From assembly GCA_016342355.1 (NCBI GenBank), contig JAEINP010000006.1:62001-126000 (forward strand): 64,000 nucleotides of DNA, in the 5' to 3' direction. A model generated the notes under the pieces. It was not told the origin of the DNA. It saw only the letters and a list, made by a program, of their open reading frames with translations, and searched no databases. This DNA is from Desulfatibacillum sp. GTDB lineage: Bacteria > Desulfobacterota > Desulfobacteria > Desulfobacterales > Desulfatibacillaceae. The position numbers were made by a program, and so were the translations under genes. Positions 1-64,000 of this stretch are shown piece by piece (the stretch's first letter is position 1; each line of letters opens with the position of its first letter).

Positions 1-90
1 TTTGCCTTCCCATGGGGAATGGGGGGGCCTGGCAGTATGCCTCAACGCCCTGGCGCCATATTGAGCGGAAAGGTATGAAAAAGGCTCACT

Positions 91-2712
91 TTAGGTTTTA
101 TCCAGGACTTTTCGAAGGATACTGGCTATTTGCGCCATGACCACGGGTTTCATGAGGTAGGCGGAAATGCCGATACCCCTTGCCTGTTCCCTGGATAGTT
201 TTTCTGAAAAACCAGTACATAGAATGATGGGTATGTGGGGCCGAATAGCAAGGATCTGCCTGGCCAGGGAATCTCCGGTCATGCGGGGCATGGTCATGTC
301 CGTGATGACAACGTCAAAGGCGTCGGGATTGGCCTGGAATAGATTTAGAGCGTCCGTGCTGCTGTTGCTGGAAGTGACGTGGTAACCCAAACGCTCCAGT
401 AGCTGCCGGGTCATTTGGATGATTTGTTCTTCATCATCCACTATGAGCACGTTTTCATTGCCCCCGGGAAGGTCATGGGTCAAGGGCTGGTCCGGCTCAT
501 CGCCCTGAACAGGCAGGTAAACATAAAAGGAGGCGCCCAAGCCCGGCTCACTATAAACCTTTATTTCCCCGCCGTTTTTTTCCACCAGGGCGTGGGCTTC
601 CGACAACCCCATACCGGACCCCTGCCCCACGGGTTTGGTAGTGAAATACGGATCAAATATGCGTTCCATAACGTCCCTGTCCATACCCGGTCCATTGTCG
701 CTGATGGCAAGTTTTATGTATCTGCCCGGTGCAATTTTGCGTGCAGGTCCCAGGTCGTATTCGGCAATATCCTGGACAGAAAGCATCAGTTCCATAACAC
801 CTCCGGTATCCTTCATGGCATGGGCGGCATTGGAACAGATATTCATGATAACTCTCTGAATTTCTATGGGATCAGCATAAATCATCCAGCCGGTGCTGAC
901 GATATCCTTCCTGATTTCAATGGTTGAAGGCAAAGAAGCCCTGATTATGATGAGGACATCCTCCACAATGTTTTCCATGAAAACCAATTTGGGATCTTCC
1001 ACACCATGGCTGCTGAAAGCCATTATCTGCCTGACCAGTTTTTTGGCCCGTTCCGCTGCTGCCAGAACATCCTTAAGACTCTCCTGCGCCTGGCTCTCTT
1101 TAGGAATCTCCATCATGGCCAATTCTGTAAACCCCATAATGGGGAACAGGACATTGTTAAAGTTATGGGCGATACCTCCGGCAAGGGTTCCGATGGCCTC
1201 CATTTTGTGGGCCTGCTGCAATTTGGCCTCCAGGCGGGCCTTTTCCTCCTCCACCTTTTTTCGGGGAGAGATATCCCTAATCACGCATTGAAGGGACAGC
1301 AGCTTTCCGTTTTCCATAATGGGCTTGGCACTGGATTCCACAGGAAAAGGCTTGCCGTTTTTGGAAAGCATCACAAATTCCGCGGACTGGCTATGGCCTG
1401 ACCTAACAATAGCTTCTACCTGTTGAACCAGTTTTCTCCTTTCTCTCTCATCCGCCAAAAAAGCATGGACGTGCATGCCAACCACTTCTTCCGGCGAATG
1501 TCCGCTGAATTCAAAAATCGCCGGGCTACAGTATTGTACAACCCCATCCGGAGAAATGGCCACCACCACGTCCTTGAGGTTTTCGGCCAGGAGTTTGTAC
1601 TTTTGCATGCTTTCCCCAAGCTGTTGGGCAATTTCCTCTCGGAAGACCAATTCCGCTTCCAGTTCCCTGGATTGACGGGCAATGGTTTCAAGCAGCCGGT
1701 CAAATTCCTGCTCCATCATACCGATTTCATCGGCCCTGCCACTATGGCATCTGGCGGAATAATCCCCTGATTTGCGTATAGTAAGGACGTGTCCGGTAAG
1801 GCGTGTGATGGGCTGGACAATAGTGACCGCCAAAAGCCACAGCAATAGCACCAAGAGGATAAGGGCAATAAGGATGGTGACATTTCTTATTGTATGCATG
1901 GTGGCGTATCCCTGCAGCATGATATCGCGGGGCAGGCTTGCTTCCAACAAGATACATGGGTTGCCAGCAATATCTTCCATGAGGATGCTGGCCATGAGCA
2001 GAGACTGATCGACCGGCTGGATCACTGTTTTGATGGCCCCCCCGGCGCTTATATTTGATCCTGCCGTTTCAACAAATTTCAGGTCAAACGGAACACGCGT
2101 TTGCGCCCTCAGTTTTTGACTAAGTACCGGAGTGATAAGCCGGGCCATGACCAGGGTTCCCTTGGCAGGCCCCTTGTTTTCACTGGTTAGAACAGGAAGG
2201 GAGGCCGCCATCACGAAACCATACTCGGTTTTAAGCAGGCCAATCCGGGATATATCAGTGCCTGTGGTTAGGGAGTTAAGATCTATGAACAAGGGGTGAC
2301 CTGCCTGGAGGTTTCCCGTCATCAAGGGATATAGGGCCATGGGTTGCTTTGTTTCAAGATCCAGGCTCATGCCCCAGAAAGGCTTTCCCTGGACATCATA
2401 AAAATAAATGGCGTTGAGTTGGGCATTCACAAAGGTTTCCAACGCAAGATTGGAATCCAGGTAATCCTGTGAATGGCTTTGAAGAAACTCGTAGGTATCG
2501 TCCCAGGATGCCCAGTCATTGCACAGGGCTTTTAGGTGTCCCACCTCGGTGTCTATGGCCTGGACACAGCGTTGAATGTCCTTTTCAGCCTCCCTATGCT
2601 CCAGGGCCTGGAACTGCGGATAAATTACCAAATGCTGGATTAAGGAATGGGTAGTCCCAGTCAGGACAATACAACCCAGAAGAATGATAAGCAACTTGGA
2701 CCGTAACTTCAT
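91..2712 (-). CDS. Membrane hybrid sensor histidine kinase (CHASE4-HAMP-PAS-HisKA-HATPase-REC)
   Basis: The protein has 873 residues. A first membrane segment lies near residues 6-27. A periplasmic region of about 240 residues follows and contains the DWASWDD cluster (67-73) typical of CHASE4 sensors. A second membrane segment spans about 278-298, followed by HAMP (about 299-350) and PAS (about 366-485). The HisKA phospho-acceptor is His516 in GGIAHNFNN. The ATPase domain has a DNGPGMD box (672-678) and a GSGMGL G2 box. The C-terminal receiver domain has Asp805 in the VVITDMTMP context. An internal phosphorelay from His516 to Asp805 is expected from the family; the ligand cannot be inferred. 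No output protein is adjacent, apart from a divergent CheR. The kinase-receiver half closely resembles that of the hybrid kinase at 47960-50734. The start is the ATG directly before the signal-anchor segment. Confidence 0.9.
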   Translation of the reverse strand: MKLRSKLLIILLGCIVLTGTTHSLIQHLVIYPQFQALEHREAEKDIQRCVQAIDTEVGHLKALCNDWASWDDTYEFLQSHSQDYLDSNLALETFVNAQLNAIYFYDVQGKPFWGMSLDLETKQPMALYPLMTGNLQAGHPLFIDLNSLTTGTDISRIGLLKTEYGFVMAASLPVLTSENKGPAKGTLVMARLITPVLSQKLRAQTRVPFDLKFVETAGSNISAGGAIKTVIQPVDQSLLMASILMEDIAGNPCILLEASLPRDIMLQGYATMHTIRNVTILIALILLVLLLWLLAVTIVQPITRLTGHVLTIRKSGDYSARCHSGRADEIGMMEQEFDRLLETIARQSRELEAELVFREEIAQQLGESMQKYKLLAENLKDVVVAISPDGVVQYCSPAIFEFSGHSPEEVVGMHVHAFLADERERRKLVQQVEAIVRSGHSQSAEFVMLSKNGKPFPVESSAKPIMENGKLLSLQCVIRDISPRKKVEEEKARLEAKLQQAHKMEAIGTLAGGIAHNFNNVLFPIMGFTELAMMEIPKESQAQESLKDVLAAAERAKKLVRQIMAFSSHGVEDPKLVFMENIVEDVLIIIRASLPSTIEIRKDIVSTGWMIYADPIEIQRVIMNICSNAAHAMKDTGGVMELMLSVQDIAEYDLGPARKIAPGRYIKLAISDNGPGMDRDVMERIFDPYFTTKPVGQGSGMGLSEAHALVEKNGGEIKVYSEPGLGASFYVYLPVQGDEPDQPLTHDLPGGNENVLIVDDEEQIIQMTRQLLERLGYHVTSSNSSTDALNLFQANPDAFDVVITDMTMPRMTGDSLARQILAIRPHIPIILCTGFSEKLSREQARGIGISAYLMKPVVMAQIASILRKVLDKT

Positions 2713-3217
2713 TAGAATTCCGCAAAAATCCTTTGCAGGCGACTTGAATGAGGATTTCGGGAACGGGCGCTTTCCACCAGCGTAAAAATGCCCCGCAATT
2801 TGTCCCGCAAACCAGAGAAAAAAAGCCTTTCCTGATGAACCAAGCCAAAGGCTGGTTCACAAGGGAGAATTGTCCCCCAAAAGGCTGTGGGCTTAAACAT
2901 GCAAAGCAAAACCCGTGCCAACAAGTCAGAGAATAATAATTTAAATATCATAAAAAATCAAACATTTAACACAGTTATTGAGGCGCAATGGGTATCCTTT
3001 CAAGATTGCGATGGAAATGTTTGTCAAGGGATTGACGGAGAAGGGATCTGCCGGATTGAAAAATACTATAAAGCCCTCAGCCGGATTTTTTAAAACATCC
3101 ATGTATCCGGCGTGGAATAATCAAGTTCTTTAGGGTTCGTTCCGATACCATAGCATGCTACGGGCCAGTCTTGTTCGGCCCCTCACAATTTGTGCTTCAG
3201 ACACCAGGGAGAACACC
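2713..3217. other. Intergenic region between divergent kinase and cheR genes
   Basis: About 500 bases separate the kinase start from the preferred cheR start. The stretch around 2930-2990 is AT-rich and a plausible site for divergent promoters, but I could not pick a convincing -35/-10 pair. Short open frames here lack family resemblance and ribosome binding sites. I see no RNA gene or repeat. Confidence 0.5.
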
Positions 3218-3997
3218 TTGATCAGCAACACCGATATATCAACGCAGGATTTTCTCATGCTCGCCGGACTGGTTTACCAGGAAACCGGAATCAGCCTTTC
3301 GGACAATAAAGTGGATCTGGTCAAGGCCCGCATCGCTAAAAGAATGCGAAAAACGCACATTCGCACCCTGAAGGACTATATTGGAGTTATAGAAAACGAT
3401 TCCAATGAATTTGCTTGTTTTATTGACGCCATGACCACCAACCATACCTACTTTTTTAGAGAAAATAAGCATATAGAGTATCTACTGGAAAACCTTGCCG
3501 GGGGCGTACGCCACAGGATCTGGAGTGCTGCCTGTTCCAGCGGTGAAGAACCCTATTCCATGGCAATCCAGCTATCGGAAGCCGGGCTTGCCTTTGAAAT
3601 CCATGCTTCCGATATTTCCGATTCCATGCTTGAAACAGCCAGCCGCGGAATTTATCCTAAGGACAGAACCCGATGCGTTCCCCTTCCCTTGGTCCAGCGC
3701 TATTTCCAACAAGGCCACAACAAATGGCAGGGGCATTACAAAATCAAATCCGGAATCCGTGAACAGGTGAAATTCTTCAAATACAACCTTATTTCCGACC
3801 CTGCCCAGGAACAATATGATGTAATTTTCTGCCGTAACGTCATGATTTACTTTGACCACGAAACCCGGCAACATGTGGTAAACAAATTGTACCAATCCCT
3901 GCGGCCAGGAGGCCTGTTTGCCATTGGACAATCCGAAAGCCTAGTGGGTGTGGAACACCCCTTCAAATATCTACGTCCCAGCATTTACTGCAAATAG
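3218..3997 (+). CDS. cheR: CheR-type chemotaxis protein methyltransferase
   Basis: The protein is a SAM-dependent O-methyltransferase of the CheR family, which methylates glutamates of chemoreceptors. The N-terminal all-alpha CheR_N region contains the KARIAKRMR segment. The SAM-binding fold follows with the AACSSGEEPYSMA motif, HASDISDSML and FCRNVMIYFD. I prefer the TTG start at 3218, with an AGGGAG ribosome binding site at 3206-3211, giving about 259 residues. The upstream in-frame ATG at 3155 would add 21 residues with no recognisable CheR sequence and lacks a good site. No receptor, cheB or cheA gene is nearby. It may serve receptors encoded elsewhere or a CheR/CheB-type signalling pathway. 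Confidence 0.9.
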   Translation: MISNTDISTQDFLMLAGLVYQETGISLSDNKVDLVKARIAKRMRKTHIRTLKDYIGVIENDSNEFACFIDAMTTNHTYFFRENKHIEYLLENLAGGVRHRIWSAACSSGEEPYSMAIQLSEAGLAFEIHASDISDSMLETASRGIYPKDRTRCVPLPLVQRYFQQGHNKWQGHYKIKSGIREQVKFFKYNLISDPAQEQYDVIFCRNVMIYFDHETRQHVVNKLYQSLRPGGLFAIGQSESLVGVEHPFKYLRPSIYCK

Positions 3998-4102
3998 ATG
4001 TTTTTCTGTTCGTGTTTTATCTCATACACCAATTGAGATTTTTACTTGCCAGCCGGTCTTTCCAGCAAACCACAGTCAAATCATAATTATTTAAAATAGT
4101 TA

Positions 4103-4141
4103 TAAAAAATTATGGCCACAGGCAAAGCCGGCGGCCATAAT
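4103..4141 (-). terminator. Rho-independent terminator after the nitroreductase gene
   Basis: Nine-base arms ATTATGGCC (4109-4117) and GGCCATAAT (4133-4141) enclose a 15-base loop. Reading the minus strand, the stem is followed by a run of six T. It sits 25 bases beyond the nitroreductase stop codon. Confidence 0.7.
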
Positions 4142-4166
4142 GATTCATATTTCCTGCATAAGGCCA

Positions 4167-4991
4167 TTAAAGCCAGTTGACTTTAGGAGCATTCCTAAGG
4201 GGCATACGATAATACTTAAACTTGGGAACGCCCACCATCAATCCGCCGTGCACCTCCTGGTTGTCAGGCAAACCCAGGGCATCCCGCAAGGGCTGCCACC
4301 CATTGGCTGCGGCTGTAAAAAATCCGGCCCAGCATGTGCCTATCCCCAAGGGAGGCGCTGCCAGTTCCGCGTAAGTCAGGGCAATGTGGCAGGCCACGGG
4401 GCCGGGCCGGGAATCCGCGTCTGCATGGGCCACCACCAGATGGGGCGCGCTTCGCATGATCAAGTCATAGCCCATTTCCCAGGCGGTTATCAGGCGGTCC
4501 ATGTGCAACATTTCCGCCAGAGCGGGTTCCGCCGTGGTCACGCGGCGCATCCAGTCGATGGTGTGACCGGCCAGCTCGTGGACCTTTTCCTTGTCATAAA
4601 CCACCCGCCATTGAACAGGCTGGCTATTGTGGCCGGACTGGGCGTAGCTGGCAAGACGAATGAGTTCCTCCAGGGTTTCCCTGCTCACCGGCGTATCCTT
4701 ATAACGCCGGATAGAGCGGCGGGATCGGAGAAAATGTTCCGCCTTTTCCGGGGAAAGATGCCAATCCTTTTGCACCGGGAGGCATTGTTCGGGCTGCATG
4801 TCAGCAAGGGACAAGGCGCCGGTGGGGCACACAGCCACGCAATGCCCGCAATGGATGCAGCCTTCCTCGGCGGTGGGGGCGGGAATGGGGGGGGCGTCCT
4901 TGTTTTCCATGGAAATGATTCCCATGGGGCACTCAAGCACGCAAATTCCGTCCTTGTTGCATTTTTCAGGGTCCACGGTGAAAAGGGGCAT
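4167..4991 (-). CDS. Ferredoxin-domain nitroreductase family protein
   Basis: The protein has 274 residues. The N-terminal 60 residues form a two-cluster bacterial ferredoxin domain, with a first cysteine group CNKDGICVLECP and a second CIHCGHCVAVCP. The remainder is an FMN-dependent nitroreductase fold that starts with the typical RRSIRRYKDTPV segment and includes SGHNSQPVQWRVV. Family members are thought to pass electrons from a reduced ferredoxin-type donor to FMN and then to organic substrates. The true substrate is unknown. The ATG at 4991 is preceded by GGAG. The gene is in the same direction as the upstream hydrolase gene, 33 bases away, so the two may be co-transcribed. A terminator follows. 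Confidence 0.88.
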   Translation of the reverse strand: MPLFTVDPEKCNKDGICVLECPMGIISMENKDAPPIPAPTAEEGCIHCGHCVAVCPTGALSLADMQPEQCLPVQKDWHLSPEKAEHFLRSRRSIRRYKDTPVSRETLEELIRLASYAQSGHNSQPVQWRVVYDKEKVHELAGHTIDWMRRVTTAEPALAEMLHMDRLITAWEMGYDLIMRSAPHLVVAHADADSRPGPVACHIALTYAELAAPPLGIGTCWAGFFTAAANGWQPLRDALGLPDNQEVHGGLMVGVPKFKYYRMPLRNAPKVNWL

Positions 4992-5023
4992 GGCGTTCTC
5001 CTATGGTTGTTCCTGCAAAAAGG

Positions 5024-5962
5024 TTATTCCCGGGCGAAATCCCCGATCAAACGGGCCGTGAGTTCCGGTTTTTCCTCCTGGGGAATGTGCCCGCATTCGG
5101 GAATGACCACCAGGGTGGAATCGGGAATGTCCTGGTTGTATTTATGGGCGCATTCCAGGGGAATCCACGTGTCGTTTTCTCCCCAGATGATGAGGGTGGG
5201 CGCAGTGATATTAGGCAGGCATGTGGCAAAGGAGTACAGGCTGAAAAAATCCGTGTTCTGGGCCAGGGAGACCATAGCGTCTATGGCGCCCACTGTCTGC
5301 ATCCGCTCAAAATAGGCAAGGACGCGCTCCTTGGTGACTACTTTTTTATCGTAGGCGGCGGATTCCAGGTTCTGGCGGATAATCCACGAACCTGCCGTGG
5401 CTTTCATGGCTTCGGCCGCATGTTCCCACTTGGCCAGTTTGATCACTCCGGGATGGGTGTCCGTGGGCTCGCCGGCGGCGTCCACCAGGATGAGTTTTTT
5501 CACCTTGTCAGGATGCTCCAGGGCCAGCATGGCCCCCACGAACCCTCCCAGGGAATTGCCTGCGTAAACCACCCGGGACAAGCCCTTGGCTTCCAGGAAG
5601 GCGTTGACGTCTTCCATGAGGGCATGCGGAGTATAGTCTCCGTCCAGGGGTTTATCGGACCATCCAAAGCCCCTCATGTCCAGGGCGATGACATGAAAAC
5701 CCCTGTTGCTGAGAGGCGGAATGACCTCTCTCCATGTGTAGGTGGAACTGCCGAAACCATGAATTAACAGAATAACGGGGCCATCGCCCTTGTATTCCTC
5801 ATAGTGAAAACGCACCCCGTCCATGGTCTGGTAATTATCGTGGTAGGTGGCGTCCGGGATCACTCCGGGCTGGATTCTGTCCGACGTCAAGCCGCAGCCG
5901 AACAAGGCGGCGCAGCACACCGCTATCACTGACAAACGCAATACCTTAATACATTTTCTCAT
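5024..5962 (-). CDS. Alpha/beta-fold hydrolase, predicted lipoprotein
   Basis: The protein has about 312 residues from the ATG at 5962, which has a GGGGGA site upstream. The longer frame reaching 6010 is disfavoured because it would bury the signal peptide. The N-terminus carries a lysine/arginine-rich start, a hydrophobic stretch and the lipobox LFGCG, so lipid attachment at that Cys is predicted. The body is a classical alpha/beta hydrolase with the oxyanion segment LIHGFGSSTYTW, the nucleophile elbow AGNSLGG (Ser), the acid-loop region around IIWGENDTWIP, and a late His in ECGHIPQEEKP. It resembles the epoxide hydrolase, haloalkane dehalogenase and C-C hydrolase group. The substrate cannot be assigned. 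Confidence 0.87.
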   Translation of the reverse strand: MRKCIKVLRLSVIAVCCAALFGCGLTSDRIQPGVIPDATYHDNYQTMDGVRFHYEEYKGDGPVILLIHGFGSSTYTWREVIPPLSNRGFHVIALDMRGFGWSDKPLDGDYTPHALMEDVNAFLEAKGLSRVVYAGNSLGGFVGAMLALEHPDKVKKLILVDAAGEPTDTHPGVIKLAKWEHAAEAMKATAGSWIIRQNLESAAYDKKVVTKERVLAYFERMQTVGAIDAMVSLAQNTDFFSLYSFATCLPNITAPTLIIWGENDTWIPLECAHKYNQDIPDSTLVVIPECGHIPQEEKPELTARLIGDFARE

Positions 5963-6022
5963 TATTGTTCCCCCTGCAAAACTTGTTATATTCAGAAGCA
6001 TATACTCCATTTCCCCGTACTT

Positions 6023-6871
6023 TCAGGACCATGTTTCCTTGAACCGGGTTATTTCATCCTGCGTATAAAAATGGCGCACATACTCATCCCCATAGATTGT
6101 TTCCAGAATATTTCCAGAGAGCTTCAAGTGCTCCCTAACATGCAAATAAGCGGGATAATAGTCCCGTTCCCTGGATAGATTGGTCCGCACCATGGGGGTG
6201 GACAGGATTTGGTCCAGGTTCAGCAGGCGCGATACTGCCGGGTGGAAAGCCTGTTCCAGATCCTCCAGCCTGATCGCCAGCACCCTAAACCGGCCTTTTT
6301 CCAAAAGAGAATAGCCTTCGCCCGAGTCCACAGGCAAGGACCGCACATCCAGACCTAAAGCCGATTTGAATTCGTGCTCAAACCATACATACCCGGGGTT
6401 CTCGCGTCCCCTGCCCTCAAACACACCTTCCAGGGCTTCCAGGGCCTTCCGGGGGTCTATCTGGCCCCGGGTGTTGAAAATGCCCTGATAATGGGTCCAG
6501 GCATTGTGAAAAAACGAAGAAATAATCCGGGCCACCGGGTCGCGCATAAGCGTGATGATAAACCACTTGGCCTTCGGGTCCTTATGCATTTTTCTCCGAA
6601 GGCTTTCGGACAGACGCAACTCATCCGGGATGGCGGGATCAGGCAACCTTTGGTGAAAGGCTTCCGCCTCCCGGATTCCCTGTTTGGACAGGTAATGGAC
6701 ATGGTAAACCGGATTGGGCAGGCCTGCAACCAACAGGCTGTCGTATACCGTGGACGAGCCCACGCCGCCCATCTGGAATACCACTATGGGTGGACAGGAT
6801 CTAAAATCCCGCGCCATTATCTCCCGCCGGGCCCAATACCAGCCGGGAATTTTTTTAAATATCCCAATCAT
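6023..6871 (-). CDS. Sulfotransferase-like (capsular polysaccharide synthesis family) protein
   Basis: The protein has 282 residues. Near residue 30 it has a glycine-rich FQMGGVGSSTVYDSL segment. This resembles the PAPS-binding loop of sulfotransferase-like proteins in the family often annotated as putative capsular polysaccharide synthesis. A second family-like segment is ITLMRDPVARIISSFFHN, corresponding to the 3'-phosphate-binding RDP.sR..S motif. No signal peptide is visible. It probably transfers a sulfuryl group to a surface glycan or similar acceptor, which is inference. A second in-frame ATG at 6817 is a possible alternative start, since the site before 6871 is weak. Confidence 0.7.
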   Translation of the reverse strand: MIGIFKKIPGWYWARREIMARDFRSCPPIVVFQMGGVGSSTVYDSLLVAGLPNPVYHVHYLSKQGIREAEAFHQRLPDPAIPDELRLSESLRRKMHKDPKAKWFIITLMRDPVARIISSFFHNAWTHYQGIFNTRGQIDPRKALEALEGVFEGRGRENPGYVWFEHEFKSALGLDVRSLPVDSGEGYSLLEKGRFRVLAIRLEDLEQAFHPAVSRLLNLDQILSTPMVRTNLSRERDYYPAYLHVREHLKLSGNILETIYGDEYVRHFYTQDEITRFKETWS

Positions 6872-6904
6872 CCAAGGCCTGTCAGTTTAGGATACCGGTA
6901 GGAT

Positions 6905-8146
6905 TCAGCGGCCATTCCCCTCTTTGGCCACCAAAAAGAACAACCGGCCTTCCTGCTTCATATGGCCCGCTGCGATTTCGGCGTACGGGCCGTTACCCCA
7001 AAAGAAATCCATGCGTCCCGCGCCCCGAATGGCGCCGCCCGTATCCAGGGTCAGGACAAAACGGTTCATTTCTTCCCAACGGGTCAGTATGCCGTGCTCC
7101 ACAACGGGCTGTTCGGTCTGAACAAAGCCCAAGGCGCCCATGGGAAAAATACGGTAATCAATGGCCACGGCCCGTCCCCCTTCCAGGGGCTGCCCGGCGT
7201 AGCCGATGGCGGGTTCGTCCACCACGTCAAAAAACACGTAGCTGGGATTGTGGTTGAACACACGCTCCAGGTCGGCGGGGTTGTTCTCCAGGTAGTCCCG
7301 AAGCGCCTGCATGGACATGGCGTCTTTTTCTATCACGCCTTCGTCGATGAGGAGCTTGCCGATGCTCCGGTATGGGCGGCCGTTTTTACCGGCATAGTGG
7401 ACATGCCAGGTGTCGCCGTTTTTGTCCACAATCCTGCCCGAACCCTGGATGTGGAGAAAAAACAGGTCCACAGGATCTTTCACCCAGGCGATTTCCAGGC
7501 CTTCCTGATCCAGCATGCCCCGGGAGTCGATTTCCTCCCGGGTAAAATAGGGAACCAGGGAATTCTGGGTCAGACGGCCGCAAATCTGGTCTCCGGCGTA
7601 TTTTTCGCTGAACTGACCCAGGTTGACGCAAATAAGGTCTTCGGGCTTGGCGAACAGGGGGTAAGGATAGTCCGGGTCGTACTCCAGGCTGCCTTCCAAC
7701 ATGGGTTCGTAATACCCGGTAAAGAGCATGCCGCCTTTGCCGTCGGTTCCCACGCTCTGGTACACGATGAATTGTTCCGACACCATTTGGTTAAGCTGAT
7801 CGGGCGTGGGACTGGCGTCCAGAATGGCTTCCAGGGTGTCCAGGGTTTGCAAGAGCCGGGAGGCGGGATACTTGTCCGGACCAAAGGTGAACATGCGGTC
7901 CGGGTCCAGGCCTTCCAGATAGGTGCGGGCCGAGGCCATGGATCGGCGCAAGGAGGCGAAGCCCGCGTCGTCGTTGAACAAGGGGCGGTTGCGTTCCGAT
8001 AACCGCTCCAGGGCGTTTTCCGCGGTGACCACCCGGGGTTCCCGGACTCCGCATCCTCCCAAAGACCACAAGGCCGCCGCCAAAACCGCCAGCAGCAGCC
8101 ACTTCCCTACCCATTGTTTATTGGTGCGCACGCTGTAAGATTTCAT
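6905..8146 (-). CDS. mltA: Membrane-bound lytic murein transglycosylase A
   Basis: The protein is a lytic transglycosylase that cleaves peptidoglycan to 1,6-anhydromuropeptides at the outer membrane. From the ATG at 8146 it has about 413 residues and begins with a basic N-terminus, a hydrophobic stretch and the lipobox SLGGCG. The longer frame to 8257 has no signal function and was trimmed. The MltA domain shows FTGYYEPMLEGS. The C-terminal 3D domain shows LDTGGAIRGAGRMDFFWG, with the conserved aspartates that contain the catalytic Asp. The gene ends 33 bases before the sulfotransferase-like gene on the same strand. Confidence 0.92.
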   Translation of the reverse strand: MKSYSVRTNKQWVGKWLLLAVLAAALWSLGGCGVREPRVVTAENALERLSERNRPLFNDDAGFASLRRSMASARTYLEGLDPDRMFTFGPDKYPASRLLQTLDTLEAILDASPTPDQLNQMVSEQFIVYQSVGTDGKGGMLFTGYYEPMLEGSLEYDPDYPYPLFAKPEDLICVNLGQFSEKYAGDQICGRLTQNSLVPYFTREEIDSRGMLDQEGLEIAWVKDPVDLFFLHIQGSGRIVDKNGDTWHVHYAGKNGRPYRSIGKLLIDEGVIEKDAMSMQALRDYLENNPADLERVFNHNPSYVFFDVVDEPAIGYAGQPLEGGRAVAIDYRIFPMGALGFVQTEQPVVEHGILTRWEEMNRFVLTLDTGGAIRGAGRMDFFWGNGPYAEIAAGHMKQEGRLFFLVAKEGNGR

Positions 8147-8269
8147 GCCCTGTTTGTACGATGCAAGCCCCGGGCGGGTCAACAAAAATGAAGGGATAGA
8201 CTGTGTTGGAGGCTTTGGGCCACAGGCGGCGTAAATCCATGAGGATAGATAAAGCACATATACAAGAAA

Positions 8270-8545
8270 TCATGCCCGGAAGCCGCATTCTTCCAGAACC
8301 TGGTTCAGGGTGTTGCGTTGAAGGCAGGAAACCATAAAAAGTTTCAATGCCTCTTTCAGGTTTTCCAGGGCCACTGCTTCGGTTTCTCCCTGGGAAAAAA
8401 TATCCATTTGGTCGCATCCGGCAAGGAACCACTTGTCCTTTTTTTGAACGGAAAAAGGGAGTTTCAATTGCATTTCTATAATCCCGCCCATGGTGCATCC
8501 CTTTCGCAATTCCATACAACCTTTTGTAATTTCATCTTTTTCCAT
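8270..8545 (-). CDS. Orphan HicB-like antitoxin-family protein
   Basis: The small protein carries the partial RNase H-like HicB pattern KWFLAGCDQMDIFSQGETEAVALENLKEAL. The SQGET.. segment and following helix are the family hallmark. The protein is about 91 residues from the ATG at 8545. An equally plausible start at 8491 has a GAAAGGGA site and gives 73 residues. HicB proteins normally neutralise a HicA mRNA interferase encoded next to them. No HicA-sized double-stranded-RNA-binding-like frame is visible on either side, so this is an orphan or a stand-alone regulator. Confidence 0.6.
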   Translation of the reverse strand: MEKDEITKGCMELRKGCTMGGIIEMQLKLPFSVQKKDKWFLAGCDQMDIFSQGETEAVALENLKEALKLFMVSCLQRNTLNQVLEECGFRA

Positions 8546-8599
8546 CGAAACACCCCATTTAAGTACGAATTGCATACCACTGTCAAGCCCCATCAACAA

Positions 8600-8975
8600 T
8601 ATCGAACATTCCGATCACAAACTTAAGCAAATACCATACCAAGGGGGACCTTCGATGATAGCTAAAACGTCCCTCACTATTAAAGGCGTTTTGCTGGGCC
8701 GGGCAGCGGTACGCAACCCATGCCCACGCCTTGCCCCAGTAGGCGGATAGTCCTGGCTGAAACCAGCATGCCAAACGAGGGGCGACTATCAGACCCTTGT
8801 TCAACTAAACAGATATCGTTTGACATCCGTTAAAATTTTGTACTAAGTCCTTTTCGGATCGTTATGTCATTTGTGACACAAAGAGGGCGCATCGTTATAT
8901 CTTTTTTGACATATTGTTCCTCCCGTACAAAGCGGGAAACCCTACCCCATTTATTCAAAAATTTTGGAGTGAACG
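8600..8975. other. Intergenic region with two nested stem-loops and repeated ATCGTT/TGACA elements
   Basis: The region holds a compound fold. AAGGCGT (8683-8689) pairs with ACGCCTT (8726-8732), directly enclosing GGGCA (8701-8705) paired with TGCCC (8721-8725). A second hairpin pairs GATAGTC (8746-8752) with GACTATC (8784-8790) and has an inner CTGG/CCAG. Closer to the porin gene, ATCGTT followed by TGACA occurs three times, near 8814, 8858 and 8891; the last two are 33 bases apart. I match none of this to a known riboswitch class. Confidence 0.4.
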
Positions 8976-10529
8976 TTGTCAGTCAAAAAATTGCTGGTGC
9001 TGATGGGCGTTGTCCTGCTGTTAGGAGCCAACGCATTCGCCCGCGATGCGGGAAACAACACATTATTGGATATGCTGCAATCCAAGGGCCTCCTCACCGC
9101 CGAGGAGCTGCAAACAATCCGCAATGCAGATTCATCTGGCCTGAATTCCGGCTCCAACACCCGTGACATCGTGGTGGAGATCCTCCATAAAAAGGGAGTT
9201 TTGTCAGACCAGGAGGTGGCTCAGATCCGCCGGAACGCCGGGGTTCCTCCCAATGCTCCAGGCGAGGTGCCCTCCCCGGCCCTTACAAATAAGGACACGG
9301 GCAAGGAACTGGTGGGGTCCCTGGACAATGGTTTTTGCCTGAAGACCCGGGACGAAACTGCGGAGTTCCATCTGAAAGGCCTTTTGCAGGCGGATTACAA
9401 GGCCTACGACTATGACCTGGAACCTGTGGGCATAGGCACGGACCCGGGCACGGACAAGTTTGACATTCGCCGGGCCCGGCTCATCACCACGGGAAAATTG
9501 TCTCCGTTTTTCAATTTCAGGCTTTCCTACGAGTTCCAGGGAGCGGGTTCGCGCCGTCTGCTGGACGCCTACGTGGACGCCCGCATCCACGACGCATTTT
9601 CCCTGCGCCTGGGCCAGTTCAAGGAGCCGTTTGGCCTGGAAGCCTTGTCATCGGACAGCAATCTGTTCTTTACGGAGCGTTCCATGGGTTTTGACCTGAA
9701 TCCCAACCGGGACGTGGGAGTCATGGCCTTTGGCGATTTTTATTCCGGCGCAGTGTACTACCGGGCGGGATTATTTAACGGCGACGGCCTGGACGACGCT
9801 TCCGGCGGAAACGTGGACGAACCCGAGGTTTGCGCCCGCATAGGATTATCCCCTTTTGCTTTCACGGAGATCCCCCTGATTGAAGGCATCCACCTGGGGG
9901 CCAGCGGCTCGTACATCCGGACCGATCTGAACAATGTACGCCTGGGAGTCAGTACGGCGGGCGGCACGGAATTCTTTTCCGTATCGTCCCACGCCAAGTT
10001 CAACATTATCCGCAATTGCGACACCAGGATTCGCCACGGCGCGGATGCGGCCTGGACCTATGGCCCGGTCGCCCTGTTTGGGGAATACATCCAGGCGCAG
10101 TACAACGATATCAAAACCAGCGCCCTGACTTTTGACGCGGAAATGACGGATATTTACGGGGCCGCCGCCTGGATGATCACCGGGGAGCCCATCAGGATTT
10201 CCCGGGGCATGTTCCAGCCCATTATTCCTGAAAAATCGCTGGGAGAAGGCGGCTTCGGCGCTCTGGGCATAGCCTTCCGGTACGATACCTTTGACGCAGG
10301 GGACAAGGTGTACGACACCCTGGTTTATATGGGGGATTCCGTGCGGGAGGTCGAGTCCATGACCTTGGGGCTGAATTGGTATTTAAACCAATACGCCCGT
10401 CTTTCCCTGGAAGCAACCCGCACCAGTTTTGACAAGCCTCTCCTGATTTATCGGGACTCTGCCACGGGCACGTCCCTGTATAGCGACAAGGAAGACACCA
10501 TTATCAGCAGGTTTCAATTGGGATTTTAA
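8976..10529 (+). CDS. Phosphate-selective porin O/P-family outer membrane porin
   Basis: The protein has 517 residues. The TTG start at 8976 is preceded by GGAG at 8966-8969 and leads straight into a signal peptide ending near AFA-RD. Residues about 25-90 form a soluble helical region with two similar LLDMLQSKGLLT and ILHKKGVLS units. From about residue 115 the sequence shows beta-barrel alternation typical of the OprP/OprO porin family, for example FDIRRARLITTGKLSPFFNFRLSYEF and LRLGQFKEPFGLE. It ends in aromatic Phe (LGF), the usual outer-membrane assembly signal. Transport specificity is not deducible. The diheme protein gene begins 26 bases downstream and is probably co-transcribed. Confidence 0.85.
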   Translation: MSVKKLLVLMGVVLLLGANAFARDAGNNTLLDMLQSKGLLTAEELQTIRNADSSGLNSGSNTRDIVVEILHKKGVLSDQEVAQIRRNAGVPPNAPGEVPSPALTNKDTGKELVGSLDNGFCLKTRDETAEFHLKGLLQADYKAYDYDLEPVGIGTDPGTDKFDIRRARLITTGKLSPFFNFRLSYEFQGAGSRRLLDAYVDARIHDAFSLRLGQFKEPFGLEALSSDSNLFFTERSMGFDLNPNRDVGVMAFGDFYSGAVYYRAGLFNGDGLDDASGGNVDEPEVCARIGLSPFAFTEIPLIEGIHLGASGSYIRTDLNNVRLGVSTAGGTEFFSVSSHAKFNIIRNCDTRIRHGADAAWTYGPVALFGEYIQAQYNDIKTSALTFDAEMTDIYGAAAWMITGEPIRISRGMFQPIIPEKSLGEGGFGALGIAFRYDTFDAGDKVYDTLVYMGDSVREVESMTLGLNWYLNQYARLSLEATRTSFDKPLLIYRDSATGTSLYSDKEDTIISRFQLGF

Positions 10530-10555
10530 GCACTTATTTTTTGAAAGGGAGGAAC

Positions 10556-12253
10556 ATGAAGAAATCGGTATGTATAATTGCGGTGATTTTAATCGCCTTT
10601 ACGGGCACTGTTGCCCTGGCAGCTTATCACCACCAGGGTGAAAGCGATTCTGATAACTTTACGGCGGTTTATCCCGCCAAAGCAGGAACCAAACTGGACC
10701 AATGCGTTCTGTGCCATCGCGGGGGGGAATACGAAAAAAGCCCCGGGAAGATAGTAACGCTGGGAAGCTGCCAGTGGTGCCATTATGAATACGGGTATGA
10801 CGGACAAGGAAACATCCTGAACACCCTGAACGGTTACGGTGAGGACTACCATGACAGCGGCAGAAACCAGGCTGCGGTCCAGGCCATAGAGGACACGGAT
10901 TCGGACGGGGACGGCTACACGAACATTGCAGAGATCAATGCCGTGACCTTTCCCGGGGATGATGGCGATGACCCTAGCAAGACGCCTGCGGCTTTTCGGG
11001 TCTATTCCCTGGACCAGATTGAAGCCATGCCCCAGCACATTCAGTTCCTGCTCATGAACACCAGCCGCTCCGGGGACTTTTACGCGGAGTACACAGGGGT
11101 TGTTTTTCAGGATCTTCTGGAAGATGCGGGAGTATTGGACAGCGCCACGGGCATAACCGTGTATGCTCCTGACGGATGGTCCAACTATCATCCCATGGAA
11201 GCGGACGATGCGGAAATGCATTACCCGATCAAGGGAGTGTATGCGGAAGCCCAATACCAATATAATGAAGAGGCGGACGAGGCCCTAAACGCTGATGGTT
11301 GGTGCGATTACAGCGCTCCTTCCTGCAAGGGTCGGAGCCATTTGGACACCATTACAGTGGAGGGCGGACTGCGCATGATCCTGGCGTATAAACGGGACGG
11401 AGCCTATCTGGATACCGGCGTATTGAACACGGACAACAAACTGGACGGTTCCGGGCCTTTTAGGGTGGTTCCTCCCCAGGTTATCCCCTGCCCGCCTGAC
11501 CAGTCCAGCACTTCGGACGCCCAGGAAGTGGTCTGGCCTTATGAAAACAGTTGGGACCACAACGCCGGGGCTTCCAGCCGCTCGGCCACTATCATCCGCG
11601 TTGATCCCTTGCCGGACGGCGTAACGGATATCGACATTCTGGAAGCAGGTTGGGAGTATGTGGACCAGGGCAAAATCATCATTTACGGGGCCATTGACGA
11701 TGCGGACTCCAACGGCAACGGCATCCTGGACAGCGAAGAAGGCAGCAGCAACGCAGATCCCAAAAAGGCCACATTCAGGCCCATGACCGGCGCAGACCGC
11801 ATGTCGGTGGATTCGGACAAGGGTCAGATCAAGAAGGTAAAGGCGCTTTACTGCCAGGATCCTTCCTTGAGCCAAAATAATATGCCCGCCAAAATGGATT
11901 TCCCCTATGGCGCCTTTAAGATGGAAATCCAAGGCCTGAACGCGGCAGACCCGGATGGTGAAATCGTTACCCTTACCTTCACTTTTCCCCAAAACATCCC
12001 CACCAATGCCAAATTTTACAAGATCATGGCCGGTGGATGGGTGAACCTTGCTTTCGCCGATAATGACGGAGACGACACCATTATCGTGACCCTCCAGGAC
12101 GGAGATCCCAACACCGATGCCGACGGAATCATCAACGGCGTGATTGTGGACCCGGGCGTGGTGGCTGTGCCAGCGTCTTCTTCCAGCTCCAAGACGGTGA
12201 CGTCCGACGACGGCGATTCCAGCAGTTGCTTTATCAAAAGCCTTTTCAAATAG
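10556..12253 (+). CDS. Secreted diheme cytochrome-like protein with choice-of-anchor U-type domain
   Basis: The protein has about 565 residues from the ATG at 10556, which has a GGGAGGAA site; the TTG at 10541 is less likely. It has a signal peptide cut near ALA-AYH. Two heme c sites, CVLCH and CQWCH, lie in the first 90 residues. A calcium-binding type repeat DTDSDGDGYTN follows. The region LTLTFTFPQNIP through GDPNTDADGIINGVIVDPG resembles the choice-of-anchor U domain. The C-terminus is Ser-rich and ends SSSCFIKSLFK, reminiscent of sorting tails with a Gly/Ser run plus CFI. It may be surface-exposed and may hand electrons across the envelope with the porin partner, which is inference. Heme attachment by the Ccm pathway is expected from the motifs. 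Confidence 0.75.
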   Translation: MKKSVCIIAVILIAFTGTVALAAYHHQGESDSDNFTAVYPAKAGTKLDQCVLCHRGGEYEKSPGKIVTLGSCQWCHYEYGYDGQGNILNTLNGYGEDYHDSGRNQAAVQAIEDTDSDGDGYTNIAEINAVTFPGDDGDDPSKTPAAFRVYSLDQIEAMPQHIQFLLMNTSRSGDFYAEYTGVVFQDLLEDAGVLDSATGITVYAPDGWSNYHPMEADDAEMHYPIKGVYAEAQYQYNEEADEALNADGWCDYSAPSCKGRSHLDTITVEGGLRMILAYKRDGAYLDTGVLNTDNKLDGSGPFRVVPPQVIPCPPDQSSTSDAQEVVWPYENSWDHNAGASSRSATIIRVDPLPDGVTDIDILEAGWEYVDQGKIIIYGAIDDADSNGNGILDSEEGSSNADPKKATFRPMTGADRMSVDSDKGQIKKVKALYCQDPSLSQNNMPAKMDFPYGAFKMEIQGLNAADPDGEIVTLTFTFPQNIPTNAKFYKIMAGGWVNLAFADNDGDDTIIVTLQDGDPNTDADGIINGVIVDPGVVAVPASSSSSKTVTSDDGDSSSCFIKSLFK

Positions 12254-12275
12254 TATGGAAATGGCCTGAGTGATT

Positions 12276-12313
12276 AATGGGGGAGGTCCATTGGGGCCTC
12301 CCCCATTTTTTTT
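12276..12313 (+). terminator. Strong Rho-independent terminator after the diheme protein gene
   Basis: Perfect 11-base arms, AATGGGGGAGG at 12276-12286 and its complement at 12297-12307, are followed by a T run through 12313. It may serve both directions, since the lipoprotein gene converges at 12328. Confidence 0.9.
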
Positions 12314-12327
12314 AAGCAAAACGCGGT

Positions 12328-12840
12328 TTACTGGGCCAGGGCCTTTTCCACGGCGGCGGCGATTTCCTTTTTCAGGGCCAATTTGGTATCGTCGTCGCTC
12401 CACTCCTGGGACGGGGTGGCAATGCCGAAGCCAAAGCCGCCGCCCCCTCCGGCGCCTATGCCAATGCCGCCCCCCACGCTGAGGCCGGTGCGTTCGGGTT
12501 CCGTCCGCAAAATCCGCACGTTCACGTCCATTTCCACGTTGTTTTTCCCGGACTGCACTTCCACCAAGCGAACATTAACGTGATGCATGGTGTCAGTATC
12601 CGCCTCCAGGATAAAATTCATATACCCCTTGTTCTTTTCCACCCGAACCGGGGAGTAGCCTTTGGAAAGGAGTACTTGTTCAGCAGCGTTGAGGGCCGCC
12701 ATGCGCCGCTCCGGAGTGTCTGCGCCGACATTGGTTCCTGCAATGGGAATCAAGCCGGAGTATCCGCCGGTTGCGCAACCGGAAAGCATGGCCGAGGTGA
12801 TTGCCAGAGCCACTATCCACTGCATTGTCTTGTTGGTCAT
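12328..12840 (-). CDS. Small predicted lipoprotein of unknown function
   Basis: The protein has 170 residues with a clear lipoprotein signal ending in the lipobox MLSGCA. The mature part begins with a Gly/Thr-rich linker. It then has an alpha-beta region (RMAALNAAEQVLLSKGYSPVRVEKNKG and the VNVRLVEVQ/VNVRILRTEPER strands), a remarkable Gly-rich stretch (GGGIGIGAGGGGGFGFGIA), and a C-terminal helix ending in AVEKALAQ. I do not recognise a characterised family. The layout suggests a periplasm-facing outer-membrane lipoprotein. The glycine stretch may be a flexible linker. It lies between two terminators and is probably transcribed alone. Confidence 0.7.
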   Translation of the reverse strand: MTNKTMQWIVALAITSAMLSGCATGGYSGLIPIAGTNVGADTPERRMAALNAAEQVLLSKGYSPVRVEKNKGYMNFILEADTDTMHHVNVRLVEVQSGKNNVEMDVNVRILRTEPERTGLSVGGGIGIGAGGGGGFGFGIATPSQEWSDDDTKLALKKEIAAAVEKALAQ

Positions 12841-12863
12841 GGGTCGTCTCCATAAGAATTCGA

Positions 12864-12909
12864 TAAAAAAAAGGCCGCCGCCACCTTTTGGCGAAGGCGG
12901 GCGGCGGCC
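12864..12909 (-). terminator. GC-rich terminator downstream of the secreted coiled-coil protein gene
   Basis: GGCCGCCGCC (12873-12882) pairs with GGCGGCGGCC (12900-12909). On the minus strand the stem is followed by eight or more T (12864-12872). It ends transcription from the gene at 12944-13924 and sits just upstream of the lipoprotein gene. Confidence 0.85.
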
Positions 12910-12943
12910 GGATTGACATGATCAATGGTTGGACGGGAACGGG

Positions 12944-13924
12944 CTACCAGGAGTTGGTTTTTTCCCGCTCTATGGCTAATTCCGGGTCTTCTTCCAGGTC
13001 GGCGATGCGGGATTTCACTTCAAAGATTTCCGCATTGAGGTCTCGCATGCGTTCCACCTGGTTGGGTTGCATGGTTCCCTGGCGATGGATTTCGTCCACT
13101 TCCTCTTCCAAGGCTTTCAGTTTGTTGTTATACCGCAAAATATATCTATCTATGTCTTTTTTATCCTGCTGTTTCTTTTTCCATTCCAGCACTTCTTTGG
13201 TGATTATGCCCTGCTTGATCATTTGCGCCATTTCCAGATCCAAAGCGGCCTGGGCGATTTCGCGGGCTTCCTTGGCCCTTTTCATGCCTTCCAGCTCCTC
13301 CGGGGTATAAATAGCCCGGCGGGTGTGATCCACCTGGGTCCCGACCACAACTAGCTCCCCAGAGTCCAGGTTGGCTGCGTTATAGGCGGAAATCCAAAAA
13401 TCAACGATCACATTGACAGCGATGTTGTAGGCATTGCCTATGCTTTCTTCGTCACAGGCGCCGTGATAGGGTTTGCTGAGTTCCAATGTGGAGAGGATGG
13501 AATCTTCCGGACTGGTGATGAAATCGGTGCCGTCATATAAAACCAATTCGGGCAGTAAGGCGTCCAGGGTGCGGCAAGGTCCGGGGCTGACCGTTTCTGA
13601 CAGGAAAAAGGCCAGGGTTCCAAAGGATATGATGACATTGGGATCGTCCAATTTTCCCTGTTTAAGGCGCTGGACAAGCAGGTCATAGACCCTTTTGGAA
13701 GACATGGGGTCAATGGGGCCAGGGGCGTAATCGCCGTGCTTCATGCCTTTGGCGACCAGCATTTCTCTTGCCTTCAGGTATTCCCTGAGATTTTCAGGAC
13801 AAAAGGATATGGCGTCTTCTATCATCGTGATGCTCAGATCCCTGTTAAAGGCCCCGGAGGAAGCCGGGAGCATCAACAACAAAGCCAGTGCCAGGATGGT
13901 TCCCATTTGAAATTTACCGACCAT
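12944..13924 (-). CDS. Secreted protein of unknown function with C-terminal coiled coil
   Basis: The protein has about 326 residues. Two adjacent ATG codons (13927 and 13924) follow a GGGAGG site; the second has the better spacing. A signal peptide ends near SSGAF. The N-terminal part (about residues 20-180) is helical and contains HGDYAPGPIDP and SFGTLAFFLSETVSPGPC. The arrangement loosely recalls secreted zinc-dependent hydrolase folds, but I see no complete metal motif and do not assign one. From about residue 215 to the end the sequence is strongly charged and coiled-coil-like (YTPEELEGMKRAKEAREIAQ onward). The function is unknown. The gene has its own terminator and lies upstream of and divergent from the FadL-type gene. 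Confidence 0.7.
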   Translation of the reverse strand: MVGKFQMGTILALALLLMLPASSGAFNRDLSITMIEDAISFCPENLREYLKAREMLVAKGMKHGDYAPGPIDPMSSKRVYDLLVQRLKQGKLDDPNVIISFGTLAFFLSETVSPGPCRTLDALLPELVLYDGTDFITSPEDSILSTLELSKPYHGACDEESIGNAYNIAVNVIVDFWISAYNAANLDSGELVVVGTQVDHTRRAIYTPEELEGMKRAKEAREIAQAALDLEMAQMIKQGIITKEVLEWKKKQQDKKDIDRYILRYNNKLKALEEEVDEIHRQGTMQPNQVERMRDLNAEIFEVKSRIADLEEDPELAIEREKTNSW

Positions 13925-14105
13925 CATGTCCTCCCTTTCCACCGCAAGGTTCCCCGGAACTTCAAGGCCCCTTTTGATTTCGGATCAACTAATAATTATT
14001 TCCTGCCTTTTTAGGGACATACCACAATAAAACCGGCATTAGCAACTTTTTTTAGATTTATAAGGATCTGAACTGCTGGTTTTGCCGGTAAAAATGGGTT
14101 TTAGG

Positions 14106-14135
14106 TTGACATGAGCCCATGATTTCGCCTATTTG
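14106..14135 (+). promoter_or_regulatory. Possible sigma-70 promoter of the FadL-type gene
   Basis: A perfect TTGACA (14106-14111) is followed after 18 bases by TATTTG (14130-14135). The -10 match is poor, so this is tentative. It lies 56 bases before the start codon. Confidence 0.3.
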
Positions 14136-14190
14136 TTTTGAATTATCAGTTTAATATTGTAATTCCATTTCAAAATAAAAGGAGACCGTA

Positions 14191-15462
14191 ATGAAAAAAT
14201 TTCGGCTGTGGCTCTGTTGTGTAGTTTTGATAGTGCTTTTATTGCCCGGGTTGGCTTTTTCAGCAGCCTTCAGCATTTTTGACCAGGGCGCCAAGGCTGT
14301 GGCCATGGGTAACGCTTTTGTGGCCCAGGCTGACGATCCTACAGCCCTGTATTACAATCCCGCCGGGCTGGTACAGTTGGAAGGCGCCCAGGCCGCCATA
14401 GGCGTCACGGCCATCTGGCCTTCGGAAGAATTCCAATCCTCGGGCAAGACTCCTGGCTTGAATTCCTATTATGGCAAGGTCACAAAGGTTAACGAGGATG
14501 AGTTTTTTATTCCCCATTTTTATCTGACCCAAAAGTACAATGATAAAGTGGCATGGGGCATAGGCGCCTTTTCCAATTTTGGCCTCAGCACAGACTGGCC
14601 CGATTTCTGGGACGGCCGTTATTCTCCAGGCGCGACATTTACCCGAATCAAAACCCAGTCCATCAACCCGGTCATTGCGTATCAGCCTTTCAAATTCATG
14701 AGCATTTCGGCAGGCTATGTGGCCCAATATATGGATGCCCAAATGGAAAACATGATCCGCATGCCTGTCGGAGCTGACGCCCATTTCAAAGTGGAAGGGG
14801 ATAACTGGGCCAGTGGCTGGAACGCAGGCGTCATGTTTTTCATCCAGGACCAGATTCGGATCGGTGCGTCCTACCGCAGCCAGATCTGTCATGATTTGGT
14901 GGGCGACGTGGAAATCACCGGCAATGCTTTGGCAAACATGAAGTCCGGCGGCACCCTGGGCATCAATCTGCCCGCCATCCTGCAGATTGGAGCATCCTGG
15001 AACCAGGGACCCCTTACCGTGGAATTCGACTACCAGTGGACCCAATGGTCCAATTACAACATGCTCCAGTTGAACGTGGATTCCACTGGCGGCGTAATTG
15101 AAATCGACAAGGACTGGGACGATGCCTCGGCCTTTCGCTTGGGCGGGTCCTACAACATTGTCAAGAACCTGGATCTTCGGGTTGGTTTGGCCTACGAACC
15201 TGAATTTGTTCCCAACAGAACCCTGGACCTGATCGTTCCCAACGGAGACCGCTGGACCTGGTCCTGCGGATTCGGGGGCAAGTACGGCAACTGGGTTGCC
15301 GATTTCTCCTACGCCTATCTGTACGAAGACGAACGCTCCTTCAACAACGAAAACGGCGACTATGTGTACTACGCCCCTGCCCCCACATTGGATCGACTGG
15401 TGGGTGAAGTCCAGGAAGTCAACGCTCACGTCGTGGGCGTCACCATCACGCGCAAGTTCTAA
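14191..15462 (+). CDS. FadL/OmpP1/TodX-family outer membrane transport protein
   Basis: The protein has 423 residues. The ATG at 14191 has an AAAGGAGA site. A signal peptide ends near AFSA-AFS. The mature N-terminus (SIFDQGAKAVAMGNAFVAQA then DDPTALYYNPAGLV) is the FadL family hallmark, including the NPAG hatch-domain motif. The remainder alternates beta-strand and loop to a C-terminal Phe (ITRKF). Family members let long-chain fatty acids or other hydrophobic compounds, including hydrocarbons, diffuse laterally across the outer membrane. In a hydrocarbon- or fatty-acid-degrading sulfate reducer that role would fit, but the substrate is inference. The gene is monocistronic, with a terminator 19 bases after the stop. 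Confidence 0.92.
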   Translation: MKKFRLWLCCVVLIVLLLPGLAFSAAFSIFDQGAKAVAMGNAFVAQADDPTALYYNPAGLVQLEGAQAAIGVTAIWPSEEFQSSGKTPGLNSYYGKVTKVNEDEFFIPHFYLTQKYNDKVAWGIGAFSNFGLSTDWPDFWDGRYSPGATFTRIKTQSINPVIAYQPFKFMSISAGYVAQYMDAQMENMIRMPVGADAHFKVEGDNWASGWNAGVMFFIQDQIRIGASYRSQICHDLVGDVEITGNALANMKSGGTLGINLPAILQIGASWNQGPLTVEFDYQWTQWSNYNMLQLNVDSTGGVIEIDKDWDDASAFRLGGSYNIVKNLDLRVGLAYEPEFVPNRTLDLIVPNGDRWTWSCGFGGKYGNWVADFSYAYLYEDERSFNNENGDYVYYAPAPTLDRLVGEVQEVNAHVVGVTITRKF

Positions 15463-15480
15463 ATCCACCCTGGTTTGTCC

Positions 15481-15513
15481 AAAAGGGGCCGGAACTTTTT
15501 TCCGGCCCCTTTT
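15481..15513 (+). terminator. Rho-independent terminator after the FadL-type gene
   Basis: AAAAGGGGCCGG (15481-15492) pairs perfectly with CCGGCCCCTTTT (15502-15513), and the second arm runs into a T tract. Confidence 0.92.
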
Positions 15514-15642
15514 TAAATATCCATCCCCTTGTTCCATGCCCCTTTTCGGCAGTTCTTGCTTTACAATCCACACAAGCTGTGAAATGCTTTTCCAGGTTAT
15601 TGAGTAATTCATGTATCTTGTTACCTTAAACAGTGGTTAACA

Positions 15643-16698
15643 ATGACGATTCGCGAAAAATTCGAACAAAGGGAACTGGGGTTTTTATCAGAGTACGCAT
15701 GCCCGAGTTCCAAGTCCGCTGGCAGAAAGCGCCTGGAGGAGCCTTGCCCCATTCGCACAGCCTTCCAAAGGGACCGGGACCGCATTGTGTATTGCAATGC
15801 TTTCAGGCGCCTCAAGCATAAAACCCAGGTTTTTTTATCTCCCTTGGGAGACCATTACCGGACCCGCCTCACCCACACCCTGGAAGTTTCTGAAATAGCC
15901 CGGACCATCGCCCGGGCAATGAGATTGAACGAGGATCTGACCGAAGCCATCGCGCTGGGCCATGACCTGGGACACACACCCTTTGGCCATGGCGGCGAAA
16001 CCGTGCTGAAAGAGCTTTTCGACAAGGAATTCACCCACTCCCGCCAAAGCCTGAGAGTGGTGGATTGCCTGGAAAGGCGGGGCACCGGCCTCAACCTGAC
16101 CATGGAAGTCATGGACGGAATCGCCAAACACTCCAAAGGCTTCGGAACCATCATGCCCAACGATACCGGCGAAGTGGCCTCTACCATGGAGGGCCGCGTG
16201 GTCCGGGTGGCTGATATCATCGCCTATCTGAGCCACGACCTGGACGACGCCATACGCAGCGGCGTGGTCACCCGTGAGCAGATCCCCGCCCATTGCGTCA
16301 AGGTCCTGGGGGAACGCCACAGGGATCAGGTAACCACCATGATTCGGGATGTGGTGTATACCAGTGGGGAGGAAGACGGCCGCATGAGCATAAGGATGAG
16401 CGATTCCATGCATGACGTCATGCTGGAAATGCGCACCTTTCTCTATGAAAATGTGTACCGTTCCCCAGTGGTTCATAATGAGTTTATCAAAGCAAAAAAA
16501 ATCCTGTCCGAACTTTTTGACCATTATCTGAATAACGAGGAAGCCTTTCGCTTTGCCGCCATGGAGCAGGAGTTAATCTCCAGCCCGGAGGAAGCCGTCC
16601 CTACCAAACAAAGTGTATGCGACCTGATTGCCAGCATGACAGACCGTTACGCCCTGACACGGTATAAAAAGATCTTTTTCCCCACTCCGATGGTATAG
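15643..16698 (+). CDS. dGTPase-like HD-domain deoxynucleotide triphosphohydrolase
   Basis: The protein has 351 residues. The N-terminus matches the dGTPase-like family (RPCPIRTAFQRDRDRI is close to the usual segment, here written EEPCPIRTAFQRDRDRIVY). The metal-binding HD elements are HTLEVSEIAR and GHDLGHTPFGHGGE. These enzymes hydrolyse dNTPs to the nucleoside and triphosphate. The length agrees with the short subclass lacking long insertions. The ATG at 15643 has only a weak site but fits family starts (MTIREKFEQREL). The gene heads a likely three-gene operon with two YkgJ-family genes (16-base and 7-base gaps). Confidence 0.9.
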   Translation: MTIREKFEQRELGFLSEYACPSSKSAGRKRLEEPCPIRTAFQRDRDRIVYCNAFRRLKHKTQVFLSPLGDHYRTRLTHTLEVSEIARTIARAMRLNEDLTEAIALGHDLGHTPFGHGGETVLKELFDKEFTHSRQSLRVVDCLERRGTGLNLTMEVMDGIAKHSKGFGTIMPNDTGEVASTMEGRVVRVADIIAYLSHDLDDAIRSGVVTREQIPAHCVKVLGERHRDQVTTMIRDVVYTSGEEDGRMSIRMSDSMHDVMLEMRTFLYENVYRSPVVHNEFIKAKKILSELFDHYLNNEEAFRFAAMEQELISSPEEAVPTKQSVCDLIASMTDRYALTRYKKIFFPTPMV

Positions 16699-16714
16699 AG
16701 AGAATGCATCCTTA

Positions 16715-17323
16715 ATGACTAATTTAAAAGCTATATTGGCCGATCCCGTGATCCGGAGTTTTATTTCCCGCATTGAGGATCTATATGGCCGCATGGATCA
16801 AGTTTACACTGATATTTCCCAGGCCCATGGTTTCCATTGCCAGGGATGTGAGGACAATTGCTGCAAGACCTGGTTCTTCCATCACACCTTTCTGGAGTAC
16901 CTGTGCATCATGGAAGGATGCTATCTCCTGGAAGCCAAGGATTATGAGGATGCGCTCCAACGAGCCCGGGATGTCATCATCCATGTGAATACCTATCATA
17001 AAACCAGTGAGGCCTTCCGCACCATGTGCCCCCTGAACGACCAGGGAAAATGCATGATTTATCAGCACCGCCCCACGATCTGCCGCCTCCACGGAATCCA
17101 CTACCAGTTTTCCATGCCTAACGGAGCCATTCACCAGGGCATTGGTTGCCAGGCCTTTGAAGATATAGCCAAGGCCAATAATGTGGAATCCGTTTTGGAC
17201 AGAACGCCCTTTTACCAGGAAATGGCTGGCCTGGAAAAGGAACTGAGGCAAAGATCAGGCTTTAACCAACCCATCAAAATGACTGTGGCTGAAATGCTGG
17301 ACAAGCAAAATAAAGAGACCTGA
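16715..17323 (+). CDS. YkgJ-family cysteine cluster protein (first copy)
   Basis: The protein has 202 residues. It has the clustered cysteines of the putative zinc/iron-chelating YkgJ family: CQGCEDNCC near residue 42, and CPLNDQGKCMIYQHRPTICR in the middle. The latter is the widely conserved C...C..Y..RP..CR signature. The biochemical role of the family is not established; metal cluster binding or protein modification has been proposed. A similar but not identical gene follows after 7 bases. Confidence 0.82.
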   Translation: MTNLKAILADPVIRSFISRIEDLYGRMDQVYTDISQAHGFHCQGCEDNCCKTWFFHHTFLEYLCIMEGCYLLEAKDYEDALQRARDVIIHVNTYHKTSEAFRTMCPLNDQGKCMIYQHRPTICRLHGIHYQFSMPNGAIHQGIGCQAFEDIAKANNVESVLDRTPFYQEMAGLEKELRQRSGFNQPIKMTVAEMLDKQNKET

Positions 17324-17330
17324 ATTTATA

Positions 17331-18113
17331 ATGAAACGCATAGAAGACGCTGACATGGACAAACTTCCGGGCAGGCGCCTGGAAGCGGACGACACTTTTT
17401 GTTTTGAATGCAGGCCCGATATCTCCTGTTTTAACCTGTGCTGCCGCAATCTGAACTTGTTTCTCTATCCCTATGACATCCTGCGACTGAAAAAATCCCT
17501 GGGCATGACCGCCGCGGATTTCATTCAGAATCATACGGACGTGGTGTTACGGCCAGGGAATTTTTTCCCGGAAGTGCTTTTATCCATGGCTGACAACGAG
17601 GACCATACCTGTCCTTTTTTATCTAATAAGGGCTGTACCGTATACGGGGACAGGCCATTTGCATGCCGGACCTTTCCCACAGAGCACGGAGTGTCCCTGG
17701 ACGAGTCCACCGGCGCTCTCACACCCGTTCATTTTTACAAGCCCCCTGATTTTTGCCAGGGTCGACATGAATCCAGGGAGTGGACTGTGTCCACATGGTC
17801 CCAGGACCAGGGCGCAGTGTATTACCATAAGATGATGACGGAATGGACTAAGGTAAAAATCCTGTTCCAGGAAGACCCTTGGGGAGCAGACGGACCTGAG
17901 GGCAAAAAAGCCCGCATGGCCTTTATGGCCGCTTACAATATGGACGATTTCCGGGATTTTGTTTTCAAAAGCTCCTTTTTAAAGCGCTACAAAGTGCCCA
18001 AGGCTTTTTTGAAAAAGGCCAAAAAGGATGAGGTGGAGTTGCTGCGTCTGGGTTTTGCCTGGATCCGGCTTTTTTGCTTTGGCTACCCCTCCCCGGAACT
18101 GGGCCTTGTATAG
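17331..18113 (+). CDS. YkgJ-family cysteine cluster protein (second copy)
   Basis: The protein has 260 residues. Cysteines occur in CFECRPDISCFNLCC near residue 24 and in CPFLSNKGCTVYGDRPFACR, again with the RP..CR signature. The C-terminal 80 residues are basic and helical and are absent from the first copy. The tandem arrangement with the preceding gene, downstream of a dGTPase-like gene, suggests a common transcript, but no functional link is established. The start ATG at 17331 is 7 bases after the previous stop. Confidence 0.82.
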   Translation: MKRIEDADMDKLPGRRLEADDTFCFECRPDISCFNLCCRNLNLFLYPYDILRLKKSLGMTAADFIQNHTDVVLRPGNFFPEVLLSMADNEDHTCPFLSNKGCTVYGDRPFACRTFPTEHGVSLDESTGALTPVHFYKPPDFCQGRHESREWTVSTWSQDQGAVYYHKMMTEWTKVKILFQEDPWGADGPEGKKARMAFMAAYNMDDFRDFVFKSSFLKRYKVPKAFLKKAKKDEVELLRLGFAWIRLFCFGYPSPELGLV

Positions 18114-18349
18114 CCAGGCAAGAACCTGCATATGATTCCCCGGGCAGGCCTTGAAAGGCCTGTCTCCATATGGTGTTGGCCATGAATGATCGAAGCATTC
18201 AACATTTTCTCAGGTCCCTGTCAGTCATTCTGAAAATATCCTATAGTCCTGCTTAAAAATCCAATGAGGTTGTCTCGGGGTGTTGATAAGCCCCTCCTAC
18301 CGTGCTAACGAATTTACGGGTTGTATTTACAAAAGCAAGGAGGAGTAAA

Positions 18350-20023
18350 ATGAACACCCAAAAAATTGTCATAGTCGGCGGAGTGGCCGGGGGCGCGTCC
18401 TGCGCAGCCCGTTCCCGCAGGCTTTCAGAAGAAGCGGAAATCATCATGATCGAGCGGGGGCCTTTTGTGTCCTTTGCAAACTGCGGGCTGCCTTATTTTG
18501 TGGGCGAAGTCATCAAGGAAGAAGAGGACCTTTTGGTGGCCTCCCCGGAAATTTTTCGGGACCGATTCAATATCGACGTGCGCATCCAGAGCGAAGTCAC
18601 AAAAATTGATCGGGAGAAAAAGCTGGTAACCATCCGCAACATGTCCACCGGCAAAACCTACGAGGAGTCCTACGACTCCCTGGTTCTGTCTCCCGGGGCC
18701 GCGCCCTTGCGCCCCCCGCTAAAAGGGATCGACCATCCTTCGGTTTTTACGGTGCGGAATATTCCTGACATCCGAAGCATCAAGGAAATGACCGGCAATG
18801 GTCAGGCCAAAAGCGCTGTGGTGGTGGGAGGCGGGTTTATCGGCCTGGAAATGGCGGAAAACCTGCATGCTGTTGGAATCAGCGTTTCAGTCATTGAAAT
18901 GGCGGAGCATGTGATGCCGGTCCTGGACAGGGAAATGGCCACCATGGTGAACGAGCACCTGGATTCCATGCATGTGGACCTGTACTTGGGCTCGGCGGTC
19001 CAGAGCTTTGAAAACGGCCCGGACAACAAGCCCGTAGTGAATCTGGCGTCTGGAGAAAAAATCCCCACGGACATTGTGATCATGGCTATTGGGGTGCGTC
19101 CCGAGACCAGCCTTGCCAAGGCGGCGGGTCTGGACCTGGGCCCCAGGGGCGGCATTGCCGTGGATGGATTTATGCGCACCAATGCCCCCCATGTTTTCGC
19201 CGTGGGAGACGCCGTGGAAGTGGATGGTTTTGTCATGGGCGGCAAACGCCTTATTCCCCTGGCAGGCCCGGCCAATCGGCAAGGCAGGCTGGTGGCCGAC
19301 GTCATCCTTGGAAAGGAAGAGCCCAAGCCTTTCCGGGGCACCCAGGGCACAGCAGTATGCGGCGTATTGGGCATGACCGTAGCTTGCACGGGCGAGACGG
19401 AAAAGAGCCTGGGCATGCTGGCCAAGGAAGGCAAAGGCATTGAGTATGAAAAGGTTTATTCCCATCCTTTCAGCAACGCCACCTATTATCCTGGCGCCCA
19501 ACAGATGTCCTTCAAACTCATTTTCGCCAAGGAGGACGGCAGGATATTGGGCGCTCAGGCAGTGGGCCTCAAGGGGGTGGAAAAGCGCATAGACGTGGTA
19601 GCCATGGCCATCCAGATGGGCGGTACGGTCTTTGACCTGGAGGAGGCGGAACTGTGTTACGCTCCCCAGTACGGGTCGGCCAAGGACCCGGTAAACATGG
19701 CCGGCATGATCGCCGCCAATGTGCTTAGGGGCCTTTCCAAAATTGTGCATTGGAACCAGTTACCCGACTTTAAGGGTATGCTTATTGACGTGCGGGACCC
19801 TGAGGAATATGCTACCGGCTATGCCGAAGGGGCTATCAACATGCCCCTGGAAACATTGCGCCAGAACCTGGACAAGCTGCCCAAAGACCAGGAGATTTGG
19901 GCATACTGCTATGTAAGCCAACGGGCGTACTTTGCCGAACGCATCCTGACCCAGAACGGATTCAACGCCAAAACGGTGTCCGGCGGCATTCTTTCGTACT
20001 GGGCCGCTGATGCGGACGCGTAA
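18350..20023 (+). CDS. CoA-disulfide reductase-type flavoprotein with C-terminal rhodanese domain
   Basis: The protein has about 557 residues from the ATG at 18350 with an AGGAGG site; the upstream in-frame ATG at 18302 is unlikely. The N-terminal FAD-binding motif VGGVAGGASCAAR leads to the single redox cysteine SFANCGLPYF (Cys45), diagnostic of CoA-disulfide and persulfide reductases. The NAD(P)H site is VVVGGGFIGLEMAENL and the second FAD segment is HVFAVGDAVE. A dimerisation domain follows. The last 100 residues form a rhodanese domain with active-site Cys520 in WAYCYVSQRAY. Such fusions reduce CoA-persulfide or polysulfide species in sulfur-metabolising bacteria. The precise physiological substrate here is inference. 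Confidence 0.93.
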   Translation: MNTQKIVIVGGVAGGASCAARSRRLSEEAEIIMIERGPFVSFANCGLPYFVGEVIKEEEDLLVASPEIFRDRFNIDVRIQSEVTKIDREKKLVTIRNMSTGKTYEESYDSLVLSPGAAPLRPPLKGIDHPSVFTVRNIPDIRSIKEMTGNGQAKSAVVVGGGFIGLEMAENLHAVGISVSVIEMAEHVMPVLDREMATMVNEHLDSMHVDLYLGSAVQSFENGPDNKPVVNLASGEKIPTDIVIMAIGVRPETSLAKAAGLDLGPRGGIAVDGFMRTNAPHVFAVGDAVEVDGFVMGGKRLIPLAGPANRQGRLVADVILGKEEPKPFRGTQGTAVCGVLGMTVACTGETEKSLGMLAKEGKGIEYEKVYSHPFSNATYYPGAQQMSFKLIFAKEDGRILGAQAVGLKGVEKRIDVVAMAIQMGGTVFDLEEAELCYAPQYGSAKDPVNMAGMIAANVLRGLSKIVHWNQLPDFKGMLIDVRDPEEYATGYAEGAINMPLETLRQNLDKLPKDQEIWAYCYVSQRAYFAERILTQNGFNAKTVSGGILSYWAADADA

Positions 20024-20496
20024 TTTTTTTTTTAAATCTATGGTATAATTTGCCCCGGGTTGTACTGGCTGGATCCAGCGGCCCGGGGCAATTACACAGG
20101 CCGGGCCATGGCGTCTCAAAAGCCGGGCCATTATGAAGCAAGTCGAATATCCAACACTTTCCGCAAGATCTGAGCAAAACAAGTTATAGGGGGGGGATAC
20201 AGGTAGTTGTGGTCCGGGCCTTTGCCGGATCAAGTATGAACCGGTTGACGCGGCTTTCCCGGGGGGGGGATTTCAGCACATTGCCAGTAAAGGGTCGGGC
20301 AAGGTGCACGATTCATGCTTTACCCCGGAATTCCCGCATTACCGTGAATATCATCCCAAGCACCTTTCCCCATTATTTGTTCGTGGCAATGGCACATCCT
20401 TGGCTTTTTAGGATTCAACGCCCTGATCTATCGCCTTGACGGGGGGGCAAGCCAGGACAATGGTATGAACCAGACAAAGACAGAGAGGTGATTGTT
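20024..20496. other. Intergenic region with a large GC-rich inverted repeat
   Basis: A T tract lies immediately after the flavoprotein stop (20024-20034). A long inverted repeat follows: TTGCCCCGGG near 20050-20059 pairs with CCCGGGGCAA at 20082-20091, with a further GGCTGGATCCAGC palindrome inside. I see no coding sequence. Several C/G runs (for example near 20262) are present. The repeat may contribute to termination, although no T run follows it on the plus strand. Confidence 0.45.
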
Positions 20497-21513
20497 GTGA
20501 AAAGGCAAACGTTTTTCCGGGCAACTTGGGTGATGGTGTTTTGTATCATGTTTACGATGTCAGCCGACGCAGGAGAATGGAAGAGTCGGTGGAAAATTGG
20601 AACCATCGCCCCTGATGGTGTAGGCTGGGCCAGGCAAATCAAGAATATTGTATTGCCAGCGGTGCAGGAAGCCACGGAAGGCAACCTGGATGTCAAGGTG
20701 TATTGGGGCGGGGTTATGGGGGATGACGAGGATTTTGTTTCGAAAATGCGCATCGGCCAGTTGCAGGGCGCCGGGTGGTCGGGTCAGGGGGTACTCATCG
20801 CCGTGCCTGAAATGGAAGTGGTGACCCTTCCCTTTCTTTTCAACAATTTCGAGGAAGTGGATTATATCAAAAAACAAATGAGCAGCGCCTTTGATGAGAT
20901 AGCCCGAAAAAACGGGTATATGGTCGTCGCCTGGATCGACGAGGATTTTGGTCGCATATATTCCACCCAGCACGCCATGACCCAATTGCAGGATTTCCAG
21001 GATTCCAAAGTCCTTTCCTGGTTTGGCGGTCTTGAAGAAAGAATGTTAAAAAGCCTTGGCGCCAGCCCCATATCGGTGAATATGCCCGAAGCGCCCCCGG
21101 CCATACGCCAGGGCGTGGGGGATGCCATCATCGCATCTGCGGCCTGGGTTTTGGGAACCCAACTTTATTCTTCGGTGAAATACGTGAGTCCCTATGCGTT
21201 ACGATATGCCCCCGCCATGATTGCGGTAAGCTGGGATACCTGGGAAACCATGCCGAAAAACTATCAGCAAAACTACTTCAAAGTGCGTCCAGACGTTGTC
21301 CGGCGTTTTGTGGCGGGAGTCCGCAACGACAATATCAAAAGCCTGGAAGCCATGAAAGAGTACGGCATTAAGGAGCTGACGGTTTCCCCGGAGGAAATGG
21401 CGAAAATCCGAAAAAACGCCCTCACGATTTGGGAGGAAAATGCGAACAAACCCGAAACAGCGGAACTGATGGAGGAGATGCTTTCTCACCTGGAGGACTT
21501 CAGGGCACAATAA
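20497..21513 (+). CDS. TRAP-type (DctP-like) periplasmic solute-binding protein, orphan
   Basis: The protein has about 338 residues. The GTG at 20497 is preferred over the GTG at 20488, because the AGAGG at 20484-20488 is then correctly spaced. A signal peptide ends near SADA-GEW. The mature protein shows the DctP-fold order (WKIGTIAPDGVGWARQIKN, then LDVKVYWGGVMGDDEDFVSK and KMRIGQLQGAGWSGQG). No DctQ or DctM membrane subunit is present. The next genes are another binding protein and a sensor kinase. It may act as a sensory binding protein or serve a distant permease. Confidence 0.85.
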   Translation: MKRQTFFRATWVMVFCIMFTMSADAGEWKSRWKIGTIAPDGVGWARQIKNIVLPAVQEATEGNLDVKVYWGGVMGDDEDFVSKMRIGQLQGAGWSGQGVLIAVPEMEVVTLPFLFNNFEEVDYIKKQMSSAFDEIARKNGYMVVAWIDEDFGRIYSTQHAMTQLQDFQDSKVLSWFGGLEERMLKSLGASPISVNMPEAPPAIRQGVGDAIIASAAWVLGTQLYSSVKYVSPYALRYAPAMIAVSWDTWETMPKNYQQNYFKVRPDVVRRFVAGVRNDNIKSLEAMKEYGIKELTVSPEEMAKIRKNALTIWEENANKPETAELMEEMLSHLEDFRAQ

Positions 21514-21540
21514 ATTTCAATGCGGCTCTGTTTCATACTA

Positions 21541-21576
21541 TGCCGTCCCTGCCTCATGTGGTTGGCAGGGACGGCA
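21541..21576 (+). terminator. Strong hairpin after the DctP-like gene
   Basis: Perfect 13-base arms TGCCGTCCCTGCC (21541-21553) and GGCAGGGACGGCA (21564-21576) enclose a 10-base loop, 28 bases after the stop. No T run follows, so it may instead stabilise the mRNA 3' end. Confidence 0.5.
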
Positions 21577-21723
21577 GTCCCCATATTCCTTCTCTAAAGA
21601 TAGGCTGAAACAAGCGGCCCGATCCAACCTGCCCCTTTTGAATGCAACTTTTTATGGTCTGCATTTTGCATGTTTTCTCTCTGACATTCTTCTATAGATG
21701 CCTGCGGTATAAGAGGATTCGCC

Positions 21724-22761
21724 ATGATAAACGCCGGAAGGACTGTCTTGTTCATAGTATTGGCGGCATTGGGCCTGATTGCCTTCTGGGCGATTAAGAG
21801 CCACTACACCAAACCCGTACCCCCTCCCTTGCGCGAAACAGTCAGGTTCGCAGCTTCCCAGGCATTGATCAGCGCGCCTGTCGTCTTGGCGCAGGGCAAA
21901 GGCTATTTTGACGCGGAAGGGCTGGATGTGGATTTCATGGGCCACTATTCCAGCGGTAAAACCGCCTTTGAGGCCATGCTAAGGGGGGAAGCGGATGTTT
22001 CGGTAGTGGCCACCACTCCCGTGGTGGTGAACAGTTTCTCAAGGGACGATTTTTTTATTTTTGTCACCTATACCACCAGCTATGAGGGCGTTAAAATCAT
22101 TGGGCGTCGGGATATGGGCGTCAGTTCCGCCTCCGACCTGAAAGGGAAAACCATCGGCATTGTTCCGGGAACCATTTCCCAACTATTCCTGGATTCAGTC
22201 CTTGCATACAATCGGATTCTTCCCGGGGAAGTCACCATGAAAGAGGTCAAACCAGAAGCAATCCCTGAATTGTTAAAATCGGGGGTCATTCAGGCAGGAT
22301 CAGTCTGGGAGCCTCACGCTTACAACGCCCAACAGGTCAACAAAGATACCTCTGTCAAGATTCCGTCGTTTGATGTATACCGCATCGCGGTTTGCTTGGC
22401 CGCCACCCGGGATTTCGCCCAAAAACATCCTGGAGTCCTTATTAAAATGGTGAAAGCCCTGGATAAAGCCACCACCCATATGCGGGAGAACACAGAGCAG
22501 GCGCAAGCGGACTTGGTGAAACTGCTCCATACGGACAAGGAAACCCTGGTTCGGCTTTGGGAAGAGGTTGATTTTGAGCTCTCCCTGGATCAGGTTCTGC
22601 TCATGACCATGGATAATGAAGCGATCTGGCTCATGGAGCATCATTTTACGAACCAGCAAAAAATACCGGATTACACCCATTTTGTTTACTGCGCCCCTCT
22701 GGAGGCGGTAAAGCCCCGGGCAGTGACCATTGTGCGTGAAACCTATACCCCCCAAGGATAA
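21724..22761 (+). CDS. NitT/TauT-type (SsuA/THI5-like) substrate-binding protein, orphan
   Basis: The protein has 345 residues. An N-terminal membrane segment (TVLFIVLAALGLIAFWAI) lacks an evident cleavage site, so it may be a membrane-anchored binding protein. The fold signature is VRFAASQALISAPVVLAQGKGYFDAEGLDVDF, followed by GEADVSVVATTPVV and LKGKTIGIVPGTISQLFLD. These belong to binding proteins for alkanesulfonates, taurine, nitrate or pyrimidine precursors. No ABC ATPase or permease is adjacent. The sensor kinase gene starts 47 bases downstream, suggesting a signalling partnership. Confidence 0.83.
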   Translation: MINAGRTVLFIVLAALGLIAFWAIKSHYTKPVPPPLRETVRFAASQALISAPVVLAQGKGYFDAEGLDVDFMGHYSSGKTAFEAMLRGEADVSVVATTPVVVNSFSRDDFFIFVTYTTSYEGVKIIGRRDMGVSSASDLKGKTIGIVPGTISQLFLDSVLAYNRILPGEVTMKEVKPEAIPELLKSGVIQAGSVWEPHAYNAQQVNKDTSVKIPSFDVYRIAVCLAATRDFAQKHPGVLIKMVKALDKATTHMRENTEQAQADLVKLLHTDKETLVRLWEEVDFELSLDQVLLMTMDNEAIWLMEHHFTNQQKIPDYTHFVYCAPLEAVKPRAVTIVRETYTPQG

Positions 22762-22808
22762 CAGTCTTCAGTAACAAATGGAATATTATCAATGAATAGG
22801 GATCTGGA

Positions 22809-24809
22809 ATGAAAATCTCCACCCGATTACGCTATAATGCGGCGGCTTCCATAATCCTGGTTGCCCTGCTCTTTGTGCTTTTATTTCACTTCTCTTATTC
22901 CATGAAAGTAGAGCTGGATAAATTTGGTTACGCCAATGAACTGCTCCATAAAACAAGCACCCTGATAGTCCTCACCCACGAATATCTGATCAAGCGGGAA
23001 CAGCGTTCAGAACGCCAATGGCATTACCAATTCCAGGATATCATGGAGACTATTGCCAGGCATGAGCAATTGCCTGATATGATCCAGGTGAAGGAAAACC
23101 TGGAAATGCTAAGACGCCAATATGAAAGACTTAAGAATGAAATTGAAACCCGGAAAGCGCTGAACGCCCAGAGCGCCGATGTGGAGGAAATCAACAGGTT
23201 CCGGTTTTCGGAGCGGTTGCTTTCAGACCAAATGCAGATTTCCGCCCAAAGAGCTCTTTCCCATGTTTTCAATATAACGGCGGCGGCGGAACAGAAACTC
23301 TCTATTTTACGCACCCGGAGTAGTTATACCGTGCTTTGTTTTGGCGCCCTCATGGCCCTCATCACTCTTGCCAACGCCCTGGCAACCCTTAAGCGGATAG
23401 CCCGTCCCCTGACCAGTCTGGTGGCCCAGGTTAACCTTTTGGAAAAGGTGAATTTTGCCACAGACAATCCTGCAACAGATTCCATGGAGCAGTTTTCCAA
23501 GAATGACGAGGTGGGCAGACTGTGGATAGCCTTTGCCGATATGAAAATCCGTCTGGCAAGGGCCTTTGGAAAAATCAACAGGGAATTGAAGGAACGCGAG
23601 GCTGCAGAAGCTGAAATCCGGGAAAGAAATGTGCAGCTAAAGCAGTTGCAGAATATGCTGGAAAGCATTGTCAACTCCATGCCTTCCATGCTGGTTGGCA
23701 TTGACGGCCTGGGACGGATCGCTCAGTGGAACGCGGAAGCGGAAAAACTCACGGGAGTTGCCATGGCCCAGGCGGAAGGAATGTTTTTGCGTCAATTAGT
23801 GCCAGCCCTTGATCCATGGGTGGAAAAAATGCCCCGGGCTATCCAGGCGCTGCACCCCATGAAAGCGGAAAAACAACCATTGGAAATCTGCGGCAACAGG
23901 ATATTTGCGGATATCACCCTGTTTCCTCTTGTGTCCGGCAAATTGCCTGGCGCCGTCATCCGTGTGGACGATGTTTCCGAAAGGGTGGCGATGGATGAAA
24001 TAATCATTCAGTCTGAAAAAATGCTGTCCTTGGGAGGGCTGGCAGCGGGAGTGGCCCATGAAATCAATAATCCGCTCGCTGGAATACTCCAGAACATACA
24101 AGTGGTCATGAACCGTTTTTCCCCGGCATTTCTCCAAAACCAGCGTGTGGCCAGAGAGTGCCAGACTAGCATGGAAGCCATTAATACCTACCTGGAAGCC
24201 AGGGGCCTGAAACAAATCTTCGCCCTGATTACGGATTCGGGAGAAAGGGCCGCTGCCATTGTGGAGAATTTGCTTTCATTCAGCCGCAAAAGCCACTCCC
24301 AACCGGAACAGCATAACCTATCGGAACTGATAGATAAAACCCTGGAGCTGGCGGCAAGCGATTATGACCTGAAAAGAAAATACGACTTCCGGAAAATCCG
24401 CATTTTGCGGGAATATGACGCTTCTGTTCCAACCGTTATGTGTGACGGGGGAAAGATCCAGCAGGTTATGTTTAATCTGTTGAGAAATGCCTCCCAGGCC
24501 ATGGCCAGGGAGAACAGACCGGACAAAACACCTCAAATAACTGTACGGATAACGGCTAACAGCGAAATGGCCACCATCGAGGTGGAGGACAATGGCCCTG
24601 GCGTTCCTAAGGACCTGCTTGCTAAAATATTCGAGCCGTTTTTCACCACAAAAGAAGTGGGTGAAGGCACAGGCCTGGGCCTTTTTGTGGCTTATTTCAT
24701 TGTGACCAACAACCACCAGGGCGGCATGAGGGTGGAGTCTCCTCCCGGGCAAGGGGCCAGGTTCATTGTCCAATTGCCCCTCCGCCAGCAAATATCCCCA
24801 TCCAATTAA
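22809..24809 (+). CDS. Membrane sensor histidine kinase (HAMP-PAS-HisKA-HATPase)
   Basis: The protein has 666 residues. A membrane segment spans about 11-30. A periplasmic helical, coiled-coil-rich region of about 140 residues follows, then a second membrane segment at about 173-195. HAMP with a coiled-coil linker covers about 195-285 and PAS about 285-390. The phospho-acceptor is His417 in [15 protein letters not shown]. The ATPase domain has VEDNGPGVP and [13 protein letters not shown]. It has no receiver domain, and no response regulator gene is adjacent. The periplasmic helical bundle could receive a signal from the two binding proteins encoded just upstream, which is inference from gene order. 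Confidence 0.88.
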
Positions 24810-24845
24810 TCTCCACATTATTGTTGGGCTTGAATCAATACCGGC

Positions 24846-25727
24846 CTATTTCTTTTCCAGGGATCTCAGGGCTTTTAAGGCCGCCCGTTTGATGTCCATG
24901 TTGGAATCGTTCAGGAGGTTGCGAATGTCCTTTTCAAAACACTCCAACACGCGGGAGCCGCACTCCATCAGCCTTTCCAGGGCCAGTCTCCTGACCCGAT
25001 GATCGGAATCCGAAAGGCAGGGCCTGATGAGGTGGGAAATATCTCCATCCCTCTGGGAAAAGGCCAGGAGAGCCAGGGAAGCCAGACGCAGTTCCGGGGC
25101 CGGGTCTGTCAGGTAGCTTTTGTATATGTGGGTGAGTTGCAGTTCAGGCCGTTCCAGTCGCCACAGGTTGAATAAAATAGCCCGTTTTTCCTCCAGGGGC
25201 GCCGCCTCCAGTCGTTCCAAAAGCAGGGGCAGCGCCCTGGTGTCCCCGCAATTGCACAAGGAATTTACGGCGGCCAGCCTCACACCCAGGTCGACATCGC
25301 GCAGCCGCTGGGCCAGGAGGACAAAAACATGGTCGTTGCATTGCCAGCCCATGGCAGTGGTGGCGAAGCGGCGCAGGCTGGGGTCCAGGCTGATAAGATC
25401 CTGTTCCAGAAGGCTGATTATGGCCCGGGAATCCTCTACAAAGGGAAGCACCGCGCATAATTGAATCGCCGCATAGTGCCGGGTGCGGGGAAGCTGGTCT
25501 TCATCCCGAAGAATATCGTACAGGGGCTGGAGGGCCTGATCCTTGGCGTAGCCCGCCAGCAAAATCATGATTTTATGGCGCAGGGGCGAATCCGCCACAG
25601 GCAGGACCTTGATGAGCTCCCGGATTGCCCGCTCGCGGTTGGCAGCAAAAAGCTCCGGGGAATCCACATAAGTGCGGGCCCTTTCCAATAGCCTCAAACG
25701 AGGTTGCAGCAGGATAACCTTGGCCAT
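24846..25727 (-). CDS. HEAT-repeat protein
   Basis: The protein has 293 residues made almost entirely of helical HEAT/PBS-lyase-like repeats of about 30 residues. Examples are RDVDLGVRLAAVNSLCNCGD, LTDPAPELRLASLALLA and LSDSDHRVRRLALERLMECG. No catalytic motif is present. Such repeat proteins act as scaffolds or as partners in chemotaxis and phycobilin-lyase-like systems; no specific role can be assigned. The ATG at 25727 has a GGAGAC site. A small membrane protein gene lies just upstream on the same strand. Confidence 0.8.
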   Translation of the reverse strand: MAKVILLQPRLRLLERARTYVDSPELFAANRERAIRELIKVLPVADSPLRHKIMILLAGYAKDQALQPLYDILRDEDQLPRTRHYAAIQLCAVLPFVEDSRAIISLLEQDLISLDPSLRRFATTAMGWQCNDHVFVLLAQRLRDVDLGVRLAAVNSLCNCGDTRALPLLLERLEAAPLEEKRAILFNLWRLERPELQLTHIYKSYLTDPAPELRLASLALLAFSQRDGDISHLIRPCLSDSDHRVRRLALERLMECGSRVLECFEKDIRNLLNDSNMDIKRAALKALRSLEKK

Positions 25728-25762
25728 TTAACGGTCTCCTGTTTAGCCCGAAAATGCCGGGT

Positions 25763-25957
25763 TCAACATTCCTTTTCCACCCCCAGTTTGGACAGGATGG
25801 TTTCCATAAGGCACCATTTGGTAAAGGCGCTTTGGAGGAGATTAACCCCCACAAAGGCCGTAAACACAAACCAATAGGGGCTGTGGATCAAACCTAACAG
25901 CAAGGAAAGGAGGATGAAAGCTCCGGCTACCGCTCTGATCATGTGTTCCATATTCAT
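25763..25957 (-). CDS. Small YgaP-type (DUF2892) membrane protein
   Basis: The protein has 64 residues with two hydrophobic segments (AVAGAFILLSLLLGLI and WFVFTAFVGVNLLQSAF) and a CLMETILSKLG tail. This is the layout of the stand-alone YgaP transmembrane/DUF2892 family, in which N-x-x-Q-S-x-F-T-x-W-C-x-M is characteristic. Family members are often found beside sulfurtransferases. None is immediately adjacent here, although rhodanese genes occur elsewhere in the window. Confidence 0.8.
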   Translation of the reverse strand: MNMEHMIRAVAGAFILLSLLLGLIHSPYWFVFTAFVGVNLLQSAFTKWCLMETILSKLGVEKEC

Positions 25958-26065
25958 GCTTCACCTTATCGAATGCAGCAGAAAGTGGTAACCCTATTCT
26001 TCCATGTTTCAAGCAAGCCATAACGCAAATTATGTTGAAATCCAATGGACCCGGGACAGAACAAG

Positions 26066-27211
26066 TCAGGGTTGGTCCAAAACGGGTTTTCCGCTTTTAT
26101 AGGCTTCCAGCCGGGCCGTGACCTTTTTCATCAGGTCCTTGGCCGCCTTTTTTTCTCCAAGAATGACCACCACCTTTTCCTGGAACAAGGCGGCCTCCTG
26201 AAAAGAACTATTTTGGGCGAGTATCCAGGCCAGGGTATCCAGGGCGAACACATGGTCCGGCTGGGTTTCCACAGCGTTACGGGCCAGGGTCAGGGCTCTT
26301 TGCCTGTCAGATACTTCCCGGGAGGAAAAAAACAAACGGGCCATATGAGCCATTATATCGCTGTTTGAGGGGTCCAGGTCCAGGGCTTTTTGCCAATCTT
26401 CCAAGGCAAGGGCGTCCCGGCCTGTTTCTTCGTAAGCCTTGCCCCTCCAACGAAGAGCCTGGATGTTTGCCGGGTCCCTGTCCATGGCCTTGCTCAGGGT
26501 GGCGATGGCTGCCGGGTATCTTCTGGTCTCCAGGTAAGTGCGGCCCTTTTCCGTATACCAGGCATTGTCCATGGTATGGACTTGAGTGAATGTCCCGTAA
26601 CAGGCCAAACCCATAAGAATGCAGGCGGTCACCAGAAAACCGGACATGCTCCTTCGCCCCCCCAGAGAGGCGGCGTGCTCCTTCAAATCGTCAATCAGGC
26701 CATCCAGGAGGACGTTGTCCGAAGGTATCGCGCCCACCTGGGCCATGTCCTGGCCAGAGAATACGGAAACCCTCAGACGGGATTTCCTGTTTGCCAGCCT
26801 GAACTCCGTGAGGTGTTCCGAGCCTTCTTCTTCGGAAACGAAATTTTCCTCAAAGGAAATATCCCGGGCAAGCAGGCTTTGGCGCAAGGCCTCGAAAAGC
26901 TCCTTTTTTCCCGCCCCGAAAACAAAATACCAGTCCCCGCGTGTGAGGATCACTCCGTAGCAGGCGGTGAAAAACAAGACTATAAAAATAAGGAAAGGCC
27001 GTTCGCGGATGAAATCCGGGACGACCGTGATCTTGTAAAGGGCGATGCCCACCATAATCATGACCGGCACACCTATGAAGGAAAAATGCCTGCGACTGGA
27101 AAGTATTATGGGCCGGGCCGTCACCATGGTCTTCACACACTGGACCAGAAAAAACAGGCAGGAAAACGCGGGAATGGCGGCCAGGAAAATTGCCAGGGGC
27201 ATGGAAGTCAT
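26066..27211 (-). CDS. Membrane-anchored TPR protein
   Basis: The protein has about 381 residues. I place the start at the ATG at 27211, which overlaps the TGA of the upstream gene as ATGA, indicating translational coupling. The longer frame to 27337 would run far into the upstream gene. The N-terminus has membrane segments at about 5-25, 40-60 and 70-90. A cytosolic alpha/beta region follows, then another membrane segment (FLVTACILMGLACYGTF). The C-terminal half contains tetratricopeptide repeats (GRTYLETRRYPAAIATLSKAMDRDP, then ALEDWQKALDLDPSNSDI). It probably scaffolds protein partners at the membrane. Confidence 0.78.
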   Translation of the reverse strand: MTSMPLAIFLAAIPAFSCLFFLVQCVKTMVTARPIILSSRRHFSFIGVPVMIMVGIALYKITVVPDFIRERPFLIFIVLFFTACYGVILTRGDWYFVFGAGKKELFEALRQSLLARDISFEENFVSEEEGSEHLTEFRLANRKSRLRVSVFSGQDMAQVGAIPSDNVLLDGLIDDLKEHAASLGGRRSMSGFLVTACILMGLACYGTFTQVHTMDNAWYTEKGRTYLETRRYPAAIATLSKAMDRDPANIQALRWRGKAYEETGRDALALEDWQKALDLDPSNSDIMAHMARLFFSSREVSDRQRALTLARNAVETQPDHVFALDTLAWILAQNSSFQEAALFQEKVVVILGEKKAAKDLMKKVTARLEAYKSGKPVLDQP

Positions 27212-28140
27212 GGGCTTGGCTCCAGAATGCTCAGGATTTCCCCGGCAAGGGGCGGCGCCACTTCCCAGGCACGGACCACGTGTCCCTCTCTGACCAGCAA
27301 AAATCGGGGGGAAGACCCGTTCGCCACCAGCCGCCAATAGTCTTTCTCGGCAATCCGGAGCAGGGGGTATTCGGGCAGATAGGTTTCCCGGAACGCGGCG
27401 ATATCCTCGGGCGAATCAAAGCATAAGGCCTTTATCGGCGGTATGCCCGGAGTGGCGGCCAGGATGTTGACATCCATGACCGACTCCTGGCAATGGAGGC
27501 AGTCCGTGCTCATCAATTCCACCAGATAGGGAGAGGCGGACCAATCCACGGCCTGACCGTCCAGGACAGTGAGAGGCTCCACCGGAGGCCCCTCCACGCC
27601 CGGCAGCAAAACCGAGTCCAACGAAAATCCAAAGGCGAACGGCAGGGCCAGGGTCGCCAGACAAACCAAAACCACTGCGGCGGGCTTGACCCGGCTTTTG
27701 CCTGATTCCGGCCTCAGCCAGGCCAGTCCAAGCAATACCACAAGAAAGATGTCCTCCAGCAAGGCCTGGCCCGGAGACCGGGAAACCCACTGGCCAAAGC
27801 AACCGCAATCTTCGGTGAGGCCCATGGTCCAGGCCCAGCCCAAGGCCCCGAAAAACACTGCCAGCATCAGGGCCAGCCCCACAAGGGCTATGCGAATCCG
27901 GTACCGCAGCACCAGGGCTGCGCCCAGGGCGCATTCCGCCAGAACCATTCCCCACACCAGAAAAAGCAGCACGGTCCGGTCGGTGACGATGTTGTAGGCG
28001 CCCGCCTGCCGGACAGCCTCGTTCAAGTCCACGGCCTTGGCTACTCCGGCGGCCAGAAATATGAGTCCCAGCACCAAGGCGGCGCCCTTGGATACAACAG
28101 GCGGTATGGTTGGGGAAGACTTTTTTGATGCAACGGTCAT
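27208..28140 (-). CDS. MauE/DoxX-type membrane protein fused to a thioredoxin-like domain
   Basis: The protein has about 310 residues from the ATG at 28140, with GGAGG about 10 bases upstream; the longer frame to 28251 was not chosen. The N-terminal half has four membrane helices in MauE/DoxX style (GAALVLGLIFLAAGVAKAVD) and a conserved CGCFG loop after the third helix. The C-terminal half is a thioredoxin-like region with a CLHC pair in ELMSTDCLHCQESVMDV and a typical cis-Pro area SSPRFLLVREGHVV. MauE-type proteins move reducing equivalents or help disulfide formation. The fusion predicts an envelope thiol-disulfide device. It is coupled to the TPR gene by an ATGA overlap. Confidence 0.78.
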   Translation of the reverse strand: MTVASKKSSPTIPPVVSKGAALVLGLIFLAAGVAKAVDLNEAVRQAGAYNIVTDRTVLLFLVWGMVLAECALGAALVLRYRIRIALVGLALMLAVFFGALGWAWTMGLTEDCGCFGQWVSRSPGQALLEDIFLVVLLGLAWLRPESGKSRVKPAAVVLVCLATLALPFAFGFSLDSVLLPGVEGPPVEPLTVLDGQAVDWSASPYLVELMSTDCLHCQESVMDVNILAATPGIPPIKALCFDSPEDIAAFRETYLPEYPLLRIAEKDYWRLVANGSSPRFLLVREGHVVRAWEVAPPLAGEILSILEPSP

Positions 28141-28861
28141 GATAGCGGTACCCTCCTGGTCCCTGAACCTGTAAACAGAAATATCTTGATACGTGAATTC
28201 CCGGGGAGGGTCAACGGGCATTTGGATTTTTGGGGGATTTGTAAGCCCCAAGGCTAACCCGCTGCCTTGGTTGTTTTCTGATCCGCTGGAATCCTTGACT
28301 TTCTGGCAGGACTGATACTAATCTAATATTTTATGTGATTCCAAATCATTCACACGGCGTTTACTTTTGCTTTTGCTCCTTGTCAATGCCGGAAATGGGG
28401 GCGTTGGGGAGACTTGGTTGAAAAACGCCCGGTTATAGGGATTCCGAGTATTTGTCCTCAAGCAGCCCGGGCAGGAACTGTGACAATCAATCCGTAAGGC
28501 CTATCCGCCGGATTACGAGGCCCATGACCTGGGATTTCGCGTAGTCCGCGACCTGTAATCCACCCAGCCGCCAATTACCCTATGCATTCCCACGCAGAGC
28601 ATGGGAGCGAGACAAGTTGCTCTCACCCCTGCTACCCATCGACATTGGATGACGACCAGGGCGGACGCCCAGGTCCGCCCCCTACGCAAAGACGGAAGGC
28701 TCTGGTGTCTTTTTATTGACATGATTTCAGGTAATTATGATTTACATCCCCACGGATGGCCATGGGAACTCACCCCCCATCCTGACCTTTCCCTGCCGGT
28801 GGCGAAGGGAATTGATCGGTGGCCGCTTCGCGGCGATGATTTGATTGGGCGCGGCAAGCCA

Positions 28862-29176
28862 CGCCCCTACGCAGACCACAAGGCATTCCATGCCACCGGG
28901 GATTTTAATCAATCGCATACCTTTCATTTTGCTATGTAGCCGCAGGGCTTGCCCTGCCCCGAGGGTTGGGGGACCAACCCCCTACAAAAACCACAGGGCG
29001 TAGCAAGCGGCGCCCCTACGCAGACCACAAGGCATTCCATGCCACCGGGGATTTTAATCAATCGCATACCTTTCATTTTGCTATGTAGCCGCAGGGCTTG
29101 CCCTGCCCCGAGGGTTGGGGGACCAACCCCCTACAAAAACCACAGGGCGCAGCAAGCGACGCCCCTACGCAGACCC
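28862..29176. repeat. 149-bp tandem direct repeat (two full units plus a partial third)
   Basis: Unit 1 spans 28862-29010 and unit 2 spans 29011-29159. A third unit begins at 29160 and breaks off after about 15 bases. The units differ at only a few positions, for example GGCGTAGCAAGCGG versus GGCGCAGCAAGCGA at the right ends. Each contains the palindrome GCAGGGCTTGCCCTGC and a CCAACCCCCTAC segment. A diverged relative lies at 37010-37135. Confidence 0.9.
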
Positions 29177-29343
29177 ACGAACGAAATAGCCCTGCTGCTC
29201 GGAAGACCTCTAAATCGCTCGCATATCTTTTGTTCAAACTGCAATCCTTTAGCTTGCCCTGCCCTATCGTTGGACAACCGAATCAGAAGGGCGCAGCATG
29301 CAGCGCTCCCTACATGCGGCAACAATTCCGCTTGAAGTCGTAG

Positions 29344-29362
29344 GGGCAGGGTTTCCCTGCCC
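29344..29362. repeat. Palindrome GGGCAGGG-TTT-CCCTGCCC
   Basis: Eight-base arms surround a three-base loop. The same arms with an AGA loop recur at 36796-36814, and related palindromes occur in the 149-bp repeat. This looks like a REP-type dispersed palindrome family. Confidence 0.75.
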
Positions 29363-29747
29363 AAAGGTGCGGGTATCGCGCCCTACATGCAACACCCCAT
29401 CCAGGAACCGAAGGGTGCAGGGTTTGCCCAGTCCCTACAAAAAATGCAAGACATCCCATGCCGCCCTGGATTTCAATCAACCCCCCAATTCGTGGAACTT
29501 ACTCAGTTAATAGCAATTTCGTATCAATCAATGTCCCGGCCTTCATTCACATAGCAGGTCTCACGGCTTGCCCCAGCCAGGACTCAAAAAGCGGAAAGAG
29601 CACGGAGATATTTTACACACCCGTGGCAAATACCCGTTGACAACTTACTTTACTGCCAGTAATATAATTAACCAGCGGTAGTAGCAAGGTTTCGAAAATG
29701 GCCCGAAACCCCAAAAAGCTCTTCACTCATCCAAAGGACGCATCACC

Positions 29748-30431
29748 ATGGATAAGCAGGACAAACATAAATCCATTTGCAGGAAGAGGAAGGAAAGGGA
29801 AAAAAAGCAACGGATTCAAAGCATTCTGGACGCCGCCAAAAAGGTATTCGCCTCCAAGGGATATTTGAAATCCACCATGGACGAAATCGCCATGGCCGCC
29901 GAGATCACCAAGCCCACCATCTATCTATACTTCAAAAGCAAGGACGACCTTATTTTAAGCCTCATGCAGCCTTTGATCGATGATAGTCGGAGCAGGCTGG
30001 AGATCGTTGAAAAGGAGCTTCTGTCCGGGGCGATCAAGAACGGTCGCGATTTGGTGACTGGTATTTTCCAGGCTTTTTACCACGGATATGAAATCCTGCC
30101 GGAAACATTTCGGGTGGTTCAATTGTTCCAGCAAAAGGACCTGATCTGTGAACTGAGGCCGGAAATCCGGGCGACCCTGGACGAAAACGGCCGGGGCAAT
30201 ATTGATCTGTGCCGCCGCATGTTGGCCAGGGGAATAGAGATGGAATTGATCAAGCCGGTGAATGTCTACGAGATGGTGGATGTGATCTGGGCTTTGATAG
30301 TTGGCGTGATCCAACTGGAAGACTGCAAAGGGGATGAGCAAAAGGATCATAGATTGAAAAAAAAAACCCTTGATCTTGCACAGCGGCTGATTGTGGAAGC
30401 GCTCACCCGCAACGCAGAGCAAGTCATATGA
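29748..30431 (+). CDS. TetR-family transcriptional regulator
   Basis: The protein has 227 residues. An unusually basic N-terminal 20 residues (KHKSICRKRKEREKKQR) precede a TetR helix-turn-helix (ILDAAKKVFASKGYLKSTMDEIAMAAEITKPTIYLYFKSKDDL). The C-terminal ligand-binding domain is helical and diverse. Its stop codon overlaps the start of the acyl-CoA synthetase gene (ATGA at 30428-30431), so the regulator and enzyme are co-translated. The regulator probably controls this operon in response to an acyl-CoA or related ligand, which is inference. Confidence 0.92.
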   Translation: MDKQDKHKSICRKRKEREKKQRIQSILDAAKKVFASKGYLKSTMDEIAMAAEITKPTIYLYFKSKDDLILSLMQPLIDDSRSRLEIVEKELLSGAIKNGRDLVTGIFQAFYHGYEILPETFRVVQLFQQKDLICELRPEIRATLDENGRGNIDLCRRMLARGIEMELIKPVNVYEMVDVIWALIVGVIQLEDCKGDEQKDHRLKKKTLDLAQRLIVEALTRNAEQVI

Positions 30432-32638
30432 CCGCAAAACAGGAGAAACACAAAGTGGACATGTCGAGAGTCGCCAAATTGATTGATCGCGTAAAAAAAG
30501 AGGAACGGTTGTCGTTGACTGAGGCCGAATCCAAGACATTGCTGGGCGCTTATGGAATTCCCGTTGTGGAGGAAGCCATTGTGACCAGTGAGGAAGACGC
30601 TGTTTCCCGGTCATTGGAAATGGGTTTTCCCGTTGTGTTAAAGGGACACGGCTCCCGGCTGACGCATAAGACGGAAAGAGGGCTGGTTAAAGTAAACCTG
30701 CGTTCCGAATCCGAGATTCTTGAGGCCTTCAGGCAGATTAAGGAATCCGCCGGGGAGGATTGGGAAGGATGCCTGATCCAGCCTTTGGTGGAAGGCAAAC
30801 GCGAATTTGTGGCCGGTTTGATACGGGACCCCCAGTTCGGCCCCACGGTGATGTTCGGCCTGGGAGGCGTTTTCACCGAGGTCCTGGCCGACGCGGCCTT
30901 TTGCATCGCTCCGTTTTCCGAGACCCAGGCTGACTCTCTGATTGGTTCTATCAAAAGCAGCAAAATGCTGGGGGAATTCCGGGGCGAAAAAGCCGCGGAC
31001 CGGGCGGCGCTGCGCCGGACCCTTATGGGCCTGTCCCGGTTGGGGCTGGAGCATCCGGAGATCAAGGAAGTGGACATCAACCCCCTGATCGTCACGCCGG
31101 ACGGACAGGTCAAGGCCGTGGACGCATTGGTGGTGCTGGAAAACAACGCAGCCGCGATCCCGGAAAACGCCGTGCCCATGGAGGCCAGCGAAAAGCAGAT
31201 TCAGGAAATCCGCCAGGCCCTGGACTGGGCCTTCAACGCCCAGTCCGTGGCGGTGGTGGGGGCCACAGTTCCCAACATAAGCGGATTTGCAGGCATGTTC
31301 GGTTGCATGCGTAACTTCGGGTATGCGGGAAGGCTGTATCCGGTCAATCCCAAACTCACTGAAATCGGCGGCATCAAGGCCTATCCCAATCTTACGGCCC
31401 TGCCCGAAAAGGTGGATCTGGTCATTGTGTCTGTGCCCGCGCCTGTTGTTCCAGCAGTATTGCGGGAGTGTGTGGCCACGGGCAACAAGACCGTTCACAT
31501 TTTCACAGCGGGCTTTAAGGAATCGGGCGAGGAAGAAGGCATCCGGCTTCAGGAGGAAATGGAAAAAATCGCAGTGGAGGGCGGCCTCAACGTTATCGGC
31601 CCCAATTGCATGGGAATTTTTGTGCCGAAAAACAGGATGTTGACATGGCAGTGGGCGTCCGAGAAAAGCGGCCCTGTGGCCCTCATCAGCCAGAGCGGAG
31701 GCAACGCCCAGGAAATCACGAACTATACCACGGGGCGCTACGGGGTCGGGTTCAGCAAGGCCGTCAGTTTTGGAAACGCCCTGACCCTGGACAGCTCGGA
31801 TTTTCTGGATTACCTGGCCCGGGACGATGATACAAAAATCATCGCCATGTACCTGGAGGGTCTCAAAGACGGACGGCGCTTTCTCAAACTGGTTACGGAA
31901 ACCAACCAGAAAAAACCCATCATCATTTATAAAGGCGGGCTGAGCGAAACAGGCTCCAAGGCGGTCGCCTCGCACACCGGGTCCATGGCGGGCGGAAAAA
32001 AAATCTGGGAGGCTTTTTTTCGGCAGACCGGAGCCGTGCTGGTGGAGTCTACCGAAGAAATCGCCGACGTGGCCCTGGCGTTTAATCACCTGGGAAAAAC
32101 CCGGGGACCCAGAACGGCGGTCCTGGGATACGGCGGAGGCGCGGGGGTATCCGTCGCGGACAATTGCGCCAAAGCAGGCCTGGCGCTTCCGGCCTTTTCG
32201 CCGGAATTGCTCCGGGAATTGCGAAAATTGATCCCGCCCGCCGGAACCATCATCCGCAATCCCATAGACGCCATGGTGGCCTATTTTGATTTTAATCTCA
32301 TGGGCGATGTCCTCCAATTGCTTGGGGACAGTGAGGAAGTGGACAATATTATCGTGTCCATTCCCCTGGACTGGTTGTTTTCGGCGGAAGCAGACGGCGC
32401 ATATATCGAAAAAGTCGCCCAATACCTGGCAACGGATGGAAAAAAACGGGCGGGCGGCAAGCCCATGGTGGTGGTGTGGCGGCAATATCAGCCCATGCCC
32501 AAAATCAAAAGGTGGGCGCCGGTCCTGGAAAACATCCTTTTGGAGGCGGGAATTCCCGTTTACGAGGGAGTTCTTCGGGCTGTCAACGCCCTGGCCAAGC
32601 TGACCGCCTATTACGAGTTTCATAGGGGCGATAAATAA
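30428..32638 (+). CDS. ADP-forming acyl-CoA synthetase (acetate-CoA ligase family), ATP-grasp domain first
   Basis: The protein has 736 residues. The ATP-grasp (beta) domain is at the N-terminus (about residues 15-235), with VVLKGHGSRLTHKTERG and GPTVMFGLGGVFTEVL. The CoA-binding and succinyl-CoA-synthetase-like (alpha) domains follow (SVAVVGATVPNISGFAGM, NVIGPNCMG, ALISQSGGNAQE). The phospho-histidine loop ASHTGSMAG contains His516. The family interconverts acyl-CoA + ADP + Pi with acid + CoA + ATP, and conserves energy by substrate-level phosphorylation or activates acids. The beta-alpha domain order differs from the common alpha-beta fusion. Substrate range is unknown. The gene is translationally coupled to the TetR gene. 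Confidence 0.92.
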   Translation: MTAKQEKHKVDMSRVAKLIDRVKKEERLSLTEAESKTLLGAYGIPVVEEAIVTSEEDAVSRSLEMGFPVVLKGHGSRLTHKTERGLVKVNLRSESEILEAFRQIKESAGEDWEGCLIQPLVEGKREFVAGLIRDPQFGPTVMFGLGGVFTEVLADAAFCIAPFSETQADSLIGSIKSSKMLGEFRGEKAADRAALRRTLMGLSRLGLEHPEIKEVDINPLIVTPDGQVKAVDALVVLENNAAAIPENAVPMEASEKQIQEIRQALDWAFNAQSVAVVGATVPNISGFAGMFGCMRNFGYAGRLYPVNPKLTEIGGIKAYPNLTALPEKVDLVIVSVPAPVVPAVLRECVATGNKTVHIFTAGFKESGEEEGIRLQEEMEKIAVEGGLNVIGPNCMGIFVPKNRMLTWQWASEKSGPVALISQSGGNAQEITNYTTGRYGVGFSKAVSFGNALTLDSSDFLDYLARDDDTKIIAMYLEGLKDGRRFLKLVTETNQKKPIIIYKGGLSETGSKAVASHTGSMAGGKKIWEAFFRQTGAVLVESTEEIADVALAFNHLGKTRGPRTAVLGYGGGAGVSVADNCAKAGLALPAFSPELLRELRKLIPPAGTIIRNPIDAMVAYFDFNLMGDVLQLLGDSEEVDNIIVSIPLDWLFSAEADGAYIEKVAQYLATDGKKRAGGKPMVVVWRQYQPMPKIKRWAPVLENILLEAGIPVYEGVLRAVNALAKLTAYYEFHRGDK

Positions 32639-32666
32639 GAAAATCGTTGGCGCTATTGTTTTGAAG

Positions 32667-32703
32667 CAAAAAGGGTGTCCGCCGGGGCGGATACCCTTTT
32701 TTT
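32667..32703 (+). terminator. Terminator after the acyl-CoA synthetase gene
   Basis: An imperfect stem has arms AAGGGTGTCCGCC and GGCGGATACCCTT and is flanked by A and T tracts. The T run ends near 32703, about 30 bases after the stop. Confidence 0.88.
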
Positions 32704-32838
32704 AAGAATGATTGGGGCAACGTGGCAGTGCCCTGGCCCCTTTGCCTTACATACCAGATTTTGAATCGAATACAAAAAGACCGCCTGTATACACCAAGGA
32801 ATCTATCAGTTTTCCACCTCAGCTCCACCAAGGAAATC

Positions 32839-32867
32839 AAGGGGGTAGCCAAATCGGCTACCCCCTT
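32839..32867. terminator. Second hairpin, terminator-like
   Basis: Perfect 12-base arms (AAGGGGGTAGCC and its complement) enclose the loop AAATC, with a short T run after the right arm. Confidence 0.6.
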
Positions 32868-32974
32868 TTGTATTTGGCGGTAAGCTCACGGTAAGCACGG
32901 GGGCGAATTTGAATTCATTTTGACTCCGTTCATAGGGTCCGGTTCCAAGGCAGGATGGAAGGTTTTTTTCTTGC

Positions 32975-32996
32975 CCGGCTACCAATGGGCTACCAT
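32975..32996. repeat. 22-bp direct repeat, left copy (flanks Rhs locus)
   Basis: CCGGCTACCAATGGGCTACCAT-type sequence (22 positions) is repeated at 36605-36626 with two substitutions. Each copy itself contains two GGCTACCA-like halves. Confidence 0.55.
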
Positions 32997-33416
32997 CAAT
33001 CCACACATCGTGTTCAAATAGTCGAAAACCGCTCAACAGATAACCATCTTGAATTACTCATTTTTATCCTAAAGGCCAACTTATAACGATGAGTTGGTTT
33101 TGTAATAGCGCGCCTTTCAAACAATTGCTGATCGATATCGCTGCCAGACTAACATTCAAATTTTATGCCAAAACCCAAATACTGCAGTTTGTGGTCTGTT
33201 CGTGCGCACCCATGATGGAAGGTCATGGGGTTTCTGGGACATTGCCTTTGCCCGGTTTTGAAGCAAAGATCTGATCAATGGATATTCAACAGGGAGGGAT
33301 ATTCAGCCCATCGCATGTATTTGAACTTTTTGTGGGGTGAGCTTGGAGCAGAAGTGCTCTATTTGATTCGACTTAAGTGCTTGTCAACAATCCAGGGAAC
33401 CTTGAACGCACCCGTT

Positions 33417-34295
33417 CTATGAGAGATCGCGACTTGAAGGAACGTAACCCTCACGAAGCCAGGGATTTTGTTCGCAGCATTCTTTAAGTTGGCTTTCCAT
33501 CACCTCCCAAAAAGACCCTTTCTGGGGATAGGGACCGTCGTCCTCGAAGTGAAAGAATTGAATCCGATTGTCTTCCCCGCTTCTGCCAATGGTCAAAACT
33601 CCGCAACCTTTAATTTCGCACAGGATCAGATAGTTCTCCTTGGGAAACACAACTCTGGGGAGGCTGGAAAGCCCATGAATGATGAAATTGTCAGATTCGG
33701 CGCCTTCCGTTTGATTAATAATGTCCAGATACTCGGTTGGAAAAGAAATGTCAAAATATTGCAACCACGCCTCAATGGCCTTTGCCGACAACGGGGGATG
33801 AAAACGGGAAAAACCATGTTTATCCGTCCATTCTCCCACAGGGCCGCTTAAGGCCTTGGGAGGCGCCTGATTACCATCAGGCCACATGGATTCCGGAAAA
33901 ATTCTCGTTTCTTGTATTAAAATTGGCTTTTTGCCGATCTTTTTTGGACTTTTGTTAAGTTCAATGGAGAACACCACTCCGTTCACAAGTCCGATTTCCG
34001 CATGAAACAACTCATTCAATTCGGCGACCTGAAATTGCACTGAAGCACATACTCTTTCAGGCCAACGGTTGAAAAAAGGAGAGGCGGCCCGCAGCCTATC
34101 TTTGTCTTGAACCTTGTAACGAAAAACCACTTCCTTCTTGCTATTGCTTCTGACCACGGAGTGAATGGCCTCCATTTGATTGATAAACTCTGTCTGCTTC
34201 TCCGAGGTCAACTGATCCCCTATAGGTAATAGGATTTTTTTTTCATAAGATTTTAATGGTTCATGACGTTTGGACAAAAATGTGATCCATCTCAT
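33417..34295 (-). CDS. SUKH/SMI1-KNR4-like candidate immunity protein
   Basis: The protein has about 292 residues. The ATG at 34295 has a GGGAGG site at proper spacing; the frame to 34313 is longer by 6 residues. The first 150 residues are not recognised. The C-terminal part (from about 165) resembles the SUKH superfamily. It has a helical start (SAKAIEAWLQYFDISFPTEY), then LDIINQTEGAES as the NGG-type turn, then strands ending in NRIQFFHFEDDGP. SUKH proteins are frequent immunity partners of polymorphic toxins. It lies 22 bases downstream of the Rhs gene, the normal immunity position. The assignment is moderate because the family diverges strongly. Confidence 0.6.
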   Translation of the reverse strand: MRWITFLSKRHEPLKSYEKKILLPIGDQLTSEKQTEFINQMEAIHSVVRSNSKKEVVFRYKVQDKDRLRAASPFFNRWPERVCASVQFQVAELNELFHAEIGLVNGVVFSIELNKSPKKIGKKPILIQETRIFPESMWPDGNQAPPKALSGPVGEWTDKHGFSRFHPPLSAKAIEAWLQYFDISFPTEYLDIINQTEGAESDNFIIHGLSSLPRVVFPKENYLILCEIKGCGVLTIGRSGEDNRIQFFHFEDDGPYPQKGSFWEVMESQLKECCEQNPWLREGYVPSSRDLS

Positions 34296-34316
34296 TGCAC
34301 ACCTCCCTCCCATCCA

Positions 34317-36392
34317 TCATTCCTGAGCATTGTTGACCGCTGAGGAGGTTCCCCCATACAGAGCCCCTGTCACGACCCCTTTTAATGTATTAGGGAAACG
34401 AATGAAATGCTTGGCCAACGTACCTGCCTGCTGGCGGCTATTCCGCCAGATTTTTGGTAAAAAGTCCCATCTATGCGGATCTGACAGCGCATGTTTTGCA
34501 ATGGTCACATAGTTCCCGTTCAGAAGAGATCGAGGTCCATTCATCCTTGCTGGTATCCAGTGTGAAAACTCCAATCCTCGGCCAGCCGCGCCTGCAGCTT
34601 TTGCACCACCGGCGAAACCGGAAGACATGCTAAAAGCAATTCCAGACACTTCACCGGCCAGGTATGCTCCAGAGTCTTTGTCAACGCTTTCAAACCCCCA
34701 AATTTTTTCGTCAATATTGTCCCGTATGGCGGATGTCAATCCAAAGGAGATAAGGTCTCCGAAGCCAGCGGAAAAATTGCTGACATCCTCCAGCAACTCA
34801 TCACTGGAGTATAGTCCGAACCTGTCGTGCAAATTAACGGGATTGGCGCCTGCATATCCGTATAGATCCAGATCTCCGTCAGCAAAGCCAATAGGGTCCT
34901 GGCGGAGATAACGGCCTGTCTCGGGATCATAGTATCGATGCATATTGTAATGGAGGCCAGTTTCAGCATCATGATACTGTCCGGGAAAGCGCAAGGGATT
35001 TTCAAATCCTTTGGCTGCTTTCACATCGGTTTTCCCAAACGGTTCATAGTGAGCAATCCAAACAGCGTCGCCATTCTCATTGCTCATAGCCTGGGGAGTC
35101 CCCATATGGTCATTATGATAGAAGTAAACCCTGCCATCACATTGCATATATACAGGGTCCGTTCCCCATGCAGAGTCCGGGATATATCCGTATGTCTTTG
35201 TCACCGCTCCATCTGCATCCGCTTCCGCCACGAGCCCTTCATCCGAATAAAAGAAAAAGGTTTTGCGTCCGCCAATCTCTTTATAAATCCGCCTGCCCAA
35301 AGGGTCATAGGCATACTTTGCAATCAATTGTCCGGAGCAGTCTGAAACAGCTCTCAACCGGCCTGAGATGTCGTAAGCGTACCGAGTGATTGTTCCCTGA
35401 GCGTCTTTGAAAGTTCGATTTCCATCATTATCGTAAGCATAACGGGTGTTTCCCCTTTTTAGCAAGCGATTGTTTATGTCGAAAAGACTTGCAGTTCCAT
35501 TTTTTACTACTCGATTACCTGCTTCATCATAATTAAAAGCGATTTTTCTCTTTCCCTCTGCTGTTTTAAGCCGACCAAACGCATCGTAGGAGTATTCCAC
35601 TTTTTCATATGGAGTAAATTTTGAGACAATCCTTCCGAAGTTGTCATAGCTGAAAGCCATATCCATGACTGGTTTGCAGGTCGGCTTGGCCGCTTTGATT
35701 AACAAGGGCCTATTCTGACTATCACGAATTTCCATATCTTGAATTCCGTTGGGGAATATTCTTAAACAAGCGTCTTTGTCCTCATGGATTCCTATGACGC
35801 CGCCTTCGGGCAATCTCATAACCAGACCATTGGGATCACTATATGTGTATTGGGCAGTGCGGCCATCAGGACCGCTGAACGACTTTTTTCGGCCTAATGC
35901 GTCATAAGAGTAAGCGCCGGATAGCTCCACAGCCCCACACCTTAACGTCTCACCTGTCAATCGCCTGTTTTGATCGTATGAGAAAGAAAGGGAGCAATTG
36001 CCATCCTCGCAAAAGATCAGGTCACCACAATCATTATACTCAAATTGAACAACTTTTTCGGCAGCGCGAGTATTTTTAGTCTTGAAATATTCGATGCGGA
36101 CCAATCTGTTGTTTTCGTCATACTTGAGCTTTGTGCAGATGCCGGAGGGCCTGACTTCCATGAAGGGGAGTCCCTTGTTGTTGTACAAGTACAGGGTCTT
36201 TTCCCCCATGGGCTGGATCAAAACGCATAGTCTGCCTTCATCATCGAACTGAAAACAAGTTGAAGTCCCACTAGCATCTTGAGCCATGAGAATATTTTGT
36301 TGGCCATCAAAAGTCAGTTCTGCTCGACTTTGGACTCTGCCAAGTAGAGACGAAAGAGTTTGGACATCGTTTTTTATCCCAGAAAGTTTCAT
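34317..36392 (-). CDS. Short RHS/YD-repeat protein with C-terminal toxin-like tip
   Basis: The protein has about 691 residues from the ATG at 36392, with a GGAGG site 8 bases before. It has many YD repeats (for example FSYDNFGRIVSKFTPYEKVE and FNYDEAGNRVV) and the RHS core ending RYYDPETGRYLRQDPIGF, then YGYAGANPVNLHDRFGLYS near residue 528. The variable C-terminus of about 163 residues includes a pretoxin-like stretch (SAGFGDLISFGLTSAIRD). It also has the element GLEFSHWIPARM and LNGNYVTIAKHALSDPHR, found in a group of Rhs tips. No signal peptide, PAAR, VgrG or TcB-like N-terminal region is present, so it is far shorter than full Rhs proteins (about 1,400). It may be a truncated or orphan tip-delivery module. 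Confidence 0.88.
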   Translation of the reverse strand: MKLSGIKNDVQTLSSLLGRVQSRAELTFDGQQNILMAQDASGTSTCFQFDDEGRLCVLIQPMGEKTLYLYNNKGLPFMEVRPSGICTKLKYDENNRLVRIEYFKTKNTRAAEKVVQFEYNDCGDLIFCEDGNCSLSFSYDQNRRLTGETLRCGAVELSGAYSYDALGRKKSFSGPDGRTAQYTYSDPNGLVMRLPEGGVIGIHEDKDACLRIFPNGIQDMEIRDSQNRPLLIKAAKPTCKPVMDMAFSYDNFGRIVSKFTPYEKVEYSYDAFGRLKTAEGKRKIAFNYDEAGNRVVKNGTASLFDINNRLLKRGNTRYAYDNDGNRTFKDAQGTITRYAYDISGRLRAVSDCSGQLIAKYAYDPLGRRIYKEIGGRKTFFFYSDEGLVAEADADGAVTKTYGYIPDSAWGTDPVYMQCDGRVYFYHNDHMGTPQAMSNENGDAVWIAHYEPFGKTDVKAAKGFENPLRFPGQYHDAETGLHYNMHRYYDPETGRYLRQDPIGFADGDLDLYGYAGANPVNLHDRFGLYSSDELLEDVSNFSAGFGDLISFGLTSAIRDNIDEKIWGFESVDKDSGAYLAGEVSGIAFSMSSGFAGGAKAAGAAGRGLEFSHWIPARMNGPRSLLNGNYVTIAKHALSDPHRWDFLPKIWRNSRQQAGTLAKHFIRFPNTLKGVVTGALYGGTSSAVNNAQE

Positions 36393-36604
36393 GATACAAT
36401 CCTCCAATTCTTAAGATAGTTGGAGCCCGCCGGTTCAGCGTTATGACTATATCATGGAATTTTGGGCTGTTCGCCCGATGACCAGTTGTGTTGCTTCTAT
36501 GAACAGCAGAGTGCATAAAAAGGCTATTGACAAGGTTTCAAGGGGGCGATGGGCTGTCTTTAGACATCGGGTTGTTTAAAGCACAATTGCTAAAGACGGA
36601 TCTT

Positions 36605-36626
36605 CCGGCTACCAGTAGGCTACCAT
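36605..36626. repeat. 22-bp direct repeat, right copy (flanks Rhs locus)
   Basis: Partner of 32975-32996, with 20 of 22 positions identical and the same orientation. Confidence 0.55.
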
Positions 36627-36795
36627 TCTATGCCGACGGCATGCATAACATACTGAAATTACAGACCCCATGCACACCATGCACAAGGCAAATTCGGAAA
36701 CAGGGTGGCGAGATAATAGCGTTTAATATTAAGTGGTTATAGGTTATTTCACCATCCATTGCTGAGGTTGGCGGACATGTGTTCATTAGCCTTTA

Positions 36796-36814
36796 GGGCA
36801 GGGAGACCCTGCCC
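36796..36814. repeat. Palindrome GGGCAGGG-AGA-CCCTGCCC
   Basis: Same arms as 29344-29362 with a different loop. It is followed by CCTACCACAGACATG, resembling the CCCCTACGCAGACC segment of the 149-bp repeat. Confidence 0.7.
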
Positions 36815-37009
36815 CTACCACAGACATGCGGTAGGGCGTCCACCATGATATTTCAGTAGCATTTTATGGTTTTCTTGGCCGCATAGTTAACAGGCCTCGG
36901 CACACGCCCGTTCACATATTCACCACAAAGGACACGAGACTCCCGACAGGGGCATTCGAGAATGACAGTGGAGAAAGGTTTTGACATGGCGGCGCTTCGC
37001 AGCGAGAAT

Positions 37010-37135
37010 TCAAATAGGCGCAGCAAGCGATGCTCTCCACAAAAAAAAGCGCGGCAAGCCACGCAGCTACATTGTATCGAATAGTCCGATACCTTTCTTT
37101 TGCTGTTTAGGCGCAGGGCTTGCCCTGGTTTAGGA
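37010..37135. repeat. Diverged copy of the 149-bp repeat
   Basis: It shares, in the same order, GCAGCAAGCGA, GCGCGGCAAGCCACGC, ATACCTTTC followed by TTTTGCT, and GCGCAGGGCTTGCCCTG with the tandem repeat at 28862-29176. The alignment is by eye with gaps. Confidence 0.55.
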
Positions 37136-37177
37136 CACGAAAACCATAGCCCCTGCTCAGCTCTCATCAAATTCAAT

Positions 37178-37939
37178 TTATTTATACCTAAGGGCGGCGG
37201 TGTTGGCATAAAACCGGAGGCCAGCCACGCCCACGGGGAACATATAATCGGAGCCGGGGATATCCATGACCACAAACCGACCGCTTATGGCGGGACCGGC
37301 AATCAGCGCGGCCAGGGGATCAAATTCCGAATACTCGATTTTCACGCTCACATCCAGGGCGTAGGACTCGTGGAACACTTCCTTGGGCTTGAACAGCCAG
37401 ATGGGATTGATGGCCATCATCTGCCCTATTCCGCCCACATTGAAAGTCTTTTTGGCGAATAAGGGTTCGGGCGCGGATTGGGCCTGGCCCAGAGTCCCCT
37501 CAAGGGTAAGGGCCGTGACGCCCCGGCGCGTGATACTGCCAAAGACCTTGCCGTCTTCTTCCCTGAACTCGAATTTGGCCATCTTCTTGGGATAACCCAG
37601 GCATTCCCGGCCATAGATCAGGGCTGTTTCATCATCCACCACCATCCAGCAACAATGGACGCCCCGGCCCAGGGGGGTTTTTACGTCCACCATGAGCGCC
37701 GCCTCCTTGTACGCCACGTCAAAGGAGGTCTTGGGATAATCCACAATAAACAGCATGCCCGTGGCCGGGTCGGCAGGCCTCATGCCCCGAGGCAGGATCT
37801 CCCTCACCGCCTTGGGGTCCAGGGGCACGTTGGCCGTGATGAACCGGGCCTTATCCCACATATTGCCGCTCTTGAACATCTTGTTGGACATTCCCCTAAG
37901 CCGGATCAGATAATGCCTGTCATCGTGTATTCCTGGCAT
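37178..37939 (-). CDS. Acetoacetate decarboxylase family protein
   Basis: The protein has about 253 residues from the ATG at 37939, which follows GGGGAGAT; the frame to 38023 would add a non-conserved leader. The family hallmark YGRECLGYPKKMAKFEF includes the lysine pair in which one Lys forms the Schiff base in true acetoacetate decarboxylase. The ARFITANVPLDPKAVREILP segment also fits. Many family members act on other beta-keto or unsaturated acids, so the substrate is not certain. Before insertion of the adjacent island, this gene probably lay directly downstream of the glcD-like gene on the same strand. Confidence 0.83.
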   Translation of the reverse strand: MPGIHDDRHYLIRLRGMSNKMFKSGNMWDKARFITANVPLDPKAVREILPRGMRPADPATGMLFIVDYPKTSFDVAYKEAALMVDVKTPLGRGVHCCWMVVDDETALIYGRECLGYPKKMAKFEFREEDGKVFGSITRRGVTALTLEGTLGQAQSAPEPLFAKKTFNVGGIGQMMAINPIWLFKPKEVFHESYALDVSVKIEYSEFDPLAALIAGPAISGRFVVMDIPGSDYMFPVGVAGLRFYANTAALRYK

Positions 37940-38106
37940 GGTTATCTCCCCAAAAAAATGCGGTGTCGCCCGGGCCGGGCGGAAATGGGCTGATTTGGGC
38001 GCTATTCCATATAGCGGAGCCAATGCCCCACATTTATCATATCATTTGCTAAAAATGTAATACATTTAACAAGGGTGAACTTATTGGAATGCAATTTTCC
38101 CCATGG

Positions 38107-38126
38107 TTTCCGGCGACTGCCGGAAA
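38107..38126. other. Hairpin just beyond the left copy of the 44-bp repeat
   Basis: TTTCCGGC (38107-38114) pairs with GCCGGAAA (38119-38126) around a GACT loop. It sits right after the alternate stop codon carried by the left repeat copy, so it could be the original 3' end structure of the glcD-like transcript. No T run follows. Confidence 0.45.
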
Positions 38127-38137
38127 ATGATTCACAT

Positions 38138-38181
38138 CCCCGGAGGAAACATCTTGCCCGGGTTTAGGATATGGTTGGGGT
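38138..38181. repeat. 44-bp direct repeat, left copy (att-like)
   Basis: It is identical over 44 bases to 42248-42291. On the minus strand it encodes PNHILNPGKMFPPG in the frame of the glcD-like gene and is followed by ATG TGA, a working stop. It lies 11 bases beyond the stop of the DUF262 gene. Confidence 0.95.
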
Positions 38182-38192
38182 ATTACCTTGAT

Positions 38193-39860
38193 TCAGTCCT
38201 CACCGGTGTCAATGTCCGGCTCGGCGTATCCCGTTTCTTTTGGGAGCGTAAGGCCCAGGCTGACCATGAACTCCCTTTCCGACCTTTCGAGGTCTTTGGC
38301 CCTTGTTTCGATAAAACAACGGGCGTCGTCATTTTGGAGTGCATGAAAGGCCTCTTCAGAGATGCAATGGCTCTCCAGAACCTTTTGCCTCAATTCGTCG
38401 TACACACCCAATAACTGTACTTTTGCAGGCCTTCCCTGAATTGTTCTTAAGAAAACACGATTGGCCGGGCTGGAAGTCAATCCGCCGGGTGCACGGTGAA
38501 AAACATAGGGCAAAGCACTGGTTCCCGGACCACGAAAAACCTGATCCGCCTGTAAGGGAGTTCCGGTCTCGGGATCGAGGGGCTCCAATAAGAGCATAAA
38601 GAGCAGCAACGCCCGTATTCTTGCGGCACGCAGGTCAAACCTGTTGGGAAAAGGTCTGGCAGGGTCATCCACCGACATAATTTTAAACCCATTAAACCCG
38701 GTTTGCTGGTACCCGGCAAGCTCGCGCATTTCTCCCAATCCATAATTGAGTTGAGTTGTGTTGCCTCCGTTTCCTGCAAACCAGCCTGATAGAGAAGTGC
38801 TCCAGAACCATTTTTTCAAAAGGTCTTCTTGATAGGAGTCAGGCTCAGGGCACATGCGGAAAAACTCGCTCAACAGTAGTATCTGATGCGTATAAGGAAG
38901 CAACCTGTCCATAGGGACCTTCAGGAAGACGTTCAAGAATAATGCACTGCTTCGCAGAGCTGCTTTTGTTTTTTCTGCAGCCTCGTTCAAATCCGTTTTT
39001 TTCAATTCTTCGGCGAGTGCTTCCCAGTCACTTTTATGAATGCTCTTACCACTGGCGGCAACAATGGCCCTGAACACCGTTATTCGGTTAATGGTATCAA
39101 ACTGAAATTCCTGCAATGACTCAAGAATATCATCAATGGTCCCAGCCAGCGTTTTGTCGCCCATAGCGTCGTCATATGTCAGGGCAGATACCATCTGGTC
39201 CGGCATCATGGATTGCCCGGAGGTATTCAGCCGCGAAAAAATATTTACAGCCTGATCAAGACTACCGCCAATTATCCTTGTGACGGCAAGTTTATAATTG
39301 GTCAGTTTGCTTGATAGTTCCTCCATCTCGGAAATATAATCAGAAGCCTTGTCTCCGCACGATTGCTCTATGGTTCTGGCTACCTCCAAAAAATCCCTGG
39401 TATTGAACATGGCACGCAGGGGAATATACCTGTCATGAGGAGGCCCCTTGGGCACATGAACAAATCCTTTGCTTTCAGGATCAAAAAAAATCCACCATCT
39501 CCAGTCCTGTTGCTTTTCAGTCCGTGCATAATCCTCCGGGAGGAATAAAACCCCAAAGAGAGTGGCAAGCCTTTGATGACCGTCAAGAATATAGGACACT
39601 GGCTTCACTCCCGCCTGAGGCACAGCTATCGGTCCCACCACATCTAAGCTTCTAACAGGATCTGCGGATTCCCAAATTAAAGGACTTCCAATGGGGTATC
39701 CCTTATAAATACTAACAAAAAGCTCCAGCATTTTTTCCGGCCGCCAAACAAAGGGTCTCTGAAATTTTGGAACCCTCAGTTTGCCTCTACGAATTTCTTC
39801 AAGCAATTCCTTGATGTGGACCACTTCCGGTTTGACGACGGGTGCGGATTTTTCGTTCAT
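38193..39860 (-). CDS. DUF262-domain protein of the island
   Basis: The protein has 555 residues. The N-terminal DUF262 (GmrSD/ParB-nuclease-like fold) shows LRVPKFQRPFVWRPEK (about 28-43), the ILDGHQRLATLFG motif (Asp93 to Arg97, the usual DGQQR with His) and NIFSRLNTSGQSM (about 206-218). A helical C-terminal region of more than 300 residues follows. I do not see the DUF1524 HNH signature of GmrSD nucleases. In known defence proteins DUF262 binds or hydrolyses nucleotides and controls nuclease activity. It is the last gene of the cassette, 13 bases after the TOPRIM-like gene. Confidence 0.82.
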   Translation of the reverse strand: MNEKSAPVVKPEVVHIKELLEEIRRGKLRVPKFQRPFVWRPEKMLELFVSIYKGYPIGSPLIWESADPVRSLDVVGPIAVPQAGVKPVSYILDGHQRLATLFGVLFLPEDYARTEKQQDWRWWIFFDPESKGFVHVPKGPPHDRYIPLRAMFNTRDFLEVARTIEQSCGDKASDYISEMEELSSKLTNYKLAVTRIIGGSLDQAVNIFSRLNTSGQSMMPDQMVSALTYDDAMGDKTLAGTIDDILESLQEFQFDTINRITVFRAIVAASGKSIHKSDWEALAEELKKTDLNEAAEKTKAALRSSALFLNVFLKVPMDRLLPYTHQILLLSEFFRMCPEPDSYQEDLLKKWFWSTSLSGWFAGNGGNTTQLNYGLGEMRELAGYQQTGFNGFKIMSVDDPARPFPNRFDLRAARIRALLLFMLLLEPLDPETGTPLQADQVFRGPGTSALPYVFHRAPGGLTSSPANRVFLRTIQGRPAKVQLLGVYDELRQKVLESHCISEEAFHALQNDDARCFIETRAKDLERSEREFMVSLGLTLPKETGYAEPDIDTGED

Positions 39861-39873
39861 GGCGGCAAGCCTT

Positions 39874-40857
39874 TCAAATGATGCTCTCTATGTTGTCCAG
39901 CAGGATTTCGATTTCCGAGGCGTTTCCCCCGCAGATGTTTGTTACCGTTTTTGCGGTTATCTCTTCTGCGGAACTCCTGAAATGGGTCCAAACATTTTCT
40001 CCAAAACCGCCAGCCAATTGCATAAGGCATTCCTCTGTGCAATCTTCATAAAGGCCAAGCTGTTCCGGCTTGACTTCCACCGACAAAGCGCCTCTCTTTT
40101 TGAATCCTTTTTTCAGATCATAATGGCTTCGTTGCTCGGTATTCAGTGCCGCGTACGCCAAAATTTTCCCGGAGTACTTTTCTCCCTTGAGGGTTTCAAG
40201 GGCTTCCACCGGAATGTAGTTTTCAATCTTCCGTTTGTGCAAAATTAAGTAAGCCACCCCTCGCTCTTCGCATTCTTTGGTAACCTTCCTGACAGTGTCA
40301 GTAACTTGCCCCGGAAATAGCCTATCACTATCCGCCAAAACAAAAACCCTCAATGGGCCTATGGTCTGGTTGCTAATCTGGTCAATCCGTTTACCGACCT
40401 CACCAAAGCCGCCCAGTTGTTCAATATGCCACCATCCCGCTTCCAAGGATTCAAAAAGGTCCATTCTGTCAAAGGCTTCTATCATCGCTATTAGAAAAGC
40501 GCCATCGCTTGCGGCATTTTCAACCAATACCGCTGCAGGAGTTTCCAGACATCTTCTGGCTTGTTCAGGGCTAAGTTTCAGGTTGGAATCCCCATCCATG
40601 GTCACAAGGATACATAAGGTGTGCAGTTTGCTATTTCGGGGGTAAAAAGAATCCGTGAAGCACTTTTCCGCTGTTTCCAAATTTCGTTTTTCCGCCCGTC
40701 CTGTAGGATTGGACTGAATCCATGGGCTATTGTGAACAGCGTCTATATCATCAATGTCCCATAAGTGCCGTCTTTCTTCAAAAAAGTGGATAATGTCGTC
40801 CAGGTGCTTCCAGGCGTCGGCGCGGTTCAGGACATCCTGTCCAAAGCGGACTTTCAT
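39874..40857 (-). CDS. TOPRIM/DUF4435-like putative nuclease subunit of the island
   Basis: The protein has 327 residues. No exact family was recalled, but the order of acidic motifs fits a TOPRIM domain of the OLD/DUF4435 type. The motifs are AAVLVENAASDGAFL (Glu113 and Asp118), then VFVLADSDR (Asp176 and Asp178), then LHKRKIENYIPVE (Lys/Arg plus Glu212-Asn213). The last recalls the IENY element of DUF4435. The start overlaps the stop of the ATPase gene by 4 bases (ATGA, 40854-40857), implying a stoichiometric complex. In PARIS and OLD-like systems such a subunit is the effector nuclease released or activated by the ATPase. That role here is inference. Confidence 0.68.
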   Translation of the reverse strand: MKVRFGQDVLNRADAWKHLDDIIHFFEERRHLWDIDDIDAVHNSPWIQSNPTGRAEKRNLETAEKCFTDSFYPRNSKLHTLCILVTMDGDSNLKLSPEQARRCLETPAAVLVENAASDGAFLIAMIEAFDRMDLFESLEAGWWHIEQLGGFGEVGKRIDQISNQTIGPLRVFVLADSDRLFPGQVTDTVRKVTKECEERGVAYLILHKRKIENYIPVEALETLKGEKYSGKILAYAALNTEQRSHYDLKKGFKKRGALSVEVKPEQLGLYEDCTEECLMQLAGGFGENVWTHFRSSAEEITAKTVTNICGGNASEIEILLDNIESII

Positions 40858-42134
40858 CCCCTCTCCTTCTGAGCTTTACGGATCATGCGGACCTCTTTAA
40901 AATCCTCGGAAAAGACTCCTTTGGGCCAATCGGTCACATCCCCATCTTGCAGGATTTCAATGGGCACGATACGTTTTTCCTCTCCAAACTCATCATCCAC
41001 CCAATAAATAATCACCTGATTGGGATCCAGCTTTCCCTCGGCCACACGCCGCCTCATCCTTAATATGAAATTTTCGGAATGCGTTTCCAACAGGAATGTC
41101 AAACCGGCATCTCCGGCCATTTTAATTGCATCGATATATAAATCCGCGAGGTCCCCATGTGCGCTGGGATGGAGGTGCAGTTCGGGTTGCTCCACGATTT
41201 CCAGGCTCCCCCATTTCCCCGAAATCAACTCCAGTTGCCTCTGGACGACAATAGGAAGCACCTGGGCAATGCCTGCACCCGCATCGGCTATGTTGATTTG
41301 GATATTGGGATCCCTCGGATTGACCAACACTATGGAAAAAAGGTCACCTTGTTGAGCAAGGTCAATTGTCCAGCCGCCAAGCTGACCTGCAAACCAATCA
41401 GAAACTGCCCTTAATACATCGCCGTTGCTCCTGAGATTGTCGTCTGCGAGCAGTTCTCCTGCCCTTGCCCCCCCAGGTCCCACATGTCTCACCCGTCCGC
41501 CACCAAGGCGATAATACCTTTGAGGCTCGCTTCTGAATGGTCCCAGGTAAGTTAACCTGTTATAGAAGGAAGAGACACTGTCCCGCAATTCATTGATATT
41601 TTTTATTAAATCCTGATATCCGTTGGTATCCTGCGTGACTATTTCCTGAGGCAACAGACCCCGGAAATGAACGTTTAAAGACCTGTCCCGAATTTTGTCC
41701 GTATACGTTTCACCGCCTTTAATAGGGTCCGTTTCGGGATATATTAAATCCAATAAAATCTTTTGATTTTTTATAAGTTTGAATTCAGTAACTACCTGAA
41801 ATTTTAATTCTTCATAACCCTGAACCCTGGACTTGAACTCATAGGAATCGCCTTCCCTGGACAAAAACCTTCCGGAGACGGGAATACTCTGGTGGGGCAT
41901 GTGATTATGCACAATATCCTTAAAGGACGAGCCAAAATCCAATCTGTCAAATTCCAGCTCCAGAGGGCTTTCCGCATTGGGGGCCAGCCCTTTTGCCATA
42001 AGCAGGGGAAATCTGGCGATTGCGCTTTTTCCTGAATTGTTGCGACCAATCAGGATGGTCATAGGCCTCAGGTCCAGATTGACTTCACCTGAAAACGCCT
42101 TGTAATTTTTGAAAGAAAAGCCGGAAATCCGCAT
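40854..42134 (-). CDS. AAA/ABC-type ATPase with DUF3696-like C-terminus, island
   Basis: The protein has 426 residues from the ATG at 42134 with GGGAG six bases upstream; the longer frame to 42167 is rejected. Walker A is IGRNNSGKSA (Gly30-Ser37, Lys36). A signature-like IADAGAGIAQVLP lies at 282-294. Walker B is LEIVEQPELHLHP (311-323), and the switch histidine is in LLETHSENFILRMRRR (349-363). The fold belongs to the SMC/OLD-like AAA ATPases. The C-terminal RIVPIEILQDGDVTDWPKGVF (388-408) resembles DUF3696. Such ATPases sense phage components in several defence systems. It is the first gene of the cassette. Confidence 0.85.
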   Translation of the reverse strand: MRISGFSFKNYKAFSGEVNLDLRPMTILIGRNNSGKSAIARFPLLMAKGLAPNAESPLELEFDRLDFGSSFKDIVHNHMPHQSIPVSGRFLSREGDSYEFKSRVQGYEELKFQVVTEFKLIKNQKILLDLIYPETDPIKGGETYTDKIRDRSLNVHFRGLLPQEIVTQDTNGYQDLIKNINELRDSVSSFYNRLTYLGPFRSEPQRYYRLGGGRVRHVGPGGARAGELLADDNLRSNGDVLRAVSDWFAGQLGGWTIDLAQQGDLFSIVLVNPRDPNIQINIADAGAGIAQVLPIVVQRQLELISGKWGSLEIVEQPELHLHPSAHGDLADLYIDAIKMAGDAGLTFLLETHSENFILRMRRRVAEGKLDPNQVIIYWVDDEFGEEKRIVPIEILQDGDVTDWPKGVFSEDFKEVRMIRKAQKERG

Positions 42135-42174
42135 ATAAGTCTCCCACATAATAATCTGTATGGACAATGTGCAT

Positions 42175-42203
42175 ACAATACCGGTTATCTTCCATCATTT
42201 CAA
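42175..42203 (-). promoter_or_regulatory. Sigma-70-like promoter of the island operon
   Basis: On the minus strand, TTGAAA (42203-42198) and TATTGT (42180-42175) are separated by 17 bases. The ATPase start codon is about 40 bases downstream. The cassette therefore appears to bring its own promoter. Confidence 0.6.
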
Positions 42204-42241
42204 GCCATTTCGTCTCATGGGCAGGATATACAAAATTAGAG

Positions 42242-43630
42242 TTACGCCCCCGGAGGAAACATCTTGCCCGGGTTTAGGATATGGTTGGGGTCGAAGACGT
42301 CCTTAATATGCAGCATGAGTTCGATTTGGGTTTGGGAGACTTCCATGTCAAAATAAGGGGCTTTGGAGATGCCCACGCCGTGTTCGCCGGAAATGGTGCC
42401 GCCCAGTTGGAGGGTGTATTGAAAAAGCTCCACCACGGCGGCCTCGGCCTTTTCCAGGGCCACGGGATCTTCTTTGTCCAGCATGATGTTGAAGTGGATA
42501 TTGCCGTCTCCGGCATGTCCGAAGCTCACCATGGTGAGCCCGGTTTTTGCCCGGAGTTCGTTGATTTTACGCACCACGTCGGGAATTTTGGTGCGGGGCA
42601 CCACAATGTCTTCGTTGATTTTATGGGGGCCGTATTTGAACAGGGCCGGAGACAGGCCCTTGCGGGCTTTCCAGAGATTGGCGGCCTCGGCGGCGTCGCC
42701 CACGCCAGTCACCTTACGGGCATGGTTGTCCTGGCAGACCTTCACCACCCGTTCAGCGGCCCGTTCGGTCTGTTGGGGGTCTCCGTCCACTTCCAGGAGG
42801 AGAATGGCTTCGGCGTCCGTGGGCAGGCCAATGCCCAGGTGGCTTTCGGCGCATCCTATGGCTGCCTGATCCAGGTATTCGATGCTCCGGCAGATGACGC
42901 CTGCGGAAAACACGGCGGCCACAGTTTTGGCGGCATCGTCGATTTTATCGTACACAGCAGTGATGGTGCGCACCGATTCCGGGAGGGGAAGGAGACGCAC
43001 GGTGATCCGGGTGATGACCGCCAGGGTGCCTTCGGACCCGGTGATGAGCCGGGTGAGGTCGTAGCCCACCACGCCCTTGGCTGTGCGCACGCCTGTTTTG
43101 ATGATTTCACCCGCGCCTGTGACGGCTTCCAGGCCCAGGACATAGTCCCTTGTCACGCCGTATTTGACGGCTTTAGGGCCGCCTGCGCATTCGGCCACGT
43201 TACCGCCCATGGTGCAATAGGCGGAGCTGGACGGGTCCGGGGGATAGAAAAGCCCCTGGGCTTCCACCATTTTTTGAAAATCGCCGGTGACCACGCCGGG
43301 TTCCAGATCCGCCACCAAATTGGCCGGGTCAATGGAAAGCACCTGATCCATGCGGGTCATGGGCATCATGATGCCTCCCTGCACAGCCAGAGCCCCGCCG
43401 GTCATGCCTGTGCCGGCGCCCCTGGGAATCACAAAAAAGGAATTGAGGTTGGCCAGCCGGATGATTTCAGCCACCTGGGCCGTAGTGGAGGGAAAGACCA
43501 CGGCGTCGGGCACGAATTCCCGATTGGAGGCGTCATAGGCATAGGCGGCCCGCTGATGCCACGCATCGTGGACATGCTTGGGGCCGATGATTTTTTTAAG
43601 GTTTTTTAATATGGATGCGTCAATGGGCAT
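42242..43630 (-). CDS. glcD: GlcD-like FAD-linked oxidase (glycolate/D-lactate dehydrogenase family)
   Basis: The protein has 462 residues. The FAD-binding type 4 domain has VIPRGAGTGMTGGALAVQGG and GGNVAECAGGPKAVKYGVTRDYVLG. The C-terminal oxidase domain has VSFGHAGDGNIHFN and ISGEHGVGISK. The family oxidises glycolate, D-lactate or other 2-hydroxy acids. The gene symbol reflects family, not proven substrate. No glcE or glcF is adjacent. The last 14 codons or so are duplicated 4.1 kb away (44-bp repeat), so the present 3' end may have been supplied by an integrating element. The start has GGAGG about 12 bases upstream. Confidence 0.9.
   Translation of the reverse strand: MPIDASILKNLKKIIGPKHVHDAWHQRAAYAYDASNREFVPDAVVFPSTTAQVAEIIRLANLNSFFVIPRGAGTGMTGGALAVQGGIMMPMTRMDQVLSIDPANLVADLEPGVVTGDFQKMVEAQGLFYPPDPSSSAYCTMGGNVAECAGGPKAVKYGVTRDYVLGLEAVTGAGEIIKTGVRTAKGVVGYDLTRLITGSEGTLAVITRITVRLLPLPESVRTITAVYDKIDDAAKTVAAVFSAGVICRSIEYLDQAAIGCAESHLGIGLPTDAEAILLLEVDGDPQQTERAAERVVKVCQDNHARKVTGVGDAAEAANLWKARKGLSPALFKYGPHKINEDIVVPRTKIPDVVRKINELRAKTGLTMVSFGHAGDGNIHFNIMLDKEDPVALEKAEAAVVELFQYTLQLGGTISGEHGVGISKAPYFDMEVSQTQIELMLHIKDVFDPNHILNPGKMFPPGA
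42248..42291. repeat. 44-bp direct repeat, right copy (att-like, within the glcD-like gene)
   Basis: It is identical to 38138-38181. It encodes DPNHILNPGKMFPPG and is followed by the Ala codon and TAA stop of the oxidase gene. Identity ends at 42247 and 42292. Confidence 0.95.
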
Positions 43631-43717
43631 AGTGCAAAAAGGCCTCCCCCGCAGCAGGCTGCGAGGGAGTCCCGAAGGGCAGCTTCAGACTGCGTGAAAA
43701 AAGATATCGTCAGGTTT

Positions 43718-45076
43718 TTAAAATTCCCCGGATTCAATTTTCCCGCACAGGAAAAGGACTGGCTCTTTAAGATCTCCGCTTTCCCGCAGGTGGCGTTCCA
43801 CCACGCCTACGGCATGGAGGGCTGTGGCATGGTATCGGTTAAAACACCGGCCAATGGCCTGGAGGGACTGATCCGTATAGCGTCTTCCAAGGTACATGGC
43901 GATCTGCCTGGGCCTGGATATGACTTGTTTCCGGGACCGGGACCGCAAATCCTCTTCGGTAACCCGGTAATACCTGCAAACCATCTTTGTTATAGCGCCC
44001 AGAGTCAAGGCTTTTTTATTGCGGGCGATATTTCCCACCACTTCCCGGGCCATGCTCATGTCTATTCCCCTGCCCATGAGGGAAGTCCGGGCGGCCAGGC
44101 CCTTAATTCCGCTTTCCAACTGGCGGATGTCGCCGGTCAGTTCGGAGGCCAGGTATTCGGCCACTTCCGGGGGCAGGATGATCCCTGACAGGCGGGCCTT
44201 GCGCTGGACAATGCGCATTCGCATTCTGAAATCCGGGGCTTCCAGGCTGGAGATGATGCCGGCATTGAGCCTGGAGCGCATGGAATCGTGCATCTTGGGG
44301 ATTTCAGAAGGCAGATAGGAACTGGTGAAGACCAAACGTTTGTTGGATTCCATGAGGGAGTCCAGGGTGAATGCCAGTTCGTCCTGGGTCCGGTCCTTTC
44401 CGCTTAAAAAGTGGACATCATCCAGGATTAAGGTGTCGCATTTTCGGCGGTATTTTTCCTTGAATGCGGAAATGGTTCCCTTGTGGAGGGAGTGGATCAT
44501 TTCATTGGTGAAATCTTCGGCAGTAATGTAGAAGACCCTGTCTTCCGGGTTCTCGCGGATTACCTGATGCCCCACGGCCTGGGACAGGTGGCTTTTTCCC
44601 AGCCCGGTCTGGGCCAGGAGAAACAAAGGCGCATGGAGCTTGGAGCGTCTGGATGACATGGACAGAGCCGCCGAATAGGCAAAGTCGTTGCAGTCCCCCA
44701 CCACAAAGCTGTCAAAGGTGAAATCGCGGTTGAGCATCCTTCCCGCGCTGGGGCGGGCAATATCCAGGGCCGGCAGGCAGACCTGGGTGGGCGGCTCCTG
44801 AATCAGGGGCGCCTCCGTGGTGCCCACCGCCACTTCCAGAAGTACTTTCATAGGCCGTTGGACCACCTGCTGAATCGCAGACTCCAACAGTCCGCAATAA
44901 TGATCCGTCAACCATTTTTTAGCCAAGGGGTTGGGACAGCCAAGCACCACGGAATCCCCGGCTGCCTTGACCACCCGCAACGGATCAATCCACATGAAAT
45001 ATCCTTGATCCGGCACCTGCGAACGGATGGCTTCCTTGGCCTTTTCCCACACAAGCCGCATAGAATCTGTCATCAT
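43718..45076 (-). CDS. dnaA: Divergent DnaA-family replication initiator
   Basis: The protein has 452 residues with DnaA architecture. Domain I (about 1-75) is followed by a short linker and the AAA+ domain III, with Walker A LAQTGLGKSHLSQAVGHQV and Walker B DTLILDDVHFLSG. The arginine-finger region is YLPSEIPKMHDSMRSRL. Domain IV is the DNA-binding helix region, SLQAIGRCFNRYHATALHAVG. The usual signature R-D-H-(T/S)-T-V is here R-Y-H-A-T-A, so DNA-box recognition may be altered. The context (glcD and pdxA rather than dnaN, recF or gyrB) also suggests a second, paralogous DnaA. An 825-base non-coding region lies upstream. Confidence 0.87.
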   Translation of the reverse strand: MMTDSMRLVWEKAKEAIRSQVPDQGYFMWIDPLRVVKAAGDSVVLGCPNPLAKKWLTDHYCGLLESAIQQVVQRPMKVLLEVAVGTTEAPLIQEPPTQVCLPALDIARPSAGRMLNRDFTFDSFVVGDCNDFAYSAALSMSSRRSKLHAPLFLLAQTGLGKSHLSQAVGHQVIRENPEDRVFYITAEDFTNEMIHSLHKGTISAFKEKYRRKCDTLILDDVHFLSGKDRTQDELAFTLDSLMESNKRLVFTSSYLPSEIPKMHDSMRSRLNAGIISSLEAPDFRMRMRIVQRKARLSGIILPPEVAEYLASELTGDIRQLESGIKGLAARTSLMGRGIDMSMAREVVGNIARNKKALTLGAITKMVCRYYRVTEEDLRSRSRKQVISRPRQIAMYLGRRYTDQSLQAIGRCFNRYHATALHAVGVVERHLRESGDLKEPVLFLCGKIESGEF

Positions 45077-45901
45077 GGATATACCCTACATTTCTTAAAA
45101 GGTTTACGATTATGGGACCAGCCCGGAGCCGCAAAAGTATCCTGTGCGGTTATGTCGGGGTTTGGCTATCCCTTTTCCAACAACCACTGTGTTTGATTTT
45201 TTTGGCTGCTTCGGAAAATTAAGAAAAACTATCCGCAGGCTGTGTTACAATAGCCCTTCAGTACCCGGCCGATTTTTTGGAAATAAACGTCCCAGCATGG
45301 CGACGCCAAATCCAAATGGGAATGATTTCAGATATTTTTTGATATTTTTCAGAAGCGGGCCGAAGTGACCCAAGCGTTGATAGCGTTATAAGACCCAGGC
45401 CCCTTTTTGGTCAACTCGGATGAGAGCGGTTTTCAAATCAAACTGTTTTAGGATGTCCACACAGGAAGCCTAATACTAACCAATTGAATTCCTAACAATA
45501 TATTTATTAGAGGGTCTTAAAGTACCAAAATTACACCTGTTTTCCATGCTGTTTTTTTTCCCAAGCATATTGGTAACATCCACGCCGATGTGAAGTTATT
45601 AACAATTATGCGATCTCTTAAAATCAACTATTTACTTCGATTTTCTCCAATTTTTGAAATACAGTCTCTCGATTTCTCCCCATAAAGCTCTTGGGCTTTG
45701 AAAACATTGTACTTTGGGCCAGATTATATTTTCTTTCATTTTCAAAAAAAATCTTTATCGAAAAAACCTATACCAGAGTAGACGAAATCAATGATCATGC
45801 CCCGGATCATCGTTAAAGTGCTTGTTAAAGCTCATGAGCGTATTTAGGGCCTTGAAATCACAAGGAACCTGCTCTATGATTCGCCATAGGAGGTGATTAT
45901 C
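45077..45901. other. Long AT-rich intergenic region between divergent dnaA and pdxA genes
   Basis: About 825 bases with low GC compared with the flanking genes, especially 45480-45790. I searched by eye for DnaA boxes. The nearest matches are ATGTCCACA near 45454 and TTATTAACA near 45596, each two or more mismatches from the consensus; there is no clear cluster. GATATTTTTTGATATTTTTC at 45331-45350 is a short direct repeat. It may hold divergent promoters or, less likely, an origin. No gene or RNA was recognised. Confidence 0.5.
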
Positions 45902-46915
45902 ATGAAATCTTTACCCATAATCGGAATTACCATGGGCGACCCAGTGGGGGTCGGCCCTGAAATCATAGCTAAAGTTTTGAATAAAAAGGAAATTTACGCG
46001 CTGTGCCATCCCCTTGTTTTTGGGGATGTACGGGTATTGGAAAGGGCCGCAGCCATTGTGGGGGCAAACCTTGCTTTCAGGAGAGCGGACACGCCCGAGG
46101 CCGGTCTTTACAACCCCGGACTGGTTGACGTGGCGCCGGTCTCTGACCTGGACCCGGACCAGCTTGCACCCCGGACTCCTTGCGCCCTCACCGGGGACGC
46201 CATGGTGAAATACATCACCTCAGCCGTGGATTTTGCCAAAGAAAACAGGATACAGGCGGTTACAACCGGTCCTATTCAAAAAGCAGCCATGCATGCCGCG
46301 GGTTATGACTATGCGGGCCACACGGAACTGCTTGCACAAAGGACGAACACGGACCGATATGTAATGATGCTTGCAGGGGACAGGCTTCGGGTGGTTTTGG
46401 TAACCATTCACATGGCCATGACCCGGGTGCCGGCCCACGTAACCCGTGAAAAAATAATCTCCACCATCGAGGTCACCGGCCAGGCTTTGCAGGAGCGATT
46501 CGGGATTGCACGGCCCAGGCTGGCCGTAGCGGCCCTCAATCCCCATGCCGGAGAGGAAGGGGCTTTCGGCAACGAGGAAAAAGATATCATCATCCCGGCC
46601 ATGGAGCATTTTCAGGGAACGGATATTCAACTGGACGGTCCCCTTCCCGCAGACACGCTTTTTTACCATGCCCAAAAAGGCAAGTGGGACGCCGTGGTCT
46701 GCATGTATCACGACCAGGGGCTCATCCCTTTCAAGATGATCCATTTTCACGACGGGGTGAACACCACCCTGGGCCTGCCCATTATCCGCACCTCGGTGGA
46801 CCACGGCACAGCTTACGACATCGCAGGGACAGGCAAGGCCGACCCGGGCAGCCTGGAGGCCGCGATCCGCATGGCCGCCCTCCAGGCCCAAAACCGCAGG
46901 GACCTCCCCGGATAG
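45902..46915 (+). CDS. pdxA: 4-hydroxythreonine-4-phosphate dehydrogenase
   Basis: The protein has about 337 residues. The ATG at 45902 follows a near-perfect AGGAGGTGA site (45888-45896); the GTG at 45893 inside the site is an artefact. Family motifs are [14 protein letters not shown] at the start, [15 protein letters not shown], and [10 protein letters not shown] with the metal-binding histidines. It catalyses the NAD-dependent oxidation and decarboxylation of 4-phosphohydroxy-threonine in pyridoxal 5'-phosphate synthesis (DXP-dependent route). PdxA2-like paralogues act in other pathways, but the sequence looks like the regular enzyme. No pdxJ is adjacent. Confidence 0.92.
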
Positions 46916-47084
46916 GGATCACCCATAATCCGGATGGAAGGCGGACATCATTTTGGCCGTGATTATGAAAAGCTGCCCCGGTTAATACAGACTCCTGTCA
47001 AAACAGCCGAACCCCGACAACTCCGGGCCTTTGGATGCGGCCGATGTAAGTATCAATATTTTCAGGAAAGAGGAATGGAGAGCA

Positions 47085-47876
47085 ATGTTTCAATGGTTTA
47101 TCAATCGTCGCCGCAAGAAGCTCACACAGGTTCCTTTCCCATCCTCCTGGGAGGAGATAATCCGTCGGAATGTCGCCCATTACAGCATGCTGGAGAATGA
47201 CGAGCGGACTCACCTCCATTCCCTGATCCAGGTATTTATCGCCGAAAAAAAATGGGAAGGCGGTGGGGGGCTTGAACTTACCGATGAAATCCGTGTCACG
47301 ATCTCGGCCCAGGCCTGCCTGCTTCTTCTGGGCCTGCCCCACAATTACTACCGGAATGTCAACTCCATCATCGTCTATCCCTCTACGGTTGTTCCGCCTC
47401 CACGCAAGGCAGGTTTTTTTCAGAACTCATTCAATCCCGTGGAGTTGGGGCATCCCATTATCGGGCAGGCATTCCAGCGCGGCCCCTTGATTATTAGCTG
47501 GGATGCTGGCCTTAGCGGCGGACGCCATCCTGAGGACGGTCACAACGTGATTTACCATGAGTTCGCACACAAACTGGACATGCTTGACGGAGCCGCCGAC
47601 GGGACGCCTCCCCTGCGCGACCGGGCGGAATACCACGACTGGGTTCGCACCTGTTCGGATGAATATCTGCGTCTCAAACACGACACTGAAAAGGGAAAGA
47701 AATCTTTCCTCAATGCATACGGCGCCACTAACGAAGCGGAATTTTTCGCCGTGGCCACGGAGCAGTTCTTCGAGCAACCGCGTTTAATGGTTAAACATGC
47801 TCCGGACCTTTATCGTGTTTTGAAGGAATATTACCGTCAGGATCCCCTTGAACGCGTGTCCCGAAAACTTTCATAG
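47085..47876 (+). CDS. mtfA: MtfA-like zinc metallopeptidase (M90 family)
   Basis: The protein has about 263 residues from the ATG at 47085 (GGAG upstream), close to the family's usual 265. The zinc motif HEFAHKLD carries the catalytic Glu. Conserved flanks are NVIYHEFAHKLDMLDG and EFFAVATEQFFEQP, the latter providing the third zinc ligand region. E. coli MtfA binds the glucose regulator Mlc and is an aminopeptidase; no Mlc relative is visible here. An in-frame start at 47031 would add 18 non-conserved residues. Confidence 0.88.
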   Translation: MFQWFINRRRKKLTQVPFPSSWEEIIRRNVAHYSMLENDERTHLHSLIQVFIAEKKWEGGGGLELTDEIRVTISAQACLLLLGLPHNYYRNVNSIIVYPSTVVPPPRKAGFFQNSFNPVELGHPIIGQAFQRGPLIISWDAGLSGGRHPEDGHNVIYHEFAHKLDMLDGAADGTPPLRDRAEYHDWVRTCSDEYLRLKHDTEKGKKSFLNAYGATNEAEFFAVATEQFFEQPRLMVKHAPDLYRVLKEYYRQDPLERVSRKLS

Positions 47877-47959
47877 GGGTAAATCCCTAACAAGAATCAG
47901 GGGGTCATGGTTTATGACTGATACCAATTTACCACGCCAATGCAGGGCAAGCTCTGCCG

Positions 47960-50734
47960 CTACGATTCATTTCGGGGTCCGGGGGTAGGCATATCCAGGG
48001 CTTGTCGGATGGCCTGGGAAAACTCCTTGGTAAGCAGGGGTTTGAGATAAGTGGAGCGAATGCCTATTTCCTTTGCTATTTTCCGCGAAATATTCCGGCT
48101 GTAACCCGTACACAGGATAATGGGCAGATCCGGACGGATGGTTAGCATTTCAGCCGCCAATTTATCTCCGGTAAGCCCGGGCATGGTCATATCCGTAATT
48201 ACCAGATCAAATGCCATGGGATTTTCCTTAAAACGCTCCAGGGCTTCCAGGGGGTCTGTGCAGGCAAAGACCTTGTAGCCCAGGACGCTGAGCATCCTCT
48301 CCCCGAATTTGACCAGCATTTCCTCGTCATCCACAAAAAGGATGGATTCGGAACCCTTAAGAATGGCGCAGTCATCGGGCAGAAGATCCTCATCCTCCCC
48401 GTAAACAGCAGGCAGCCAGATACTGAATGTGGTTCCCAGGCCCGGGGAACTGTTCACCGTAATAGTTCCGAAATGGCTGGTGACCACCCCTTCCACCACG
48501 GCCAGTCCCATGCCCGTGCCCTTTCCCTTTTCCCTGGTAGTGAAATAGGGATCAAAGATTCTTTGGAGGGTGGCTTCATCCATGCCCTGGCCATTGTCCG
48601 AGACCGAGAGTTTGAAAAAGGGGCCGGGAATGATGGAATGTGTGGCGGCCCATTCGTGATCGGTCACTTCTTCGGATTCCAGGGTGATCTCCACCACGCC
48701 ATTGTCCTCGGGGACGGCATGGCGGGCATTGGTGAGCAAATTCATCAGCACCTGATGGAGCTGGCTGGAGTCTCCCATGATTCTGTCGTTGTCACACAGG
48801 ACGATTTTCCGCACGGTAATGGTGCTGGGAAAGGACGCCCGGATAAGGGTAATCACCTCATCCAGCACGTTTTCCATGTGCATGAGGATTTGCTCCGGCT
48901 CGCTTCGTCTGCTGAAAGCCAGAATCTGGCGGATAATCTTTTTCGCCCTGTCCGAAGCTTGCAGGACCTGTTGGATATGGGGGTAGGAGGAATGGGCGGG
49001 CCCCAGGTCAAAGGCGACCAGTTCCCCATACCCGATTATGGCAGCCAAAATATTGTTGAAATCATGGGCTATCCCGCCGGCCAATGTGCCGATGGCCTCC
49101 ATTTTGCGGGATCGTTCCAACTGGGTTTCCAATTCCCTGCGTTTTTCCTGGGCCTCTTTCAACTGGCGCACATCAATAAAACTCTCCAGAAGGTGGTTTT
49201 TTCCGTCCAGAACCAGGGGAATAACCGTGGAAAGCACATTCACGGGCTGTTTCCGCATATCCAGAAGGGTTTTTTCCTGTCCTCCTGAGCGGGAATTCCG
49301 GACCAACTCACGGGAGGTTTCGGAAATTTCTTCAAAATCCTGCCACCGCCGCCCCACAAGGCTTTTGCCGTCCGAGGCCAGCAGCCTTTGGGCAAAGGGA
49401 TTGGCGTTGACCACCCTGCGGGTTTCCGCATCCACAATGATGATGCCGGCGCTGATGTTATCCAGCATGCTTTTCAGGCGTTCCTCGCTTTCGGCAAGGG
49501 CGTCCTGGGCGCGCCGCCGGTCCGCCATTTCGTCGATAAGCTGCTCGTTGGCCAAGCGCAATTCCCGGGTTCGTTCCTCTACCCTGTCTTCCAGGTATTC
49601 CCGGGATTTTTCCAGGCGGGAAAGGTTGCTGTAAAGCCTGCCAGCCATGGAGTTCAAGGTCTGGAGTACGATGTCAAATTCCCGAAACGTCCTGACTCCC
49701 CAGGGAATCTTGTACGAAACATCCTGGCCGATGCGGACGGTTTCCCTGACTATGCGCTGGGTTTCGTTGATGATCCTTCTGCCAATCAAAAAATTCAGGA
49801 CCACAAAGATGGCCGCAATGACCAGGGCCAATAACTGGAGCAGACGGGTGTTATGTTTCCCTCCTTCATAGCGACTGGCGAAATCCGAAGTAAGGCCCGC
49901 CAACAGGGTTTTGACCTCCTCGCTTTCGAAATTCAAACGGCTTTGCAGCTCCTTTTTTCGGCTTTCCATCAGCAGCAGATTTTCAAAGGATTTCTCGAAC
50001 CCCCTTCCCATAAGGAGAAGTTCTTCCACCAAAATGCCGTCCTGGGCGTCCAGGGAATAGTCCTCAAAAGCATTGACCGTGGCGTAAAATTCCTCGATAC
50101 GGGCTTTGAAGGCTTTTTCCACCTCAAAAACCTGCCTGCCCTGCTCCATGGCATGAAAGATGCCAAAGGTGTCGAAAAGGCTGGTTTGGATGGTCGAGGC
50201 CGCCTCCAGAATATCCACTTCCGAAGCGGATTTGACAGAACTTCGTTTGAAGTCATCCTCGGCGCCGTACCCCGGGGTTGTCTCTCCCCTTTCCATCATG
50301 TTGCGTATATAAACGATATGATGCTGGTGGATATACTTGACGCTGGCCAGCAGGTCCAGGAATCGGTCCCGCACCAGAAAATAGGAATTTTCCGATTCCC
50401 GGGTTATGGAATACAACTCTTCAAAAAGGCCTTCCCGTTTGCCAAGGACTTGTTGTTGCCGGGATTCGTGGCACTGGGAGCACCTGAGTTCCAGAAGCTC
50501 CAATTTCGCACCAACATCCTTATAATGGGAGGGGTCCCTAAGGGCTATGTCTTCACTCAGGGTCAGGGCGTAAAACGAATCCTTGGCGCCGGAAATGTAA
50601 TACAAATTTTCAAAGGCTTTGTTGGATTGGAAGGTCAACCAAAGGTTTGCCACGAGCAGGAAAAAGAACACAAAGATGATGCTCACCCCAGTCCACAAAA
50701 CACTTCGTAACGATCTACCTGAAAAGCCTGCCAT
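47960..50734 (-). CDS. Hybrid sensor histidine kinase with a periplasmic heme c motif
   Basis: The protein has about 924 residues from the ATG at 50734; an ATG at 50755 is less well placed. A membrane segment near 14-34 precedes a long periplasmic helical sensor. That sensor carries CSQCH (Cys85, Cys88, His89), a bona fide heme c attachment motif, which suggests redox or gas sensing. A second membrane segment lies near 305-325, then HAMP, coiled coil, PAS and HisKA (GGIAHDFNNIL). The ATPase domain has SDNGQGMD and GKGTGMGL. The C-terminal receiver has VITDMTMP. The kinase half is paralogous to the gene at 91-2712. The rhodanese gene ends 41 bases upstream, so the two form an operon. Confidence 0.88.
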   Translation of the reverse strand: MAGFSGRSLRSVLWTGVSIIFVFFFLLVANLWLTFQSNKAFENLYYISGAKDSFYALTLSEDIALRDPSHYKDVGAKLELLELRCSQCHESRQQQVLGKREGLFEELYSITRESENSYFLVRDRFLDLLASVKYIHQHHIVYIRNMMERGETTPGYGAEDDFKRSSVKSASEVDILEAASTIQTSLFDTFGIFHAMEQGRQVFEVEKAFKARIEEFYATVNAFEDYSLDAQDGILVEELLLMGRGFEKSFENLLLMESRKKELQSRLNFESEEVKTLLAGLTSDFASRYEGGKHNTRLLQLLALVIAAIFVVLNFLIGRRIINETQRIVRETVRIGQDVSYKIPWGVRTFREFDIVLQTLNSMAGRLYSNLSRLEKSREYLEDRVEERTRELRLANEQLIDEMADRRRAQDALAESEERLKSMLDNISAGIIIVDAETRRVVNANPFAQRLLASDGKSLVGRRWQDFEEISETSRELVRNSRSGGQEKTLLDMRKQPVNVLSTVIPLVLDGKNHLLESFIDVRQLKEAQEKRRELETQLERSRKMEAIGTLAGGIAHDFNNILAAIIGYGELVAFDLGPAHSSYPHIQQVLQASDRAKKIIRQILAFSRRSEPEQILMHMENVLDEVITLIRASFPSTITVRKIVLCDNDRIMGDSSQLHQVLMNLLTNARHAVPEDNGVVEITLESEEVTDHEWAATHSIIPGPFFKLSVSDNGQGMDEATLQRIFDPYFTTREKGKGTGMGLAVVEGVVTSHFGTITVNSSPGLGTTFSIWLPAVYGEDEDLLPDDCAILKGSESILFVDDEEMLVKFGERMLSVLGYKVFACTDPLEALERFKENPMAFDLVITDMTMPGLTGDKLAAEMLTIRPDLPIILCTGYSRNISRKIAKEIGIRSTYLKPLLTKEFSQAIRQALDMPTPGPRNES

Positions 50735-50775
50735 ACGTCTATCTTCCCTGCACATATCCCCCGGTTGACGGGGAT

Positions 50776-51582
50776 TTAACGGCTCATTTCCACTGGATAT
50801 CCTGCTTTAATCCAGGCCCGCATCCCAAAACGCAGGCCCACAATATTGTCGTACCCGTGGTTATGAAGGTAGCGCATGGCAAAGGGATCCCGATTTCCGG
50901 TTTCGCTTACCAGGATAACCGTTCCAGTGCGGGGAATTGTATCGCGTTTAACTGGGTCGGCAAAATCATCCAGAAGCATGACCAACTGGGGGCATTTCGT
51001 ACTGATTACAGGCAGGTCCTTACCCTCGTTGTGCACCAATTCCGTCCTGTAATCCAGAATGGTGAACAAGGGATTGCCTTGCTTGTCCTTGCAATCTTCT
51101 ATATCGGTTCGACGGATGAGCGCAAGGAGTTCCTGAGCCTCCATGTAAGACCCCTCATACTCCGGCAGGGGCTCCTGGCTTTCTATTTCATACCCGGCCT
51201 TCGCCCAATCCTTGAGCCCTCCGTTGTATATCCTGATATTGGAAAAACCTAAATCCTTGATGGCGACCGCCACCTTGTAGGAAAAAACTCACCGGTATCC
51301 TTTGCAATATATAACTATGGGACGATCCTTATTGTCGCCAAGGCGGTGTACCGCACCCTCCGTATTGGCCCAGGGAACATTGATGGAGCCGGGAATGGCT
51401 TCATTCCGGAAAAGAAGCTCATCCAGGGCGTTCACCAACAGGAAATCCATCTTCCCCTCCTCCCGGTCTTTCAGCATGGCGTGCATTTCCTCGGTGGTCA
51501 CGATATCGAATCTCTCCATGGCCAGGGAGGAAAAAGGAAAAATATAAACCATCAGCATTACCCACAAAACAATTCGCTTCAT
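50776..51582 (-). CDS. Two-domain rhodanese, probable selenoprotein (in-frame TGA at 51289-51291)
   Basis: The reading frame is continuous from the ATG at 51582 to 50776 apart from one TGA, giving 268 residues with Sec at position 98. A signal peptide (about 1-21) is followed by rhodanese domain 1 with active-site loop YCKGYR-U-VFSY (Cys93, Sec98), where relatives have a second Cys. Domain 2 continues in frame (GFSNIRIYNGGLKDWAKAGY, then ILDYRTELV). Its active-site loop is VSETGNRDPF, with Ser at the Cys position, so it is probably inactive. Sequence after the TGA is fully conserved in style, which argues against decay. The downstream hairpin fits a bacterial SECIS. A periplasmic sulfur-relay or redox role feeding the adjacent heme-motif kinase is inference. 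Confidence 0.75.
51259..51274 (-). promoter_or_regulatory. Candidate bacterial SECIS hairpin downstream of the TGA codon
   Basis: On the mRNA strand GGUGGC pairs with GCCAUC (six pairs, one G-U) around the loop GGUC (51268-51265). The loop starts 20 nucleotides after the UGA, within the accepted 16-37 range. It begins with GG, as required by the bacterial SECIS model and as in E. coli fdhF. Confidence 0.7.
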
Positions 51583-51870
51583 ACAACCCTCCGGAATAGG
51601 CAGTTACCCTAAAAATCAATCCGATCTTTGCAAGCCTGACGGATGACAAGGGCTTTCAGTCAAATGCCGATGCAAGCATTGTACCGATGGAATCCAACTC
51701 CCGGACATTATGACTGAAAAAACCAGGGAACCCTCGAAACAGCGCACATACCCGCGTTAATGAGGAATACAAAAAAGGAGAATTGCCTTTACTGTTGCAG
51801 TAAATCATTATAGCAAAAACAAGGTCATAGGCCTGTGAAAGAAATAAAATTACAGCAAAGAAAGAATTCC

Positions 51871-52695
51871 ATGAACAACACAAGTAATGATTCCGTTTCC
51901 TTAAAAAAAAGTTTTTCATTCCGCCTTGGCACAACGTCCTATATCATTCCCGACGATGTCCTGCCCAATATTGTCTTTTTGGCCGACAAAATTGACGACG
52001 TGGAACTGGTCCTGTTCCAATCCGATGAAATATCCAACATTCCCACCCACGAACAAGTGAAGGAATTACGGAATATTGCTGATGACAAGGGCCTCTCTTA
52101 TACTGTGCACCTGCCCCTGGACACCTGGACAGGCAGCACGGACGAAGCCATCCGCCGGTCTTCCGTGGAAAAGATTAAAAGGGTGATGGACCGCATGGCG
52201 CCAGTGGCGCCAGTGGCGCCTTTCGCCTACATCTGCCATCTGCACGGGGAAAAGCGGGGCAAAAAGCCTGTCAACGATCCGGCGGCCTGGACGGCCCAAC
52301 ATGTCAAGTCATTGACAGAAATCCTCTCCATTGCGGAGCCCCGTGACATCTGCATCGAAACCCTGGACTACCCCTTTTCCATGGTGGAAAATATTGTGTG
52401 GGATTTAAACTTGTCTATTTGCCTGGATATCGGGCATCTGATTATCGGGGGATATGATGTGGAGGACCATCTGGACAAATACCTGGCCAGGGCCAGGGTC
52501 TTGCACCTTCACGGAGTAAACCAGGGCAAGGACCACACGGACATCTCTCATGTGGACCCTGCCCTGCTGAATGAACTCATGGAACGCATCAACAAGGATT
52601 CAGAACCGGAAAGGGTGTGCACCCTGGAGATTTTCAGCCAAAAGCATTTTGAACGATCCCTGAAAGTGCTGCGGCCCTACGCAAACCCGGCTTAG
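51871..52695 (+). CDS. cbiR: CbiR-like cobamide-remodelling phosphodiesterase
   Basis: The protein has about 274 residues from the ATG at 51871; a GTG at 51835 would add 12 residues. It resembles the CbiR family (AP-endonuclease-2 TIM barrel), which cleaves the nucleotide loop of cobamides so a different lower ligand can be attached. Barrel metal-site segments include SYTVHLPLD, CIETLDYPFS, CLDIGHLIIGGYD and VLHLHGVN. It lies beside the cobamide synthesis operon and converges on cobT with a 4-base overlap of the 3' ends (52692-52695). A tandem 9-bp repeat at 52198-52222 yields VAPVAPVAP in the protein. Confidence 0.83.
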   Translation: MNNTSNDSVSLKKSFSFRLGTTSYIIPDDVLPNIVFLADKIDDVELVLFQSDEISNIPTHEQVKELRNIADDKGLSYTVHLPLDTWTGSTDEAIRRSSVEKIKRVMDRMAPVAPVAPFAYICHLHGEKRGKKPVNDPAAWTAQHVKSLTEILSIAEPRDICIETLDYPFSMVENIVWDLNLSICLDIGHLIIGGYDVEDHLDKYLARARVLHLHGVNQGKDHTDISHVDPALLNELMERINKDSEPERVCTLEIFSQKHFERSLKVLRPYANPA

Positions 52696-53777
52696 ATTTC
52701 CTTACCGGAAACCCCGGCCTGGTCGAAGGTCAGGACTTCCCGGAACACTTTGACCGAAGCATCCAGGATGTTCATGGCCAAAGCCCCGCCCGTGCCTTCA
52801 CCCAGCCTGAGACCCAGGTCCAGGATAGGCTCCAGGCCCAGGTGTTTGAGCATGATTTTATGCCCGGGTTCCTCGGAACAATGGCCCGCAAACATATATT
52901 GGGCCGCCGTGGGGCACAGGGCGTGGGCGATGAGGGCTCCGGCTGTGGAAATAAACCCGTCAATGACCACGGGCCTGTTGTGATAAGCCGCCGCCAGGAT
53001 GCACCCTGCAATGCCGCCGATTTCAAACCCGCCCACCTTGGACAGCACATCCAGGCCGTCCAGGGGATCAGGCCGGTTGAGCTCAATCCCCTTTTGAATG
53101 GCTGCCTTTTTTCGCTGCAGGCCTGCGTCGTCCACTCCGGTGCCCCGGCCTGTCATATCGTCCAGACTGGCCTTGGTCAGAACAGCGCCAATGGCCGCCG
53201 ATGGGGTGGTGTTCCCTATGCCCATGTCGCCGGCGCCCAACAGGCAAACGCCCTCGTCAAACAAGGCGCTCGCCCTTTGAAAACCATGCAGGATGGCGGC
53301 TTTGGCCTGTTCCCGGGTCATGGCCGGGCCTTTGGCGAAGTTGGCCGTGCCAGGGGCGATTTTGTGGGAGAAGAATGTCTCGCCCGCCTTAAGCCCCAAG
53401 GATTCCGGGTCCGTCTTCATGCCCATGTCCACCACAATCACCCGGGCGCCCACATGCCTGCACAGGCAGTTGATGCCCGCGCCGCCCGCCAGGAAATTCT
53501 TGACCATCTCCCCGGTGACTTCCTGGGGAAAGGCGCTCACGCCTTCCTCCACGATGCCGTGATCCCCGGCCATGACCACCACGGCCTTGGAGTCCATGAT
53601 GGGGTTGAGGCTGCGGACGATCCCGCACAGGCGTTCCCCCATGGTGTGGAGCCTTCCCAACGCCCGGGGAGGCAGGGCCAGCTTGGCGGTGTGCTCCCGC
53701 GCTAGGGCTATGATTGACTCATCAGGAGGCTGAATTTCTTTCAGTATTTCTTCCAAATTCAAAATATCACTGTCCAC
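52692..53777 (-). CDS. cobT: Nicotinate-nucleotide-dimethylbenzimidazole phosphoribosyltransferase
   Basis: The protein has 361 residues. A GTG start at 53777 has AAGGAG six bases upstream. CobT activates the lower-ligand base to its alpha-ribotide. Typical segments are VVMAGDHGIVEEGVSAFPQEVT, GAGDMGIGNTTPSAAI and the catalytic RLGEGTGGALA with Glu. It is the last gene of the cobamide operon after a gap of about 140 bases containing a CCTTCCCCC/GGGGGAAGG hairpin. It is adjacent to the converging cbiR, so base activation and remodelling are encoded together. Confidence 0.95.
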   Translation of the reverse strand: MDSDILNLEEILKEIQPPDESIIALAREHTAKLALPPRALGRLHTMGERLCGIVRSLNPIMDSKAVVVMAGDHGIVEEGVSAFPQEVTGEMVKNFLAGGAGINCLCRHVGARVIVVDMGMKTDPESLGLKAGETFFSHKIAPGTANFAKGPAMTREQAKAAILHGFQRASALFDEGVCLLGAGDMGIGNTTPSAAIGAVLTKASLDDMTGRGTGVDDAGLQRKKAAIQKGIELNRPDPLDGLDVLSKVGGFEIGGIAGCILAAAYHNRPVVIDGFISTAGALIAHALCPTAAQYMFAGHCSEEPGHKIMLKHLGLEPILDLGLRLGEGTGGALAMNILDASVKVFREVLTFDQAGVSGKEI

Positions 53778-53881
53778 TTCGTGCTCCTTCTTAACCTATC
53801 ATTCGATAATAACAATGTTGCTTCATCAAGTACGCAACTGGCCGATCGATTCTCGGAGGTCAACTTCGTTAACTCTTAGTC

Positions 53882-53904
53882 CCTTCCCCCCTTGCGGGGG
53901 AAGG
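53882..53904. other. Hairpin between cbiB and cobT
   Basis: CCTTCCCCC (53882-53890) pairs with GGGGGAAGG (53896-53904) around CTTGC and is followed by GACAGGATGGGGG. It looks like a dispersed REP-type palindrome. A T run is absent, so efficient termination is doubtful. Confidence 0.55.
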
Positions 53905-53920
53905 ACAGGATGGGGGGTAA

Positions 53921-54880
53921 TTATTTAATAATAAACAATATCCATCCTGTTATGGCCACACCAAGCAGGGAAGCCATCAGCATAAGGCGGCGGGCCATTT
54001 TTATGTGATTTACCGTGGGGTCGCCAAACCGGCTGCCTATGAAAGGTTTGTCCTCCGGAATGCCGTGATACATCGCTGGACCGTTTAGCTTGATTTCCAG
54101 GGCGCCGGCAAAGGCGGCCTCGGGATAGCCTGCATTGGGGCTTTTATGATGGTTGCCTTCCAGCACGGCGGTCCTGAAAGACTTTTTGGGAGAAAGGCCC
54201 AATGTCCAAGCGGCCAGGGCGATGACCGGCACGGACAAGCGGGCCGGGATGAAATTCGCCGCGTCGTCCAGGCGTGCGGAAACCCTGCCGAACAGGAGGT
54301 ATTGCTTATTTTTGTAGCCCACCATGGAGTCCAGGGTGCTGATCATCTTAAATGCCATGGCTGCGGGGGCGCCGCCCAAGGCAATCCAGAAAAGGGGGGA
54401 AAGCACGCCGTCCACAAAGTTTTCCGCCACGGTTTCAATGGCGGCCCGGCAGATTTGCATGGGGGTTAGATTCCGGGTTTCCCGCCCAACGATCATGGAC
54501 AGTTCGCGCCTGGCCTTTTCCACATTGCCCTGGCGCAGGGGTTTTTCCACATCCCTGGCGGCCTTGTCCAGGCACCGCGGGGCCATGCAATAATAAAGAA
54601 AGAGAACTTCCAGGGCGCTTTTCAGATAGGGATGAATCCCTTGAGCCAGAGCAAGAAGCAGCCATGTAAGCAAAAGGATGAAACCAACCAGGAACAGGGC
54701 GAAAAGCCCTCCTGCAACCACGGAAGACGCAGGCAGGCGGCGAAAGGGTTTTTCAAGCCTTTGGATCAGCCAGCCCATAAACCGGATGGGATGGGGCATC
54801 CGTTGGGGATCTCCCAGGATCATGTCCAGCAAAAAGGCCAGTCCAAGGGTCTGCCACAAGACCAGGGATTGAGCGGGCAT
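53921..54880 (-). CDS. cbiB: Adenosylcobinamide-phosphate synthase
   Basis: The protein has 319 residues and is an integral membrane protein. The N-terminus FLLDMILGDPQRMPHPIRFMGWLI is the CbiB signature. DGVLSPLFWIALGGAP and SPNAGYPEAAFAGALEIKL are further conserved loops. It joins (R)-1-amino-2-propanol phosphate to adenosylcobyrate. The start overlaps the stop of the upstream aminotransferase-like cobD gene by one base (TGATG). Confidence 0.94.
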   Translation of the reverse strand: MPAQSLVLWQTLGLAFLLDMILGDPQRMPHPIRFMGWLIQRLEKPFRRLPASSVVAGGLFALFLVGFILLLTWLLLALAQGIHPYLKSALEVLFLYYCMAPRCLDKAARDVEKPLRQGNVEKARRELSMIVGRETRNLTPMQICRAAIETVAENFVDGVLSPLFWIALGGAPAAMAFKMISTLDSMVGYKNKQYLLFGRVSARLDDAANFIPARLSVPVIALAAWTLGLSPKKSFRTAVLEGNHHKSPNAGYPEAAFAGALEIKLNGPAMYHGIPEDKPFIGSRFGDPTVNHIKMARRLMLMASLLGVAITGWILFIIK

Positions 54881-55980
54881 CAGTCGCCCCCTTTCATGCC
54901 CGCATCAGTCGCCAGGGTGACCAACATTTCTGCGGCTCGGGCGTTGGCCTGGCTGTTCTTGAGGGACACGCGCACAAATTGGAGGCCGAGGCCCTGGAAA
55001 TTGGCGCAATCCCGCACCAAAATGCCCTGTTGCAGCATGGCCTCCCAAACCGTTTGGGATTTCAACCCTGGCGGCAAGTGGAACAGCACAAAGGGCGTCA
55101 CCCCTGGATACGGGGTAATCCCGGTCTTGCCTCGCACTGTGTCCTCCATGGTTTTTCTTTCCTGAGCCACAAAGGCGGCTGTCTTTTCAATATACGCCAG
55201 GGCCGCATCCTGGTTATTGGCTGCAAACAATACCGCTTCCTGGGCCAGGCTGCCCACGCTCCAGGGCAATTGAAAGGTTTCCAGCTTTTCCTTCAAACCT
55301 TTGGGGGCGATGGCAAAACCAATGCGTAGGCCAGGCGCCTTGAAAATTTTGGAGAAGGAACTCAGCACTAGCACGTTGGGCAGGCTGGTTCCCGCCATGG
55401 TCAGGGCGGAGGATTCCGCCACAAAAGGCAGGTAGGATTCGTCCATCACAAACACCGTATTCGGGCATTTTTTCGCAAACCATTGGATTGTATCCGGAGC
55501 ATACAGGTTGCCCGTGGGATTGTTGGGATTGCATAAAAAAACAAAGTCGTGATCCCCCGCAATTTTAACAATCATGTCAAAATCATGGGCAAAATCACGC
55601 CCGTCCTCCGGGAAGGCCCAGGTGACAGGAACACGATTCATGGCGCAGGCGTCGGCATAGTCCGAATACGTGGGGCCAAGGATGAGGGCCTTGCCTGCGG
55701 GAAAAAGCCTTGGCAGGGAATAGATAAACTGGGTGGTGCCCCCGGCTGCCAGGATGCTGGCGGAGTCCAGGCCGTTCATTCCGGCGAATGCCTGCACCAC
55801 GGCCCGGGAATCGGCCTCGGGCAGGTTGGTGACGGCATCCATGGAATTTTTCAGATGCTCCAACATGCCGGGCATGGGTCCCAGGGGATTGGTGTTGGAG
55901 CTCATGTCCGTAATGTCCGCCGCGTCCAGGCCTGCCCTGGCGGCGGCTTGGGCCATGTTGCCCCCGTGTCCGATAATCAT
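54880..55980 (-). CDS. cobD: L-threonine-O-3-phosphate decarboxylase (PLP aminotransferase fold)
   Basis: The protein has 366 residues of the class I/II aminotransferase fold. The N-terminus GHGGNMAQAAARAG is characteristic of CobD/CobC, and the PLP lysine lies in SSFSKIFKAPGLRIGF. FLCNPNNPTGN and the PLP-contacting MDESYLPF are present. It makes the aminopropanol phosphate arm of cobamides. It has a 4-base overlap with cobS upstream (ATGA at 55977-55980) and a one-base overlap with cbiB downstream. A histidinol-phosphate aminotransferase is the alternative for this fold, but context supports CobD. Confidence 0.92.
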   Translation of the reverse strand: MIIGHGGNMAQAAARAGLDAADITDMSSNTNPLGPMPGMLEHLKNSMDAVTNLPEADSRAVVQAFAGMNGLDSASILAAGGTTQFIYSLPRLFPAGKALILGPTYSDYADACAMNRVPVTWAFPEDGRDFAHDFDMIVKIAGDHDFVFLCNPNNPTGNLYAPDTIQWFAKKCPNTVFVMDESYLPFVAESSALTMAGTSLPNVLVLSSFSKIFKAPGLRIGFAIAPKGLKEKLETFQLPWSVGSLAQEAVLFAANNQDAALAYIEKTAAFVAQERKTMEDTVRGKTGITPYPGVTPFVLFHLPPGLKSQTVWEAMLQQGILVRDCANFQGLGLQFVRVSLKNSQANARAAEMLVTLATDAGMKGGD

Positions 55981-56744
55981 GTCCAGGCTCCTGAAAGAAT
56001 AAGCAAGGCCAGGGCCTCGTTGACTTCGCCCATGGCGCCCAACATATCGCCGGTGATGCAGCCCATTTTCGCCTTAAAAAATGCCAGCAGGGCGCACGTG
56101 GCGACGGCGAAGCCCAAAATGGCCATCCAACCGGCAGCGCCCGCCATCATGCACAGGAACAGGGGGATGCAGAGAGGATAAAAGGCTCGGGCTGGCAGGG
56201 GTTTGTCGAAAAACGAACTGCCCGTGCCGCTTGGCCTGCCATAGGGCAAAAACCGCATGCCGAAAAGCATGCTGCCCCGGGCCAGGGCGGGAGTCGCCAT
56301 GATGCCCAAAAACCTATGCCCTTCCAGCCCGGCCAGGCCGCCCCACTTGAGACCCAGGCAGGCTGCCACGGCGACCAGACCCATGACCCCAATGCGGCTG
56401 TCCTTCATGATTTCCAAAGCCCTTTCCCGGGGCCGATGGGAAAATATGCCGTCCGCCGTGTCTGACAGGCCGTCCAGGTGCAAGGCCCCGGACAAGGCCG
56501 CCAGCAAAATGACATCACACACCGCCGCCACAGGAGGAGACCAGACATGGAGGGCCGCAGAGTCAAACAGGGCCACTATAAATCCCAGGATAAGCCCAAC
56601 CACGGGAAACCAGGGAACCATGGCTGAAGCGTCAAAGGCGGCGGGTTTTCCCGCAGGCAGGGTGGTGAGGAATTGCAGAGCTCCTTGAAGCCCGTTCAGC
56701 CTTTCCCTCAGACGCAAATTTTGGGTTAATCGGCTAAAATTCAT
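55977..56744 (-). CDS. cobS: Adenosylcobinamide-GDP ribazoletransferase
   Basis: The protein has about 255 residues. The ATG at 56744 comes two bases after the cobU stop; the ORF extension to 56795 would overlap cobU and is rejected. It is a polytopic membrane protein with ALQFLTTLPAG and the CobS hallmark HLDGLSDTADGIF. It condenses adenosylcobinamide-GDP with alpha-ribazole (phosphate), the final assembly step. It is translationally coupled to cobD by an ATGA overlap. Confidence 0.94.
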   Translation of the reverse strand: MNFSRLTQNLRLRERLNGLQGALQFLTTLPAGKPAAFDASAMVPWFPVVGLILGFIVALFDSAALHVWSPPVAAVCDVILLAALSGALHLDGLSDTADGIFSHRPRERALEIMKDSRIGVMGLVAVAACLGLKWGGLAGLEGHRFLGIMATPALARGSMLFGMRFLPYGRPSGTGSSFFDKPLPARAFYPLCIPLFLCMMAGAAGWMAILGFAVATCALLAFFKAKMGCITGDMLGAMGEVNEALALLILSGAWT

Positions 56745-56746
56745 GA

Positions 56747-57280
56747 TTATATTGTTTTTCCTTTGATTGAAACGGGAATACCCGCCACCACCCACAAAAC
56801 CTGGCCGCAGGCCTTGGCAGTGATCTGATTAACCTTGCCTGCCGCGTCCCGGAATTGGCGGGCCAAGGCGTTTTCCGGCACGATCCCGGCCCCTACCTCG
56901 TTGGAAACCAGAATCACCGGGCAGGGAGAATTTTGAATGATGCGGGCAAGATTCGTTGCGTGTTCCTCTATCTGGTCCCGGGAATGATCCGCCAGCACCA
57001 GATTGGAAATCCACAGGGTCAGGCAATCCACCAGAATCACCTTGCCGGGCCGGGCCATTTCCTCCACAACCATGGGCAGGGCCAGGGGCTCCTCCACGGT
57101 TTTCCATTCAGGACCCCGGTCCGCCTGATGCCTTGCCACCCGGTCTTCCATTTCTTCGTCCAGGGGCTGGCAGGTGGCGATGAATATTTTTTCCGTGGAA
57201 CGCAGGCCGTCCGCCAAATCCAGGGCGATGGTGCTTTTGCCCGACCGGCACCCTCCTACGATAAAAACAGATTCGTTCAT
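56747..57280 (-). CDS. cobU: Adenosylcobinamide kinase / guanylyltransferase
   Basis: The protein has 177 residues. It has an N-terminal P-loop FIVGGCRSGKSTIAL and the conserved RVARHQADRGPEWKTVEEP, with the guanylated histidine region. VDCLTLWISNL and LVSNEVGAGIVPEN are also conserved. It phosphorylates adenosylcobinamide and attaches GMP. It overlaps cobQ upstream by 4 bases (57277-57280). Confidence 0.95.
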   Translation of the reverse strand: MNESVFIVGGCRSGKSTIALDLADGLRSTEKIFIATCQPLDEEMEDRVARHQADRGPEWKTVEEPLALPMVVEEMARPGKVILVDCLTLWISNLVLADHSRDQIEEHATNLARIIQNSPCPVILVSNEVGAGIVPENALARQFRDAAGKVNQITAKACGQVLWVVAGIPVSIKGKTI

Positions 57281-58797
57281 TGAAGATACTCCTTGATGAG
57301 AGCGTCCACATCCACATGCTTTTCAAAATGCCGGGCCAACAAATCATACTGCCGGTTCCTTGCCTGCATACCCGATTCGTCCCGGACTTCCAGTGCTTCC
57401 AGCCCCAGGCCCTTGAGCCATTTTTTCAGGATGGCCGGGGCGTCAAAAAGCCCGTGCATGTACGTACCCATAATCCGGCCGTTTTCGGAAACCGCGCCGT
57501 CGTGATCCTGGCAGGGCTGCTGGTTGCGTTCCAGGACCTTGAGCAAGCCATGGGCGCAAGACTTTTCCATGCCGATATCCTCGGACAGGGCGGTCTGACC
57601 CATGTGGATTTCATAACCAGCGCCCTGAACCCCGTCCCATTCAAACCGGGTGAGCGTGGTGGTTTTGGGGGCCTTGAGCGCGGTCACATGGGGCAACAGG
57701 CCCAGGCCTTGTGTAGCGCCGGGCTTGCCTTCCAGGCCTTCGGGGTCCTGGACCTCCTGGCCGAGCATCTGGTATCCGCCGCAGATCCCAAGCACATGGC
57801 CGCCGTTTCGGGCGTATTCCCGGACTTTGGCGGTCCAGCCGGTTTGCTCCAGCCAGTCCAGATCGTTGCGGGTGCTTTTGGAGCCCGGGAGGATCACGGC
57901 CTTGTAGGGGGAAAGATCCCGGACCCTTTCCACAAAATCCACTCCCAGGCCCGGAACCTGGAACAGGGGATCAAAATCCGTAAAATTGGAAATATGGGGC
58001 ATCCGCACCACCATGACGGTGGGGGTTTGATGGGGATCGCACCGGGTTTCCGGGTGCTCGATAACCACCGAGTCTTCGGACTGGATATGAAAATGGTCGA
58101 ACCAAGGCAACACGCCAAAAACCTTTTTGCCGGTTTTTTGCTCGATCCACGCCACGCCGTCTTTGAAAAGGGAAATGTCGCCCCGGAACCGGTTGATGAT
58201 AAACCCGGCAATCTGGTCCTGCTGTTCCTTTTCCAGACAAGCCAGGGTGCCCACTATCTGGCCGAACACCCCGCCCCGGTCGATGTCCGCCACCAGGATC
58301 ACGGGCGCCCCGGCATAAGCGGCCATGCGCAAATTGACAATGTCCCGGGGCATGAGGTTGACCTCGGCGCAGGACCCGGCACCTTCCATGACCACCACGT
58401 CATGAGCAGCCCGCAGGCGGTCCAGGGCCTGGCAGGCGGTGTCGAACAGCCGGGCTTTTTCCTTGTGGTATTGGACGGCGGAAAAATCCTGGAGCACCTT
58501 CCCCAAGAGAACCACCTGGGACCCCACCTGGCTGACGGGTTTGAGCAGCACCGGGTTCATGTCCACATGGGGGGGGATGCGGGCGCTTTCCGCCTGCACA
58601 ATCTGGGCGCGGCCCATTTCCAGCCCTTCGGGAGTCACCCCGGAGTTGTTGGACATGTTCTGGGCCTTGTACGGGCTCACATTGTATCCCCGGTCCGACA
58701 GGATGCGGCACAAGGCCGTGGCGACCACGCTTTTTCCAACGTCCGAGCCGGTGCCAAAGGCGGCCAGGCATTTTGCTTTTTTGTTTTGAGGGCTCAT
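57277..58797 (-). CDS. cbiP: Cobyric acid synthase
   Basis: The protein has 506 residues. It has an ATP-dependent dethiobiotin-synthetase-like N-terminal domain (FGTGSDVGKSVVATALCRIL, VVMEGAGSCAEVNL) and a class I glutamine amidotransferase C-terminal domain (VLGICGGYQMLGQEV with catalytic Cys; HGLFD with His). It amidates four side chains of adenosylcobyrinate a,c-diamide. It overlaps cobJ upstream by 4 bases (58794-58797) and cobU downstream by 4 bases. Confidence 0.95.
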   Translation of the reverse strand: MSPQNKKAKCLAAFGTGSDVGKSVVATALCRILSDRGYNVSPYKAQNMSNNSGVTPEGLEMGRAQIVQAESARIPPHVDMNPVLLKPVSQVGSQVVLLGKVLQDFSAVQYHKEKARLFDTACQALDRLRAAHDVVVMEGAGSCAEVNLMPRDIVNLRMAAYAGAPVILVADIDRGGVFGQIVGTLACLEKEQQDQIAGFIINRFRGDISLFKDGVAWIEQKTGKKVFGVLPWFDHFHIQSEDSVVIEHPETRCDPHQTPTVMVVRMPHISNFTDFDPLFQVPGLGVDFVERVRDLSPYKAVILPGSKSTRNDLDWLEQTGWTAKVREYARNGGHVLGICGGYQMLGQEVQDPEGLEGKPGATQGLGLLPHVTALKAPKTTTLTRFEWDGVQGAGYEIHMGQTALSEDIGMEKSCAHGLLKVLERNQQPCQDHDGAVSENGRIMGTYMHGLFDAPAILKKWLKGLGLEALEVRDESGMQARNRQYDLLARHFEKHVDVDALIKEYLQ

Positions 58798-59648
58798 ATA
58801 TCGTACTTTTTACTATAACCCCGGGGGGTGATCATGAGATCCCCGTAGATGAATGTTGACGAATTTCCCACAAACACAATACTTTGCATATCCACATCCG
58901 CCATATGCAAATTCTCCAGGGAGCTTAGTTGGATCCGCTGGTTCTCCCGCATGGCTCCGGTCACAACGCCCACGGGCGTGGTTCCGGGTCGATGTTCCAG
59001 GATAATCTCCCGGGCTTTGTTCAACTGCCAGTCCCGCTTTTTGCTTTTAGGATTGTAGATGACAATGACGAAATCCGCCGAGGCTGCTGCGGCAAGGCGT
59101 TTTTCGATCAATTCCCAAGGGGTGAGCAAATCGCTCAGGCTGATGGCGGCGAAATCGTGGGTCAGGGGCGCCCCCAGCAAGGCTGCTCCGGCGCACAGGG
59201 CGGGTATGCCGGGAATCACCTCAACCTTCAGGTTGTTTTCCGCGCTGGTGTTGCAGGCGATTTTCCGGTTCGCCAGAACTTCCAGCACAAGGCCCGCCAT
59301 GGCGTACACGCCCGGATCTCCGCCCGAAACCAACGCGCAGGATTGGCCGTTCAAGGCTGCGTCTATGGCCGCCTCCACCCGATCAACCTCCTTTGTCATA
59401 CCCGTGGCCAGGGTCTTCTTACCCTGGATGACCGGTTCTATGATATCCAGGTAGGTTTTGTAGCCCACCACAATATCCACAAAGCCAAGCACCTCTTTGG
59501 CCCTACCGGACATATGGGCCTGCTCGCCCGGCCCCGCGCCTACGATGTAAAGGGCATGGCCGCTATGGCTATGGTCGCTGTTTTGCTGGCCTGTTTGGTC
59601 ACTATCAGACTCCTTTGCCCTGTCGCCAGGATGGCTGCTGCTTCGCAT
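58794..59648 (-). CDS. cobJ: Precorrin-3B / cobalt-precorrin-3 C17-methyltransferase
   Basis: The conserved core begins HALYIVGAGPGEQAHMSG and continues with the SAM site GDPGVYAMAG, a late HDFAAISLSDLLTPWE segment and FVIVIYNPKSKKR. CobJ/CbiH performs ring contraction and C17 methylation. There is no ATG, GTG or TTG immediately before the core. The nearest well-placed start is the ATG at 59648 with AGGAG ten bases upstream. It gives 284 residues with a 33-residue charged leader, and overlaps cbiG out of frame by 109 bases. A frame reaching 59921 is an artefact. Confidence 0.85.
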   Translation of the reverse strand: MRSSSHPGDRAKESDSDQTGQQNSDHSHSGHALYIVGAGPGEQAHMSGRAKEVLGFVDIVVGYKTYLDIIEPVIQGKKTLATGMTKEVDRVEAAIDAALNGQSCALVSGGDPGVYAMAGLVLEVLANRKIACNTSAENNLKVEVIPGIPALCAGAALLGAPLTHDFAAISLSDLLTPWELIEKRLAAAASADFVIVIYNPKSKKRDWQLNKAREIILEHRPGTTPVGVVTGAMRENQRIQLSSLENLHMADVDMQSIVFVGNSSTFIYGDLMITPRGYSKKYDI

Positions 59649-60586
59649 ACGCTTTTGACTCCTATGTGCTTGTCCACCAGGGGAGAGGGATTGGGCACGC
59701 TCTTCACCTGATCCAGTTCGTTGGTTGAATAAAAACTGATGGGCGCGTCCAGGGCCGTTGCCAATTGATTGAGGCCGGGCTCGTCCGCCTTCAGGTCCAC
59801 GGAAACAATGCGGGCGAGGCTGTGGATGGACAGACCCTGATCCTGGAACACCACCCGAATGAAGGCTTCCAGTTCCTCCTTGGACACGCCCCGCCTGCAT
59901 CCTATCCCGGCCACCAGGCATTTGGGCCTCAGGATCAAAACCAGTCCGGGCAGATCCCGCACGGCATAATCCACAAACACCCCTGACCGGGTGGGGGAAA
60001 ACATGGGGGGCTGCTCCACCAAAGATTTGGGGAGATGGGGCCGCACCAAATTGAAGGGATCGTGCAAAGGCAATGCCTGGCCCTTGATATAGGCCATGCT
60101 CACATGCCTGATGGCCCGTTTGTTCTCGATGTAAAGCCCGTGCTCCTTGGCGATAACGTCAATGCTGGGGGCCTGGTTCACGTCCGTGGAAGTGGTGATG
60201 ACCGGCTGGGCGTCCAGGGCGGCGGAAAGTTCCCGGGCCAGGGCGTTGGCCCCGCCCATATGGCCGGAAACCAGGCTGATGACGAATCGCCCTGCCTCGT
60301 CTCCCGCCGTTACAGCCGGGTCCAAGGTTTTATCTTTGAGCAGGCTGGCGATCACCCGGACCACGATGCCCGTGGCCATGATGAAATAATGCCCGTCATA
60401 TTGGTTCCAGACCTGTCCAAGAGAATGGGAGAATGACGTAAACGTTTTGTGCTCCCCGTTGATATCCAGCTTGGAGGAAAGGAACACATCCGCATGGGTC
60501 CATTGTTCCTTCACCCCCAAGGCCAGTTCCGCGCCTTGGGGAGTCATGGCCCAGACAGCCAGTTTTTTACCGGACCATGGGGTCAT
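59540..60586 (-). CDS. cbiG: Cobalt-precorrin 5A hydrolase
   Basis: The protein has 348 residues. The N-terminal domain has FIMATGIVVRVIASLLKDKTLDPAV and ISLVSGHMGGANALA. The C-terminal domain has LVAGIGCRRGVSKEELEAFI, typical of CbiG. The enzyme opens the delta-lactone of cobalt-precorrin 5A and releases acetaldehyde. It overlaps cobM upstream by 4 bases and cobJ downstream by about 109 bases in another frame. Confidence 0.94.
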   Translation of the reverse strand: MTPWSGKKLAVWAMTPQGAELALGVKEQWTHADVFLSSKLDINGEHKTFTSFSHSLGQVWNQYDGHYFIMATGIVVRVIASLLKDKTLDPAVTAGDEAGRFVISLVSGHMGGANALARELSAALDAQPVITTSTDVNQAPSIDVIAKEHGLYIENKRAIRHVSMAYIKGQALPLHDPFNLVRPHLPKSLVEQPPMFSPTRSGVFVDYAVRDLPGLVLILRPKCLVAGIGCRRGVSKEELEAFIRVVFQDQGLSIHSLARIVSVDLKADEPGLNQLATALDAPISFYSTNELDQVKSVPNPSPLVDKHIGVKSVCEAAAILATGQRSLIVTKQASKTATIAIAAMPFTS

Positions 60587-61347
60587 GATTCCTCCCGGTA
60601 TCCGTGGGAAAAATGCTTGGAATAAAGGAGCGATTGGGCGGCGCCCTTGGCTTCCAGGAACGACCCCGCAATGATCAGGGCATGGCGATTGATTTTATTT
60701 TCTTCCATGATTCCGGCCAATTTGTCCACGGAGGTGAGGATGATATTCTGCTCCGGGTGGCTGACCTTATAGGCGATGGCGCATGGCGCCCGGGGACCGT
60801 ATGCCGTGGCCAGGATGCCGCCGACCTCTTCGGCCATGCCGGAACTCAGGTAAATGGCCATGGAAGCCTGGTGGCTTGCCAGGGACAGGAGGGATTCCCG
60901 TTCCGGGACAGGGGTCCTGCCGGAAATGCGGGTGAATATAAGGGTCTGGGATATCCCCGGCACGGTGTATTCTGCCTTGAGCGCAGCGGCGGCGGCAAAG
61001 GCGGCCGTCACGCCGGGAATGACCTCGTAAGGGATGTCCATTGCGTCCAGCTTGCCCATTTGCTCCCTCACAGCGCCATACAGGGATGGATCTCCAGTGT
61101 GCAGGCGGACAACCCTTTGCCCCTTTTCGTAGGCCAGGACCATGCGTTCCACCATTTGATCCAGGTGCATGCCTGCGCTGGTTTCCATGATCGCGCCGTT
61201 TTTCGCCCACGTGAGCACCGCTTCCGGCACCAGGGAGCCCGCGTACAGGATGTAATCCGCCTGCTCCAGGGCCTGCATGCCCCTGACCGTGATGAGGTCC
61301 GGGGCTCCCGGGCCTGCTCCTGAAAATATAATGGGCTGTTTTTCCAT
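60583..61347 (-). CDS. cbiF: Precorrin-4 / cobalt-precorrin-4 C11-methyltransferase
   Basis: The protein has 254 residues. SAM-methylase motifs are IIFSGAGPGAPDLITVRG, YAGSLV, RLHTGDPSLYGAVREQM and VIPGVTAAFAAAAAL. It methylates C11 of the corrin ring. It begins one base after the cbiET stop and ends overlapping cbiG by 4 bases (ATGA, 60583-60586). Confidence 0.95.
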   Translation of the reverse strand: MEKQPIIFSGAGPGAPDLITVRGMQALEQADYILYAGSLVPEAVLTWAKNGAIMETSAGMHLDQMVERMVLAYEKGQRVVRLHTGDPSLYGAVREQMGKLDAMDIPYEVIPGVTAAFAAAAALKAEYTVPGISQTLIFTRISGRTPVPERESLLSLASHQASMAIYLSSGMAEEVGGILATAYGPRAPCAIAYKVSHPEQNIILTSVDKLAGIMEENKINRHALIIAGSFLEAKGAAQSLLYSKHFSHGYREES

Positions 61348-61348
61348 A

Positions 61349-62587
61349 TTATTTTCCCTTTTCTCCGGCGATGATCCACACAGGGTTTAAAGCCTCCATA
61401 CGCTGCCCAAAAGGCATTTTCCTTGACTGGCTCACTTGAATTTGGGTGACGCTGGTCTTGAACTCCATGGCTTCCAATTGGGCGGCGGCCTGGCTCAGGC
61501 TTTCCAGCAACACGGTGTTCACAACCACCCTGCCGCCGGGCCTCAAATACTTTTTCACCGCGTCCAGGATGCCTGGCAAATGCTTACCCCCTCCGCCAAT
61601 GAACACCCGATCCGGTCGGGGCAATTGGTCCAGGCCCTCAGGCATTTCAGCATGAATGACGGACAGGTTTTCCACCTGAAATCTTTGAATGTTGGCCTGA
61701 ATCTGTTTGATTCTGTCCGCATTTTTTTCCACTGCGTAAACAAAACCTTGGGGGACAAACAGGGATGCTTCCAGCCCTACGGACCCGCTGCCCGCACCCA
61801 GGTCCCACAGAATATGGTGCTTTTCCAGGCGCAGCAAGGACAGCGTGACGGCCCGGACCGGAGCCTTGGTAATCAGCCCCTTTTCATGGACAAACCAATG
61901 GTCCGGGGTTCCCAGGCCCAAGGAGCCGCGGGGATCGCCCAATTCCCCTTTTTGCAGGACCACCACGTTGGGCTGGGCAAAGTCCGATAAGGCCGCCTGC
62001 ATGAAGTCCAGGTCCGAAATTTTTTCGTCCGGGGTTCCCAGCTTTTCCAGAACCCACATTCTCCAGGAATAATCGTGCGCCCGCACCATCTGTGCAATGG
62101 CAGCCGGATTGTTTGCAGGGTCCGTAAGCACGCACAGGAGGTCTTTTTCATCCAGGGCGGTTTTCAAAGGAGAAAGGCCCTTTTTACCGTGAAGGCTGAC
62201 CCAGGCCGCCTCCTGCCAGGGGAGCTTAAGACGCGCAAACGCCCCAGCCATGCTGGTCACGTTGGGATGGATCACCACCCTTTCCGGGCCGAGCCTCTCC
62301 ACCAGGGTTTTGCCGATGCCGAAAAACAGGGGATCGCCCGAAGCCAGGACCACCACCTTGCGGGTGTCCATGTTCTCCTGAATGAAATCCAGCACGCCGG
62401 AAATGGGGCTGGCGATTTTCCGCTGCACAGCCGGGACATGGGCGAAGGCCTCCAAATGCCGTTTACCCCCCACCAGCACCTGGGCCTCGTGGATGAGTTC
62501 CAGGTGAGTCCGGGTAAGGTCATGAGGCGAAAGGCCCATGCCAATGACGTGCACCTGTTTTATTATCTTGTCATCTTCCCGGGTCAT
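61349..62587 (-). CDS. cbiET: Fused precorrin-6Y C5,15-methyltransferase / C12 decarboxylase (CbiE-CbiT)
   Basis: The protein has 412 residues. The N-terminal CbiE half (about 1-200) has VHVIGMGLSP and VVVLASGDPLFFGIGKTL. The C-terminal CbiT half has the class I methyltransferase motif LWDLGAGSGSVGLEA and FIGGGGKHLPGILD. The fused form equals CobL of aerobic organisms. It overlaps cbiD upstream by 4 bases (62584-62587). Confidence 0.95.
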   Translation of the reverse strand: MTREDDKIIKQVHVIGMGLSPHDLTRTHLELIHEAQVLVGGKRHLEAFAHVPAVQRKIASPISGVLDFIQENMDTRKVVVLASGDPLFFGIGKTLVERLGPERVVIHPNVTSMAGAFARLKLPWQEAAWVSLHGKKGLSPLKTALDEKDLLCVLTDPANNPAAIAQMVRAHDYSWRMWVLEKLGTPDEKISDLDFMQAALSDFAQPNVVVLQKGELGDPRGSLGLGTPDHWFVHEKGLITKAPVRAVTLSLLRLEKHHILWDLGAGSGSVGLEASLFVPQGFVYAVEKNADRIKQIQANIQRFQVENLSVIHAEMPEGLDQLPRPDRVFIGGGGKHLPGILDAVKKYLRPGGRVVVNTVLLESLSQAAAQLEAMEFKTSVTQIQVSQSRKMPFGQRMEALNPVWIIAGEKGK

Positions 62588-63708
62588 AATCTTTCTTCCT
62601 GTCCTTCCGAGTCAAAGGCCACGTTGCCGTCAAAGTCAAAAATGATCGCCCTGATATGCGCGGCCCCGTGACAAAAATTTTGGGCGGATTGGATCATGAA
62701 ATCAGCTACCCTCGCCAATACAGCAGGACAATCAGGATACACCATGCCGAACGCCTGACGGGCGGTGTTGGCTTGGGAGATTTCTTCAGCCAGGGATTCA
62801 TCCATACTAATTTCCCGGGCCAAATCAGCCAGCCAATCCATGGTCAGGCTGGACTTGGCCGCATGGGTGTGGGGAAAGCCCCGGGCCATTTTAAGGGCTT
62901 TGCCGAAAAAGACCGCCAGGGTGGCCCGGGGAAATCCATTTTCCGCCACACATTCCATGGACATCTGAAAAAAATCGCCGATCTGGATAAAGGCTTCCTC
63001 AGGTAATTCCATGAAAAACGCCTGGGCGTGTTTTTCCGTGCGGCGACCTGTGGTGAGCGCTACATGCCTGGCCCCGCAGGCCCGGGCCACGGACATGGCC
63101 GACGCAATGGTGGCGGTGTAGGCTTCGTGGGACAAGGGCTTTACCAGGCCTGTGGTTCCCAAAATAGACAGGCCCCCTTCGATGCCAAGACGATGATTCA
63201 GCGTTTTTTGCGCCAGGATTTCCCCGTCTTCCACAAAGATTTCCACATGCACCCCATCCCGCCTGTCGTGAGCCTCAAGCACCTGCTCCACAGATTGCCG
63301 GATCATCTTGCGCGGCCCCAGGTTGATGGCGGGTTCTCCGGGCGGGATTTCCAGGCCGGGCTTGGTGACCATGCCCACGCCCTTGCCGCCGTTTATTATC
63401 ACCAGCCCAGGCTCGGGCAGGAGGCTCACCCTGGCCCCTATCCGGGCCTTGTGGGTGATGTCCGGGTCGTCCCCCGCGTCCTTGATGACGGTGGCGATGC
63501 TGGCAGCGCCGTCCCTCGCCACGGAATCCACTACAATGGTCAGGGTTTCTCCGGTGAGCAGGTCCACGTCAACCTGCTTGGGCTTTTCCTGGCCGAGCAA
63601 GTGCATCAAGGCAGCCTTGGCCGAGGCAGCAGCAGCCGTGCCGGTCGTAAATCCCGGCCTGAGCGTTTTTTTGCGCGGTTTATCCAACAATCCAGTACAC
63701 CGTTCCAA
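62584..63708 (-). CDS. cbiD: Cobalt-precorrin-5B C1-methyltransferase
   Basis: The protein has 374 residues from the TTG at 63708. Start choice is uncertain: TTG codons at 63690 and 63687 are also possible, and no strong site is seen. The N-terminal TLRPGFTTGTAAAASAKAAL is the CbiD hallmark. VARDGAASIATVIKDAGDDPDIT and ILGTTGLVKPLSHEAY are also family segments. CbiD marks the anaerobic, cobalt-early pathway. It overlaps the upstream membrane protein gene by about 29 bases. Confidence 0.92.
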   Translation of the reverse strand: MERCTGLLDKPRKKTLRPGFTTGTAAAASAKAALMHLLGQEKPKQVDVDLLTGETLTIVVDSVARDGAASIATVIKDAGDDPDITHKARIGARVSLLPEPGLVIINGGKGVGMVTKPGLEIPPGEPAINLGPRKMIRQSVEQVLEAHDRRDGVHVEIFVEDGEILAQKTLNHRLGIEGGLSILGTTGLVKPLSHEAYTATIASAMSVARACGARHVALTTGRRTEKHAQAFFMELPEEAFIQIGDFFQMSMECVAENGFPRATLAVFFGKALKMARGFPHTHAAKSSLTMDWLADLAREISMDESLAEEISQANTARQAFGMVYPDCPAVLARVADFMIQSAQNFCHGAAHIRAIIFDFDGNVAFDSEGQEERL

Positions 63709-64000
63709 TTAAAATTATACTGGCAACCCGGAAAGCCTGGCCCATCAACAGCATCTGAAGGCCCATGCCAGGAGAAAAAATCCCCATGTACCGGGGCAAT
63801 TGATGCCTGATGGCCCTGATGGGAAAGGCAATGATATTGCCAAGCAACAGGGCGATAACCGTCTGCTTGACGGTGATGGTCCCTGCGTCCATAAGAGCGC
63901 CCGCCGCGGCAAACCCGGCGGTGAACTCCGAGGCGAAGCTCAACACCACTACGCTCAGGGATTCCACCGGGACAAAGGCCTGCACCGCAAACCGGGTCAT
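63680..64000 (-). CDS. Membrane protein with nucleoside-recognition-like (gate) domain, 5' part beyond the window
   Basis: Only the C-terminal 106 residues or fewer are visible; the reading frame is open to the window edge, so the true start lies outside. It has several hydrophobic segments (AGFAAAGALMDAGTITVKQTVIALLLGNIIAF and MLLMGQAFRVASIILIGTVYWIVG) of the gate/nucleoside-recognition type. Such proteins occur in cobalamin loci of related bacteria, perhaps for substrate or metal transport; this is not established. It is translated directly upstream of cbiD. Confidence 0.65.
   Translation of the reverse strand: MTRFAVQAFVPVESLSVVVLSFASEFTAGFAAAGALMDAGTITVKQTVIALLLGNIIAFPIRAIRHQLPRYMGIFSPGMGLQMLLMGQAFRVASIILIGTVYWIVG

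Follow-up and report, generated by a model that had tools for sequence, protein, structure and literature searches.

A rhodanese selenoprotein gene and its adjoining receptor gene in Desulfatibacillum and its relatives

Introduction

A rhodanese gene of Desulfatibacillum sp. carries an in-frame UGA within the sequence of its active-site loop. Is this codon read as selenocysteine (Sec, U in motifs) and, if so, what is the resulting selenoprotein for? We addressed both questions in the window, that is, the whole 64,000-nucleotide stretch of contig JAEINP010000006.1 that was analysed, and in related genomes. The consulted sections of a 2026 review count 119 prokaryotic selenoprotein families or subfamilies, include several rhodanese selenoproteins among the catalogue entries predicted by sequence alone, and list five rhodanese forms by motif, without architecture (PMC13188914, Table 1). 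Excerpts of another paper name a rhodanese-like domain and, separately, a histidine kinase as putative selenoproteins (PMC8318568). Going by these sources, rhodanese selenoproteins as such are already catalogued, and the surprising part of the present locus is the proposed partnership with a receptor. Among Creative Commons-licensed PMC papers, supplements excluded, we found none joining rhodanese, chemoreceptor, sensor domain and periplasm; within the literature on selenoproteins and sensor histidine kinases, the consulted part of PMC5109826 contains no rhodanese.

Results

Reading frame and fold of the Sec-rhodanese

A preliminary description of the locus, which left the strand unstated, had reported an in-frame TGA in a rhodanese loop CKGYR-U, an open frame beyond it and a likely split into two genes by standard gene calling. 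All three points held on the minus strand (Table 1). The active-site loop reads C93-K-G-Y-R-U98, with the UGA as codon 98 and sixth loop residue, and the frame past it stays open to a TAA, giving 268 residues in total when the UGA is counted as Sec. Mechanical ORF calling yielded ORFs of 97 aa (51289-51582) and 165 aa, the latter starting at a GTG, and thereby cut the Sec-rhodanese gene in two, a split that is now flagged.

Table 1. Coordinates of the Sec-rhodanese gene, its receptor neighbour and their features in the window
Feature	Position	Strand	Remarks
Sec-rhodanese gene	50776..51582	minus	268 codons + TAA stop; 20 orthologues
Start and stop codons of the Sec-rhodanese	ATG 51582-51580; TAA 50778-50776	minus	
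Signal-peptide-like start, residues 1-21	51520..51582	minus	by eye; model helix 2-14
Cys93 codon, first residue of active-site loop	51304..51306	minus	UGA in 9/20 orthologues
UGA codon read as Sec98, last loop residue	51289..51291	minus	UGA in 20/20 orthologues
bSECIS hairpin GGUGGC-GGUC-GCCAUC	51259..51274	minus	
GTG taken as separate gene start by mechanical ORF calling	51271..51273	minus	
Receptor gene (PAS, HisKA, HATPase_c, receiver)	47960..50755	minus	comparison with L064 favors start 50734
Conserved helical domain between two membrane passes	49850..50629	minus	residues 36-295 from ATG 50734

The active-site loop of rhodaneses usually lies between a strand and a helix and, in its classical six-residue form, follows the pattern C-x-x-G-x-R/T. 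In the AlphaFold2 model of the Sec-rhodanese (mean pLDDT 94.1), the loop takes this place, between strand 89-92 and helix 99-110. Its sequence departs from the classical pattern: CKGYRU keeps the catalytic Cys, has the Gly one place earlier and ends in Sec at the sixth position. The protein scored below the cut-offs of all eight NCBIfam models that it touched. Of the two rhodanese domains claimed in the preliminary description, the first was recognized by Pfam (PF00581, 64.1 bits against a cut-off of 22.2); the second went unrecognized by Pfam and rests on the AlphaFold2 model, in which it is visible, on a near full-length Foldseek match of this model to 6mxv and on weak phmmer matches of residues 167-266 to a rhodanese-like structure. 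Catalytic competence of domain 2 is not consistent, given that residue 226, which aligns by eye with a catalytic Cys, is S, T or C among orthologues. Throughout the 10 rows of alignment A1, C164 and C197 do not vary; they may form a structural disulfide. The signal-peptide-like N-terminus, read by eye, suggests export to the periplasm.

Conservation of the UGA and of the Sec machinery

While a single-protein query of genome contigs returned no relative, an alignment query returned 17. Together with the window gene, L088 and L038, these 17 sequences from named contigs constitute a set of 20 orthologues. All 20 carry UGA at codon 98, and nine also carry UGA at codon 93. In a wider alignment, both positions are Cys or Sec in each of the 28 rows; among 10 distant rows chosen by hand from the full-length matches, with L031 (CLSQQU) excluded, residue 98 is Cys in six and Sec in four. 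The homologue comparison proposed in the preliminary description thus came out in favor of Sec, as did its check of a sister strain: the congener Desulfatibacillum alkenivorans DSM 16219 (L064, NZ_FQZU01000028.1) has one in-frame UGA, again at codon 98, and its frame is otherwise free of stops. Relative to L064, dN/dS was 0.098 past the UGA and 0.13 ahead of it, with synonymous sites near saturation. Two of the 20 orthologues, both from metagenome assemblies, also contain a stop or frame break (L026/L076, in-frame stop; L036/L080, frame break) and entered the analysis as far as the break.

A tree of 18 orthologues (all except L080 and L088) and four outgroup rows indicated repeated exchange of Cys and Sec at position 93, with at least three switches forced by well-supported branches and six to seven needed under parsimony; even the close sisters L065 and L076 differ at this position. 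One and the same loop comes in a natural Cys/Cys, Cys/Sec and Sec/Sec series, well suited for asking what selenium adds. The double-Sec orthologues, like the conserved receptor gene next door, were absent from the first reading of the locus.

The Sec machinery, whose presence the preliminary description had left to be checked, is encoded in the same genome: tRNA-Sec (selC, 76 bits), SelB (392.1 bits), SelA (613.9 bits) and SelD (356.6 bits) all scored above curated cut-offs. SelB was above its cut-off in 31 of the 36 relatives tested and in 11 of the 12 among these that hold an orthologue; the remaining holder, G068, is an assembly of 80% completeness. The selD frame itself (L060, G000:C40:14689-15612) contains one in-frame TGA, and SelD is probably a selenoprotein too. 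In L065 (G210:C108:30340-34310), the Sec-rhodanese is preceded on the same strand, at a distance of about 1.3 kb, by selB.

A covarying hairpin downstream of the UGA

According to section 5 of the review, a bSECIS element has a loop of 3-9 nt with a G in the first two loop places, a stem of 4-16 bp, a distance of 16-37 nt from the UGA and an energy of -7.5 kcal/mol or lower (PMC13188914). The hairpin in the window, found just as previously described, begins 14 nt past the UGA and has six pairs and a GGUC loop; with its 4-nt loop starting in GG, 6 bp, a loop distance of 20 nt and -9.1 kcal/mol, it falls within these limits. For counting hairpins we used our own version of the published rules, with energy <= -7.5 kcal/mol. 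In control counts, a qualifying hairpin also followed 32 of 412 Cys codons in long ORFs of the window and one of the 27 TGA ends of its long ORFs, and the 60-nt fold at the UGA had a z of only -0.83. The hairpin alone is therefore weak evidence, and we rejected it as stand-alone proof of a selenoprotein.

What exceeds chance is the combination of a UGA at the same codon in every orthologue with a covarying hairpin at one place. The position of the hairpin is constant over the 20 orthologues, 95% of pair cells are standard pairs, and 12 of the 20 hairpins passed all bSECIS rules, including the energy threshold. Changes on both sides occurred in four of seven pairs, and the covariation score of 0.435 was matched in none of 500 shuffles and dropped to at most 0.171 when the partner was slid by 1-3 columns. 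Two of five covariation measures, namely the number of both-side-changed pairs (25/500) and further pair types (500/500), did not rise above shuffles. The loop-closing pair, both members of which fall on third codon positions by our reading, is G-C in eight orthologues and A-U in 12; a stem-internal mismatch is present in L064, L065 and L068. Complementarily, synonymous differences from L064 amounted to 0.218 over codons 99-110 and 0.758 over codons 111-268, and the ten-codon window starting at codon 101 had the highest identical-codon share of 237 windows (14 of the 20 orthologues), with a second, lower peak at codons 66-70 (14 orthologues).

Beyond the orthologues, hairpins passed in seven of eight other genes with U at the second site (seven CxxxxU homologues and the TsoB-like L019) and in one of six Cys homologues. 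In double-Sec genes, 15 nt separate the two UGAs. A single hairpin, 20 nt from one and 35 nt from the other, could thus serve both and would stay within the range of 16-37 nt given in the consulted section. Promoter and terminator patterns were no commoner than in shuffles.

A receptor gene next to the Sec-rhodanese gene

A receptor gene directly follows the Sec-rhodanese gene in all 18 testable loci, comprising the window, 16 of the 17 named loci and L088; the sequence of L079 ends too early for this assessment. Across the window and the 17 named loci, the rhodanese and the receptor/kinase group were the only families common to more than two of the 18. A 4-nt overlap of rhodanese and receptor genes occurs in L065, L074 and L077, and 1-5 nt separate the two in five more loci, indicating that their translation is probably coupled.

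The receptors have about 300 N-terminal residues in common, with two hydrophobic stretches in the window protein. The SLDAQDG core is invariant and the VxYIHxHH motif nearly so. The model of the window sensor is all helical (mean pLDDT 84.3). Outputs differ: of the five receptors scanned, four belong to the hybrid histidine kinases, and that of Fundidesulfovibrio agrisoli (L071:6788-9208) carries a GGDEF-EAL output on the same sensor domain. Five of 17 receptor domains (window, 50734-49691; L064; L069; L075; L078) contain CxxCH, which may be a c-type heme site. In eight of the 17, two partial ones among them, the counted stretch is free of Cys, and we therefore set aside a thiol switch on receptor cysteines as a general mechanism. 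The gene after the rhodanese in G442 (L107) likewise encodes a PAS-HisKA-HATPase-receiver protein; the sensor search did not report it, and its sensor region does not match the conserved domain.

On the other side of the Sec-rhodanese, and divergent from it both in the window (51835-52695, plus strand) and in L064, lies cbiR (NF041277), a gene of cobamide remodelling. As L064 is the sole one of the 17 named loci in which cbiR adjoins the rhodanese, a link to the nearby cobalamin genes was dropped.

Co-occurrence and distant homologues

Among 291 genomes of the order, 17 had a rhodanese match at E <= 1e-15, of which 10 (E <= 1e-40, a cut chosen after the list was seen) were orthologues. Rhodanese and sensor occurred together in 10 genomes, the sensor alone in one (G101) and the orthologous rhodanese alone in none, the 291 genomes apparently being the same draw in both searches; Fisher's exact test gave p = 1e-17, a statistic that ignores kinship. 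The G101 receptor (L120, G101:C127:465-3269) is an intact sensor kinase with CxxCH, and no rhodanese was seen by eye in the 464 nt upstream of it. A search of 395 genomes of the phylum returned the sensor from three, namely G540 and the two Desulfatibacillum genomes. In G540, the receptor (L123, G540:C70:2735-4333), with no rhodanese in the 9 kb read around it, lacks approximately residues 124-232, the site of both conserved motifs; this loss fits a role of the middle of the sensor domain in docking or response. A mirror-tree comparison of rhodanese and sensor gave r = 0.81 over 13 loci, ignores the species tree and was given no weight.

We also inspected the neighbors of 11 distant two-domain CxxxxC/CxxxxU homologues. 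A histidine kinase or chemoreceptor lies beside seven of these, directly adjoining in six cases and after an ORF resembling a second rhodanese by eye in the other; directly beside L110, L113, L116 and L119, no kinase or chemoreceptor was seen. We take this count of seven of 11 as a lead. The Cys-only two-domain rhodaneses L112, L114, L115 and L117 adjoin methyl-accepting chemotaxis proteins.

Probable structural likeness of the sensor domain to TorS and McpS

The best Foldseek matches of the receptor model were TorS sensor-TorT complexes (E 5.4e-4, TM 0.44-0.54). Structural comparison gave VIA Z 17.6 for McpS (2yfa; rmsd 2.5, 221 aligned) and 15.2 for TorS (rmsd 3.1, 234 aligned). Since unrelated helical rows reach Z 14, a TorS/McpS-like fold of the sensor is probable, not proven. 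At the sequence level, the TorS family model TIGR02956 matched the kinase part only, with 113.3 bits against a cut-off of 676.5, and Pfam did not report a helical bimodular (HBM) model for the receptors at E 0.001. McpS-type HBM receptors have a chemotaxis output, in contrast to the kinase or GGDEF-EAL outputs of the present family, in which the SLDAQDG motif is conserved.

Discussion

On computational grounds, we are nearly certain that the window gene encodes a selenoprotein; the protein would accordingly carry Sec at residue 98. That this Sec-rhodanese works with the receptor encoded next to it is a likely further step, and the strong linkage of the two genes renders the function of a rhodanese selenoprotein testable. 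For the nature of the signal, redox state or sulfane sulfur perceived through the 93/98 pair, we put the chances at even. Taken as a whole, our preferred reading, to which we give reasonable though far from full credence, is that of a periplasmic Sec-rhodanese that reports the redox or sulfane-sulfur state to its receptor, by analogy with TorT and TorS. With slightly less assurance, we propose a dedicated selenoprotein sensory module of the Desulfobacterota, in which a Sec-rhodanese of the CxxxxU or UxxxxU type would be the redox-reactive detecting subunit for a receptor family that shares one conserved helical domain and has exchangeable outputs.

Mechanistically, the UGA would be decoded by SelA, SelB, SelC and SelD with the help of the hairpin just downstream. 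The Sec-rhodanese would then form the detecting half of a two-part sensor, its operon partner being a two-pass receptor with a putatively TorS/McpS-like helical periplasmic domain. Cys93, or Sec in some relatives, could accept sulfane sulfur or become oxidised, and Sec98 could resolve or store this state as a selenenylsulfide or, in double-Sec forms, as a diselenide. The action of the rhodanese on the receptor domain, presumably through docking, would change with the state of the loop, and the receptor domain would in turn switch the kinase or, in Fundidesulfovibrio, the c-di-GMP enzyme up or down. If true, the task of this selenoprotein would lie in transmembrane signalling, where it would read sulfane sulfur or the periplasmic redox state, and the question arises of whether an exported Sec-rhodanese informs sulfate reducers of outside sulfur or redox conditions.

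The strongest competitor, which we consider possible yet clearly less probable, is a selenoenzyme without any signalling role, such as a periplasmic sulfurtransferase or a polysulfide/disulfide reductase that is merely encoded and regulated together with the receptor. The Cys/Sec pair within a rhodanese domain speaks for such an enzyme, and the UxxxxU spacing shared with the rhodanese domain of TsoB suggests redox cycling. However, the linked gene is a receptor in each testable locus rather than a sulfur or electron-transfer enzyme, no other gene family recurs in more than two loci, and different outputs occur on a common sensor domain. We consider it improbable that the selenoprotein acts on the receptor itself, for example by persulfidating or reducing its periplasmic cysteines or a c-type heme site: the CxxCH motifs of some receptors, that of the window included, speak for this reading, but nearly half of the receptor domains counted contain no Cys in the stretch examined. 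Finally, a true stop at the UGA, leaving a pseudogene, a protein of 97 aa or two separate genes, the second starting at the GTG, would account for the two mechanically called ORFs and draws on the fact that such a hairpin is by itself not rare, but it is rejected as a very improbable nonsense mutation or gene split on the conservation of the UGA and purifying selection on both sides of it, and is further contradicted by the covarying hairpin, the full Sec machinery and the distant homologues with Cys at position 98.

The periplasmic reporter that we favor has a close counterpart in TorT-TorS. Excerpts of the literature describe binding proteins controlling kinases (PMC6321045) and the binding of TorT to TorS (PMC3795677). 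Both systems comprise a hybrid kinase, and a periplasmic partner is proposed here too. Unlike TorT, which has a binding-protein fold, the proposed partner is a Sec-rhodanese.

Among the rhodanese selenoproteins, TsoB (NF045694, a rhodanese/DsbD fusion-like protein; form 5, UxxxxU, in the consulted part of the catalogue) has the same loop spacing as the Sec-rhodanese and Sec at both loop ends, as do the nine double-Sec orthologues. TsoB is, however, a long fusion with a 572-position model, against which the window protein scored 52.2 bits (cut-off 805); the window gene lacks a membrane or thioredoxin part, and a receptor gene is linked to it. A TsoB-like gene was found in a genome of the same taxonomic family as that of the window (L019, G004:C65), with a UDGMAU rhodanese followed by a long membrane-protein and thioredoxin-like part and with two in-frame TGA codons. 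As for the other forms in the consulted table, the UxxG motif of forms 2 and 4 and the CxU motif of form 3 are unlike the window protein (PMC13188914), which also stayed below the cut-off of the form 3 LYCAU rhodanese model (NF041203; 51.1 against 115 bits). The UxxS motif of form 1 fits UVFS in the window, several orthologues having UVFA instead; with WP_010941598.1, the comparison was by motif only. Two further loci from one family of the same phylum, L045 and L049, contain rhodanese-like ORFs with CRGGGU or CRGYGU and a GGUC-loop hairpin, and perhaps represent the catalogued form 1.
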